Source: Acidobacteriota bacterium (GTDB taxonomy: Bacteria; Acidobacteriota; Terriglobia; Terriglobales; Acidobacteriaceae). Taken from it: a stretch of DNA of 44,785 nucleotides. Positions 1 through 44,785 of the stretch are shown one piece after another (position 1 is the stretch's first letter; the number at the start of each line of letters is the position of its first letter). The position numbers and the translations under genes were made by a program. Location: positions 1 through 44,785 of the forward strand of contig JAHFUA010000005.1 of the NCBI GenBank assembly GCA_023265315.1, read 5' to 3'. The notes under the pieces were generated by a model that was given only the letters and a program-made list of their open reading frames with translations, did not search any database and was not told the origin of the DNA.

Positions 1-1
1 A

Positions 2-757
2 GCTTTCGCTCTGGAGGCGAAGCAAGAGGAACTCGAGTTGGGGGTCGGCCAGCAGGGGCCGGAGGTGCGGGTTTGCGGCACCGGCAAGGCCATTCCGTTC
101 ATGGGACTGGCCAACATCGTCAACGTGAACAGCGCCATCCTGCCGGAGGAGCTGTACGAAATCACCCTCAATTGCCGCTACACCTGGCGCGCGCCCTTTA
201 AGCTGCCCGACGTGCGGCGCAAGTTCGGCAACCTGGCGCTCACCTATTCCGCTCAACTGCACATCGCCGTGGTGGAGATCGACCGCGACACCTACGATCC
301 CGTGATCCTCGATTATGCCGCCATCGACGATTGCGGTCGCGTGATCAATCCCCTGATCGTCGAAGGCCAGGTGCACGGCGCGGCCGCGCATGGGATCGGG
401 GCGGCGCTGATGGAGAGCTGCGTCTACGACGAAGCCGGCAACATGCTCACCGGCACCTTCAGCGATTACACCCCGATCACCGCCGTCAACATGCCGCGCA
501 TCAAGTTCGGCTACATCGAAACTCCCTCCCCTCACACCTATAGCGGCGCCAAGGGTATGGGCGAAGGCGGCGCGGCAGGCGTGCACGCGATTTCGGCGGC
601 GCTCCAGGACGCCCTGTTTGAGAAGGGCATCATCATCGACAATTCGCACAACACCGCCGACAGCATCTTCCGCGCCTTAGAACAACCGGAACCCGGGAAG
701 AAAGCGAATGTGACGGTGGCGCGCCGCGCGGGAGCGAATACTCGAGGGCGTGCCTGA
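2..757 (+). CDS. Xanthine dehydrogenase/aldehyde oxidase (CoxL-like) molybdopterin-binding subunit, C-terminal part, truncated by window edge
   Basis: Frame open from base 2; contains AAIDDCGRVINPLIVEGQVHGAAAHGIGAAL and GAKGMGEGGAAG (catalytic Glu motif of the family). Confidence 0.9.
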   Translation, partial: AFALEAKQEELELGVGQQGPEVRVCGTGKAIPFMGLANIVNVNSAILPEELYEITLNCRYTWRAPFKLPDVRRKFGNLALTYSAQLHIAVVEIDRDTYDPVILDYAAIDDCGRVINPLIVEGQVHGAAAHGIGAALMESCVYDEAGNMLTGTFSDYTPITAVNMPRIKFGYIETPSPHTYSGAKGMGEGGAAGVHAISAALQDALFEKGIIIDNSHNTADSIFRALEQPEPGKKANVTVARRAGANTRGRA

Positions 758-2025
758 TGGCTGCTCCCAAGGAAAGCATGCCCGGAATCTGTCCCCAGCT
801 CGCCGAGCGCATTCTCGGCGGGGTGCGCGAGGATGAGATCGTCGCTATGGGCTGCGATGTGGTCAATATTCCAAGTGCCACTGGCGAAGAGCTGCGCATG
901 GCCGAGTACATGCGCGCGGTCTTCGAGCAAATGGGCCTCGCGGTCGCGTGGCAGCTTGTGGAGGGGGGGCGGCCGAATGTGATCGCGCGCTGGCAGGGCG
1001 CGGGCCGCGGCCGCACCCTGATGTTTAACGGCCACATGGATACCTCGAACACCGGCCGCGAGCCTTTTCTCACCGGCATCGGCTACAAGGCCCGCGCGGT
1101 GGTGAAGGACGGTTTTATCTACGGGCTCGGAATCTACAACATGAAGGGCGCGCTGGTCTGCTACACCCAGGCCGTCAAGGCGTTGCAGCGCGCCGGGGTG
1201 CGGCTGGAGGGCAGCATCATGATCGCTGCCGTCGTAGGCGAGATCGAAAAAACCGAATGGGGCGAGTACACCGGCCGGCAGTACCGCGGATACGGCGTCG
1301 GCACGCGCCACCTCGTTACCCAAGGCGGACTGCCCGACATGTGCATCCTGGGCGAGCCCACCGACATGAAGCTGGTGCTCGCGCACGCGGGCTCGCTGTG
1401 GGCGCGGATCTCGACCCAGGGCATCTACGTCCACACCGCCTTCGCCGAGGGCCGCGAGCGGCAGAACGCCCTCCGCCGCATGCACGACGTGATCGCGGAA
1501 GTGCTGCGCTGGTCCGCCGAGTGGCGCACGAAGGCGGCCTGGGCTGGGCATGAGGGCGTGGTGAATCTGGGATGCCTGCGCGCCGGCGATCCCTGGCGCG
1601 CCAGCCGCACGCCCCCCACCGCAGACTTGTTTCTCGACCTTCGCGTGCCGCCCACGATCGCGATGGCCGATGCTCGTGCAGAGGTGGATGCGCTGGTGCA
1701 ACGTCTGAAGAAACAGTTCCCCGATTACGGCATTGATTTTGAGACCATGGTCTCCGTTCCGGGCGCGACCATCCGCGAAGATCACGAGATGGTGCGGGCC
1801 ATCGAGGCCAATCACAATCGCGTCCTAGGCGCGCCGCCCGCGCGCGATACGGTGCTGTGGTGCTCGGATGCGTCCACGCTTTCGCGCCATGGCGTGCCCA
1901 CGGTGAACTACGGGCCTTCGAGCGGCCCGCGCGATGAACAGGGCGAGAAAGTTGCCATCAAGACGCTGGTGGACATCACCAGGGTGTACGCGTTGACCGC
2001 GGCGGAGCTGTGCGGCGGGCAGTGA
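757..2025 (+). CDS. M20-family (ArgE/DapE-type fold) amidohydrolase with atypical metal-site residues
   Basis: LMFNGHMDTSNT, GLGIYNMKGAL, CILGEPTDMKLVLAHAGSLWARI typical of the M20 fold; ATG overlaps upstream stop. Confidence 0.85.
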   Translation: MAAPKESMPGICPQLAERILGGVREDEIVAMGCDVVNIPSATGEELRMAEYMRAVFEQMGLAVAWQLVEGGRPNVIARWQGAGRGRTLMFNGHMDTSNTGREPFLTGIGYKARAVVKDGFIYGLGIYNMKGALVCYTQAVKALQRAGVRLEGSIMIAAVVGEIEKTEWGEYTGRQYRGYGVGTRHLVTQGGLPDMCILGEPTDMKLVLAHAGSLWARISTQGIYVHTAFAEGRERQNALRRMHDVIAEVLRWSAEWRTKAAWAGHEGVVNLGCLRAGDPWRASRTPPTADLFLDLRVPPTIAMADARAEVDALVQRLKKQFPDYGIDFETMVSVPGATIREDHEMVRAIEANHNRVLGAPPARDTVLWCSDASTLSRHGVPTVNYGPSSGPRDEQGEKVAIKTLVDITRVYALTAAELCGGQ

Positions 2026-2054
2026 GGGTTTCGAAGGTTGGACTTCATTGGTTT

Positions 2055-2176
2055 GTCATCCTTCGCGAGGCGATGCCGAGCGGAGGATCTGTCGAGAATG
2101 CCGGCGCTACCCCCACTGGGCGCGCCGCCATTCTCCCCAGATTCTCCCGCTTCGCGTCGCTCAGCGGAAGAATGAC
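2055..2176. repeat. Intergenic imperfect inverted repeat (GTCATCCTTCGCG...CGGAAGAATGAC), acidobacterial-type dispersed element
   Basis: Ends GTCATCCTTCGC and GCGGAAGAATGAC are imperfectly complementary; same class as 40708-40846. Confidence 0.5.
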
Positions 2177-2217
2177 AGAGCAGTGGAGGACGCGGGTGTC
2201 TCCCGGATGGATGTGAA

Positions 2218-3390
2218 ATGAATCCGAGCGACCACGAGATCGAGCGCCGTTACCGCACCCTGCGCGCCACGATGGCTGCGCAGGATGTTGATGCGCTCCT
2301 TGTCTGCGGGAACCAGTACGCCGGCTTCGAGGGTGGGGTGCGCTATGTTTCGGGTTTCGAGATCGTCCATCGCTATGCCTACGTCCTGCTGCCGATGGCA
2401 GGCGAGCCCATCCTTCTATTCCCGCGCGAAGCCCGCTGGATTGGTGACAAGAAGAAGCCCTGGGTACGGGAGCAGGTCTGGGCCGAGTTGCCGGGCCGCT
2501 GGCTGCGCGAGCAGGCGCGCGAGCGCCGCTGGAAGCGCCTGGGCGTCTACGGGCTCGACTTCATCATGGCGGTGAGAGACTACCGCGAGCTTGAGGGCAT
2601 GGTCGAACTCGTGCCCTTCGACTTCCACTTCGACATGGCGCGCGCGGTCAAGAGCGAAGAAGAGTTGGCCCAGATCGGCGACAGCATGGATGTCATCCTC
2701 GATGGGTTCTGGGCGCTGGTCGAGGGCTACCGCCCGGGCCGGACCGAGGCGGAGATCATGGCGCCTGCGGTGGAGCGCTTTTTCGCGCGCGGCGCCGGCC
2801 CGCGCATGATGAACATCGTGCTGTCCGGCCCGCAGGGAGAGGCGGAAGCGCACTTCAAGGTGCCGGGCCATCGCCGGGTTGCGCCCGACGACCTCCTGCT
2901 CTATTCCTTGGAGATCACCGGGGCCGAAGGCTATTGGGTCGAGTTTTCGCGGGCGTTGATCCAGGGCAGGACGAGCCGGCGGACGGAGGCGATGAAGGAA
3001 GCCTATCCCGAAGCGCTGGAGGCTGCCCGCAAGCTGCTGCGCAATGGCGAACTGGCCTCGACCGCGCATCGCGCGGTCGCGGATACGTTCGCGCGCCATG
3101 GATTCGCGCTCGGGCACCTCTCCGGCCATTCCATCGGCCTGACCATGATCGAGCATCCCGCAATTGGCGCCGACAGCGACGTTGTCCTTCGCGAGAACAT
3201 GATCTTCTCGCTCCACCCCCAGGTGGTGGATCGAAACGGGCAAGTCTGCCTCTACACCCAGGACACCTATCGCGTCGGCAATACCGAGGGCGAGAACCTT
3301 TGCGATGTGCCCTGGCGATTCTTTGATGGCAGTGAGAGGAGAGTAGTTAGCACTCAGCCCTCAGCCCTCAGCCCTGGGCGCACTAGCTGA
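2218..3390 (+). CDS. M24 (pita-bread fold) Xaa-Pro peptidase/creatinase-like protein
   Basis: GHLSGHSIGL, VLRENMIFSLHPQV, N-terminal creatinase-type domain; 390 aa. Confidence 0.8.
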   Translation: MNPSDHEIERRYRTLRATMAAQDVDALLVCGNQYAGFEGGVRYVSGFEIVHRYAYVLLPMAGEPILLFPREARWIGDKKKPWVREQVWAELPGRWLREQARERRWKRLGVYGLDFIMAVRDYRELEGMVELVPFDFHFDMARAVKSEEELAQIGDSMDVILDGFWALVEGYRPGRTEAEIMAPAVERFFARGAGPRMMNIVLSGPQGEAEAHFKVPGHRRVAPDDLLLYSLEITGAEGYWVEFSRALIQGRTSRRTEAMKEAYPEALEAARKLLRNGELASTAHRAVADTFARHGFALGHLSGHSIGLTMIEHPAIGADSDVVLRENMIFSLHPQVVDRNGQVCLYTQDTYRVGNTEGENLCDVPWRFFDGSERRVVSTQPSALSPGRTS

Positions 3391-3406
3391 TTGCTGAGTG
3401 CTGATT
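3349..3406. repeat. Inverted tandem heptanucleotide arrays (GCNCTCA x3 / GCTGAKT x3)
   Basis: Left array from 3350 (GCACTCA GCCCTCA GCCCTCA); right array 3386-3406 (GCTGATT GCTGAGT GCTGATT); AGCACTCAGC 3349-3358 is perfectly complementary to GCTGAGTGCT 3393-3402. Confidence 0.8.
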
Positions 3407-3412
3407 GCTTCT

Positions 3413-4333
3413 ATGCGAATCTGCATCATTGGTTGCGGCGCGGTGGGCAGTATCTTCGCGGCGCACCTCGCGCGGCTTAATGGCGTCGAAGTCTGGGCCT
3501 ACGACGTGATCCGCGAGCACGTGGAGGCCATCAACCGCAACGGGCTGCGCATTTCCGGCGCCGCCGACTTTACAGCGCGTCTCCAAGCCGCCGGCGATCC
3601 GGCGCAGATCCCGCGCTGCGACTACGGCATTGTCGCCACCAAGTCCATCCACACCCGCCAGGCCATGAGGCAGGCGGCGCGCGTTTTCGACGATCGCAGC
3701 GCTGTTTGTTCGGTGCAGAACGGCGTTGGGAATGAAGAGATCATCGCCGACCACGTGAGATACGTGATCCGTGGCACGACTTTCCCTGCCGGCCATCTGG
3801 TCGAACCCGGGCACGTCGGCTTCGACATCAAGGGCGACACCTGGATCGGTCCGTTCGAGCCGACGCACACACGCATGCAGATGGTCGAGGAACTGGCAGG
3901 TACACTTACCCGCTCCGGCATGCACACGATCGCGCTGCCCGATGCCCGCGGCGCGCAGTGGACCAAGCTGATCTTCAACGCCGCCACCAATCCGGTGGGC
4001 GCCCTCACCAGGTTGCATCACGGCGCGGCCACTGGTTTCGAGCCCACGGGCGAGCTGTTCAAGGCCTTGATCGAGGAAGGCAAGGGCGTGGCCCGCGCGC
4101 TGGGCATCGAGTTGCACGGCGAACCTTGGGAACTGGTGATGAAAGGCGCCAACGCTCCCGGCCAACATAAGGCGAGCATGCTGCAAGACGTCGAAGCAGG
4201 CCGCCCGACGGAGGTGGATTTCCTGAACGGGGCGATCGTCCAGTGGGGCGAGAAGACCGGGGTTGCCACTCCGCTCAACCGCGCTGTCTGGGCACTGGTC
4301 AAAGGATTGGAGTCTTCCTGGACGAATCCGTAG
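3413..4333 (+). CDS. 2-dehydropantoate 2-reductase family (ketopantoate reductase-like)
   Basis: MRICIIGCGAVGSIFAAHLARL Rossmann start; KLIFNAATNPVGALTRL; ATG at 3413. Confidence 0.85.
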   Translation: MRICIIGCGAVGSIFAAHLARLNGVEVWAYDVIREHVEAINRNGLRISGAADFTARLQAAGDPAQIPRCDYGIVATKSIHTRQAMRQAARVFDDRSAVCSVQNGVGNEEIIADHVRYVIRGTTFPAGHLVEPGHVGFDIKGDTWIGPFEPTHTRMQMVEELAGTLTRSGMHTIALPDARGAQWTKLIFNAATNPVGALTRLHHGAATGFEPTGELFKALIEEGKGVARALGIELHGEPWELVMKGANAPGQHKASMLQDVEAGRPTEVDFLNGAIVQWGEKTGVATPLNRAVWALVKGLESSWTNP

Positions 4334-4356
4334 TCGCGCGAAGGAGAACCGAACTG

Positions 4357-5427
4357 ATGGCTGTACCTTTCCGTATCGGCGTGCTGCAGCTTTCGATGGA
4401 ACCGCTCGAACAGACGGCGCGCATGGCCAAGGCCTGCGATGCCGCCGGGTTCGACATCTTCTGGCTTGCCGAAGCCTATCCCTGGTGGCGCAAGCACGCG
4501 ATGGAAGCGCGCTCGTCCACTGCCATGACCGCCATCCTGGCGCGCGAGACCCGGCGCATCGCCATCGGCTGGGGCATCATCTCGCCCTACACTCGCCACC
4601 CGGTGCAGATCGCCATGGAAGCGCGCGTATTGCAGGAGGCCGCCGGTGAGGGCCGGTTCATCCTCGGCCTCGGGGCCTCGAAGATTTTTATGAAGGAGAT
4701 TGGCGAAGGCGAGAAGGGCAAGGAAGTCGGCCCGGCGGTCGTCATGCGGGAAGCCATGGGGATCGTGCAGGCGATGCTAGCAGGCGGGCCGGTCGAGTAC
4801 CAGGGCCGCGCCTTTCAAGCCCATGCTCCCGCGCTGAAGGACGAGGCGCATGTCCCGCGCGCTTCGGTTCCCATGTACATTGCGGGCACCGGGCCGGTGC
4901 TGCAAAAAATGGCAGGCGCGATCTCGGACGGCCTGCTCACTGCCTCCATCACCACCCCCGAGTTCGTGAAATATTCGCGCCAGAACATGGAGGAGGGCGC
5001 GCGCAAGGCGGGACGCGATCCCTCTTCGCTCGACCTGGGCTCGGTGATCGTCGGTTCCATCCATCGCGACTCGCGCAAGCGAAAAGATGGCGCGCGCGAA
5101 ATGGCGGCCATGTACCTCGCCAACAAGGTGCAGAACATCCGCGGCACTGCCGACGTGCTGCTCCAGTGCGCCGGCCTGACCTTTGAGGAGCTTCAGCCCA
5201 TTGCCGACGCCATGGAGCGTGGTGGGCGCAAAGCTGCCGCCCGCGCCCTCACCGACGAGATTCTGGAGAAGGTCCATGCCATCGCCGGAACCCCCGACGA
5301 GTGCATCGCGCGTATCAAGGAGTACCGCGCCGCCGGCTGTAGCAACATCATGCTGGAAATCTGGGGCGACGATCGCGAGGAGCAGGTGCGGCTTTTCGGG
5401 GACGCCGTATTGCCACACTTTAGGTGA
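4357..5427 (+). CDS. LLM-class flavin-dependent (luciferase-like) oxidoreductase
   Basis: FDIFWLAEAYPWW, RIAIGWGIISPYTRHPVQIAMEARVLQEAAGEGRFILGLGAS; ATG at 4357. Confidence 0.85.
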   Translation: MAVPFRIGVLQLSMEPLEQTARMAKACDAAGFDIFWLAEAYPWWRKHAMEARSSTAMTAILARETRRIAIGWGIISPYTRHPVQIAMEARVLQEAAGEGRFILGLGASKIFMKEIGEGEKGKEVGPAVVMREAMGIVQAMLAGGPVEYQGRAFQAHAPALKDEAHVPRASVPMYIAGTGPVLQKMAGAISDGLLTASITTPEFVKYSRQNMEEGARKAGRDPSSLDLGSVIVGSIHRDSRKRKDGAREMAAMYLANKVQNIRGTADVLLQCAGLTFEELQPIADAMERGGRKAAARALTDEILEKVHAIAGTPDECIARIKEYRAAGCSNIMLEIWGDDREEQVRLFGDAVLPHFR

Positions 5428-5540
5428 GTGAAAAGTGCTAAGTGGAAAGTGGTACGTTTGCACGTGGAAAGTGAAGCGGGCGGTGGGACTCAGGCTTTCC
5501 TCCTTTCGCTTTCCACTTCCCACTTTTCACTTCCCACTTC
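5424..5540. repeat. Inverted tandem heptanucleotide arrays (NNAAGTG x4 / CCACTTY x4) between convergent genes
   Basis: 5424-5451: GTGAGTG AAAAGTG CTAAGTG GAAAGTG; 5513-5540: CCACTTC CCACTTT TCACTTC CCACTTC; arms 5427-5449 and 5509-5531 are 21/23 complementary. Confidence 0.85.
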
Positions 5541-6719
5541 GGCCACCATCTGCCGGAACTCGTCATCGCTGACCAGGCCGCGTTTCTCCATGCTGCGGCG
5601 CTTCACCGCCGCCAGCACCGAGGCCCGCGCTTCCGGAGAGAGCTGCGGCAATCCCAGCTCCCGGCATTTCAGATCGATACTGTCGAGCCCGCTCTTCTTG
5701 CCCAGAACGATGCTGCGCGTAGCTCCCACTAATTCGGCAGAAAACGGTTCGATGGCCTCGGGGATGTGGAACTGGGTGGCCACGGCGCCGCTTTCCCGCA
5801 TGAACAGGTTTTCGCCAACCACCGGTTTCCAGGCTTCGAACTCATAACCGGCGGCGCGGCGCACCACCGCCGAGACCTCGCGGATCTTGTCCAAATTCAG
5901 TTCCACCGGCACATCGTAAAGACAGGTCAGCGCCAGCGCGATCTCCCCCAGGTCAGCATTGCCGGCGCGCTCGCCCATGCCGTTAATGGTGCCTTGGATC
6001 CAGCTTGCGCCGGCGCGTACTGCGGCCACAGCACAGGCCGTGCCCAGACCGAAATCGTTGTGGCCGTGCCAGTGAATGGGAATTGTGGGCCCCAGCCAAT
6101 GGCAAACCTGGCTGACCAGGAACTCGGCAGCCTCGGGGCCGCATGCGCCGATGGTATCGACGACGACGATTTCTTTCGCTCCGGCCGCAACCGCCTCCTC
6201 ATAGACTTGCCGCAGAAATTCCAGCTCGGTGCGGGTTCCATCCACCGCGAAATATGCAACTGTGACTCCGTTGCTCGAGGCGAAGGAGACGGCATCGCGG
6301 ATGCGCCGCAGCACTTCCTCCCGCGAAATGCCGTAGGCCTTGAGCTTGATGTCGCTGGTCGGGGCTTCGATGATGGTGGCCCGCAGCCCCAGCCGCAGGA
6401 TTTCTTCGACGTCGGCTTTCACGGCGCGGGAGAAGCCCCACAGCTCCGCTTTCAGGCCGGCTTTCGACATCAACTGGATCGCCTCCGCATCCTCGGCCGA
6501 GACCCGAGGGAAGCCCGCCTCAATGCGCGCTACGCCCAGTTCGTCCAGCTTGCGGGCAATCTCCAGCTTTTGCACGGCATCCAGCACCACCCCCACGGTT
6601 TGCTCGCCGTCGCGCAGGGTGGTGTCGTAGAAGCGCACAGGCGCAGCGCGGCGGAAACCAGAATGGATGTTTTCCCGCGCGTTCAAATCGCTGACCCATA
6701 CCTTGCTCTTATCCCTCAT
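5490..6719 (-). CDS. Homocitrate synthase/2-isopropylmalate synthase-like (HMGL-like family)
   Basis: VRFYDTTLRDGEQTVGV, PIHWHGHNDFGLGTA, INGMGERAGNADLGEIALAL. Confidence 0.88.
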   Translation of the reverse strand: MRDKSKVWVSDLNARENIHSGFRRAAPVRFYDTTLRDGEQTVGVVLDAVQKLEIARKLDELGVARIEAGFPRVSAEDAEAIQLMSKAGLKAELWGFSRAVKADVEEILRLGLRATIIEAPTSDIKLKAYGISREEVLRRIRDAVSFASSNGVTVAYFAVDGTRTELEFLRQVYEEAVAAGAKEIVVVDTIGACGPEAAEFLVSQVCHWLGPTIPIHWHGHNDFGLGTACAVAAVRAGASWIQGTINGMGERAGNADLGEIALALTCLYDVPVELNLDKIREVSAVVRRAAGYEFEAWKPVVGENLFMRESGAVATQFHIPEAIEPFSAELVGATRSIVLGKKSGLDSIDLKCRELGLPQLSPEARASVLAAVKRRSMEKRGLVSDDEFRQMVAEVGSEKWEVESERRKA

Positions 6720-7740
6720 GAGCCGCGGCTCCGATCTCGGGAGGCTTGCGCCCGTAGGCTTGTTCCCACGCTATGACGGGATTGCGCAGCACCCCGATGT
6801 TCTCGATCTCGCATTCCATGACGTCGCCCGGCTTGAGGTACCAGGCTTGCGGATCGCCGCTAAAGGCGGCGACGCCCGACACCGTGCCGGTCGACACCAC
6901 GTCCCCGGCGCTGTATCCCATGGCCGAGTAGTGGGCAATGATCTCCGGTATCTTGACCGACATTTTGCTGGAGTGGGATCTCTGCCGCGGCTGCCCATTG
7001 ACCCGCAGTTCCATGGCCAGGTTGTGGGGGTCGGGCACCTGGTCGGCAGTGACGATCCACGGGCCCAGCGGACAGAAGGTGTCGATGCCCTTGCAGAAGC
7101 TGAACACGCCGGACTTCATCTCCCGGCGCTGAATGTCGCGCGCGGTGATGTCGTTGAAGATCACGTAACCGCCGATGTAGTCCGCCGCTTCCGCCGCGCT
7201 GAAATGCTTGCCCGCCTTTTTGATGACCACGGCTAGCTCCAGTTCGTAGTCGAGTTCCTGGGTCAGGTGTTGCGGGTAGACCACAGGCTCGCCATCGCCG
7301 ATGATGGCGTCCACGTTCTGGAAGAAGACGATCCACGGCAGCACGGGATGGGAAAAGCCGGATTTCTGCGCCTCTTCGTGGTGTTCGCGGAAATTGCCGG
7401 CAGTGTGGAAAAACTTCTTGGGGATGATCGGCGCTTTCAGAGTGACAGCCTCGCGAGGATAGAGCAGGGGTTCGCCCGAGGGCCCGGTCACTGGCGGTTG
7501 CTGCTCCGATGCGTAGCGCAGTGCGGCCCGGGCTGTGCCCAAACTCCGGTCGCCGCCTTCGAAGAAGGCGCGCATGTTGGGAGGAACGCGCACCTCAGCC
7601 AGCGCGTAGAAGGCAGGTTCATCCTCCACCTCGCGCAGATAGAGGGCACAAGCGGTGGTGAGATCGACGACTTGCCCGTCGTCCCTGAGGGCGCCGATCC
7701 GGCTGCGCTTAGCTGAATCCTGAAAGGTTACGAGTCGCAT
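6709..7740 (-). CDS. Fumarylacetoacetate hydrolase family protein
   Basis: QELDYELELAVVIKKAGKHFSAAEAADYIGGYVIFNDITARDIQ and STGTVSGVAAF motifs; 343 aa. Confidence 0.9.
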   Translation of the reverse strand: MRLVTFQDSAKRSRIGALRDDGQVVDLTTACALYLREVEDEPAFYALAEVRVPPNMRAFFEGGDRSLGTARAALRYASEQQPPVTGPSGEPLLYPREAVTLKAPIIPKKFFHTAGNFREHHEEAQKSGFSHPVLPWIVFFQNVDAIIGDGEPVVYPQHLTQELDYELELAVVIKKAGKHFSAAEAADYIGGYVIFNDITARDIQRREMKSGVFSFCKGIDTFCPLGPWIVTADQVPDPHNLAMELRVNGQPRQRSHSSKMSVKIPEIIAHYSAMGYSAGDVVSTGTVSGVAAFSGDPQAWYLKPGDVMECEIENIGVLRNPVIAWEQAYGRKPPEIGAAAHEG

Positions 7741-7855
7741 CGGTCCGTTCCCGGGGCAGGAAGCGCAGCCGCAGCCGCGCCGTCGCGCGTCCTCCGGTCC
7801 CGGATATTAAAGGCAAGCGCGCGGCTTTGTCCAACCGGGCGAACCTGCCCCACCG

Positions 7856-9133
7856 CTATTCCTTGAGGTTGAATGCGCCCGCGGGATCGAACCAGCACCG
7901 TTTCCAAAAAGCGTTATCAGAGAGATGGCCTGCGGCCCATTGCTGGAGCGACGGCAAAGTGGCAGCCGCCATTCCGCCATCCCGGGAATCGAAAACGATG
8001 ACCACTCCTGCGAGGTCCGATGCGCCTTCGGGAAGCTCCGAGTACGTTTTATGGAATATGGATCTCGCGTAAATAAGCCGGCTGATCTGGGCAGGGTCTC
8101 CGAGCGGCTGCACCCATATGATTTTCACTCTCTTGCCCCGAAGGGGCTCCCAGTTTCCAGGAAATGTGGACATTTCTTCCCGACTTTTTCGAAAAGAGGG
8201 TTCCGCCGACTGAGAAATGTCGGTGGCTTGCGACGCGCGCTCGGCCGCCGTCGGCAGCTCAAGTTGCGAGCGCTGAATCCAGCCGCGGGAGAGCCCGGAA
8301 ATGCGCACGTGCACCCAGGATCCTTTGATTTCCAGGATCTGAAACTCGTCTTCGCTCTCGGCGCGGAGCACCACCTGGGCGCCTTCGATGGGAGAGGCCA
8401 GGAGCGGCGTGTTCGAGCTCTTTACCGCCGCGAGATCATCAGGACGTGTTTGGCTCTTGAGAATCTCTTGCAGGCTCTTTAATTGCTCGCGCAACTGCCG
8501 CATCCGCTGTTCGTCGGCGGGGCTGCCGGGAAAAGCATTGCCGGATTTCTGCGGCAGCGAGAGAGAAGCGGTCAGATTGGGCGCGCGGGTGACGCCAGAA
8601 CCGCGAGTAAGAGCTGGGGCCGGTTTATCCGGCAACGACGCGAACATGTCGGGTGTCCCGTGACTGCGCTGATCCGGCAATGCCAGCCCGCCCGTGAAAT
8701 GGCTCGTCAACTCCTGTTCCAGGCGGTCGAGCAGATCCGCCTCCAGCCGCCCATTGGAAGCAAGCACGCGGTATCCGGAGTGGGTCTCATCGTGGGCTGC
8801 ATACCATGCCGTGATCTTCGCCGTCACGCGAACCTGCGTCTCACCCGCAGCCGTAACGTTGAGCTGAACGGAGTATTGGTAGTATCCGCGCTGGTAGCGA
8901 TCCAGGGAATGTTCCTGGGAAAGCACGAAGCCTTCGAGGATAGGCAGTCGCCCTCCGGAATAGGCGCCAAGGTTGCGCAGCTTGCTTTCCACTGCCGCTT
9001 TGGAAGCATGGAAACTGCGCTCGGCGGGGAGGCGCTGAGCTCCAACCAAAGGTGCTGCCGCGAGCCCCACCACCCACAAACAGACGAGCCCGCGGAAGGC
9101 ATGGCTGCTGCCGGATGTCCATTTGCTGCTCAC
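7856..9133 (-). CDS. Secreted hypothetical protein with bacterial SH3-like domain
   Basis: Signal peptide-like FRGLVCLWVVGLAAAPLVGAQ; SH3-like SWVHVRISGLSRGWIQRSQLELP; GTG start at 9133 overlaps upstream TGA (GTGA). Confidence 0.65.
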   Translation of the reverse strand: MSSKWTSGSSHAFRGLVCLWVVGLAAAPLVGAQRLPAERSFHASKAAVESKLRNLGAYSGGRLPILEGFVLSQEHSLDRYQRGYYQYSVQLNVTAAGETQVRVTAKITAWYAAHDETHSGYRVLASNGRLEADLLDRLEQELTSHFTGGLALPDQRSHGTPDMFASLPDKPAPALTRGSGVTRAPNLTASLSLPQKSGNAFPGSPADEQRMRQLREQLKSLQEILKSQTRPDDLAAVKSSNTPLLASPIEGAQVVLRAESEDEFQILEIKGSWVHVRISGLSRGWIQRSQLELPTAAERASQATDISQSAEPSFRKSREEMSTFPGNWEPLRGKRVKIIWVQPLGDPAQISRLIYARSIFHKTYSELPEGASDLAGVVIVFDSRDGGMAAATLPSLQQWAAGHLSDNAFWKRCWFDPAGAFNLKE

Positions 9134-10104
9134 GGTAGCGGCTCCAGTTGACTGCGATGAATCCAGCCGCGGTGTCCGTCCTCGGTCTCTACCCCATACC
9201 AATAGGAAGTAATTATAAGGATCACCACTTCGGTTCTCGCGGCCAGCAGTTGTACGTTGCTGGCGCTCTTGAAGGGCGCGGATTTCAGCGGTGTTGCGGC
9301 ATCCTTCACGCGACGTTCCACTTGCCGCCGAACCTGCTCAATTTGCGCTTCCAGATCCTTCGCGGAGTCGCCCGCGGGAACGGTACTGGTCGCCGGCAGT
9401 TCAGTCTTGGCCGGCCTCTGCTTCTGCTCTTCGGCTTGCTTGCGCCGCCGTGCCAGATCCTGCGCCTCTTCCTCCGCCTGCTGCTGCTTCAAGACGATGG
9501 CCTGCAAGTGCTCCTTGATAGCGGCATATTCCGCGGACTCGACGCTGCCCTGCGACGCATGCGCCTTGTGCCGGGCATCGATGAACACGGCATCGATCTG
9601 AACATTGCTGGCGGTCGGGCCGGCCGCCTGCACGATGTACCTCACCGTGATGGTGCCGACGTCTTCACTGTCCTTGAAATAGCGTGGCGCGAGCACTCGT
9701 TCCGCCACCTTGTAGAACACCTTGGGACCGGCCGGCGAATCATGGAAGGCGGCGGAGGAATCGGCGGCATGAGCTCCGTACAGGATCTTCTCTTTGTCGT
9801 ACGAGAAGGTTCCGTGAATGATCTGGTCGGCGGCGACTTCGTGCACCGCTTGCAGAACGTCGGCCTCGGGGGCGTCCAAGCGGGCGCTGAAACTGGTTTC
9901 CGGAACCGTAGCGGACCCAGCCGCGGGCAGGGCAGAAAATAGGATGGCCAGGGCGAGGCAAGCCCACCACGCCAGCCAAACTGCTCGGACCCAGTTCACC
10001 CCAGCGTCCTGAGCTCCTCTGCTGTTGCCGAACCGCATATCCCGTGGCACGTCGTCGGGCATCTTGAGGTGTGCATACCTACCGTGGGCCGTGGCGAATG
10101 TCAA
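9130..10104 (-). CDS. Secreted/membrane-anchored hypothetical protein with C-terminal SH3-like domain
   Basis: Hydrophobic N-terminus AVWLAWWACLALAILFSALPAAGSA; coiled-coil AEEEAQDLARRRKQAEEQ; SYWYGVETEDGHRGWIHRSQLEPLP. Exact start uncertain. Confidence 0.65.
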   Translation of the reverse strand: MTFATAHGRYAHLKMPDDVPRDMRFGNSRGAQDAGVNWVRAVWLAWWACLALAILFSALPAAGSATVPETSFSARLDAPEADVLQAVHEVAADQIIHGTFSYDKEKILYGAHAADSSAAFHDSPAGPKVFYKVAERVLAPRYFKDSEDVGTITVRYIVQAAGPTASNVQIDAVFIDARHKAHASQGSVESAEYAAIKEHLQAIVLKQQQAEEEAQDLARRRKQAEEQKQRPAKTELPATSTVPAGDSAKDLEAQIEQVRRQVERRVKDAATPLKSAPFKSASNVQLLAARTEVVILIITSYWYGVETEDGHRGWIHRSQLEPLP

Positions 10105-10466
10105 GTGTAAGCGTTGGGAACCTGCGCGCCTTCCGCATTCCGGCAGCCGGCTGCGGGTACGACGAATGAACGTTACTAAAGATTCAGCTTGCCGGCTAAT
10201 GATTTCGTGACCGAGTGCCGATCTCCATCACTCGGAGGAGTCCGAATGATCAACCCTGTCAGTGGTTCTAATGCGGCGAGCTCCGCGTAGCAGGTTTCCA
10301 GTCCGGTTGCGAAGCAGCCACCCGCTCCCAAGAGCACTTCAACTCAATTCCGGGACCGCCACGCGGGAAATCGCCCTGCAAGCCGGTTGCGCAGAGGGAC
10401 TGATTCATCGCTACTTCCATAACGGCCGTTGTTAGTAAAACTTTCCACGCCATAAGCATTTCTTTG

Positions 10467-10496
10467 TTGACGGTCTCCAACCGGCCGTGCTACTTA
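10467..10496 (+). promoter_or_regulatory. Possible sigma70-type promoter for the Cyc2-like/cox cluster
   Basis: TTGACG - 18 bp - TACTTA, ahead of the 10608 start; weak match. Confidence 0.25.
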
Positions 10497-10607
10497 AGTG
10501 CGCCCGCACGCACCTTCTCCAGGTGCTCGAATCGCGGGGTAGGGCCCGTGGGGGGCCCGTGGGGCCAAGAAGGCAAAATCAGAACTTCGGTTGGGCAGGA
10601 GGATGAA

Positions 10608-11966
10608 ATGGCCGGTGCCCGGAGGGGTTTGCCCTGTCTGCTGTTGCTTGCGTTCGTGTTTTTGGGCTCTCTGCGACCCGCCGTCGCCATTCCCGCCTTT
10701 GCGCGCAAATATGGCCTTCCGTGCTCGGCTTGCCACGAGGCTTGGCCTAAGCTGAACGTCTTCGGTCAAACCTTTAAGGACAACGGCTACCAACTCATGA
10801 ATGACCGGGATTCTCCTATCTGGCAGAACCCTTCGTATTGGCCGGTGACCATGCGCATCACCCCCCACTGGCATCGCGAGAGCGTCAACAAGGTCGGGGT
10901 CGACACGGAAGCGGGCTTTAATAGCGCCGAGGTCAAGACCATGTCTCATGGATTCGATCTCTCCGGCCTCGATATCCTCTCGGGCGGCACGCTGTACAAC
11001 AACATCTCCTTCCTGTTGGTGCCCTCCTTCGAAAATACGGGAGACGCGTTCAGCTTCGAATCCGCCTGGGTGCGGTTCGACAACCTGCTCAAGACTCCCT
11101 GGCTTAATTTCAAGGTCGGCAAGTTCGAGCTGGACAACATCATCTCCGAGAAGCGCGGCATGACGCTGTCCAGCCAGGGCGGAGGCTATCAGCTCTACCA
11201 CTTCATCCCCCTGGCGGAACTGGTCAACGGCAGTCCGGTTATCAACACCTTCGTGCAGCTTGGAGACAACCAACTCGGGCTCGAAGTGATGGGGCATTCC
11301 AAGAATGACCGCACCCGTTACTCGGTCGCGGTGATAAGCTCCAATGACGGCGGCGTAAACCTCCCCAACGGGAATTCCTACAGCACCTACATCACGGCCA
11401 GCCAGGCGTTTGACACCGGCAAACTGGGGGTGCAGCGCGTAGGGGGCTATTTCTTCGCCGGCGAGGCGCCGACCTTTTATCTGCAACAAAACGGGGCGAA
11501 CCTTGCAGGCACCGGAACGGGTAACAAATCATTTCACCGGGAGGGTGCCTTCGCTTTGTTCTACCTGAAAAAGCTCGACTTCTCTGTGTATTACCAGCAC
11601 GGCTGGGACAGCCCGTATTTCGGCACCGGTACGGGGGCGAACCAGACACTTCCGGATGGGGCGCGGGCGGCGACCTGGAACGGCGCCTTCGTGGAGACCC
11701 ACTACACACTAAATCCGCAGCTCATCTTCATCCAGCGCTCGGAGTTCGTGCGCATGTCGCAGCAGCCGCTGCCCGGGATTCCGTCCAGTTTCGGAAACAT
11801 TGACGCGTACACGTTCGCGACCCGCTGGTATCCCATCATGTTCAGCCGCGCCGGCCTGGCCCTGCATGGCGAGTACTCCCTGGTGCGCCAGCAGGGGGCG
11901 GCGCCCGTCTCACTTACCAGTTTGACCGGCAGCAGTGTATTCCTGGGATTTGACTTCGACTTCTAG
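10608..11966 (+). CDS. Cyc2-like fused monoheme cytochrome c-outer membrane porin
   Basis: Signal peptide then AIPAFARKYGLPCSACHEAWPKLNVFGQTFKDNGY (Cyc2-type heme motif), about 400-aa beta-rich remainder ending in aromatic FLGFDFDF; ATG at 10608 with AGGAGG upstream. Confidence 0.75.
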   Translation: MAGARRGLPCLLLLAFVFLGSLRPAVAIPAFARKYGLPCSACHEAWPKLNVFGQTFKDNGYQLMNDRDSPIWQNPSYWPVTMRITPHWHRESVNKVGVDTEAGFNSAEVKTMSHGFDLSGLDILSGGTLYNNISFLLVPSFENTGDAFSFESAWVRFDNLLKTPWLNFKVGKFELDNIISEKRGMTLSSQGGGYQLYHFIPLAELVNGSPVINTFVQLGDNQLGLEVMGHSKNDRTRYSVAVISSNDGGVNLPNGNSYSTYITASQAFDTGKLGVQRVGGYFFAGEAPTFYLQQNGANLAGTGTGNKSFHREGAFALFYLKKLDFSVYYQHGWDSPYFGTGTGANQTLPDGARAATWNGAFVETHYTLNPQLIFIQRSEFVRMSQQPLPGIPSSFGNIDAYTFATRWYPIMFSRAGLALHGEYSLVRQQGAAPVSLTSLTGSSVFLGFDFDF

Positions 11967-11977
11967 GAGGCATACCG

Positions 11978-12823
11978 ATGCGCGCAAAGCTAGCGAGATG
12001 GTTGTTCTTTGTGGTTGCCGCTGCGGTGTTCGCCTTGTGTGCCACTTCCTGGGGCCAGGAAAGCCAGGGAATGGGGATGGAGAGCCACATCGGCAAACTG
12101 ACGGGGCACGCCAGGGCCGGGGCGCCGCTGTATCGGCGGTTCTGCATCGGCTGCCACGGCTCCCTCGGGGACGGCGAGGGCGAGAACGCCATGTGGATCG
12201 ACCCCAAGCCGCGCAATTTCACCCTCGGCATCTTCAAATGCCGCTCCACCCCCAGCGGGACCTTGCCTACCGACGAGGACCTATTCGAGACCATCGCTCG
12301 CGGCGTGCTCAACTCCAACATGCCGCAATGGCGCCCGCTCACCGACCAGGACCGCGCGGATCTGATCGCGTACGTGAAGCATTTTTCTCCGCGGTTCGTT
12401 TCCGAGAAGCCTGGGCCACCGATTCAAGTTCCTCCGGAGCCGGAAGTGACGGCGGAAAGAATCAAGGCGGGGCAGGCAACCTTTAAGAGGATTGAATGTT
12501 GGAAGTGCCACGGGGTGGAGGGCCGGGGCAATGGTCCTTCGGCGGACACCCTGACGGACGATCAAAACCGGCCGATCAAGCCGTTTAACTTTCACGACAC
12601 CGATCGTTTCAAGTGCGGTGCGAGCGACCAGGATCTCTACAAAATTTTCATGACCGGGCTGGACGGTACGCCCATGCCTTCGTTCATGGACAATCTCAAG
12701 CCTGACGATGCGTGGGACCTGGTGTTTTACCTGCGAACTTTGCAGCCCATGCACACCAAAGCCAAGGACATCGCCCAGCAACTCGGCTTGAAGCCAATCA
12801 ACCCCTATGCACCGGCTAAGTGA
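11978..12823 (+). CDS. Diheme cytochrome c
   Basis: Signal peptide; two CXXCH motifs (FCIGCHG, CWKCHG) in two cytochrome c domains. Confidence 0.88.
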   Translation: MRAKLARWLFFVVAAAVFALCATSWGQESQGMGMESHIGKLTGHARAGAPLYRRFCIGCHGSLGDGEGENAMWIDPKPRNFTLGIFKCRSTPSGTLPTDEDLFETIARGVLNSNMPQWRPLTDQDRADLIAYVKHFSPRFVSEKPGPPIQVPPEPEVTAERIKAGQATFKRIECWKCHGVEGRGNGPSADTLTDDQNRPIKPFNFHDTDRFKCGASDQDLYKIFMTGLDGTPMPSFMDNLKPDDAWDLVFYLRTLQPMHTKAKDIAQQLGLKPINPYAPAK

Positions 12824-12847
12824 GTCTGTGACGAGGAGAAGCATTCC

Positions 12848-13594
12848 ATGAAGAATTGGTACAAATGCGCAGGAACGCTGACCGTGCTTGTGCTCCTGGG
12901 GCTTGCGCTCCTGTACTCGGGACCCTCTGTAGGCGCCGGCAGCGGCGGCAAGATCACCGGCACCATTAAGCTGGAAGGTGCCCCCGCGCACCAGCGGCCC
13001 ATCGATATGTCGAAGGATCCGGTGTGCGCCCAGCAACACACCGGCAATCCGGTCAGGACGGAAACGGTGGTGGTGGGCCCGAATGGGGGACTCGAATATG
13101 GTGTGGTTTACATTTCGGAGGGTCTTCCCGCGGGCGCCGCTAATGCCGTGTCCTCCCAGCCCGTAACCTTTGACCAGAAGGGCTGCGTGTATCATCCGCA
13201 CGTCATTGCGGTGGACGTGGGCCAGAAGATCGAGGTAGCGACCCACGATCCCACCACCCACAACATTCACCCCCTGCCGTCGGCGGGCAGCGGCAACATC
13301 GGTTGGAACAAATCTCAACCGCCGGGGTCGCCTCCCTTCGAGACAACTTGGAAAGCTCCGGAAGTTGCCATCCCGGTCAAGTGCAACATTCACCCCTGGA
13401 TGCATGGCTACATGGCAGTGGTCAAGGGGCCCCACGCGGTCAGCGATGACAAAGGCTCCTACACTATCGACAACGTCCCGCCGGGGAACTACACCCTGAC
13501 AGCCTGGCAAGAGACCTACGGGACACAAACGCAAAAAGTGACGGTGGCATCCGGCAAGTCAGCTACGGCCGACTTTACGTTTAAGGGCAAGTAA
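12848..13594 (+). CDS. Secreted cupredoxin-like protein with C-terminal carboxypeptidase-regulatory-like domain
   Basis: THNIHPLP and VKCNIHPWMHGYMAV (candidate His/Cys/His/Met copper ligands), then SYTIDNVPPGNYTLTAWQE. Confidence 0.75.
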   Translation: MKNWYKCAGTLTVLVLLGLALLYSGPSVGAGSGGKITGTIKLEGAPAHQRPIDMSKDPVCAQQHTGNPVRTETVVVGPNGGLEYGVVYISEGLPAGAANAVSSQPVTFDQKGCVYHPHVIAVDVGQKIEVATHDPTTHNIHPLPSAGSGNIGWNKSQPPGSPPFETTWKAPEVAIPVKCNIHPWMHGYMAVVKGPHAVSDDKGSYTIDNVPPGNYTLTAWQETYGTQTQKVTVASGKSATADFTFKGK

Positions 13595-13684
13595 ACCGTA
13601 GCGCACAGGCGGTGCCGCACGTACCCACGGGCGGCCGCCTTCCGGCAGCTACCATGGCCGCTCGACGGCCCGAGACGAGGCGAT

Positions 13685-14488
13685 TTGGCGAAGATTTTTG
13701 CGATAACACTCATAATCATCGCGATAGCTTCTGCGGTTCCGATCATTCTCCACACCTGGTACCCGCCGGCCGATATTTCGACCCATGGGGCTTTGATCGA
13801 TGAACAAATGGCCGACACCATGATCGAGGCCGGGGTCTCGTTCCTGGCCGCACAGATCATCCTGGCGGTGTTTATCTGGTGGTTCTCCACCTCCAAGCCC
13901 GGGCAAAAGATCAGAAACTTCCCGGGCGGCGCCCGAGGCTTAGTGGCAGCGGCCATTGTTCTTGTCGGACTGGAAGTGCTCGCGCTGGGAGTGTTCGGGC
14001 AGAAGGCGTGGGCGAATATCTACTTCACCCCGCCTGGGCCCAATGCTATGCCGATCCAGGTCCAGGCGGGGCAGTTTGCCTTCTACTTCCGCTATCCCGG
14101 ACCCGATGGGAAGTTCGGCCCCATCCATCCCGAACTCATCAACGAGGCTACGCAGAACATCTTTGGGCTGGACCTGGACCACGACCAGGATTCGAAGGAT
14201 GACATCGTAACCGCCCAAATGGCTGTGCCCGTCAACCGCGAGATCCACTTGCTGATGCATGCCAAGGACGTCGGGCATTCGTTTTACGTGAGGGAGTTAC
14301 GGATCCAGCAGGACTTCGTGCCGGGACTGGATCTTTCGCTTCATTTCACCGCCACCACACCGGGCAAATACGAGATTGTTTGTACCCAGCTTTGCGGGCT
14401 GGGACATTACAACATGAAGGCCTATCTGTTGGTTATGTCGCAAGCAGATTTCGAGAACTGGCTCAAGCAGCAAGCGGCGATGCAGTAG
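13685..14488 (+). CDS. coxB: Cytochrome c oxidase subunit II
   Basis: Membrane helices; CuA motif IVCTQLCGLGHYNM; GHSFYVRELRIQQDFVPG. TTG start as given. Confidence 0.9.
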   Translation: MAKIFAITLIIIAIASAVPIILHTWYPPADISTHGALIDEQMADTMIEAGVSFLAAQIILAVFIWWFSTSKPGQKIRNFPGGARGLVAAAIVLVGLEVLALGVFGQKAWANIYFTPPGPNAMPIQVQAGQFAFYFRYPGPDGKFGPIHPELINEATQNIFGLDLDHDQDSKDDIVTAQMAVPVNREIHLLMHAKDVGHSFYVRELRIQQDFVPGLDLSLHFTATTPGKYEIVCTQLCGLGHYNMKAYLLVMSQADFENWLKQQAAMQ

Positions 14489-14523
14489 CAGGTGAGGCAG
14501 GACAGTTGTTTTGAGGTGAGTCG

Positions 14524-16317
14524 ATGGACGAGACGTCGCGGGCGTCGCAGGCAGCGCACCATGCTCCCCCGCAGGGCTTCATTCGCAACTACATATTCAG
14601 CCTCGACCATAAGATTATCGGAAAGCAGTATTACGGCCTGGCTTTGCTGGCCGTTCTCACCGGGATGGTGCTTTCCTGGCTGATGCGCATCCACCTGGTG
14701 TGGCCGAATTCTCCGGTTCCCGGGCTGAAATGGCTGGCGCACACGTCCGCTCCTAACGGCGTCATCACCCCGGAATACTACCTGTCGCTGATGACCATGC
14801 ACGGGACGCTGATGGTGTTTTTCGTGCTCACCAATGCGCCCTTCGCGGCTTTTGGCAATTACTTTTTGCCTATCCAGATCGGCGCCGAGGACATGGCGTT
14901 CCCGCGATTCAACATGATGTCGTTCTGGATGACGTTCCTAGCCTTCTGTGTCCTGATGGCGGCGTTGTTCGTCGGCGATGGCCCGCCGATCTCTGGCTGG
15001 ACTGCGTACCCGCCTCTGAGCGCCGTAGGCGCCGTGGCGGGGCCCGGTCAAGGAACCGGTCAGACTCTGTGGGGACTGTCGATCGCGATCTTTTGTATTG
15101 CCTCGTTACTGGGTTCGCTGAACTTCATCTCCACTACGCTCGACCTTCGCGCCCGCGGTATGACGCTGATGCGCATGCCACTTTCTACCTGGGCGTGGTT
15201 CATCACCGCGTGCATCGCGCTGCTCGCCTTCGCCGTGCTGCTGCCGGCTTGCGGGCTGCTCATCCTGGATCGCCTGGCGGGAACCAGTTTCTTTGTGCCC
15301 GCAAACCTGGTGGTGAGCGATCAAATCCAGCCGCACTCCGGGGGGTCGCCTCTGCTCTGGCAGCACCTGTTCTGGTTCTTCGGCCACCCCGAGGTGTACA
15401 TCGCCATCGTTCCGGCGATGGGCATTGTTTCGCACATCCTGATCAACGCCATGCGGCGGCCGATGCTCAGCCACAAGGTCATCATTTATTCGCTGATGTC
15501 TCTGGGATTCCTGAGCTACATGGTTTGGGGACACCACATGTTTGTCAGCGGCATGAACCCGCTCTCGTCGCTGATGTTCTCCTTCCCCACGCTGGTAATC
15601 ACCATCCCGTCAACCATCCTTACCTTGATCTGGATCGGCAGCCTGTATGGCTGCAAACTGCGCATCACCAGCGCTTCGCTGTTTGCCCTGGGTTTCGTTT
15701 CCCTGTTCGTCAGTGGCGGCGTCAGCGGGTTTTTCCTGGCGCAACCCTCGATCGATGTCCTGCTCCACGCCACCTATTTTGTGGTGGGGCATTTCCATCT
15801 GGTGATGGGTGTGGCGGCTATCTTTGGAGTCTTCGCCGCTACCTATTTCTGGTTCCCCAAGATGTTCGGCCGGATGATGAATGAGAGGCTGGGGAAGATC
15901 CACTTCTGGCTCACCTTCGTCGGCGCCTATTTGATTTTCATGCCGTTCCATTATCTGGGGATGGCGGGGAACGTACGCCGCTACTCGGCTTTCGTAAACG
16001 ATTACCTGCAGCCGCTTCTGCCCGTGCATAGGTTCATCACGATTGCCGCTCTGGCCACCGGCGCCGCCCAGATCATCTTCCTCTACAATCTGATTCACAG
16101 TCGCTTCCGCGGCGAGCCCGCCCCGCAGAACCCCTGGGAAGCTACTTCGCTCGAGTGGACGGTTCCGTCCCCCCCGCCTTGGGACAATTTTGCGGGGAAG
16201 ATCCCAGTCGTCTATCACGATCCCTACCAGTACGGCGTAAAAGGGGCGACCGGCGATTACGTCATGCAGGATTCGCCGCAGAAAATTCCCACCGTTCCCG
16301 AAGAAGGGCGCAGGTAG
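14524..16317 (+). CDS. coxA: Cytochrome c oxidase subunit I, A-type
   Basis: MTMHGTLMVFF, GNYFLPIQIGAEDMAFPRFN, WFFGHPEVYIAIVPAMG, HATYFVVGHFHLVMG. Confidence 0.95.
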   Translation: MDETSRASQAAHHAPPQGFIRNYIFSLDHKIIGKQYYGLALLAVLTGMVLSWLMRIHLVWPNSPVPGLKWLAHTSAPNGVITPEYYLSLMTMHGTLMVFFVLTNAPFAAFGNYFLPIQIGAEDMAFPRFNMMSFWMTFLAFCVLMAALFVGDGPPISGWTAYPPLSAVGAVAGPGQGTGQTLWGLSIAIFCIASLLGSLNFISTTLDLRARGMTLMRMPLSTWAWFITACIALLAFAVLLPACGLLILDRLAGTSFFVPANLVVSDQIQPHSGGSPLLWQHLFWFFGHPEVYIAIVPAMGIVSHILINAMRRPMLSHKVIIYSLMSLGFLSYMVWGHHMFVSGMNPLSSLMFSFPTLVITIPSTILTLIWIGSLYGCKLRITSASLFALGFVSLFVSGGVSGFFLAQPSIDVLLHATYFVVGHFHLVMGVAAIFGVFAATYFWFPKMFGRMMNERLGKIHFWLTFVGAYLIFMPFHYLGMAGNVRRYSAFVNDYLQPLLPVHRFITIAALATGAAQIIFLYNLIHSRFRGEPAPQNPWEATSLEWTVPSPPPWDNFAGKIPVVYHDPYQYGVKGATGDYVMQDSPQKIPTVPEEGRR

Positions 16318-16319
16318 TT

Positions 16320-17006
16320 ATGGCAACCACGGTTCATGAACCACCCAGGGTGCGACCCCGCAAACTGCCCTCCCGGAAGCAAGGGACAGGCTCCGGCGGC
16401 GGTGGCTGGCGGGATCGGACACCGTCTGACGGCAGCTTCCTTGCTGTCGGTGACCGCTCTACCGCGTCCAAGACGGGTGTGTGGGTGGGGCTGGCGGCCA
16501 TCACCATGTCGTTTGCCGCATTGACCAGCGCCTTGGTGGTGCGGCAGGGCTCGGCAGCAGACTGGCAACACGTCACCCTCCCCCGTGTTCTTTACCTGAA
16601 CACGCTGGTGCTGGTGGCCAGCAGTTTTACGCTTGAGTTTGCGCGGCGCCGCTTCTCAAGGCTCGCCTTCCTGGGGTCGGGCGAAGCCACTGCCAGCCCG
16701 CTGCGATGGCTCTATGTGACGCTATCGCTCGGATTGCTCTTCGTCGGCGGGCAATACGCCGCCTGGCTGCAATTGAAGTCCCAGGGTTTATATCTGGCGA
16801 CTACTCCCAGCAGCTCGTTTTTCTACGTGTTAACCGCGGTACATGCCCTGCACGTTCTGGGAGGGCTCGGCGGGCTGATCTATGTTTCAAGCAAACTTCG
16901 CAGATCGGCGCTGCGGAAAAACACGCTGGATGCCGCCTCGCACTACTGGCATTTCATGGACATACTTTGGTTGTACCTGTTTCTGCTGCTCTGGGTGAAA
17001 CTCTGA
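16320..17006 (+). CDS. Cytochrome c oxidase subunit III family (first copy)
   Basis: SKTGVWVGLAAITMSFAALTSALVVRQGS, VLTAVHALHVLGGLGGL, ASHYWHFMDILWLYLFLLLWV; ATG at 16320. Confidence 0.85.
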   Translation: MATTVHEPPRVRPRKLPSRKQGTGSGGGGWRDRTPSDGSFLAVGDRSTASKTGVWVGLAAITMSFAALTSALVVRQGSAADWQHVTLPRVLYLNTLVLVASSFTLEFARRRFSRLAFLGSGEATASPLRWLYVTLSLGLLFVGGQYAAWLQLKSQGLYLATTPSSSFFYVLTAVHALHVLGGLGGLIYVSSKLRRSALRKNTLDAASHYWHFMDILWLYLFLLLWVKL

Positions 17007-17028
17007 CGCATAGAAGGGGAGAAGAGGC

Positions 17029-17679
17029 GTGAGCCAAGCCGATCTTAGTTCCATGGGCGGCTCCCACGTAGTGGGAGCGCATGCAGGGCACGCACTGGAA
17101 GAGTCGCCCTACCGGATACCCTCCAAGAAGCTGGTGATGTGGCTGTTCATCATGTCGGATGCAGTCACATTTGCGGCGCTCCTGTTCGCTTACGGCTACT
17201 TGCGGAACGCCACTCCCGGCTGGCCGCGGCCGTTCCATTTTTCGCCGACCGTGATCAACGCCATGATCATGACCTTCGTTCTGGTGACCAGCGGTTTTAC
17301 CATGCTGATCGCCATGCGTGCCGCCAACCTGGGCAACAAGGCGGGAGCCCTCCGCTGGACGTTCATCACCGCTGTCGCCGGCATCATCTTTGCCCTGCTG
17401 CACATCCGGGAATGGATCGGGCTCATCGGCGAGGGCCTGCGGCTCTTCCAGAACCCATGGGGCTCCGGGCTGTTTGGCGCAGCTTTCTTCACCATCACCG
17501 GCTTGCACCTTTCGCACGTCGTGGGTGGTGTGATCGCGCTTGCCGTGGTGGCGATCGGCTACCAGCGTGGCCGTTACGATGCCGGCCACATTGAGATCTG
17601 GGGCTTGTACTGGCACTTCGTGGACATCGTTTGGATGTTCGTGGTCCCATTTGTGTATCTGTTGAACATCGCCCATTAG
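17029..17679 (+). CDS. coxC: Cytochrome c oxidase subunit III family (second copy)
   Basis: KLVMWLFIMSDAVTFAALLFAYGYLR, ITGLHLSHVVGGVIAL, IEIWGLYWHFVDIVWMFVVPFVYL. Confidence 0.9.
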   Translation: MSQADLSSMGGSHVVGAHAGHALEESPYRIPSKKLVMWLFIMSDAVTFAALLFAYGYLRNATPGWPRPFHFSPTVINAMIMTFVLVTSGFTMLIAMRAANLGNKAGALRWTFITAVAGIIFALLHIREWIGLIGEGLRLFQNPWGSGLFGAAFFTITGLHLSHVVGGVIALAVVAIGYQRGRYDAGHIEIWGLYWHFVDIVWMFVVPFVYLLNIAH

Positions 17680-17709
17680 CGGCAAATCGCAGGCGAGGGA
17701 AAACTCGTT

Positions 17710-18042
17710 ATGAATACTGCCGGGCACAACCGGGATGAAATGTCGAAGGACTTGAGCGGGAGTGTGGCAAAGAACTTTGTTATCTACGTTTGCATGCTGA
17801 TCATCGCGGGATTACAGTTCGTGGTCGCCTATCAGCACATCGACAGCTCGCAAATGTTTCTTCGCATGTTCCTGCTCGCCATAGTCGAGGCCGGCCTGGC
17901 GGTCATGTTCTTCATGCACATGGGGGCGGAGCGTCGGAACTTTTTTGTGACGGTCGCCATTGGTTTAGTCTTCGTACTCTCGATGATGAATATGATCTGG
18001 TCGGACAGCTTCCGGCTGTTACGGTTTCAGGTGCTGAAGTGA
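17710..18042 (+). CDS. Cytochrome c oxidase subunit IV, prokaryotic type
   Basis: 110 aa, three hydrophobic segments, FFMHMGAERRNFFVTV; directly downstream of subunit III. Confidence 0.8.
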   Translation: MNTAGHNRDEMSKDLSGSVAKNFVIYVCMLIIAGLQFVVAYQHIDSSQMFLRMFLLAIVEAGLAVMFFMHMGAERRNFFVTVAIGLVFVLSMMNMIWSDSFRLLRFQVLK

Positions 18043-18079
18043 GGCTGCAATCTGAGAATCAGCCCAAGGGGGCCGAAAT

Positions 18080-18358
18080 ATGACGGCTCAACGATGCTTG
18101 CGACCAATCCTGTTGGCATTGCTCACAGTGATTGTTCTGGTGCTCCCTCTTCAGGCCTTTGCCCAGAGTTGCGCGCTCTGTTATACGCAGGCGGCCTCGG
18201 CCACCCAGCGGTTCATTGCGGCGCTGCGCAGCGGTATCCTCATCCTTATTATCCCTCCCATGTTCATGTCGATCGGAATCACGCTTCTGGCCTACCGAAA
18301 ACGCAACCAGTTCAATGATGGCAGCGATACCCCGATCGAGTCTGGCTGGGGCCTCTGA
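18080..18358 (+). CDS. Small membrane protein with periplasmic CxxC (CALC)
   Basis: Signal/TM segment, QSCALCYTQAASATQRFIAALR, second TM; in line with cox genes. Confidence 0.6.
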   Translation: MTAQRCLRPILLALLTVIVLVLPLQAFAQSCALCYTQAASATQRFIAALRSGILILIIPPMFMSIGITLLAYRKRNQFNDGSDTPIESGWGL

Positions 18359-18400
18359 TTCTGCCGAAAAACGCGAGACCCTGGTCCCGCGGGCCCATGC

Positions 18401-19669
18401 TTGGCAAAATGTGGGTTTCGGCAACGTTCCGCTATGGGCGCCACCGCAAAAACCCTGCGTCTTGAAACACTAACTCAGTGGTTGCATGCCCCTCGTAAAA
18501 GGCGCGAGCTTGCCCTGCAGCCATGCCTGGATCACATTCGGGCAACCGACCCCTCCATACACGCCTGGGTCCAAGTGCTGCCGCAGAGGCCAACCGGGGA
18601 CGGGAAGCTGTCCGAGGTCCCTTTTGGAGCGAAAGACATCATCGAGACAAGGGGCTTGTCGACTGCATATGGCTCGTCAGTTTACAAAGGACGAATCGGC
18701 GCTGCCGACGCCGCGATTGTCCGCGAGATGCGGCAACGCGGAGCGATCTTGCTGGGTAAGACGCATTGTGCTGCCTTCGCCTATACCGCGCCCGCCCCAA
18801 CGTGCAACCCACGGGATCTGGATCACACTCCGGGTGGCAGCTCGAGCGGGTCGGCAGCCGCGGTCGCGGCGGGGATGGTGCCGGTCGCTCTCGGAACCCA
18901 GACCCTGGGGTCGGTGCTGCGGCCAGCTTCCTATTGTGGCGTTACCGGATTCAAGGCCAGCTATGGTCTTTTCCCCATGGAGGGTGTGCTCCCTCTCGCC
19001 AAGAGCCTAGACACGCTCGGGTTCTTCACCCATACGCCAGCCGACATGCTCCTGCTTTGGGAATCGCTGGGACATGCCGCGGGCCGGACCGAGGATTTTG
19101 CGCTGGGAGCGCCCGAACCCGTGCCTGAGGTCGAGCCTGCAATGGCGGCGGCCTTTCGGGACGCACTCGCAAGGTTGCGAAATGCCGGCGCGCCGGTCCG
19201 ATCCATCGATATCGCCGGAATGCTTGCCCGACTCTCGGATGCAAGCCAGATGGTACTGTTCTACGAAGGTGCTCGATTCCACCAGCAGCGTTTTAACGAG
19301 TACGGCTCCCGGCTCGGGGATCTTGCGAACTTGGTTCGCCAGGGTCTCCAGATCTCGGTTACGCAGTATGACGAAGCCAGGCGATATATCGCGGAGTGCA
19401 AGGCCCGAGTGGCCGAGATGTACAAGGCCACACCTGTGATCTTAGTGCCGGCTGCCACAGGACCGGCGCCGTTGGGCTTGGCCTCGACCGGCGATCCCAG
19501 AATGAACGCACCGTGGACCGCCTTAGGAACGCCCGCAATCTCCATTCCCATGCCAGTTGCGAGTGGGTTGCCGCTGGGACTACAAGTCACCGCAGACCAC
19601 GGCCAGGATGCGAGAGTGATTCGCACTGCTGTGCGGCTGCAAAGAATGCTCGCCGGCGGAGCGAGATGA
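18401..19669 (+). CDS. Amidase signature family protein
   Basis: FGAKDIIETRGL, HTPGGSSSGSAAAVAAGMVPVALGTQTLGSVLRPASYCGVTGFK (Ser-cisSer-Lys region). Start may be 18434. Confidence 0.88.
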   Translation: MAKCGFRQRSAMGATAKTLRLETLTQWLHAPRKRRELALQPCLDHIRATDPSIHAWVQVLPQRPTGDGKLSEVPFGAKDIIETRGLSTAYGSSVYKGRIGAADAAIVREMRQRGAILLGKTHCAAFAYTAPAPTCNPRDLDHTPGGSSSGSAAAVAAGMVPVALGTQTLGSVLRPASYCGVTGFKASYGLFPMEGVLPLAKSLDTLGFFTHTPADMLLLWESLGHAAGRTEDFALGAPEPVPEVEPAMAAAFRDALARLRNAGAPVRSIDIAGMLARLSDASQMVLFYEGARFHQQRFNEYGSRLGDLANLVRQGLQISVTQYDEARRYIAECKARVAEMYKATPVILVPAATGPAPLGLASTGDPRMNAPWTALGTPAISIPMPVASGLPLGLQVTADHGQDARVIRTAVRLQRMLAGGAR

Positions 19670-19754
19670 AGCCTCACCCTGATCGACCCGCAACACCGCA
19701 GGGGCAATCATCTAATTTCGTTTGAGGCGCCGGATTCTGGAGCGTCCGGGCCCG

Positions 19755-19782
19755 TTGACATTCCTAGGCCCGTTTATATAGA
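19755..19782 (+). promoter_or_regulatory. Candidate sigma70 promoter of ABC importer operon
   Basis: TTGACA (19755-19760), 16 bp spacer, TATAGA (19777-19782). Confidence 0.55.
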
Positions 19783-19867
19783 GTCTGCCGGGGATTCCGT
19801 CTCGTGTACATGAATGTGGGGAGATAGAGGGATCCAAGGCCTACTTAAGCTCGCAAGGAGGAGTGTG

Positions 19868-21208
19868 ATGGCTAAGAAGGCATCCAGCAAGCGCGAAATA
19901 ACGCGGCGCGATTTTGTCAAGATGACCGGCATCGCCGGAATGGCCGCGGCGGCGACCGGGATTGAGGGCATTCTAGTCTCGCGCCAGGCACCGGTTTACG
20001 CGCAGGAGAGGTCGCTGCATTTTCTGCTCTGGAAAAACTTCTCCCCACCCGCAGATGTCGAGATCCTACGCCAAGGGGAGGAGTGGGGCAAACAGAGCAA
20101 AGTCAAAGTCAAGATCGAACAGATCAATGCCAATGATATTCCGGCCAGGGCCGCCGCCGCGATCGAGAGCAAACAAGGGCCGGATATCATCCAGTTCTTC
20201 CACAACTGGCAGAACCAGTACGGGAATTCCCTCGTCGACGTCACTGACATCTGTACCGGGCTCGAGTCCAAGTATGGCGGGTACATCGACTACTGCAAGG
20301 CTGATGCCATGCTCGGCGGCAGGTTCACTGCCGTCCCGCACACCGTGGTCCCGAATATTTATGTCGTGCGCGCTTCGTACATGAAGGCCGCGGGCACCAC
20401 GAACTGGCCCAAGACATGGGACGAGCTGCGACGAGAGGGGAAAAAGTGGAAGGCCAAGGGACATCCCATCGGCCAGACGGTCGGGCACACCTTCGGCGAT
20501 GCCGTCGACTTCACCTATCCTTATCTCTGGAGCTTCGGAGCCGCGGAACGGGACGAGAAGGGCAAGGTGGTTATAGCCAGCAAGGAGACTCTGGAGGCCT
20601 TAAAGTTCTTCAAGGTGCTATGGGACGATGCCATGGATCCGGCGGGCGCGGGCTGGGACGACTCCAGCAACAACCGCTCCTTCCTGTCGGGCGCGATCAC
20701 CGCCACCAACAATGCGCCCAGCATCTACCTCACGGCTTCGAATCAGGTCATCCTCGACGAAAAAGGCGCGCCGCTGGTGAACGACATCCTGCATGTGCCG
20801 AACCCGGCCGGTCCGGCAGGTGTCTTCCACTACCACTATAGCCAACAGCTCGCGATCCCCAAATACTCGAACAACGTGGAAGCCGCCAAGGAGTTCATCG
20901 GCTGGCTCATGGAGAAGGACCAATTCACGAAGTATCTGCGTCGTGGGCAGGCCTATCAGGCCGCGGCGCTGAAGGTTTACATGCAAGACGCCATGTGGGA
21001 CATGTTTCCGGCGCTCAAGCCCTACCGCGACCATCTCCTCGAGGGACAGCACGTGGGCTGGAGAGGGAGCGCAGACGCCAATGCCGCCCGCGTGGTGCAA
21101 AATTATGTGCTGATTGACATGCTGGCGAATCTGGCCACCGGCAAGATGACCCCAGAGGAGTCGTTGAAGTGGGGCGAGGGGCAGCTCAAATCCATCTACG
21201 GTGCGTGA
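19868..21208 (+). CDS. ABC transporter substrate-binding protein, family 1 (sugar type), Tat signal
   Basis: ITRRDFVKMTGIAGMAAAATG Tat motif; solute-binding fold features; precedes two permeases; ATG at 19868. Confidence 0.88.
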   Translation: MAKKASSKREITRRDFVKMTGIAGMAAAATGIEGILVSRQAPVYAQERSLHFLLWKNFSPPADVEILRQGEEWGKQSKVKVKIEQINANDIPARAAAAIESKQGPDIIQFFHNWQNQYGNSLVDVTDICTGLESKYGGYIDYCKADAMLGGRFTAVPHTVVPNIYVVRASYMKAAGTTNWPKTWDELRREGKKWKAKGHPIGQTVGHTFGDAVDFTYPYLWSFGAAERDEKGKVVIASKETLEALKFFKVLWDDAMDPAGAGWDDSSNNRSFLSGAITATNNAPSIYLTASNQVILDEKGAPLVNDILHVPNPAGPAGVFHYHYSQQLAIPKYSNNVEAAKEFIGWLMEKDQFTKYLRRGQAYQAAALKVYMQDAMWDMFPALKPYRDHLLEGQHVGWRGSADANAARVVQNYVLIDMLANLATGKMTPEESLKWGEGQLKSIYGA

Positions 21209-21237
21209 CGCGGCCGAAATCTGATCCCTAGATCGGC

Positions 21238-22206
21238 ATGAGCAAAGAATCGCATCCTGATCAGCTAACCGTGGTCTCGAGCAACGGCAGGCGCAAGGCC
21301 GCTCTGGCTCTGCTGGAGCGGCCTAACGTGCTAGGTTATCTCCTCATGATGCCGGCCGCGTTCATCATCCTCTTCTTCGTCGCCTATCCCTTCGGCTGGG
21401 GTGTCTGGATGAGCCTGACCAATAAGCAGATCGGAATGCCTTGGTCTCAGGTGAAGTTTACCGGCTTGAAAAACTATGTGGATCTGGTGACCAAAGATGG
21501 GATCTTTTGGACCACGGTGCGGAACAGCTTCGTCTACACCGGGATCGCAACGGTGATCAAGTGGGCCCTGGGCATCTGGCTGGCGCTCTTGCTCAACCGC
21601 ATGGTCCGGTTTCAGCGGATTGTGCGCGCCGCCGTGCTGCTGCCGTGGATCGTCCCCACGGTGCTCAGCGCCATCGCTTTCCTCTGGATCTTCGACCCCG
21701 ACTTCAGCGTTATCAATTGGACCCTCAGACATTTTTACGGTTGGATGGGATGGGGCCACGTGAGGGGCCCGCTCTGGCTTGCAGATCCGACCCTGGCCTT
21801 GGCCTCGGTTACCTTCGTAAACATTTGGCGGGGCACGCCCTTCTACGCGATCTCTTTTCTCGCCGGCCTGCAGACGATCAACCCAGAGCTTTACGAGGCG
21901 GCGGCCATCGATGGCGCCAGTGGCTGGCAGCGTTTCTGGCATGTGACCCTGCCCGGGATCCGGCCCATCACGGTTGTTGTCTTGGTCTTTTCCATCATTG
22001 TGACCTTCTCCGACTTTCAGATCGTCTATGTCCTTACTCGCGGCGGCCCCGCCAACAGTACGCACCTGTTTGCCACCTACGCCTACCAGGTGGCGATGGT
22101 GGGGTCGCGTTTGGGTCTGGGGGCGGCAGTTTCTCTCTTCATGTTTCCGGTACTGGCTCTGGTAATCGTCTTCCAGCTCGTTTACCTGCGGCGGGAGCAG
22201 GCATAA
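21238..22206 (+). CDS. ABC sugar-type permease (MalF/UgpA-like)
   Basis: EAA loop YEAAAIDGASGWQRFWHVTLPGIRP; TM segments. Confidence 0.9.
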   Translation: MSKESHPDQLTVVSSNGRRKAALALLERPNVLGYLLMMPAAFIILFFVAYPFGWGVWMSLTNKQIGMPWSQVKFTGLKNYVDLVTKDGIFWTTVRNSFVYTGIATVIKWALGIWLALLLNRMVRFQRIVRAAVLLPWIVPTVLSAIAFLWIFDPDFSVINWTLRHFYGWMGWGHVRGPLWLADPTLALASVTFVNIWRGTPFYAISFLAGLQTINPELYEAAAIDGASGWQRFWHVTLPGIRPITVVVLVFSIIVTFSDFQIVYVLTRGGPANSTHLFATYAYQVAMVGSRLGLGAAVSLFMFPVLALVIVFQLVYLRREQA

Positions 22207-22207
22207 A

Positions 22208-23137
22208 ATGGTGCGCCGCGCAGTCGGCGAGACCTTCGCCAAACGGCTGCTGGTCTATCATCTGCCGCTTTTCTTTTTTGTTCTCTTTGCCCTGTTTCCC
22301 TTCTACTGGATGTTGGTGACCTCCCTCAAATCGACGCGGGAAACCTATAACCGGCAGGTCAACCCCTACATTCCGGTCGCGTGCGCGACGACGGTCGTTG
22401 CACAAGTCCATTCGCTCCACTTCAACGGAGCGGCAATCATGGACAACTGCTTTTACCATTGGCGGACCCTGCTCAGGGATACGCTCTTCGTGCGCTGGCT
22501 GGAAAACACCCTCTTCGTCGCGATTGTCTCGACGTTTATCTCGCTCTTCGCGGGGATCACAGCGGCCTATGCATTGGCGCGGCTCAACTTCCGCGGCGCC
22601 GACACCTTAGGGGTCCTTATCTTCATTACCTATCTGGTGCCGCCCACGCTCCTCTTTATCCCGCTCTCGGACGTGATCGGCAACCTGCCGGTCCTGCATC
22701 GGAGCCTGCTGAACTCGCCGTGGGCGCTGATCGTCACCTATCCGACTTTCCTCATTCCCTTCTGCACCTGGCTTCTGACCGGCTATTTCCGGACGATTCC
22801 GAAAGAGTTGGAAGAGGCAGCTATGATCGATGGGGCGACCCGGATCCAGGCCATGATCCGCATCGTTCTTCCCCTGGCATTACCGGGGGTGTTATCGGCG
22901 GGGATGTTCGCCTTTACGCTATCGGCCAATGAGTTCCTCTACGCCCTGATATTCATCTATGATGCCTCGAACAAGACGGTACCGGTAGGAGTCGTCAGTG
23001 AGTTGATCAAGGGCGATGTTTTTTACTGGGGAGAGCTGATGTCAGGCGCCTTGTTAGGCTCAGTCCCGGTGGCCCTCATCTATTCGTTTTTCGTCGAGCA
23101 CTATGTGGCGGGAATGACCGGCGCGGTTAAAGGTTGA
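22208..23137 (+). CDS. ABC sugar-type permease (MalG/UgpE-like)
   Basis: EAA loop LEEAAMIDGATRIQAMIRIVLPLALPG. Confidence 0.9.
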   Translation: MVRRAVGETFAKRLLVYHLPLFFFVLFALFPFYWMLVTSLKSTRETYNRQVNPYIPVACATTVVAQVHSLHFNGAAIMDNCFYHWRTLLRDTLFVRWLENTLFVAIVSTFISLFAGITAAYALARLNFRGADTLGVLIFITYLVPPTLLFIPLSDVIGNLPVLHRSLLNSPWALIVTYPTFLIPFCTWLLTGYFRTIPKELEEAAMIDGATRIQAMIRIVLPLALPGVLSAGMFAFTLSANEFLYALIFIYDASNKTVPVGVVSELIKGDVFYWGELMSGALLGSVPVALIYSFFVEHYVAGMTGAVKG

Positions 23138-23150
23138 GGGGAGGTTCTAC

Positions 23151-23642
23151 ATGGCAGCGCGAACGTGTCCGCCTGGGAGCTTCTGGATGATGTTAGCCAT
23201 CGCGGCCCTGGTGGCCGGGCTTAACGCCTGCAGTGGTGACAAGAAGCAGGAAGAGAAAACATCGGCATCGGGCGCACCATCGGCCCCCATCCGTGTGGCC
23301 GCGATCTCAGGAACGATTACCCTCGATCCAGCCTTCAAGGACAAAGTGGGCAAGGCGCCACTGCTGCTGATCTTCGCTTCGGCTTCGTCCGATCCGAGCA
23401 AGCCTGCGTTAGTGGTCAAGCGGGAAGCCGATGTCAGTTTTCCCTACGACTACAAGCTCACTGCCGAAGATATCACTCTTGTAGGTTCATCGTTCCAGGG
23501 AAAGATGTATGTGAGTGCCCGGATCGATCCTGCCGGCATGGTGGGTCCGCCGCGTCCTGGGACCTTCGGCGGTACTTATTCGGGTAACCCCGTCCAAGTA
23601 GGCTCAAGCAAGATCGATATCGTTATCAATAAAGCTTATTGA
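23151..23642 (+). CDS. Lipoprotein with domain resembling the C-terminal domain of CycH/CcmI
   Basis: Lipobox-like LVAGLNACSG; GTITLDPAFKDKV...LLLIFASAS...PALVVKREADVSFPYDYKLTAEDI...VSARIDPAG...PRPGTFGGTYSGNPVQVG. Confidence 0.6.
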   Translation: MAARTCPPGSFWMMLAIAALVAGLNACSGDKKQEEKTSASGAPSAPIRVAAISGTITLDPAFKDKVGKAPLLLIFASASSDPSKPALVVKREADVSFPYDYKLTAEDITLVGSSFQGKMYVSARIDPAGMVGPPRPGTFGGTYSGNPVQVGSSKIDIVINKAY

Positions 23643-23666
23643 GGATGGCGGCCGCTTGGCTGACGG

Positions 23667-24497
23667 CTAGCGGGAAGCCACGTCTGTCGGCCGTCGGGCC
23701 CAGGCTCCGAAGATGAGCGGCAGAGGAGTAACCGCGTTCGATGCCGCAACTTCAGCTTGCAGCCTCTGTGGAAGAGTATCGAGGGCGCCCAGCGGCTCGA
23801 GGGCGAGATTGAACTTCCTCATTTGCCAGTGCAAACTGCGAAGCACACCGGCCATCCATTGATCTGCGCCGAGCAGGGTGTCCACATGCACCGTCGGTGC
23901 CGGCAGCCCAGCCTCCTGGAAAATTTGGTAAAGAGCCGGTCCCATCTCGGTGTTTGCCCCGGAGCGTTGGAAGGTCTCTATCATTAGAGAAGCGCCTGCA
24001 GCCCAAAGGGGTAAGGGTGCGGAAAGCCGAAGAAAAGAGGCGAAAGACGATTCTTGGAAAGCCACAACTCCACCGGGACGAACCACCTGAGAAAGAGCGC
24101 GCAGAACGGCAACGGGATCGGGAAGAAACATTAGGATGTAACGCCCGACGGCGGCGTCAAAGAGTTGATTGTCCGGAACCTGGCACACATCGGACTGAAT
24201 GAAGCTCACGTTGTGCAGCCCGGCTTCAGCCACGCGAGCCCTGGCCCGGACGACCGAGCGCGAGTCACCTTCTACTCCCAGTACCTCTCCCGAAGGACCA
24301 ACCAGCCGGGCGGCGAGCATGGCGACGTCTCCGACGCCGGAGCCAAGATCCAGGACACGCTGGCCTGGGCCAATGCCTGCCTCACGAAAGAATCGTTCGG
24401 TGTAAGGAGCGACCCACGCGGCCTGCCGAATTAGGCGCTCGTGCTCCGCGTCCGTGCTGCCCAGCGGGTAATGGGAGGCTGACGAGTCGGTGCCCAT
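23667..24497 (-). CDS. SAM-dependent methyltransferase, class I
   Basis: GQRVLDLGSGVGDVAMLAARLVGPSGEVLGVEGD (motif I), VVRPGGVVAFQE. Confidence 0.88.
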   Translation of the reverse strand: MGTDSSASHYPLGSTDAEHERLIRQAAWVAPYTERFFREAGIGPGQRVLDLGSGVGDVAMLAARLVGPSGEVLGVEGDSRSVVRARARVAEAGLHNVSFIQSDVCQVPDNQLFDAAVGRYILMFLPDPVAVLRALSQVVRPGGVVAFQESSFASFLRLSAPLPLWAAGASLMIETFQRSGANTEMGPALYQIFQEAGLPAPTVHVDTLLGADQWMAGVLRSLHWQMRKFNLALEPLGALDTLPQRLQAEVAASNAVTPLPLIFGAWARRPTDVASR

Positions 24498-24756
24498 CTC
24501 CTCAGCGTATTATTCCACGCCGATGCTCCGTTCCGGTCTGGGTGTGGTAGCACTTGGTGTACATTTTTCCCGGCGCGGCCCCTTACCCATTGGCCGCCCC
24601 TTCAGAATCAACGAATTACGCCACTTTGGGCAAGGAAAATATTGAGCCCCGGGAGGCCGGAGTGTTGGGCGATGAATTCCTGGCAGGGCACTTGATGCCG
24701 CAGGATTCCATGCGATACGCGGGAAGAGGCTTCTGCAGGAACACGGCGCGTGGAAG

Positions 24757-24787
24757 ATCACTCCGGCAGGTGATTTCGATCACTGCA
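24757..24787 (+). promoter_or_regulatory. Triple half-site element, copy A (ATCAC-N8-GTGAT-N4-ATCAC-TGCA)
   Basis: ATCACTCCGGCAGGTGATTTCGATCACTGCA; same half-site offsets (0/13/22) as three other copies; 5' of the ABM-domain gene. Confidence 0.65.
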
Positions 24788-24950
24788 GGCGCGCGCGGGC
24801 CGCAGCTAGATTGGCAGCCGCCCACCAGATACGGCGGGACGCCCATGGCCGCGCCGCATAACGTGTCCGCACACCATCAACAATATGCCCGACTGCCGCG
24901 GCGCTCGGACGGTTTTTGTGCTTTCATATTGCAGGAAAGGAGTAGCTGCC

Positions 24951-25268
24951 ATGTTCGTTCGCGTTGTCGAAGTCAAGACGAAGCCAGGAAAGGCCCGCGA
25001 GGTTTGCGGCAAGCTGCATAGCGAGGTGCTGTCCACCTTGAAAGCACAGCCCGGTTTTGTGGATGAGATCGTGCTGGTGTCGGACGCCGAGGGCATCCTG
25101 GCGCTGAGCTTCTGGAAGACCAAAGCGGACGCGGAACGCTACAGCCACGAGGATTACGGGAAGGTCGCCGAGATAATCCAGCACCTGGTACACAGCAAGC
25201 CCAAGGTGCACGCTTTCGACGTGGAAACCTCGACCTGCCACAACATCGCGAAGGGAAAGGTGGCCTGA
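24951..25268 (+). CDS. Antibiotic biosynthesis monooxygenase (ABM)-like dimeric alpha/beta barrel protein
   Basis: MFVRVVEVKTKPGKAREVCGKL...QPGFVDEIVLVSD...ALSFWKTKADAERY; AAAGGAG RBS. Confidence 0.75.
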   Translation: MFVRVVEVKTKPGKAREVCGKLHSEVLSTLKAQPGFVDEIVLVSDAEGILALSFWKTKADAERYSHEDYGKVAEIIQHLVHSKPKVHAFDVETSTCHNIAKGKVA

Positions 25269-25355
25269 GGGAGCGATCTGGGGAGAGGTGTGGGGACGCT
25301 CCAGGATACTGGCTCCGCGTGCGGCCACCGGGACGCAGATTTGCGCTAACGGCGC

Positions 25356-25386
25356 CTCACACCCACTCGTGACCCCTATCACTGCA
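25356..25386 (+). promoter_or_regulatory. Triple half-site element, copy B (CTCAC-N8-GTGAC-N4-ATCAC-TGCA)
   Basis: CTCACACCCACTCGTGACCCCTATCACTGCA, 162 bp before the UspA start. Confidence 0.7.
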
Positions 25387-25544
25387 TGGACTGCGGTGCC
25401 TGGGGCAAACTAACTAAGGAAGCGGCGAAAATAGGCTGTTTTCCAATTGCCCCAGGGCCTCCCAGGCCTACGAGAGCGGCCTTCCCAGGTCCGACGAGAA
25501 AACCTCGGCTCTTCACGCAAGTTCATCCGTAAGGAGGTTATCTT

Positions 25545-26417
25545 ATGGCTGTTCTCACCCCCACGCGCATAGCGGTTAAAGAGATCCTGATGGCAACGGA
25601 TTACTCTCCCGCTTCGGAAGCGGCGCTGCCATTCGCGATCGAACTGGCCCGTCACTTCAATGCCGGCCTGCACGTGGTTCACGTGCTCCTGCCCGGCGAA
25701 TGGGAACCGACTGCCGACGACACTTCTAAGGCATTCGAATACAAACCGGTCGAGCAAGCGGAAAAGCATATGGCTTCCTTCCTTTCCGCGAAGAACCTGG
25801 GCGGGGTACGCTGCGAGTACCTGGTGCGCCGAGGCCCGAGCGTTTGGGAGGAGCTCTGCAGAATTATTCAGGACAAGGCGATTGACATGGTCGTGCTGGG
25901 AACGCATGGCCGCGGCGGGATCGGGAAACTGCTGGTGGGCTCGGTGGCGGAAGAGGTTTTCCGCAAAGCACCCTGCCCCGTCCTCACCATCGGGCCGCGC
26001 GCTGCCGGCCAGGCGCCGACCGCGTTCCGCAAGATCGCCTTCGCCACTGACCTCACTCCCGAATCGCTGGAGCATTTGCCCTTCGTATTAGGGTTTGCGG
26101 AGGACTGGAAGGCGCACCTGATCGTGGTCCATGTCCCGCCCGGGCAATACGTTGCCAGCCGGGAAGTGAGCGAAACCACCCTCAGACGCATGCGCGAGCT
26201 GATTCCTCCGCGAGCCAACCTGGAATACGCGGTGGAGTTCGGCGATCCGGCCTTCGCCATCCGGCAAGTGGCCGACGACCAGCAATGCGACCTGATCATG
26301 CTGGGCGCGCATTTGGCGGGTGATGCCAGCACCCACTTTTCCGGGGCGGTTGCGCACGAAATCCTTTTGCAGGCGCAATGCCCGGTGCTAACCGTCCACT
26401 GGTACCAGCGGGATTGA
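25545..26417 (+). CDS. Universal stress protein, tandem UspA domains
   Basis: EILMATDYSPASEAALPFAIELA...VVLGTHGRGGIGKLLVGSVAEEVFRKAPCPVLTI and a second UspA domain; AAGGAGG RBS. Confidence 0.93.
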   Translation: MAVLTPTRIAVKEILMATDYSPASEAALPFAIELARHFNAGLHVVHVLLPGEWEPTADDTSKAFEYKPVEQAEKHMASFLSAKNLGGVRCEYLVRRGPSVWEELCRIIQDKAIDMVVLGTHGRGGIGKLLVGSVAEEVFRKAPCPVLTIGPRAAGQAPTAFRKIAFATDLTPESLEHLPFVLGFAEDWKAHLIVVHVPPGQYVASREVSETTLRRMRELIPPRANLEYAVEFGDPAFAIRQVADDQQCDLIMLGAHLAGDASTHFSGAVAHEILLQAQCPVLTVHWYQRD

Positions 26418-26456
26418 ATCGGCGGCACCGCCGGCCATCCCGAAAGGAGGCAACCC

Positions 26457-26624
26457 ATGGAAGATCTTTATACTTGCACCTGCGGCAATCAGACGTGGAT
26501 GATCCTGGAAAACCAGGTGCAGTGCACGGCATGCAAGACCACGTTCGACTGCCAACACACTCCGGTGAAGGAGTTCAACCACAGGGTCGCACAAGACGTC
26601 GAGGAACTGGAAGCCGCGCCTTAA
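26457..26624 (+). CDS. 55-aa zinc-ribbon protein
   Basis: MEDLYTCTCGNQTWMILENQVQCTACKTTFDCQHTPVKEFNHRVAQDVEELEAAP; AAAGGAGG 6 bp before the ATG; absent from the ORF track (short). Confidence 0.75.
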   Translation: MEDLYTCTCGNQTWMILENQVQCTACKTTFDCQHTPVKEFNHRVAQDVEELEAAP

Positions 26625-26654
26625 GCCGGGAGCGAAGGGCGCGCGCGGATTTTT

Positions 26655-26684
26655 GGGGCATGGGGGCGATTCTCCCCATGCCCC
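26655..26684. terminator. Strong stem-loop after the UspA/zinc-ribbon unit
   Basis: GGGGCATGGGG - 8 nt - CCCCATGCCCC, perfect 11-bp stem; no clear T-tract. Confidence 0.5.
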
Positions 26685-26727
26685 GCTGCTCTTGACTTCT
26701 GCCGACCGGCTCGCGTATTGAAGGGGT

Positions 26728-27573
26728 TTGATCACCGACTGCCACGTCCACATCCAGCCCTTCGAACTGCTGCTCAACCCGCCCTCGCTGGAGTTGATGA
26801 GGAAACAGCAGCCCCAGTTCGAGCAGGTGCTGGAATATACGCGTTCGCCGAAAGCATTCCTGAAACACATGGACCGGGTGGGGCTGGACCGAGCCGTGCT
26901 GATCAATGCGGCCGCGCCCGAGGTCACTGGCTACCCCTCCGGCCTCAACGCCATGGCGGCCAACTACGCCAAGGAGGATCCCAAGCGGCTGATCTCATGC
27001 GGCAGCCTGCATCCGCGGCACTCGGCCAACGTCATGGCGGATATCGAGGAGATCGTGCGGCTGGGGTTGCGGCTGATCAAGATCCATCCCCCGCACCAGC
27101 TCTTTTATCCCAATGAGTATCTCAGTGGGATGAAAGAACTGGAGCTGCTGTATCGCACGGCGGAGAACAACGGCATCCCGGTGATGTTCCACACCGGCAC
27201 CTCGATTTTTCCCGGAGCGCGCAACAAGTATGCCGACCCCATCTATGTCGATGATGTGGCCGTGGATTTTCCCCAATTAAAGATCGTGCTGGCGCATGGC
27301 GGCCGTCCGCTGTGGATGGAGACGGCGTTCTTTCTGGTGCGGCGGCACGCCAATGTTTACATGGACATCAGCAGCATTCCCCCGGTGTCCCTGCTGCAGT
27401 ACTTTCCCCGCCTGGCGGAGATCGCCCACAAAACCATGTTCGGCAGCGATTGGCCCGGTCCGGGAGTGCGCGACTTGAAAGAAGCTTTGGATTCTTTCCG
27501 GGAGCTGCCCTTGTCGGAGGCAGTGAAGGAACAAATCCTGGGGGCAACCGCGCTCACGATGTGGCCGGATTGA
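26728..27573 (+). CDS. Amidohydrolase family (TIM-barrel) protein
   Basis: ITDCHVHI, LIKIHPPHQLFYP, VMFHTGTS, IVLAHGG, MFGSDWPGPG; TTG start. Confidence 0.85.
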   Translation: MITDCHVHIQPFELLLNPPSLELMRKQQPQFEQVLEYTRSPKAFLKHMDRVGLDRAVLINAAAPEVTGYPSGLNAMAANYAKEDPKRLISCGSLHPRHSANVMADIEEIVRLGLRLIKIHPPHQLFYPNEYLSGMKELELLYRTAENNGIPVMFHTGTSIFPGARNKYADPIYVDDVAVDFPQLKIVLAHGGRPLWMETAFFLVRRHANVYMDISSIPPVSLLQYFPRLAEIAHKTMFGSDWPGPGVRDLKEALDSFRELPLSEAVKEQILGATALTMWPD

Positions 27574-27584
27574 GGCTCATCCAC

Positions 27585-30500
27585 CTACCAAATCAATTTC
27601 AAGGCGAACTGTAATTTTCGCGTGCTGCCGGCGTTGTTGATCTTGGCAAAGTTGGGCCCGCGAGGGGTGGAAACCGTCCGCCAAGCGTTGCCGGTTGCGG
27701 TCAGAAATGGAATGTTGAAGACGTTTAGGGCTTCGGTGCGGAATTGCAGCTCCCACGGCCCCGAACCCATAGGGCCGCTTTCGGCCAGGCGGAAGTCCTT
27801 GGACAACGCCCAGTCAAAATTGGTCAAGCCGGGCATGCGGATGCTGTTCCGCCCACAGGTGCCGTTGTTCCCCAGCAGCGGTTGCGACACCCCCGTCACG
27901 GCAGCCGGATTACCCAGAGTGAAAGAGACACCCGCGGGAGCACAGTTGGCCCGAGTATTGTCTTCCAGACCGGAGCCGGAGCGGACGGTGTTGCCGTCCA
28001 GATTGACATCAGAAATGCCCAGGCGCGGCCCCGCGAGCAAGGTGGCGGGCAGCCCGGTCTGCCACAAGTTGCTGGATTCGAAGCCCCAACCATCGAGAAT
28101 CTTCCCGGCCGCCCCGTGCAGGTGGCGAAAGAATGGCACCCGCCAGATCGAGGTCACGATGAGGCGGTGGGCAATATCGAAATCCGACGGCGCGCGCTCG
28201 CCCGCGGGGTTGGTCGCGCTCTGCGGGAAGCTGCTGTCGTTGGCCAGGATCGAAGGATCGAAATCGGAGGCGTCGTCAATCGCTCGCGACCAGGTGTAGG
28301 CGGCCTGGAACTGCAGGCCGTGGGTGAAACTCTTCCTGACTTCCGCCTGCAGCGAATGGTAGATCGAGCCGCTGGTGGAGGCTTGCAGGTTCACCTGGTC
28401 GAAGTGCGGATCGAGTCGGATGTTGCCCACTCCATTCTCCAGCCCAAATGCCTGCTGGAATTGCGCGAGACGGGCGGTCTCGTCGGCCAGACTGGTGGCT
28501 GGCGCCGCCCCCATGGCCGCCAGCTTGACCGGGTTGACCGGGTTGATCGGCACCAGCTTGGTCAAGTGCGTGCCCTTGGTGCCGATGTAACTGAGAGCGA
28601 TCACATAGCTACGCAGTTGGTATTCGGCTCCGAGCGTGAAGTCCTGGATATAAGCGTTACGCAGGTTGGGATCGACTGTGGTGATAAAGCCGAAGTTCAG
28701 CAGGTTGCCGAAGCTCCCGACCTGACTTGCTCCCTGGGCGAGAACGGGCGCGGTGCCGTTGTAGAGGTTGTCGAAGCTGTTGGCGCCGCTAATCTGCGAG
28801 CCCGTGAGCGTCAAGTTGTAGTTCAGCGGTGGGGCGAAGCGCGACAGGCTGAGCGTCCCGAACGTAAACGAGTCCCAATAAATGCCATAGCCGCCGCGCA
28901 GCACAAAATTCCCATGGTGTGGGTTCCAGGCAAAGCCGAGGCGCGGTGCGGGCAGCACCGGATTGCTGTTGACCGCCGGGCTTCCGACGCGGAAACTCCC
29001 CAGCGGCCCGCTGCCGGCGGCGCCGATAGCTCCCGGCGTGCCGGGATCGAGCACCGACGTCAGACCGTGAGCTTCGCTCAGCGCTCCCTGCACGTCCCAG
29101 CGGAACCCCAGATTCAACGTGAGGTCTTTGCGTACCTTCCAGTCATCTTGCAGGAAGAACCCATACAAGCCGGTACGAAAGGCGCGCTGCGTGCTGCCGA
29201 ACAGCTCTGTCCAGTTGCTGGGTTGCGCGTTGAGAAACGCATTCAAAGAGGGGAAGGTGAACACGCCGCGGCTGTTGGTGTCGCTGCGGGAGTTGTCCTG
29301 GATCTTGCGTGCGTCCACGCCCATCTTCAGCACGTGGGAGCCGCGCATGAGGTTCAGCACGTCATTGACCTGGTAGACATTGAAGGTGCGGTTGGTGGGC
29401 AGCCTCTCCAGGGCTCCGAAATTGACCAGTCCCGTGATCTGGAAGCGGGGCGTCAAGAGCCCGTTCTGCGTCCCCACCGTCCCCCTATCGTATCCATAAG
29501 CAAGGCGGAGCTCGTTAACGGCCCGGGGGTTCAGCGAGTAACTGTCCGTTAGGTTAACGTTGCGCAGCGCGAACTCGTCGTCGCCGTCGAATCCCGGCAA
29601 CAGGTTGCTGGAGGGAAAACGCGCCACAAACGATGCCGTTCCTTGCACATAGCGAGCAGAAAGCACATGCGCATCGCTGAAGCGGTGGTCGGTCTTGACG
29701 ATGAATTGGTAATTGTCCACGGGTGAGGGGATTTGCGTGACGACGGTGCCCAGGTCCCCCGTGTTAGTGGGAGGCACGGGCAGAAACTGGCTCATAAGAT
29801 TGATGATGATAGGGTCGCTGGCGCGGGCTCGCGCCTGCAGAGTGGGCAGGCCCACCAGGTTGGTGAAGCTGGCGCCCCGGGTCTGCCGTCGCTCGTAGCC
29901 GCCGAAAAGGAAGTTGCGGTCCTTCACCGCCGGGCCGCCCATGGTGAACCCGTAGATGTTTTGCTTGAGCTTGGAGGCCTGGCCGCTGACATCGAAGTAA
30001 TCGCGCGCGTTAAACAGGTCGTTCTGCAGGTAATCATAGGCGGTGCCGTGCCAGCGATTGGTGCCGCTTTTGGTCACCATGATGACTTGGGCGTTCGACC
30101 CGACTCCGTACTCGGCGGAAAAGTTGCTGGTCAGCAGCTTGAATTCTTCGAGCATGTCCGGGCTGATGGCCTGCATGGCGGGCCCAAAACCACCGAATTG
30201 CCAGTCGTTGGCGTCGGTGTAATCCAGTTGCACCGAGCTGGCGTAGGCGCGTCCGCCGTTGGCGGAGATCAGCCCCGATTGCACGCCGAGCGTAACCGCG
30301 AACCCTGGTGTGCCTCCGCCGAAGGTCGAGCCGCCGCGCGGATTGTTGGTGGGTTGCACGCCGGGGGCTAGGGTGACGGTGGTGATCATGTTGCGCGGGA
30401 GGTTGGGCAGCAGCGCCAATTCCGTGGCGCTCAGGGTGTGACTGTGCTGGGCGTCGGTGACATCGAGGGCGCCAGGCTCGCCCCTCACTTCGATCCTGGT

Positions 30501-30857
30501 TGTCCCCGCGCTTACGCCGAGCGTAAGGTTAACGGTCACGGTTTGGTTGCTGGAGACGTTGAATTGCGCGCTCTTCGTCGCAAAGCCCGGCGCTTCTGCG
30601 CTCAGGCGGTAGTTTCCCGGGGGCACCGCAAAGAAGACGTAGACGCCCTCCGCGCCGGTGCTGAAGCTGCGTGCCGTCTCCGTGGCCAGATGCTGGAGCC
30701 GGACCGCGGTCCCGGAGATGGTAGCCCCCGTGGGATCGAGGATGATGCCTTCGACACGGCCGAACGTGTACTGCGCCGCCGAGGGCAGCGGGGTCAGGAG
30801 CCCAAGCAGCAACGCTGCCAGGACTGGGCCAGGATTCCATCGAGCTCGCAACCCCAC
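27585..30857 (-). CDS. Oar-like TonB-dependent receptor with N-terminal carboxypeptidase-regulatory domain
   Basis: Signal peptide PVLAALLLGLLTPLPSAAQ; GRVEGIILDPTGATISGTAVRLQHLATETARSFSTGAEGVYVFFAVPPGNYRLSAEAPGF; long C-terminal barrel. GTG at 30857 preferred over ORF start at 31187. Confidence 0.88.
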   Translation of the reverse strand: MGLRARWNPGPVLAALLLGLLTPLPSAAQYTFGRVEGIILDPTGATISGTAVRLQHLATETARSFSTGAEGVYVFFAVPPGNYRLSAEAPGFATKSAQFNVSSNQTVTVNLTLGVSAGTTRIEVRGEPGALDVTDAQHSHTLSATELALLPNLPRNMITTVTLAPGVQPTNNPRGGSTFGGGTPGFAVTLGVQSGLISANGGRAYASSVQLDYTDANDWQFGGFGPAMQAISPDMLEEFKLLTSNFSAEYGVGSNAQVIMVTKSGTNRWHGTAYDYLQNDLFNARDYFDVSGQASKLKQNIYGFTMGGPAVKDRNFLFGGYERRQTRGASFTNLVGLPTLQARARASDPIIINLMSQFLPVPPTNTGDLGTVVTQIPSPVDNYQFIVKTDHRFSDAHVLSARYVQGTASFVARFPSSNLLPGFDGDDEFALRNVNLTDSYSLNPRAVNELRLAYGYDRGTVGTQNGLLTPRFQITGLVNFGALERLPTNRTFNVYQVNDVLNLMRGSHVLKMGVDARKIQDNSRSDTNSRGVFTFPSLNAFLNAQPSNWTELFGSTQRAFRTGLYGFFLQDDWKVRKDLTLNLGFRWDVQGALSEAHGLTSVLDPGTPGAIGAAGSGPLGSFRVGSPAVNSNPVLPAPRLGFAWNPHHGNFVLRGGYGIYWDSFTFGTLSLSRFAPPLNYNLTLTGSQISGANSFDNLYNGTAPVLAQGASQVGSFGNLLNFGFITTVDPNLRNAYIQDFTLGAEYQLRSYVIALSYIGTKGTHLTKLVPINPVNPVKLAAMGAAPATSLADETARLAQFQQAFGLENGVGNIRLDPHFDQVNLQASTSGSIYHSLQAEVRKSFTHGLQFQAAYTWSRAIDDASDFDPSILANDSSFPQSATNPAGERAPSDFDIAHRLIVTSIWRVPFFRHLHGAAGKILDGWGFESSNLWQTGLPATLLAGPRLGISDVNLDGNTVRSGSGLEDNTRANCAPAGVSFTLGNPAAVTGVSQPLLGNNGTCGRNSIRMPGLTNFDWALSKDFRLAESGPMGSGPWELQFRTEALNVFNIPFLTATGNAWRTVSTPRGPNFAKINNAGSTRKLQFALKLIW

Positions 30858-30989
30858 CCGCCCTCTCCTCTCCTCCCGCGGCGAATGTTGGGTCAGGCGG
30901 GAGCGCGGCCGGAGAGGGCGCGCCCGTTTCCCTCGCCGGATTCGGCGATTGTATACTGTGGTGCTTGCGGGGAACGCCTCCGCCAATAC

Positions 30990-31017
30990 GTCACAAACAA
31001 TTGTGACAATCATCACA
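30990..31017 (+). promoter_or_regulatory. Triple half-site element, copy C, including CRP-like TGTGA-N6-TCACA
   Basis: GTCACAAACAATTGTGACAATCATCACA in the divergent intergenic region; TGTGACAATCATCACA at 31002-31017. Confidence 0.7.
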
Positions 31018-31250
31018 TACAGAGGTAAGAGGCTTGAGCACAATGTGCCCCGCCTTGCGCTTCGGGAAAGTCGTCCGCGCTTGGCTCGCCAGCGCAGTAT
31101 ACTAGGGAGACGTTCACGCGGTTTTGCCCGCGGCAGTGGTTTTTCCCCTTTGTGTGTGTTGACGGGTGAGGTGCATGCGGTGACCATGGGAAGCCGTTAG
31201 GAGCGGCACATCATCTTCGATCTCTTCTGATGGGCATTTAGGAGGCAAAC

Positions 31251-32651
31251 ATGGCAGATACCAAAGTGCTACCTTGGCCGGCGGTACCCGTCCTTAAGCC
31301 TGAGGAGGTGTATGCCGGGCTGAGTGACCAAGCCAAGGAGTATCCCCTCTTCCTGGAATCGATCGTCCGCCAGGAACACAACTTCGAGAAGCCGGAGGCG
31401 CTGTCGCGCATTCGCGTCCTCGATTGCACCACCAACATGACGATCGGCCACTGGTGCTCCTCGCAACTGGCCGAACTGGGCGCGGAGGTGATTCAGGTCG
31501 AACCTCCGGGCGGTGACCCGCTCCGCAAACTGACTCCTTTCGGCCGCAAGGAGTACATGTTCAAGGACAAGGAGAGCGGCGAGGAGTGCGGAGCACAATT
31601 CCTGCACGAGATGCGCAACAAATTCTCCATCACGCTGAACCTGGAGACGGAGCAAGGGCGGGAGCTGCTGAAGCAGCTCGCCGTCCAGGTTGACGTTATC
31701 ATCGAAAACGCTCCGCCGGGCCAGTGGGACAGTTGGGGCATCGGCTATCGTCAGCTACGCGAACTCAATCCCAGGCTGATCTACTGCTGGGTGGGTCAGC
31801 GCGGCCAGTGGGGCCCGCTGAAAGACAAACCGGGCATGGTCGACCCGGTAGCGCAAGCGGCCTGCGGCTTCGTGCACGGCACCGGCGATCCCAAAGAGTT
31901 CGGCGGACAGCCCACGCGCTCGGCGCTGTGGATGGCCGACCACGTCGGCGGCACCACGGCGGCGATGGGAATCCTGACCGCGCTGCTGTATCGGGAGAAC
32001 GTCAGCGGCGAAGGCCAGTTCGTCGAGGCGACGTCGGCGGAGGCCATCATCCGCATCCTTGACTACAGTTGGGCGTGGTACTCGATGGATGGCAGCATCC
32101 GTCCCCGCTTCGGCAATTGGGACCTGGCCATCAACATCTACGCCGTCAATCCCTGCAAAGACGGTTACATGATGGTGGGCGGCGGTCACGATCGCCTCTG
32201 GTACCGCATCTGGCGCGTGGTGGGCGATGCCAATCCCGATGTCGAGGATGACATCCTCGGCGATCCCCATCTGCGGGAAGTGGCCGATCGGCTCGCCTAC
32301 GACCAGCAAGTGAAGACCTACACCATGCTCTGCGAGTGGTTGAAAGACAACTCCCGCAGCGAGGCCGAGGCCAAGCTGGGCAAGCAGCAGGTGGCCTCGG
32401 GTGGTGTGCTCTACGTCAACGAAGTGGCCGAGTACCCGCACTTCAAGTACCGCGGCCACGTTGCCGAGACCGATTCGCCGCATTATGGAAAGATCCTCTA
32501 TGGCACTACCCCCATGCTGCAGCACAAGACGCCGGGGCGGCTGAAGTGGCTGGGCCGGCCCACCGGTTACGACAACCAGGACATCTATCGCCGGCTGCTG
32601 GGCTTCACTCGTGATGATTTTGCCCGGCTCCAGCAGGCCAAGGTAATTTGA
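31251..32651 (+). CDS. Family III (CaiB/BaiF) CoA-transferase
   Basis: VLDCTTNMTIGHWCSSQLAELGAEVIQVEPPGGDPLR; LWMADHVGGTTAAMGILTALL (candidate catalytic Asp). Confidence 0.9.
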   Translation: MADTKVLPWPAVPVLKPEEVYAGLSDQAKEYPLFLESIVRQEHNFEKPEALSRIRVLDCTTNMTIGHWCSSQLAELGAEVIQVEPPGGDPLRKLTPFGRKEYMFKDKESGEECGAQFLHEMRNKFSITLNLETEQGRELLKQLAVQVDVIIENAPPGQWDSWGIGYRQLRELNPRLIYCWVGQRGQWGPLKDKPGMVDPVAQAACGFVHGTGDPKEFGGQPTRSALWMADHVGGTTAAMGILTALLYRENVSGEGQFVEATSAEAIIRILDYSWAWYSMDGSIRPRFGNWDLAINIYAVNPCKDGYMMVGGGHDRLWYRIWRVVGDANPDVEDDILGDPHLREVADRLAYDQQVKTYTMLCEWLKDNSRSEAEAKLGKQQVASGGVLYVNEVAEYPHFKYRGHVAETDSPHYGKILYGTTPMLQHKTPGRLKWLGRPTGYDNQDIYRRLLGFTRDDFARLQQAKVI

Positions 32652-32667
32652 CGCAGGAGGAACACTC

Positions 32668-34029
32668 ATGGCAACGACTGCAACCAAAAGTGGGCAGAGC
32701 TTCGAGGAGTTCTGCCAGGAGACGTTCAACCCCAAGAAGGAATTCACCAAGCCTGAAGCCCTGAAGGGGTACCGCGTCTTGTCGTGCACGCAGTACATCC
32801 TTGGCCCCTCCTGTGCTTCCTACCTGGCTGAGTTGGGGGCCGAGGTGATTAAGATCGAAGCTCCACGGCGCGGCGAAGCGATGCGGCACACCACGCCCTT
32901 CAACGAGCCCTTTCTCTACCCGCTTTCCAAGTGGGTGCCGGAGCGCGGTACCGGACTGGGCTTCCTGGGCGCCAACCCCAACGAGTACTTCATCTCGGTG
33001 GATTTCCACCGGCCGGAAGGCCAGGCCATCGTCAAGAAGCTGGCGGCCAAGGCCGACGTGTTCGTGGAGAACTATCGGCCGGGCACGTTTGACCGCTGGG
33101 GCATTGGCTACCGGCAACTGAAAGAGATCAACCCGCGGCTGGTGTACCAATGGCTGGGCGGATTTGGCGGCTGGGGGCCGGGGCGTGTGCGCGCTTCCTA
33201 CGATATTCTGGGACAGTCGCAGGGCGGCAACTTCGGCATGACCGGCAAGCAGGAGATCTTTGGCGGCGCCCCGGCCAAGCACACCATCTGGCTCGCCGAT
33301 TACTGGGGTGGCATGATGGGCGCCACGCAGATCCTGGCGGCGCTGTACTACCGCGACAAGATCTCCGGCGAGGGCACCTTCTGCGAGTACTCCCAGGTGC
33401 ACGGCGTCACGCGTCAACTGGAGTACGCTCTCCCCCTCTACGGTCGTCACGGCATTACCCGCGAGCGCTGGGGCAACTGGGACACGCAGCTCTGCGTGCA
33501 CGGCATCATCATGTGCGGCAAGTCTTCGTATCCCAAATCCGAAAACCCGCAGGAGACGGAAGAGGGGTACATCCTGATCAGCGCTTACTCGGACCAGGAC
33601 TTTGCCCGCCTCTGCCACGCCGTTGGGGATGGCAACCTGGCCACCAAGTACGCCAAGGCTGACGTCCGCATCAAGCCCCAGAGCCAGATGGAGATTTATC
33701 CCGCCCTGGAGAAGTGGGCGGCGGACAAGAGCAAGGAACAGGTGGCGCAGATCCTGGACGCCGCCAACATCAACAACCAGCCGGTCTGGAACGCCAAGGA
33801 GGTTGCCAACCATCCGCACTTCCAACAGCGCGGCGCGGTTCGCTGGCTCGACGATCCCACCTTCGGCGATCTGCTGCACCAGGGGCCGGCCTACCATTTG
33901 TCGCACACCCCACCGCGGCTGAAGTGGGCTTTTAAGCCGGTGGGCGCGGACAACGAGTACGTCCTCGGCAAACTGGCCGGCTTGACCTCCGAGGACATCA
34001 AGCGGCTGGAAGATCAGGAGTGCATCTAG
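32668..34029 (+). CDS. Family III (CaiB/BaiF) CoA-transferase
   Basis: SYLAELGAEVIKIEAPRRGEAMR; VFVENYRPGTFDRWGIGYRQLKEINPRLVY; IWLADYWGGMMGATQILAAL. Confidence 0.9.
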   Translation: MATTATKSGQSFEEFCQETFNPKKEFTKPEALKGYRVLSCTQYILGPSCASYLAELGAEVIKIEAPRRGEAMRHTTPFNEPFLYPLSKWVPERGTGLGFLGANPNEYFISVDFHRPEGQAIVKKLAAKADVFVENYRPGTFDRWGIGYRQLKEINPRLVYQWLGGFGGWGPGRVRASYDILGQSQGGNFGMTGKQEIFGGAPAKHTIWLADYWGGMMGATQILAALYYRDKISGEGTFCEYSQVHGVTRQLEYALPLYGRHGITRERWGNWDTQLCVHGIIMCGKSSYPKSENPQETEEGYILISAYSDQDFARLCHAVGDGNLATKYAKADVRIKPQSQMEIYPALEKWAADKSKEQVAQILDAANINNQPVWNAKEVANHPHFQQRGAVRWLDDPTFGDLLHQGPAYHLSHTPPRLKWAFKPVGADNEYVLGKLAGLTSEDIKRLEDQECI

Positions 34030-34039
34030 GAGACAAACT

Positions 34040-34417
34040 ATGCTGCTCACATGTCCGAAGTGCAAGACCAAGAATTTCCTCGATCCTTACCCCTTTTGGA
34101 ACTTCAAAGGGACAACCAAGTGCGCCGGGTGCGCCAGCGTTTATCGCCTGGAGACCGCTAATGGCGCTTGCGTCGCCGGCCCGGAGGCGGCCGACGGCAA
34201 GGTGGATCTGCTGCCCGGCTTCGCCGAGAAGCAGGACTACAGCGCCATCGCCGGGCCGGGGTTGACCCGCCCGGCGCCGCGCGCGCGCAAGGACTCGGTC
34301 TGCAGGCCCATTCCCATGTCCAAGAACGTGCGTGGTAACGTGGTCAGCGGTCATCCCTTGAAGAAGGAAGAACTCATCGGCAGCACAGCGAAGTTCATGG
34401 TTGCCGGAGCTCATTAG
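34040..34417 (+). CDS. Small zinc-ribbon protein
   Basis: MLLTCPKCKTKNFLDPYPFWNFKGTTKCAGC (CPKC-x19-CAGC); within CoA-transferase operon. Confidence 0.65.
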   Translation: MLLTCPKCKTKNFLDPYPFWNFKGTTKCAGCASVYRLETANGACVAGPEAADGKVDLLPGFAEKQDYSAIAGPGLTRPAPRARKDSVCRPIPMSKNVRGNVVSGHPLKKEELIGSTAKFMVAGAH

Positions 34418-34430
34418 AACTGGAGGCAAT

Positions 34431-35066
34431 ATGGCCCACTACAACGCGAACTGCCTGTGCGTCCATTGCAAGCACCTGCGCCCGGCATTGGATCCCAACA
34501 TCCAGAAGGCGTACCTGGGGAAATGCACGAAGCGGGAATGGCCGTTTACTCTGGCCCTCACCCTTCAGGGCTGGACCGAATGCGATGTGTTCGAGGAGGC
34601 CGGCAAGGCCTACGTGCCGCCTGAACCGGCAATGGCTGCGGCCGCGGTTGCGGCGGCCGCTGCCAAAGGGCCGAAGCGCGTCGAGTTCTACTACTCGACC
34701 GCCCAAAAGCCCGGCGAAGCCTTCCCCTGCGACAACAATCGCGCCCTCGAACTGGTGAAGAAGTTGCAAGCCAGCGGGGTCGACGCCAAAGCGATTGACG
34801 TCGCCGGCGTTAAGGACCGCTTCCCGATTTATCACAAGTCGGTAAGCGGCCCGGATGCCTCTGTGCGGCCGGTGTTCGGCTTCAAGGGGGCTCTGGTGCC
34901 GGACTTCGGGACCACCGTCCCGGCGCTGCTGGTCTTCGAGGGCGACCGCTATCCCACGGTGGCGTTCCCGCGGACCGACCAGAAGCGCGGCACCATTCGT
35001 GTGGAGCAGGCCCTCGAGGACCTGCTCGCCGAGTGCGCCACCACCGTAAAGGCGGCGACGCGCTAG
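34431..35066 (+). CDS. Cys-rich N-terminus (C-x2-C-x18-C-x18-C) fused via Ala-rich linker to uncharacterised C-terminal domain
   Basis: CVHCKHLRPALDPNIQKAYLGKCTKREWPFTLALTLQGWTECDVF; linker PEPAMAAAAVAAAAAKGP; ATG at 34431 with GGAGGC RBS. Confidence 0.65.
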   Translation: MAHYNANCLCVHCKHLRPALDPNIQKAYLGKCTKREWPFTLALTLQGWTECDVFEEAGKAYVPPEPAMAAAAVAAAAAKGPKRVEFYYSTAQKPGEAFPCDNNRALELVKKLQASGVDAKAIDVAGVKDRFPIYHKSVSGPDASVRPVFGFKGALVPDFGTTVPALLVFEGDRYPTVAFPRTDQKRGTIRVEQALEDLLAECATTVKAATR

Positions 35067-35080
35067 CCGAGGACATACAT

Positions 35081-36718
35081 ATGGCGGAATACTTACCTCC
35101 ACGCGAACTTTGGCCGACCCGCATCTACACGCTGCCGGAGTTCCAGACCTATGCCGAGCGGTTCAACCCCACGGAAGAACTGCTCGGCAAGGCCGTGGGC
35201 GCCGGGCGCGGCGATCGCACGGCCATACTTTTTGAGGACCAGAAGCTCACCTATAACCAACTGCTGACGCAAGCGAATAAGTTCGGCAATTCGCTCCGCC
35301 AGCTCGGGGTGCAGGAAGGCGACCGCGTCATCCTGCGCACCCCCAACATTCCCCCGGCGCTGGTGGCGAATTTCGGCATCCTGAGGCTGGGCGCGGTCTG
35401 TACGCCGACCTCGCCCCTGTTCTCCCGCACCGAGATCGCGCACGTCGCCAATGACTCCGAGGCGGTGGCCATCGTGGTCAGCGCCATGCTTCTGGGCGAA
35501 GTGGAGGCCGCCAAGGAGAACTTCAAGACGGTCCGCAACATCATCGTGATGGGCGGGGACGCGGCGGAGATCAAGGCCAAGGGATTCACTCCCTATGGCG
35601 AACTGGTGCAGGCTGGGGCGGCACAACTCGACCCAGTGCTGCGCAAACGCCAGGACGTCGGCCTGCTGTTGTACACCTCCGGCACCACCGGCCGCCCCAA
35701 GGGGACGGTCCATTTCGTCGAGGAGTTGCTGGTCATCCCGGACAGCTTCGGCAAGTACGGCTGGAGGGTGACGGAGAACGATGTGATCGGCGGCTCCGCC
35801 CCGCTGGCCTTCGGCGCCGGGTACTCCAGCTACGCCACCATCCCCTTCCGTTTCGGGGCGGCGGCTTCGCTGATCGCCAAGTTCGAACCGGAGAAGATGT
35901 TCGAGACCATCCAGAAGCACCGCGTCTCCATCCTGACGCTCGCCCCCACCGCCTACCGCAAGATGCTCCAAGTCCCGGATGCGGAAAGGAAGTACGACCT
36001 GAGCAGCCTGAAGGTATGCACCGGAGGTGGCGAGAGCCTCACCGCTCCCACCTACCACGCTTGGAAGGAAAAATTCGGGCTGGAGATCTATGAGGGGCTG
36101 GGCACGACCGAGATGATGTACGTCTTCGCCTCCAATGTGGTCAGCCGCAAAGCCAAAGCCGGCTCCTTCGGCCAGGCGGTGCCCGGCTACGAGCTTAAAG
36201 TGGTGGATGAGAACGGCAATTCGGTGTCTGCCGGCAACATTGGCCACTTCATGGCCCGGGGACCAACCGGCACGATCTACTGGCGCGATCCCGAGAAGCA
36301 GCGCCATGCCATCAGCCAGGACGGCTGGAACCGCGCCGGCGATTTCGTGCACGTGGACGACGACGGCTACTTCTGGTTCGTCTCGCGCGAGGACGACATC
36401 ATCAAGAGCTCGGCCTACCGCATCGGGCCGGAAGAGATCGAGGTCGAACTGGCCACCCACCCGGCCGTGCTGGACGTGGGCGTGATCGGTGTCCCGGATG
36501 AGATCCGCGGCCAGATCGCCAAGGCGTTCGTGGTGCTCAAGCCGGGCTCTTCCGCCACTCCAGAAGAGCTGATCCAGTTCTGCCGCGGCAAGATCGCCAC
36601 CTATAAGCTGCCGCGCGAGATCGTGATTGTCAGCGAGCTTCCGCGTACGCCCACCGGCAAACTGCTGCGGCGCGTGCTGCGGCAGCGCGATGCCGAGCAG
36701 GCCAAAGCTGCTTCGTAA
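35081..36718 (+). CDS. AMP-forming acyl/aryl-CoA ligase (aminobenzoate-CoA ligase-like)
   Basis: LLLYTSGTTGRPKGTVHF, GLGTTEMMYVF, SREDDIIKSSAYRIGPEEIE, PRTPTGKLLRRVLR; ATG at 35081. Confidence 0.88.
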   Translation: MAEYLPPRELWPTRIYTLPEFQTYAERFNPTEELLGKAVGAGRGDRTAILFEDQKLTYNQLLTQANKFGNSLRQLGVQEGDRVILRTPNIPPALVANFGILRLGAVCTPTSPLFSRTEIAHVANDSEAVAIVVSAMLLGEVEAAKENFKTVRNIIVMGGDAAEIKAKGFTPYGELVQAGAAQLDPVLRKRQDVGLLLYTSGTTGRPKGTVHFVEELLVIPDSFGKYGWRVTENDVIGGSAPLAFGAGYSSYATIPFRFGAAASLIAKFEPEKMFETIQKHRVSILTLAPTAYRKMLQVPDAERKYDLSSLKVCTGGGESLTAPTYHAWKEKFGLEIYEGLGTTEMMYVFASNVVSRKAKAGSFGQAVPGYELKVVDENGNSVSAGNIGHFMARGPTGTIYWRDPEKQRHAISQDGWNRAGDFVHVDDDGYFWFVSREDDIIKSSAYRIGPEEIEVELATHPAVLDVGVIGVPDEIRGQIAKAFVVLKPGSSATPEELIQFCRGKIATYKLPREIVIVSELPRTPTGKLLRRVLRQRDAEQAKAAS

Positions 36719-36776
36719 CTCCATGCCACGCGCGGGGGCCTGATGGCTCCTGCGCACCCGCAACCCTGGGCCCACA

Positions 36777-36843
36777 GTAGCGCTGCCGTCTCGGCGGCGA
36801 GGGCGGGATGCCCTCGCGACAGCCGGCCAGAGGCCGGCGCTAC
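36777..36843. repeat. Compound hairpin element (GTAGCGC ... GCGCTAC)
   Basis: Outer GTAGCGC/GCGCTAC; inner GCGAGGGC/GCCCTCGC and GCCGGCC/GGCCGGC stems. Confidence 0.65.
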
Positions 36844-36902
36844 TCGTCGGGGGATGCTGACCTTGACATCAGCACTTGACGACAACTATCCTCGCCCACC
36901 CT

Positions 36903-37382
36903 ATGCCTGGCAAACTGGATCCTGACCGGCTCTATCGCGAGATCATCGACCACACTCCTCTCGCGGTCGTTTTCGGCGATCGCGAAGGCATCATCCGCCT
37001 GTGGAACGCCGGCGCGGAAACCATGTTCGGCTACACCGCCGCCGAGGCGGTTGGCCAATCCATGGACCTTATTGTGCCGGAGAAACATCGGGCCAAGCAC
37101 TGGGAAGGCTATGACCGCGTCATGCAGACCGGTGTGACCAAGTATGGCCACCAAGTGCTTGCCGTTCCCGCGCTGACCAAGAGTGGCCGGCGCATCTCCA
37201 TCGAGTTCAACGTCGCGCTGCTGCACGATGAAACCGGTCAGGTGATTGGCGCCGCCGCCACCATTAGCGACGTCACCGCGCGCTGGGAGAGGGAAAAAGC
37301 TGTGCGCGCGCGCATGGCAGAGCTGGAAGCCAAGGTCAAGGCGCTCGGCGGTCCTGCTGAAGCCGAGACCTCGGTCCGATAG
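36903..37382 (+). CDS. Stand-alone PAS-domain protein
   Basis: LYREIIDHTPLAVVFGDREGIIRLWNAGAETMFGYTAAEAVGQSMDLIVPEKHR...GAAATISDVTARWERE. Confidence 0.85.
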   Translation: MPGKLDPDRLYREIIDHTPLAVVFGDREGIIRLWNAGAETMFGYTAAEAVGQSMDLIVPEKHRAKHWEGYDRVMQTGVTKYGHQVLAVPALTKSGRRISIEFNVALLHDETGQVIGAAATISDVTARWEREKAVRARMAELEAKVKALGGPAEAETSVR

Positions 37383-37408
37383 GATCAGCCCATGTCTTTG
37401 CTTCAACG

Positions 37409-38332
37409 TTGATGATCGAGCGCTGGCGCCAATCCGTGGTTGCAGGGATAGTGTGCATTTTCGGGACGCTGGCCGTAGCGCAGACTCGGCCCGAGGCTGT
37501 GCCGCCCGCGCCGTCGGCGGTAAGGGTTGAGCTCCTCGCGCTGCATACCAGCGATGGGGTTCGGCTCGATGGCGTTCTTTACCGGCCCGCGAAACCTGGA
37601 CCAGTTGGATTGATTCTGGTGCACGGCTACGGCGGCCATTTTTACGGTGCTTATTTTCCGCTCCTCGCGCAAGCGGCCGCCGAGCAGGGCATTACCACGC
37701 TGGCGCTCAACATGCGCGACCATGACACCGGCCCCAAGGTGTCCGATTTCGCCGATAACCAGACCGACATCGCGGCCGGCGTCGCCCACTTGCGCAGCCT
37801 GGGCCTCCGCAAGATTGTGCTGCTGGGCCAGAGCATGGGCACCAACCGCGTGCTCTACTACCAGGCGGCCTCGGCCGATCCGGCCATCGTTGCCACCGTG
37901 CTGGTGAGCGGGCCCGGCAATCTGTTCCAATGGAACGTGTGGCAGTTTGGGCACGAAAAGGCCCAGCAATCGGTGGATGAGGCGCTGCGCCTGCGCGCGG
38001 CCGGCCACGACCGCGATCTCATGCTGGTGGACCTCGGCCCGCTGGGCAAGGCGCTCTACACCCCGCGCTATCTGCTCAGCCTGCGCGGTCCGGAGGCCAA
38101 GTCGGACCCTTACCAGAACATCTCCAAGGTGAAGAGTCCGGTGCTCATCTTGCAGGGCAAGGCCGACAAGCTGATCGCGCTCGACATCGCGGAGCGCCTG
38201 CGCAAGGCGGCTGGGGACAACCCCAAGGTGACGATGGCCTACGTGGAGGCAGCCGATCACGGCTTCAGCCAGCAACAGCCGGTGCTGGTGGGGCGCGTGC
38301 TGGGCTGGATAAAGGCGGTGGTCCCGCAGTGA
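37409..38332 (+). CDS. Alpha/beta hydrolase, signal peptide
   Basis: LILVHGYGGHFYG, IVLLGQSMGTNRVLYY, SPVLILQGKADKLI, AADHGFS. Confidence 0.85.
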   Translation: MMIERWRQSVVAGIVCIFGTLAVAQTRPEAVPPAPSAVRVELLALHTSDGVRLDGVLYRPAKPGPVGLILVHGYGGHFYGAYFPLLAQAAAEQGITTLALNMRDHDTGPKVSDFADNQTDIAAGVAHLRSLGLRKIVLLGQSMGTNRVLYYQAASADPAIVATVLVSGPGNLFQWNVWQFGHEKAQQSVDEALRLRAAGHDRDLMLVDLGPLGKALYTPRYLLSLRGPEAKSDPYQNISKVKSPVLILQGKADKLIALDIAERLRKAAGDNPKVTMAYVEAADHGFSQQQPVLVGRVLGWIKAVVPQ

Positions 38333-38420
38333 CTTTAGGTACAATCGGCGGACCAGGTCATCCTGTTTCCGCGCATTCTTTGCCGTTGCAGCGCTGCTGG
38401 CTCTGACTCTGTGAGGCATC

Positions 38421-39170
38421 ATGAACCTGATTCGCGTCGAGGATCTCAAGGCCCCGGACGGCCACACCATTCCCGCATTGCTGTTTACTGCCGACGTCCC
38501 CCGCGGTGGCGGCGCCGTCGTGATCCATCCCTACGGCGGAACCAAGGAGCAGATGCTGGGCGTTGCTCTCGGCCTGGTGGAAAAGGGGATCGCGTGCCTG
38601 CTGCCGGATCTCTGCGGTCATGGCGAGAACCACGCCGAGATCGGGGTCGGGATGCTGGAGGAGATGGAGGCCGGCATTCAGTACACGCGCCGTTTCGGCC
38701 CAGTCAGCGCCGTGGGCATCAGTCTAGGGGGACGGCTGGCGCTGATGTCTTCCGCCGATTGCATGGTGGCCATCTCGCCGGCAGTGGTGGCGGAGATTTC
38801 GGCGCAGGGCAAATGGATGTTCGAGAATTTCCCCAGCCCCGCCGTGCGCGAGCCTTACTCCGGCTACGTGACGGAACTGCTGGACCAGATCGGTCCCGTG
38901 CCCAAACACACTCGTCCGTGTCTGCTGCTCTACGCCGAGCGCGACATCCCCATGATCCTCCAGGGCGCCGCAGGATTGCAGGCGGAGCTCTCCGGCGCCG
39001 AGCTGCGCTACGTTACGCGCGATATCCGTCCTGACATCAAGCACGATAGCGGACTGGTTCGTTACTTGCCGCGCTGGTTCAACCATGGGGAATTGAAGTT
39101 CAACGCAGAATGTGTCGAAGTGGCAGCGCAATGGGCGCAGGAGCGCCTCGCGGCTGCTCAGCACGCCTGA
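38421..39170 (+). CDS. Alpha/beta hydrolase-like protein
   Basis: AVVIHPYGGTKEQMLG, CLLPDLCGHGEN, VSAVGISLGGRLALMSS. Confidence 0.7.
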   Translation: MNLIRVEDLKAPDGHTIPALLFTADVPRGGGAVVIHPYGGTKEQMLGVALGLVEKGIACLLPDLCGHGENHAEIGVGMLEEMEAGIQYTRRFGPVSAVGISLGGRLALMSSADCMVAISPAVVAEISAQGKWMFENFPSPAVREPYSGYVTELLDQIGPVPKHTRPCLLLYAERDIPMILQGAAGLQAELSGAELRYVTRDIRPDIKHDSGLVRYLPRWFNHGELKFNAECVEVAAQWAQERLAAAQHA

Positions 39171-39210
39171 CAAGTCCTCTTGGTTGAGCCGGGAGGAGGA
39201 TTGGAGCCAC

Positions 39211-39426
39211 ATGAGGTGGGAATACTTTGATCGCATGATCGTTTTCCAGGACAGCGAGCAGGGCATGGTCAGCGGGCTGGATTCGTGGATCAACGGAGCC
39301 GGCGCCGAAGGCTGGGAATTGGTGAGCGCCGTCCCGCTGATCGCTCCCAACAAGGACGGCGTCGCCTACGGCACCATTGGCACGCACCTGGTGTTCAAGC
39401 GTCCCGTGGCCGAAGCCGCGGGGTGA
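39211..39426 (+). CDS. Small DUF4177-like protein
   Basis: MRWEYFDRMIVFQDSEQ...LDSWINGAGAEGWELVSAVPLI; ATG at 39211. Confidence 0.55.
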   Translation: MRWEYFDRMIVFQDSEQGMVSGLDSWINGAGAEGWELVSAVPLIAPNKDGVAYGTIGTHLVFKRPVAEAAG

Positions 39427-39433
39427 GGTGGGT

Positions 39434-39793
39434 ATGCCGGAATTGCACGGGCGCGCCCTGATCGAGAGCCGCTTTGGGCGTCTGGGCAAGGGCCGCGATG
39501 CGCTGGTTATCAACGACGCCGAGTACGATCTCGACACCTTGCTGGCCCGCATGGACCTGAAGCTCGAGGATACCTGGGCCATTGACGTAATCGTCGTCGC
39601 CGAGAACCTTTATTGTGTGCGCTACTACGATGGCCAGGACCAGCGCGTCGTCGCCCACGAATTCGATGGCGAGTTCCGCTTCGTCCACGAGACCCGGGGC
39701 CACATCGCGGAATGGATCGGCGAGGACAACTACTATGAATGGTTCAAAAGCGCCGCCTTCCGTTGCCCCCTGGTCCCCGGCGACGACTTTTGA
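39434..39793 (+). CDS. Uncharacterised protein, tandem paralogue 1
   Basis: MPELHGRALIESRFGRLGKG...DGQDQRVVAHEFDGEFRF...GHIAEWIG; shares motifs with next gene. Confidence 0.65.
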   Translation: MPELHGRALIESRFGRLGKGRDALVINDAEYDLDTLLARMDLKLEDTWAIDVIVVAENLYCVRYYDGQDQRVVAHEFDGEFRFVHETRGHIAEWIGEDNYYEWFKSAAFRCPLVPGDDF

Positions 39794-39802
39794 TCTGACC
39801 GT

Positions 39803-40123
39803 ATGCCTGAGTTGCATGGCCGCGCCTTGATCGAAGCCCGCTTCGGGCCCTTGGGCGCCGGCGCTCAGCGGGTGACCATCGCTGGGACCGATTACGACCT
39901 CCGCGCCTTGCTCTCCCAGATCGGCGTCGAGTTCGACGACGCCAAGCCGATCGACGCCCTCCAACTGCCCGACCGCTTCGTCCTCCGCTACCTCGACGCG
40001 CAAGACCAGCGCGTGGTAGCGTACGAGTTCGACGCCCAGTTCCACTGCCTCGGCGAAATTCGCGCCCACATCGCCGAATGGGAGGGCGACCAGGCCTACT
40101 TCACCGAATACAGCGGGCACTAG
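39803..40123 (+). CDS. Uncharacterised protein, tandem paralogue 2
   Basis: MPELHGRALIEARFGPLGAG...DAQDQRVVAYEFDAQFHC...AHIAEWEG. Confidence 0.65.
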   Translation: MPELHGRALIEARFGPLGAGAQRVTIAGTDYDLRALLSQIGVEFDDAKPIDALQLPDRFVLRYLDAQDQRVVAYEFDAQFHCLGEIRAHIAEWEGDQAYFTEYSGH

Positions 40124-40135
40124 CCAGGACCGTGC

Positions 40136-40471
40136 TCAGGCTGCGGTCACGTGGATTCCCGTCCCTCTCCGCGAGCGAGGGCGGCGGATCACAATTTCAA
40201 CGTCACGTCCGAGGACATTCAAGAAGCGCATCAGGCGCTCCACCGAGAAGCCTTCCAGCCGATAATTAGCTAGAGCAGAGATCTTGGGCTGATTGATTCC
40301 CAACCGCTCTGCTGCCCGTGCCTGAGAGAGGCGGGCTTTCTCCAAGATCTGATTGATGGTCACCGCCAGCCGTACTTTGGTCTTCTTCTCGTCGGCATTC
40401 TGCAGCCCCAGGTCTCGGAAAACATTGCTCGAACTGCGAACCACCGAGCGCTTACTTCTTCGGTTTGCCAT
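40136..40471 (-). CDS. XRE/HigA-type HTH antitoxin-like regulator
   Basis: NVFRDLGLQNADEKKTKVRLAVTINQILEKARLSQARAAERLGINQPKISALANYRLEGFSVERLMRFLNVLGRDVEIVI; ATG at 40471. Confidence 0.82.
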   Translation of the reverse strand: MANRRSKRSVVRSSSNVFRDLGLQNADEKKTKVRLAVTINQILEKARLSQARAAERLGINQPKISALANYRLEGFSVERLMRFLNVLGRDVEIVIRRPRSRRGTGIHVTAA

Positions 40472-40486
40472 ATCGCGCTGTAAAGA

Positions 40487-40504
40487 TATCCCAGTTATGG
40501 GATA
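40487..40504. promoter_or_regulatory. Palindromic operator candidate upstream of HigA-like gene
   Basis: TATCCCA-GTTA-TGGGATA perfect 7-bp arms, 15 bp upstream of the start codon. Confidence 0.6.
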
Positions 40505-40631
40505 ACAGTCAACCTCGATGTTAGAGCCGGCTCTCAACAACTCGTCAGCAAGAGCGCCCACGCTGCTTGTGGTACCGCGGGGATTCTAATTTGTTGATGT
40601 GCCCGGAGGCGGATCGATTGGACGGGGCGCG

Positions 40632-40883
40632 GGCTTCAGCCGCACCGACGTGAACCGGTTCGTGTCAGGGCACGACTTCACTCGTGCCGTAAACGCACCT
40701 AACAATCGTCATCCCGAGCGACGCGCGACGTGAGCTTGCGAACGGAGCGCGAGTCGAAAGATCTGCATTGGTGTTATCTTTGCGACTTCAGGTCCCTCGC
40801 GTTGCGCTCGCTTCGCAGAGCCTCGCTCGCGCTTGCTCGGGATGACAATCTTGATGGAATCCGTCGACGGCGCGGCTGAAGCC
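40632..40883. repeat. Nested inverted-repeat element
   Basis: Outer GGCTTCAGCCGC (40632) / GCGGCTGAAGCC (40872); inner GTCATCCCGAGC (40708) / GCTCGGGATGAC (to 40846). Confidence 0.75.
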
Positions 40884-40929
40884 ACGCCCTTTCAAAGCGC
40901 GCCCCATTCGAGGTACATCATCCATGACT

Positions 40930-41700
40930 CTAATCTTCCTGCACGTTGGGCAGCCAGCGCAGCATGCGGTGCTCGATCTGGCTGACCACGGCGTTCAGCA
41001 GGATGCCGATCACCCCCGCCACGATGATCGCGCCATAAGTCTCGGGAATGCGGTAGGTGGATTGATATTCATAGATGGCGCGTCCCAGCCCGCGCTCATC
41101 CAGGCCGATGAACATCTCCACCGCGATCACCAGCAGCAGGGCGTAGGACACCGCGGTGCGGATGCCGTCGAAGATGTTGGGCAGCGCCTCGTAGAACAGC
41201 ACCTCGGTGATGGTGTCCAGGGTGTCCAGGCCCAGCAGCCGGGCCTGGTACAGCCGGCGCTTGTTGGCCAGGGTGGCGCCGGACACCGCATTCACCAGGA
41301 TCACCAGCAGGCTGGGATAGGCGGCCAGAGCCACGATGGATTTTTCCCCTACGCCGATGATGATCAGAAACAGCGGGAACAGCGCGGAGGCGGGGATGGA
41401 GCGCAGCGCGTGCAGCGGGCTCTCGATCACCTGGTACATGCCTTTGCGATAGCCGAGATAGAGGCCTAGGGGGATGCCAAACAGGCAGGCGATGGCCAGC
41501 GCCCCCAGCACGCGCCCGAGGGTGAGAGCGACGTCCGAGAGCAGGCGCTCGCGCAGCATGCGCGGGACCGCCCGCGCCACACTGGCCGGGGAAGGCAGCA
41601 CGATTGGGTCTACCAGGCGCAGGGCCGTGACCGCAGCCCACACGCCCACGAGGGCGGCAACGAACAACAAGGCGCGCGAATTGCGTTTAAACCAGGCCAT
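40930..41700 (-). CDS. ABC transporter permease (SsuC/TauC type)
   Basis: RIPASALFPLFLIIIGVGEKSIVALAAYPSLLVILVNAVSG; TYRIPETYGAIIVAGVIGILLNAV. Confidence 0.88.
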   Translation of the reverse strand: MAWFKRNSRALLFVAALVGVWAAVTALRLVDPIVLPSPASVARAVPRMLRERLLSDVALTLGRVLGALAIACLFGIPLGLYLGYRKGMYQVIESPLHALRSIPASALFPLFLIIIGVGEKSIVALAAYPSLLVILVNAVSGATLANKRRLYQARLLGLDTLDTITEVLFYEALPNIFDGIRTAVSYALLLVIAVEMFIGLDERGLGRAIYEYQSTYRIPETYGAIIVAGVIGILLNAVVSQIEHRMLRWLPNVQED

Positions 41701-42469
41701 CGCGAATTCCGGCGATCAGGGTTTGCTGCATGGCGACGTAATCGCGCGTGCCGGGTTCGCGCGGGTACGCGGTCGTGAACTCCCGGTCGGAGATGATCCG
41801 CACCGGCCGCTGCCCGATCACCACGCAGCGGGTGCCCAGCGCCAGCGCGTCCGCGACGTTGTGCGTGATCAACACCAGCGTCATGCCATCCCGTGGCGCC
41901 AGTTCCTGCAGCGCGGCGATGATCTCCGCCTTCACCCGGCGGTCAAGCGCGGAGAAGGGCTCGTCCAGGATGACCAGTTGCGGCTTCCACGAGAGGCAGC
42001 GCGCCAGGGCGACTCTCTGCAACTCTCCCCCGGAAAGCGAGGCGGGATACGCATCCGCCAAAGCTCCTATGCGGAGCAAAGACATGAGATAGCAGATGCG
42101 CTCCTGACGACGCGCGCGGTCCCAGCCCAGCTTCTGCAGCGGGTATTTGATGTTCTCCGCCACCGTCTGCCAGGGGAAGACGCTGTTGATGGCGTGCTGA
42201 TCCACATAGACGACGTCCCAGCGATTGGCGAACTGTTCCGACCAGCACACGTTGCCGGCCTGCGGCGTCAGCAGTCCCGCCATCATGCGCCCCAGGGTGC
42301 TCTTGCCCGAGCCGCTGGGTCCCATGAGCGCCAGAATCGAGCCCAGCCCGACCGTCAGGGAAAAGCCTGCGTACAGTTGGCCGTTGCCGGAATCCGCACG
42401 TGCGGGATAGGCGAAGACGATGTCCTCGAGCTCCAAGGCGCAGGCCGGAGAAGGAGCCGCAACGCTCAT
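41687..42469 (-). CDS. ABC transporter ATP-binding protein (SsuB/TauB type)
   Basis: Walker A GPSGSGKST, signature LSGGELQRVALARCL, Walker B LVILDEPFSALD. Confidence 0.95.
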   Translation of the reverse strand: MSVAAPSPACALELEDIVFAYPARADSGNGQLYAGFSLTVGLGSILALMGPSGSGKSTLGRMMAGLLTPQAGNVCWSEQFANRWDVVYVDQHAINSVFPWQTVAENIKYPLQKLGWDRARRQERICYLMSLLRIGALADAYPASLSGGELQRVALARCLSWKPQLVILDEPFSALDRRVKAEIIAALQELAPRDGMTLVLITHNVADALALGTRCVVIGQRPVRIISDREFTTAYPREPGTRDYVAMQQTLIAGIRDGLV

Positions 42470-43425
42470 CGCGTGGCGTCTACCAGCCGGTGGGCATCGA
42501 TCTTCTCCGGAATTTCACCGGCGGCGTAGAGCAGGTCGATGAAGGCCTGGAGGTTGGCGACGTCCACCTGGTTTTGCAGCGTGACGTCCGAGACGTTGAC
42601 GCGCGCCGCAAGCTCCGGCGGCAGCTTGGTGAACTTCGGCAGCAAAGCGCGCGCCTCAGCGGGGTGAGCGGCCATAAAACGGATGCCCTCCTGCAGCACC
42701 TCGACCGCCCGCTGCGCCAGTTGCGGCTGGGAGCGCTCGAACTCGCGGGAGATCACGGACACTCCGATGTGGCAAGGATCCAGCAGGTCGGCGTAGACCG
42801 AGCCGAACAGCACACGATAGCCGCCGTGAGCCAGCGCGGTGGTGGTCACCGGCTCGTAGGAGAACAGCGCGTCCACTGCCCCCGACTCCAAACCGGAGAG
42901 CTGTGCCGGTGGGGCGAGTTGCACGAAGGAGATCGTCCCCGGATCGACACCGTGCTTCTTGAGGAAGGTGGCCAGCATCTTCTGCGGCGCCGTACCGGGG
43001 AAAAGACCCATGCTTTTGCCGCGCAGATCCTGCAAGCTGCGCAGGCTGGAGCTTTCCTTCACAATGATCTTGTCGAGCGCATTGTGCGCGTTCATCCGGC
43101 TGTGGGATACCACCCTTACTCTGCCCGGGTGCTGGATCTCGAGATGGATGATGGGCACCAGGGAGACGGCCGGCAATACGTCGGCCTGCCCGGCCACCAG
43201 CGCGGTCACCAGGTCGTTGCTGCTGCTCAAAGAGAGGGTCTGGAGCTTGAGGCCCTGCTTCTCGAAGAAGTGCTGGTCCTGGGCAACAAACACCGGCAGG
43301 CTGGGGATGATCGGGGGATAGGCCATGCGCACTTCGCCGGGCAGGGTGTGAAAGGATCTCCAGGCGCCCACCACGACCGCCAGGAGAATAATCGCGGCGC
43401 CCACGAACACCAGCCGGGATCGCAT
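42466..43425 (-). CDS. ABC transporter substrate-binding protein (NMT1/SsuA-like), N-terminal membrane anchor
   Basis: MAYPPIIPSLPVFVAQDQHFFEKQGLKLQ; overlaps ATPase start; N-terminal TM without obvious lipobox. Confidence 0.82.
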   Translation of the reverse strand: MRSRLVFVGAAIILLAVVVGAWRSFHTLPGEVRMAYPPIIPSLPVFVAQDQHFFEKQGLKLQTLSLSSSNDLVTALVAGQADVLPAVSLVPIIHLEIQHPGRVRVVSHSRMNAHNALDKIIVKESSSLRSLQDLRGKSMGLFPGTAPQKMLATFLKKHGVDPGTISFVQLAPPAQLSGLESGAVDALFSYEPVTTTALAHGGYRVLFGSVYADLLDPCHIGVSVISREFERSQPQLAQRAVEVLQEGIRFMAAHPAEARALLPKFTKLPPELAARVNVSDVTLQNQVDVANLQAFIDLLYAAGEIPEKIDAHRLVDATR

Positions 43426-43589
43426 AGTTCACTTCCAACGCCGATCATAGCCGATTTGGACGGGCGGGCGGAACCTGTGAACCAGCGCAATGTCATCTCA
43501 CCCGGCTGCTTTCTACATTGCACCCGCCGCAGACTCGTAATACCCTGCGCTCCGTCTATCCTTGGGATCATTGTGTCAGGAGCAGAGCC

Positions 43590-44102
43590 ATGAGCGCGAA
43601 GTCCAGGGCTGCGAAGAGTCAGCCCGCGTCCACGTCTGCCACGGCCGCAGACGCCCAGATCATCCTGCACTTATACGAGCTGCGGCGCGAGTCCGAAATG
43701 AGGAAGGCCCGCCACTTCATCTCCGCCGAGTTCTGGCCCGAATCCGCCGAAGATACGCTGCAACTCGCCCGCGCGTATCCTAGTCCCGAGAACACGTGGC
43801 TGCGCCAGGTGACCAGCTATTGGGAGATGGCCTCGTCCTTCGTCTTGCGCGGCGCCCTGCATGAAGGCCTTTTCTTTGACTCCAGCGGCGAGATGTATTG
43901 CGTGTTTGCGAAGTTCAAGCCTTTTCTGACGGAAATCCGGCAAAAGCTCCCCTATTTTCTGCTGACCGTGGAGAAGGTGATCATGAACATGCCAGCGGGA
44001 CGGGAGCGCTTGGAACGCCTGGAAAAACGCCTGGCGCGGCGGCGGCAGAAGCTGGCGGGACGGCGAGCTGCCGTGGCCGCGACCTCCGCTGGTTTCAATT
44101 AA
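43590..44102 (+). CDS. Uncharacterised 170-aa protein with basic C-terminus
   Basis: MSAKSRAAKSQPASTSATAADAQIILHLYELRRESEMRKARHFISAEFWPESAEDTLQLARAYPSPENTWLRQVTSYWEM...; start ATG 43590. Confidence 0.6.
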   Translation: MSAKSRAAKSQPASTSATAADAQIILHLYELRRESEMRKARHFISAEFWPESAEDTLQLARAYPSPENTWLRQVTSYWEMASSFVLRGALHEGLFFDSSGEMYCVFAKFKPFLTEIRQKLPYFLLTVEKVIMNMPAGRERLERLEKRLARRRQKLAGRRAAVAATSAGFN

Positions 44103-44175
44103 CCCCAGCAGGTTCCGCGGCCGGCAGGAGCCGTTGCAACGCCGGAGACCGTGGCTTCTTGCCTGGCGTCGACAC

Positions 44176-44206
44176 GTCACACCGATTTGTGACGCCCGTC
44201 ACTGCA
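44176..44206 (+). promoter_or_regulatory. Triple half-site element, copy D (GTCAC-N8-GTGAC-N4-GTCAC-TGCA)
   Basis: GTCACACCGATTTGTGACGCCCGTCACTGCA, in the long intergenic region before the MFS gene. Confidence 0.7.
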
Positions 44207-44513
44207 CGCTGGGTCATACTCGGGAAGAATTCGCAGCCACGCGCCGCTTTGGCGGACTGGCATGAGGGTCCGCGAGCGGACGTAGGTTCCGCAGCCCAAG
44301 GCCGCGGCGGCCATGGGTAGAAGCCCGGGAAGGCGAAAGACTGCACTGCCGGAGCGGAAGCGCGGTAGTTGCGCACGTTCCAGATGAGTATTCCCGGCAC
44401 GCGGACACCCGGCTTGGATCCCCCAGGTTTTCGCAACGAGAAAACGGCCGACGGAACACCATTCAGCGACAAGTGCTGTGCGCGTAAGGGAAAGCGGACT
44501 ATTTCCGGCATCA

Positions 44514-44537
44514 TTAGTACCTTAGTACCTTATATCC
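44514..44537. repeat. Tandem octamers TTAGTACC TTAGTACC TTATATCC
   Basis: Two perfect and one degenerate 8-bp units, 93 bp before the MFS start. Confidence 0.6.
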
Positions 44538-44630
44538 GGAGAAAGCAGCACAAGCAGTCATTCGCAGCCCAGGGAGCAGCGAACAAGCGAATCCCAGGCG
44601 CGAAGCACCATTGACAAAGGAGATGGAACC

Positions 44631-44785
44631 ATGGCAACTGTCGCAAGGGGTTCTGTTGCAGATACCGGCCTGAGCCGCTGGTGGCGGGTGGTCGGCGGGT
44701 TGTCAATGAACCTGGCTCTCGGCTCGCTCTACGCCTGGAGCGTTTTCGTAGCCCCGCTGGAGAAGGAATTCCACTGGAAGCGGGC
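44631..44785 (+). CDS. OFA-family (oxalate/formate antiporter-like) MFS transporter, N-terminal fragment
   Basis: MATVARGSVADTGLSRWWRVVGGLSMNLALGSLYAWSVFVAPLEKEFHWKR; AAAGGAG RBS; runs off the window. Confidence 0.75.
   Translation, partial: MATVARGSVADTGLSRWWRVVGGLSMNLALGSLYAWSVFVAPLEKEFHWKR

Follow-up and report, generated by a model that had tools for sequence, protein, structure and literature searches.

A cyc2-like gene precedes a dedicated aa3-type oxidase in a conserved operon of an Acidobacteriota family, suggesting respiration with electrons acquired at the cell surface

The window analyzed here, a stretch of 44,785 nucleotides from an Acidobacteriota genome, contained nine same-strand genes separated by gaps of 2–90 bases, in the order cyc2, diheme c, cup, coxB, coxA, coxC, coxC, coxD, and a 92-aa orf (Table 1). 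We consider it rather likely that this operon serves an aerobic respiration fed by electrons that the cell collects at its surface, and the donor would most likely be Fe(II). A search of the open-access literature gave no report of this operon. The occurrence of a cyc2 ortholog in about a quarter of the family genomes, mostly followed by the copper-protein and oxidase genes, is new here, and the operon is a variant of the Cyc2-oxidase theme.

Table 1. Features of the cyc2-oxidase operon and of the divergent genes beside it.
Feature	Position	Strand	Basis
sh3_A, exported SH3-domain protein	7856..9202	-	weak PF06347 match
sh3_B, exported SH3-domain protein	9130..10104	-	weak PF08239 match
Cyc2-like fused monoheme cytochrome - putative outer-membrane porin	10608..11966	+	452 aa; Cyc2 motif, single CXXCH
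Periplasmic diheme c-type cytochrome, two class-I domains	11978..12823	+	PF00034/PF13442
cup, copper-site protein, C-terminal CarboxypepD_reg domain	12848..13594	+	PF13620
CoxB, oxidase subunit II	13685..14488	+	TIGR02866, PF00116
CoxA, oxidase subunit I	14524..16317	+	TIGR02891; alignment to 1m56/1ar1
CoxC-1, oxidase subunit III, start taken as MATTVHEPP	16320..17006	+	PF00510
CoxC-2, second subunit III-like protein	17029..17679	+	PF00510, TIGR02842
CoxD, subunit IV	17710..18042	+	PF03626
orf92, small 92-aa membrane protein	18080..18358	+	synteny at end of oxidase operons

An AGGAGG Shine-Dalgarno sequence lay immediately 5′ of the cyc2 ATG. As judged by eye, the product carried a putative Sec-type signal peptide, PCLLLLAFVFLGSLRPAVA followed by IP, with predicted cleavage between RPAVA and IPAF, and after the signal peptide the protein read IPAFARKYGLPCSACHEAWPKLNVFGQTFKDNGYQL. 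The Cyc2 family is defined by the motif AXPXFAR[Q/K][T/Y] upstream of CXXCH and by PXL downstream, and the first of these is stated to be unique to Cyc2 (Keffer et al., 2021, PMC8406198). The stretch AIPAFARKYGLPCSACHEAWPKL of the Cyc2-like protein fully matched AXPXFAR[Q/K][T/Y]-CXXCH-PXL, and the alignment showed the same motif spacing as in Acidithiobacillus Cyc2. The N-terminal Cyc2 pattern recognized in the initial annotation was thus present as the complete motif. The motif region was near-invariant in 44 family members, and a chance match could be excluded from the conservation across the phylum and the family. Where the family criteria applied here were a single heme site and a length of at least 365 aa, the protein had one CXXCH and 452 aa. 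Its C-terminus was ...FDFDF, and Phe was the final residue in 43 of the 44 members, in agreement with the terminal Phe of the initial annotation. A C-terminal Phe is common in outer-membrane barrels.

Named rus operons were retrieved using rusticyanin as bait, and the Cyc2 references were of the Acidithiobacillus type. Within this small set, the BLAST alignment of the Cyc2-like protein with these references covered 41 aa, with an identity of 44% (E 4e-6). When ten relatives were combined into a profile, hhalign aligned it with five Acidithiobacillus-type Cyc2 over residues 3–157 (probability 97.1, E 5.6e-11), and a second, wider family profile gave E 5e-10 against Acidithiobacillus Cyc2 over the heme domain. 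Together with the motif, these alignments supported the proposed Cyc2-like identity. Homology to Acidithiobacillus Cyc2 is detectable from the sequences, and by motif, heme number, length, and homology the protein belongs to the Cyc2 family. It shared with Cyc2 of Acidithiobacillus and relatives a putative signal peptide, the motif and its spacing, one heme, a similar length, and a C-terminal aromatic residue, whereas the motif read FARKYG instead of FARQTG and global identity was about 16–23%.

The barrel part of the protein gave no alignment to Acidithiobacillus Cyc2 by BLAST or hhalign; among Cyc2 the porin part is as a rule poorly conserved (PMC8406198). No Pfam or NCBIfam model matched the Cyc2-like protein, and the missing NCBIfam match says little because Acidithiobacillus Cyc2 gets none either. 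Sequence and profile searches of the PDB found no match for it. For the predicted 16-stranded outer-membrane barrel, weak matches among 30 homologs gave some indirect support, the Pfam beta-barrel porin model BBP2 matching five (best 3.2e-5) and Porin_O_P matching one (0.024), and the conserved C-terminal Phe points the same way. AlphaFold models, computed without a deep alignment, were unusable (pLDDT 27 with Acidithiobacillus Cyc2 rows and 31 alone). A strand-periodicity test based on the hydrophobic moment was dropped, as it gave no signal here and also failed to tell known Cyc2 and controls apart. A plasmid collection gave one weak match, from Methylocystis. The same genome encoded a second Cyc2-motif protein of 536 aa (FARQYNTSCSTCH...; G000 contig C68, L050:136-1746), which had no oxidase or copper-protein neighbors visible on its short contig.

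The genes downstream of cyc2 agreed with the initial annotation, which had named a diheme cytochrome c, a cupredoxin-like protein, and oxidase subunits. The diheme c gene followed cyc2 in the neighborhoods examined, and its orthologs had another two invariant Cys besides the two CXXCH; the protein is likely an electron carrier beside Cyc2. The copper ligands of cup, H-C-H-M (HN...C-x2-H-x2-M), aligned across homologs, and CoxB carried the CuA motif C-x3-C-x3-H-x2-M, CTQLCGLGHYNM. In CoxA, the heme and CuB ligands, the cross-linked Tyr, and the D-channel were intact, all of H102, H284, Y288, H333, H334, H419, H421, D132, N139, and E286 being present. As had been proposed, the cluster headed by the Cyc2-like gene encodes an aa3-type oxidase. 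Its K-channel lysine (Rhodobacter K362) is replaced by Leu. After coxD came orf92 and then an amidase gene, and the operon contained no rusticyanin gene. The orf92 gene was syntenic in most of the 44 neighborhoods and also in the paralogous oxidase cluster of the same genome. Upstream, sh3_A and sh3_B were divergent from cyc2, and this pair was kept beside cyc2 in most neighborhoods.

In a tree with its root on the Acidithiobacillus group, the CoxA proteins of the operon fell into a single clade (support 0.947). Beside it stood acidobacterial CoxA with the lysine retained, among them the own-genome paralog. The 36 members of the operon clade all had I, L, V, or M at the K-channel position, and none had Lys. 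K-channel losses have been reported for archaeal A-family oxidases (PMC8239418). We considered whether the loss marks oxidases linked to iron and rejected this, since several other lineages of the phylum lack the lysine with no cyc2 nearby. Across the window and the loci L105-L107, L111-L120, L125, L126, L133, and L136-L138, some of which kept Lys, it was exchanged for I, L, V, M, F, or Y in several distinct oxidase lineages of the phylum, with Tyr in some. A third CoxA of the genome, apparently split over two contigs (L076:1-918 and L077:9894-10745), kept the lysine and had Ala at the E286 position.

The rus operon of the Acidithiobacillus ferrooxidans type has the order cyc2-cyc1-cup-coxBACD (PMC10654088). 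The present operon resembled it in gene order up to coxD, in carrying genes for a diheme c and a copper protein between cyc2 and coxB, and in a CoxA without the K-channel lysine. However, the rus operon includes rusticyanin, which is absent here, and the present operon had two coxC genes and no adjacent ctaA or ctaB. The D-channel was also kept here, whereas rus CoxA has lost D132 and N139 along with the Lys. The components of the two operons were not orthologous, because CoxA was 31% identical to Acidithiobacillus rus CoxA as against about 60% to its own-genome paralog (contig C122, L075), and because the diheme c and cup had no BLAST match at 1e-4 to Acidithiobacillus Cyc1 and Cup. A search of the genome for Acidithiobacillus Cyc1, run without a positive control, likewise gave no match. 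Judging by the identities and the nesting in the CoxA tree, the two operons seem to have acquired their oxidases separately, and the rus-like layout was probably assembled independently.

The paralog on contig C122 represents the standard acidobacterial aa3 oxidase. It shared the coxBACCD-orf92 order with the present operon, but it kept the K-channel lysine and had no cyc2, diheme c, or cup alongside. In Leptospirillum, Cyt572 and Cyt579 likewise combine a Cyc2-like outer-membrane cytochrome with a periplasmic c cytochrome, and the diheme c matched the NCBIfam model cytochrome579 with E 2.7e-12. Kinship of the diheme c with Cyt579 was rejected: the score of 46.8 bits compared with a cut-off of 280, this model was not the best match, and the likeness reflected general cytochrome similarity only.

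A cyc2 ortholog was found in 85 of the 348 genomes of the host's family, representing 27 of 79 genera, and the family carrying these orthologs almost certainly belongs to Acidobacteriota. In a sample of the whole phylum, 65 of 297 genomes had a relative of the Cyc2-like protein, mostly a distant one. Across 44 neighborhoods (43 plus the window), cyc2 ran into the copper-protein and oxidase genes in 39, a count that includes a few neighborhoods cut at contig ends and L194, where the SH3 pair is inserted. No oxidase stood next to cyc2 in L034, L182, L186, L190, and L191. An oxidase of the same clade was present in 72 of the 348 family genomes. Of these, 65 also belonged to the 85 with cyc2, and in 56 both lay on the same contig; the co-occurrence gave a Fisher p of 4e-44, a statistic that ignores shared ancestry. 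Seven oxidase-bearing genomes, G344 among them, had no cyc2 match, and the neighborhoods of the other six were read. In G539 the cyc2 gene was cut, and in G587 and G477 contig ends cut the neighborhood; G147, G350, and G541 had the oxidase with no cyc2 near it. In G147 (L108:4035-7373), the place of cyc2 before the K-less oxidase was taken by genes for a repeat protein and for a CarboxypepD_reg-like protein that may have a heme site; these could form a different electron donor module.

The two parts of the operon also occurred separately. A cup-coxBA arrangement without cyc2 was found elsewhere in the phylum, and G073 had the cyc2-diheme c pair apart from any oxidase. In one distant relative, G278 (L036:7800-13221), cyc2 and diheme c were followed by a CcoN-like subunit and a CcoO/diheme fusion, that is, by a cbb3-type oxidase. 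The simplest reading is that the cyc2-diheme c pair has been placed before different oxidases, and this pairing is the strongest argument from sequence for an electron flow between the Cyc2-like protein and O2 in that direction. In the proposed mechanism, a dissolved donor, most likely Fe(II), would enter or dock at the barrel of the Cyc2-type protein, which is predicted to lie in the outer membrane. The electron would then pass to the single heme, on to the periplasmic diheme c and/or the copper protein, and through CuA of the dedicated aa3-type oxidase to O2. The operon context, conserved across the family, supports such an outer membrane-to-O2 path, which the initial annotation had called plausible. 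Also in its favor are the Cyc2 motif and homology, the rus-like gene order, the co-occurrence with the oxidase, and the copper protein beside many other Cyc2-motif proteins of the phylum. Counting against it are the missing PDB match, the lack of rusticyanin, the searches for Cyc1 and RuBisCO that found nothing, the listing of Terriglobia only as reducers, and the three genomes with the oxidase but no cyc2 near it.

All characterized Cyc2, one per published cluster, oxidize Fe(II), and a single heme associated with a pore has been argued to favor a small dissolved donor (PMC8406198). Both points favor Fe(II) and stand against the alternative that the same path runs from the outer membrane to the oxidase with a donor other than Fe(II), such as Mn(II), reduced humics or quinones, a redox protein of another cell, or a mineral or electrode. 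Such a donor is possible, if rather doubtful: the function of Cyc2 cluster 3 and of distant homologs was called most uncertain in the same study (PMC8406198), the spread of homologs over 65 of 297 phylum genomes is unexpectedly broad for dedicated iron oxidizers, and a search of the genome for RuBisCO found none. The lack of a RuBisCO match would also suit a role of the Cyc2-like protein and diheme c in iron or redox stress, through detoxification of extracellular Fe(II) or redox sensing; the oxidase would then act as an electron sink that yields little energy. The exported SH3 proteins whose genes are kept beside cyc2 hint at functions in the envelope, and the missing K-channel lysine may alter proton coupling. 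However, for detoxification alone a full oxidase of its own, with two subunits III and a conserved D-channel, would be costly, and we consider this role improbable.

It is more improbable still that the protein is not a Cyc2 in function, and that an exported monoheme protein with a generic cytochrome motif stands beside an ordinary oxidase by chance. The similarity to Acidithiobacillus Cyc2 is indeed limited to the N-terminal part, and BLAST covered only 41 aa of it. Against this, the motif is reported as unique to Cyc2 (PMC8406198), the hhalign alignment reaches residue 157, some homologs match the BBP2 porin model, and the synteny is family-wide.

The partial 16S sequence of the genome contained an exact copy of GATCCTGGCTCAGAATC, which we take to be the Acidobacteria primer 31F. 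In a host without RuBisCO, the operon would likely serve a heterotroph as an auxiliary source of energy or in handling iron and redox conditions. Terriglobia have been placed in the iron cycle only as reducers (2026 survey, PMC12911419). With some hesitation, we put forward a more complete proposal: a family of Acidobacteriota whose class is listed only among Fe(III) reducers would carry an aerobic Fe(II)-oxidizing chain, assembled independently of the rus operon when cyc2 and diheme c came to stand before an acidobacterial cup-aa3 module, with the K-channel lysine lost as in the rus oxidase.

As a marker of iron oxidation by microbes, Cyc2 is the principal one, and it has many divergent homologs. 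Here a cyc2 homolog is tied to its own oxidase operon in about a quarter of the family genomes. Bacteria of this family, represented here by a soil-type Acidobacteriota genome, may respire electrons acquired at the surface, probably from dissolved iron, and the prediction is that these Acidobacteriota use O2 to oxidize Fe(II) in solution or some other donor at the surface. Should this hold, iron oxidation would also occur in probable heterotrophs within a widespread phylum. That the K-channel lysine is lost both here and in Acidithiobacillus would then hint at how oxidases adapt to donors of this kind, although there are also K-less oxidases that have no cyc2.

Many other Cyc2-motif proteins of the phylum adjoined a copper protein (L043-L046, L048, and L139-L146). 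Two of these loci were read further, and cytochrome b-like and multiheme-like genes were found downstream.
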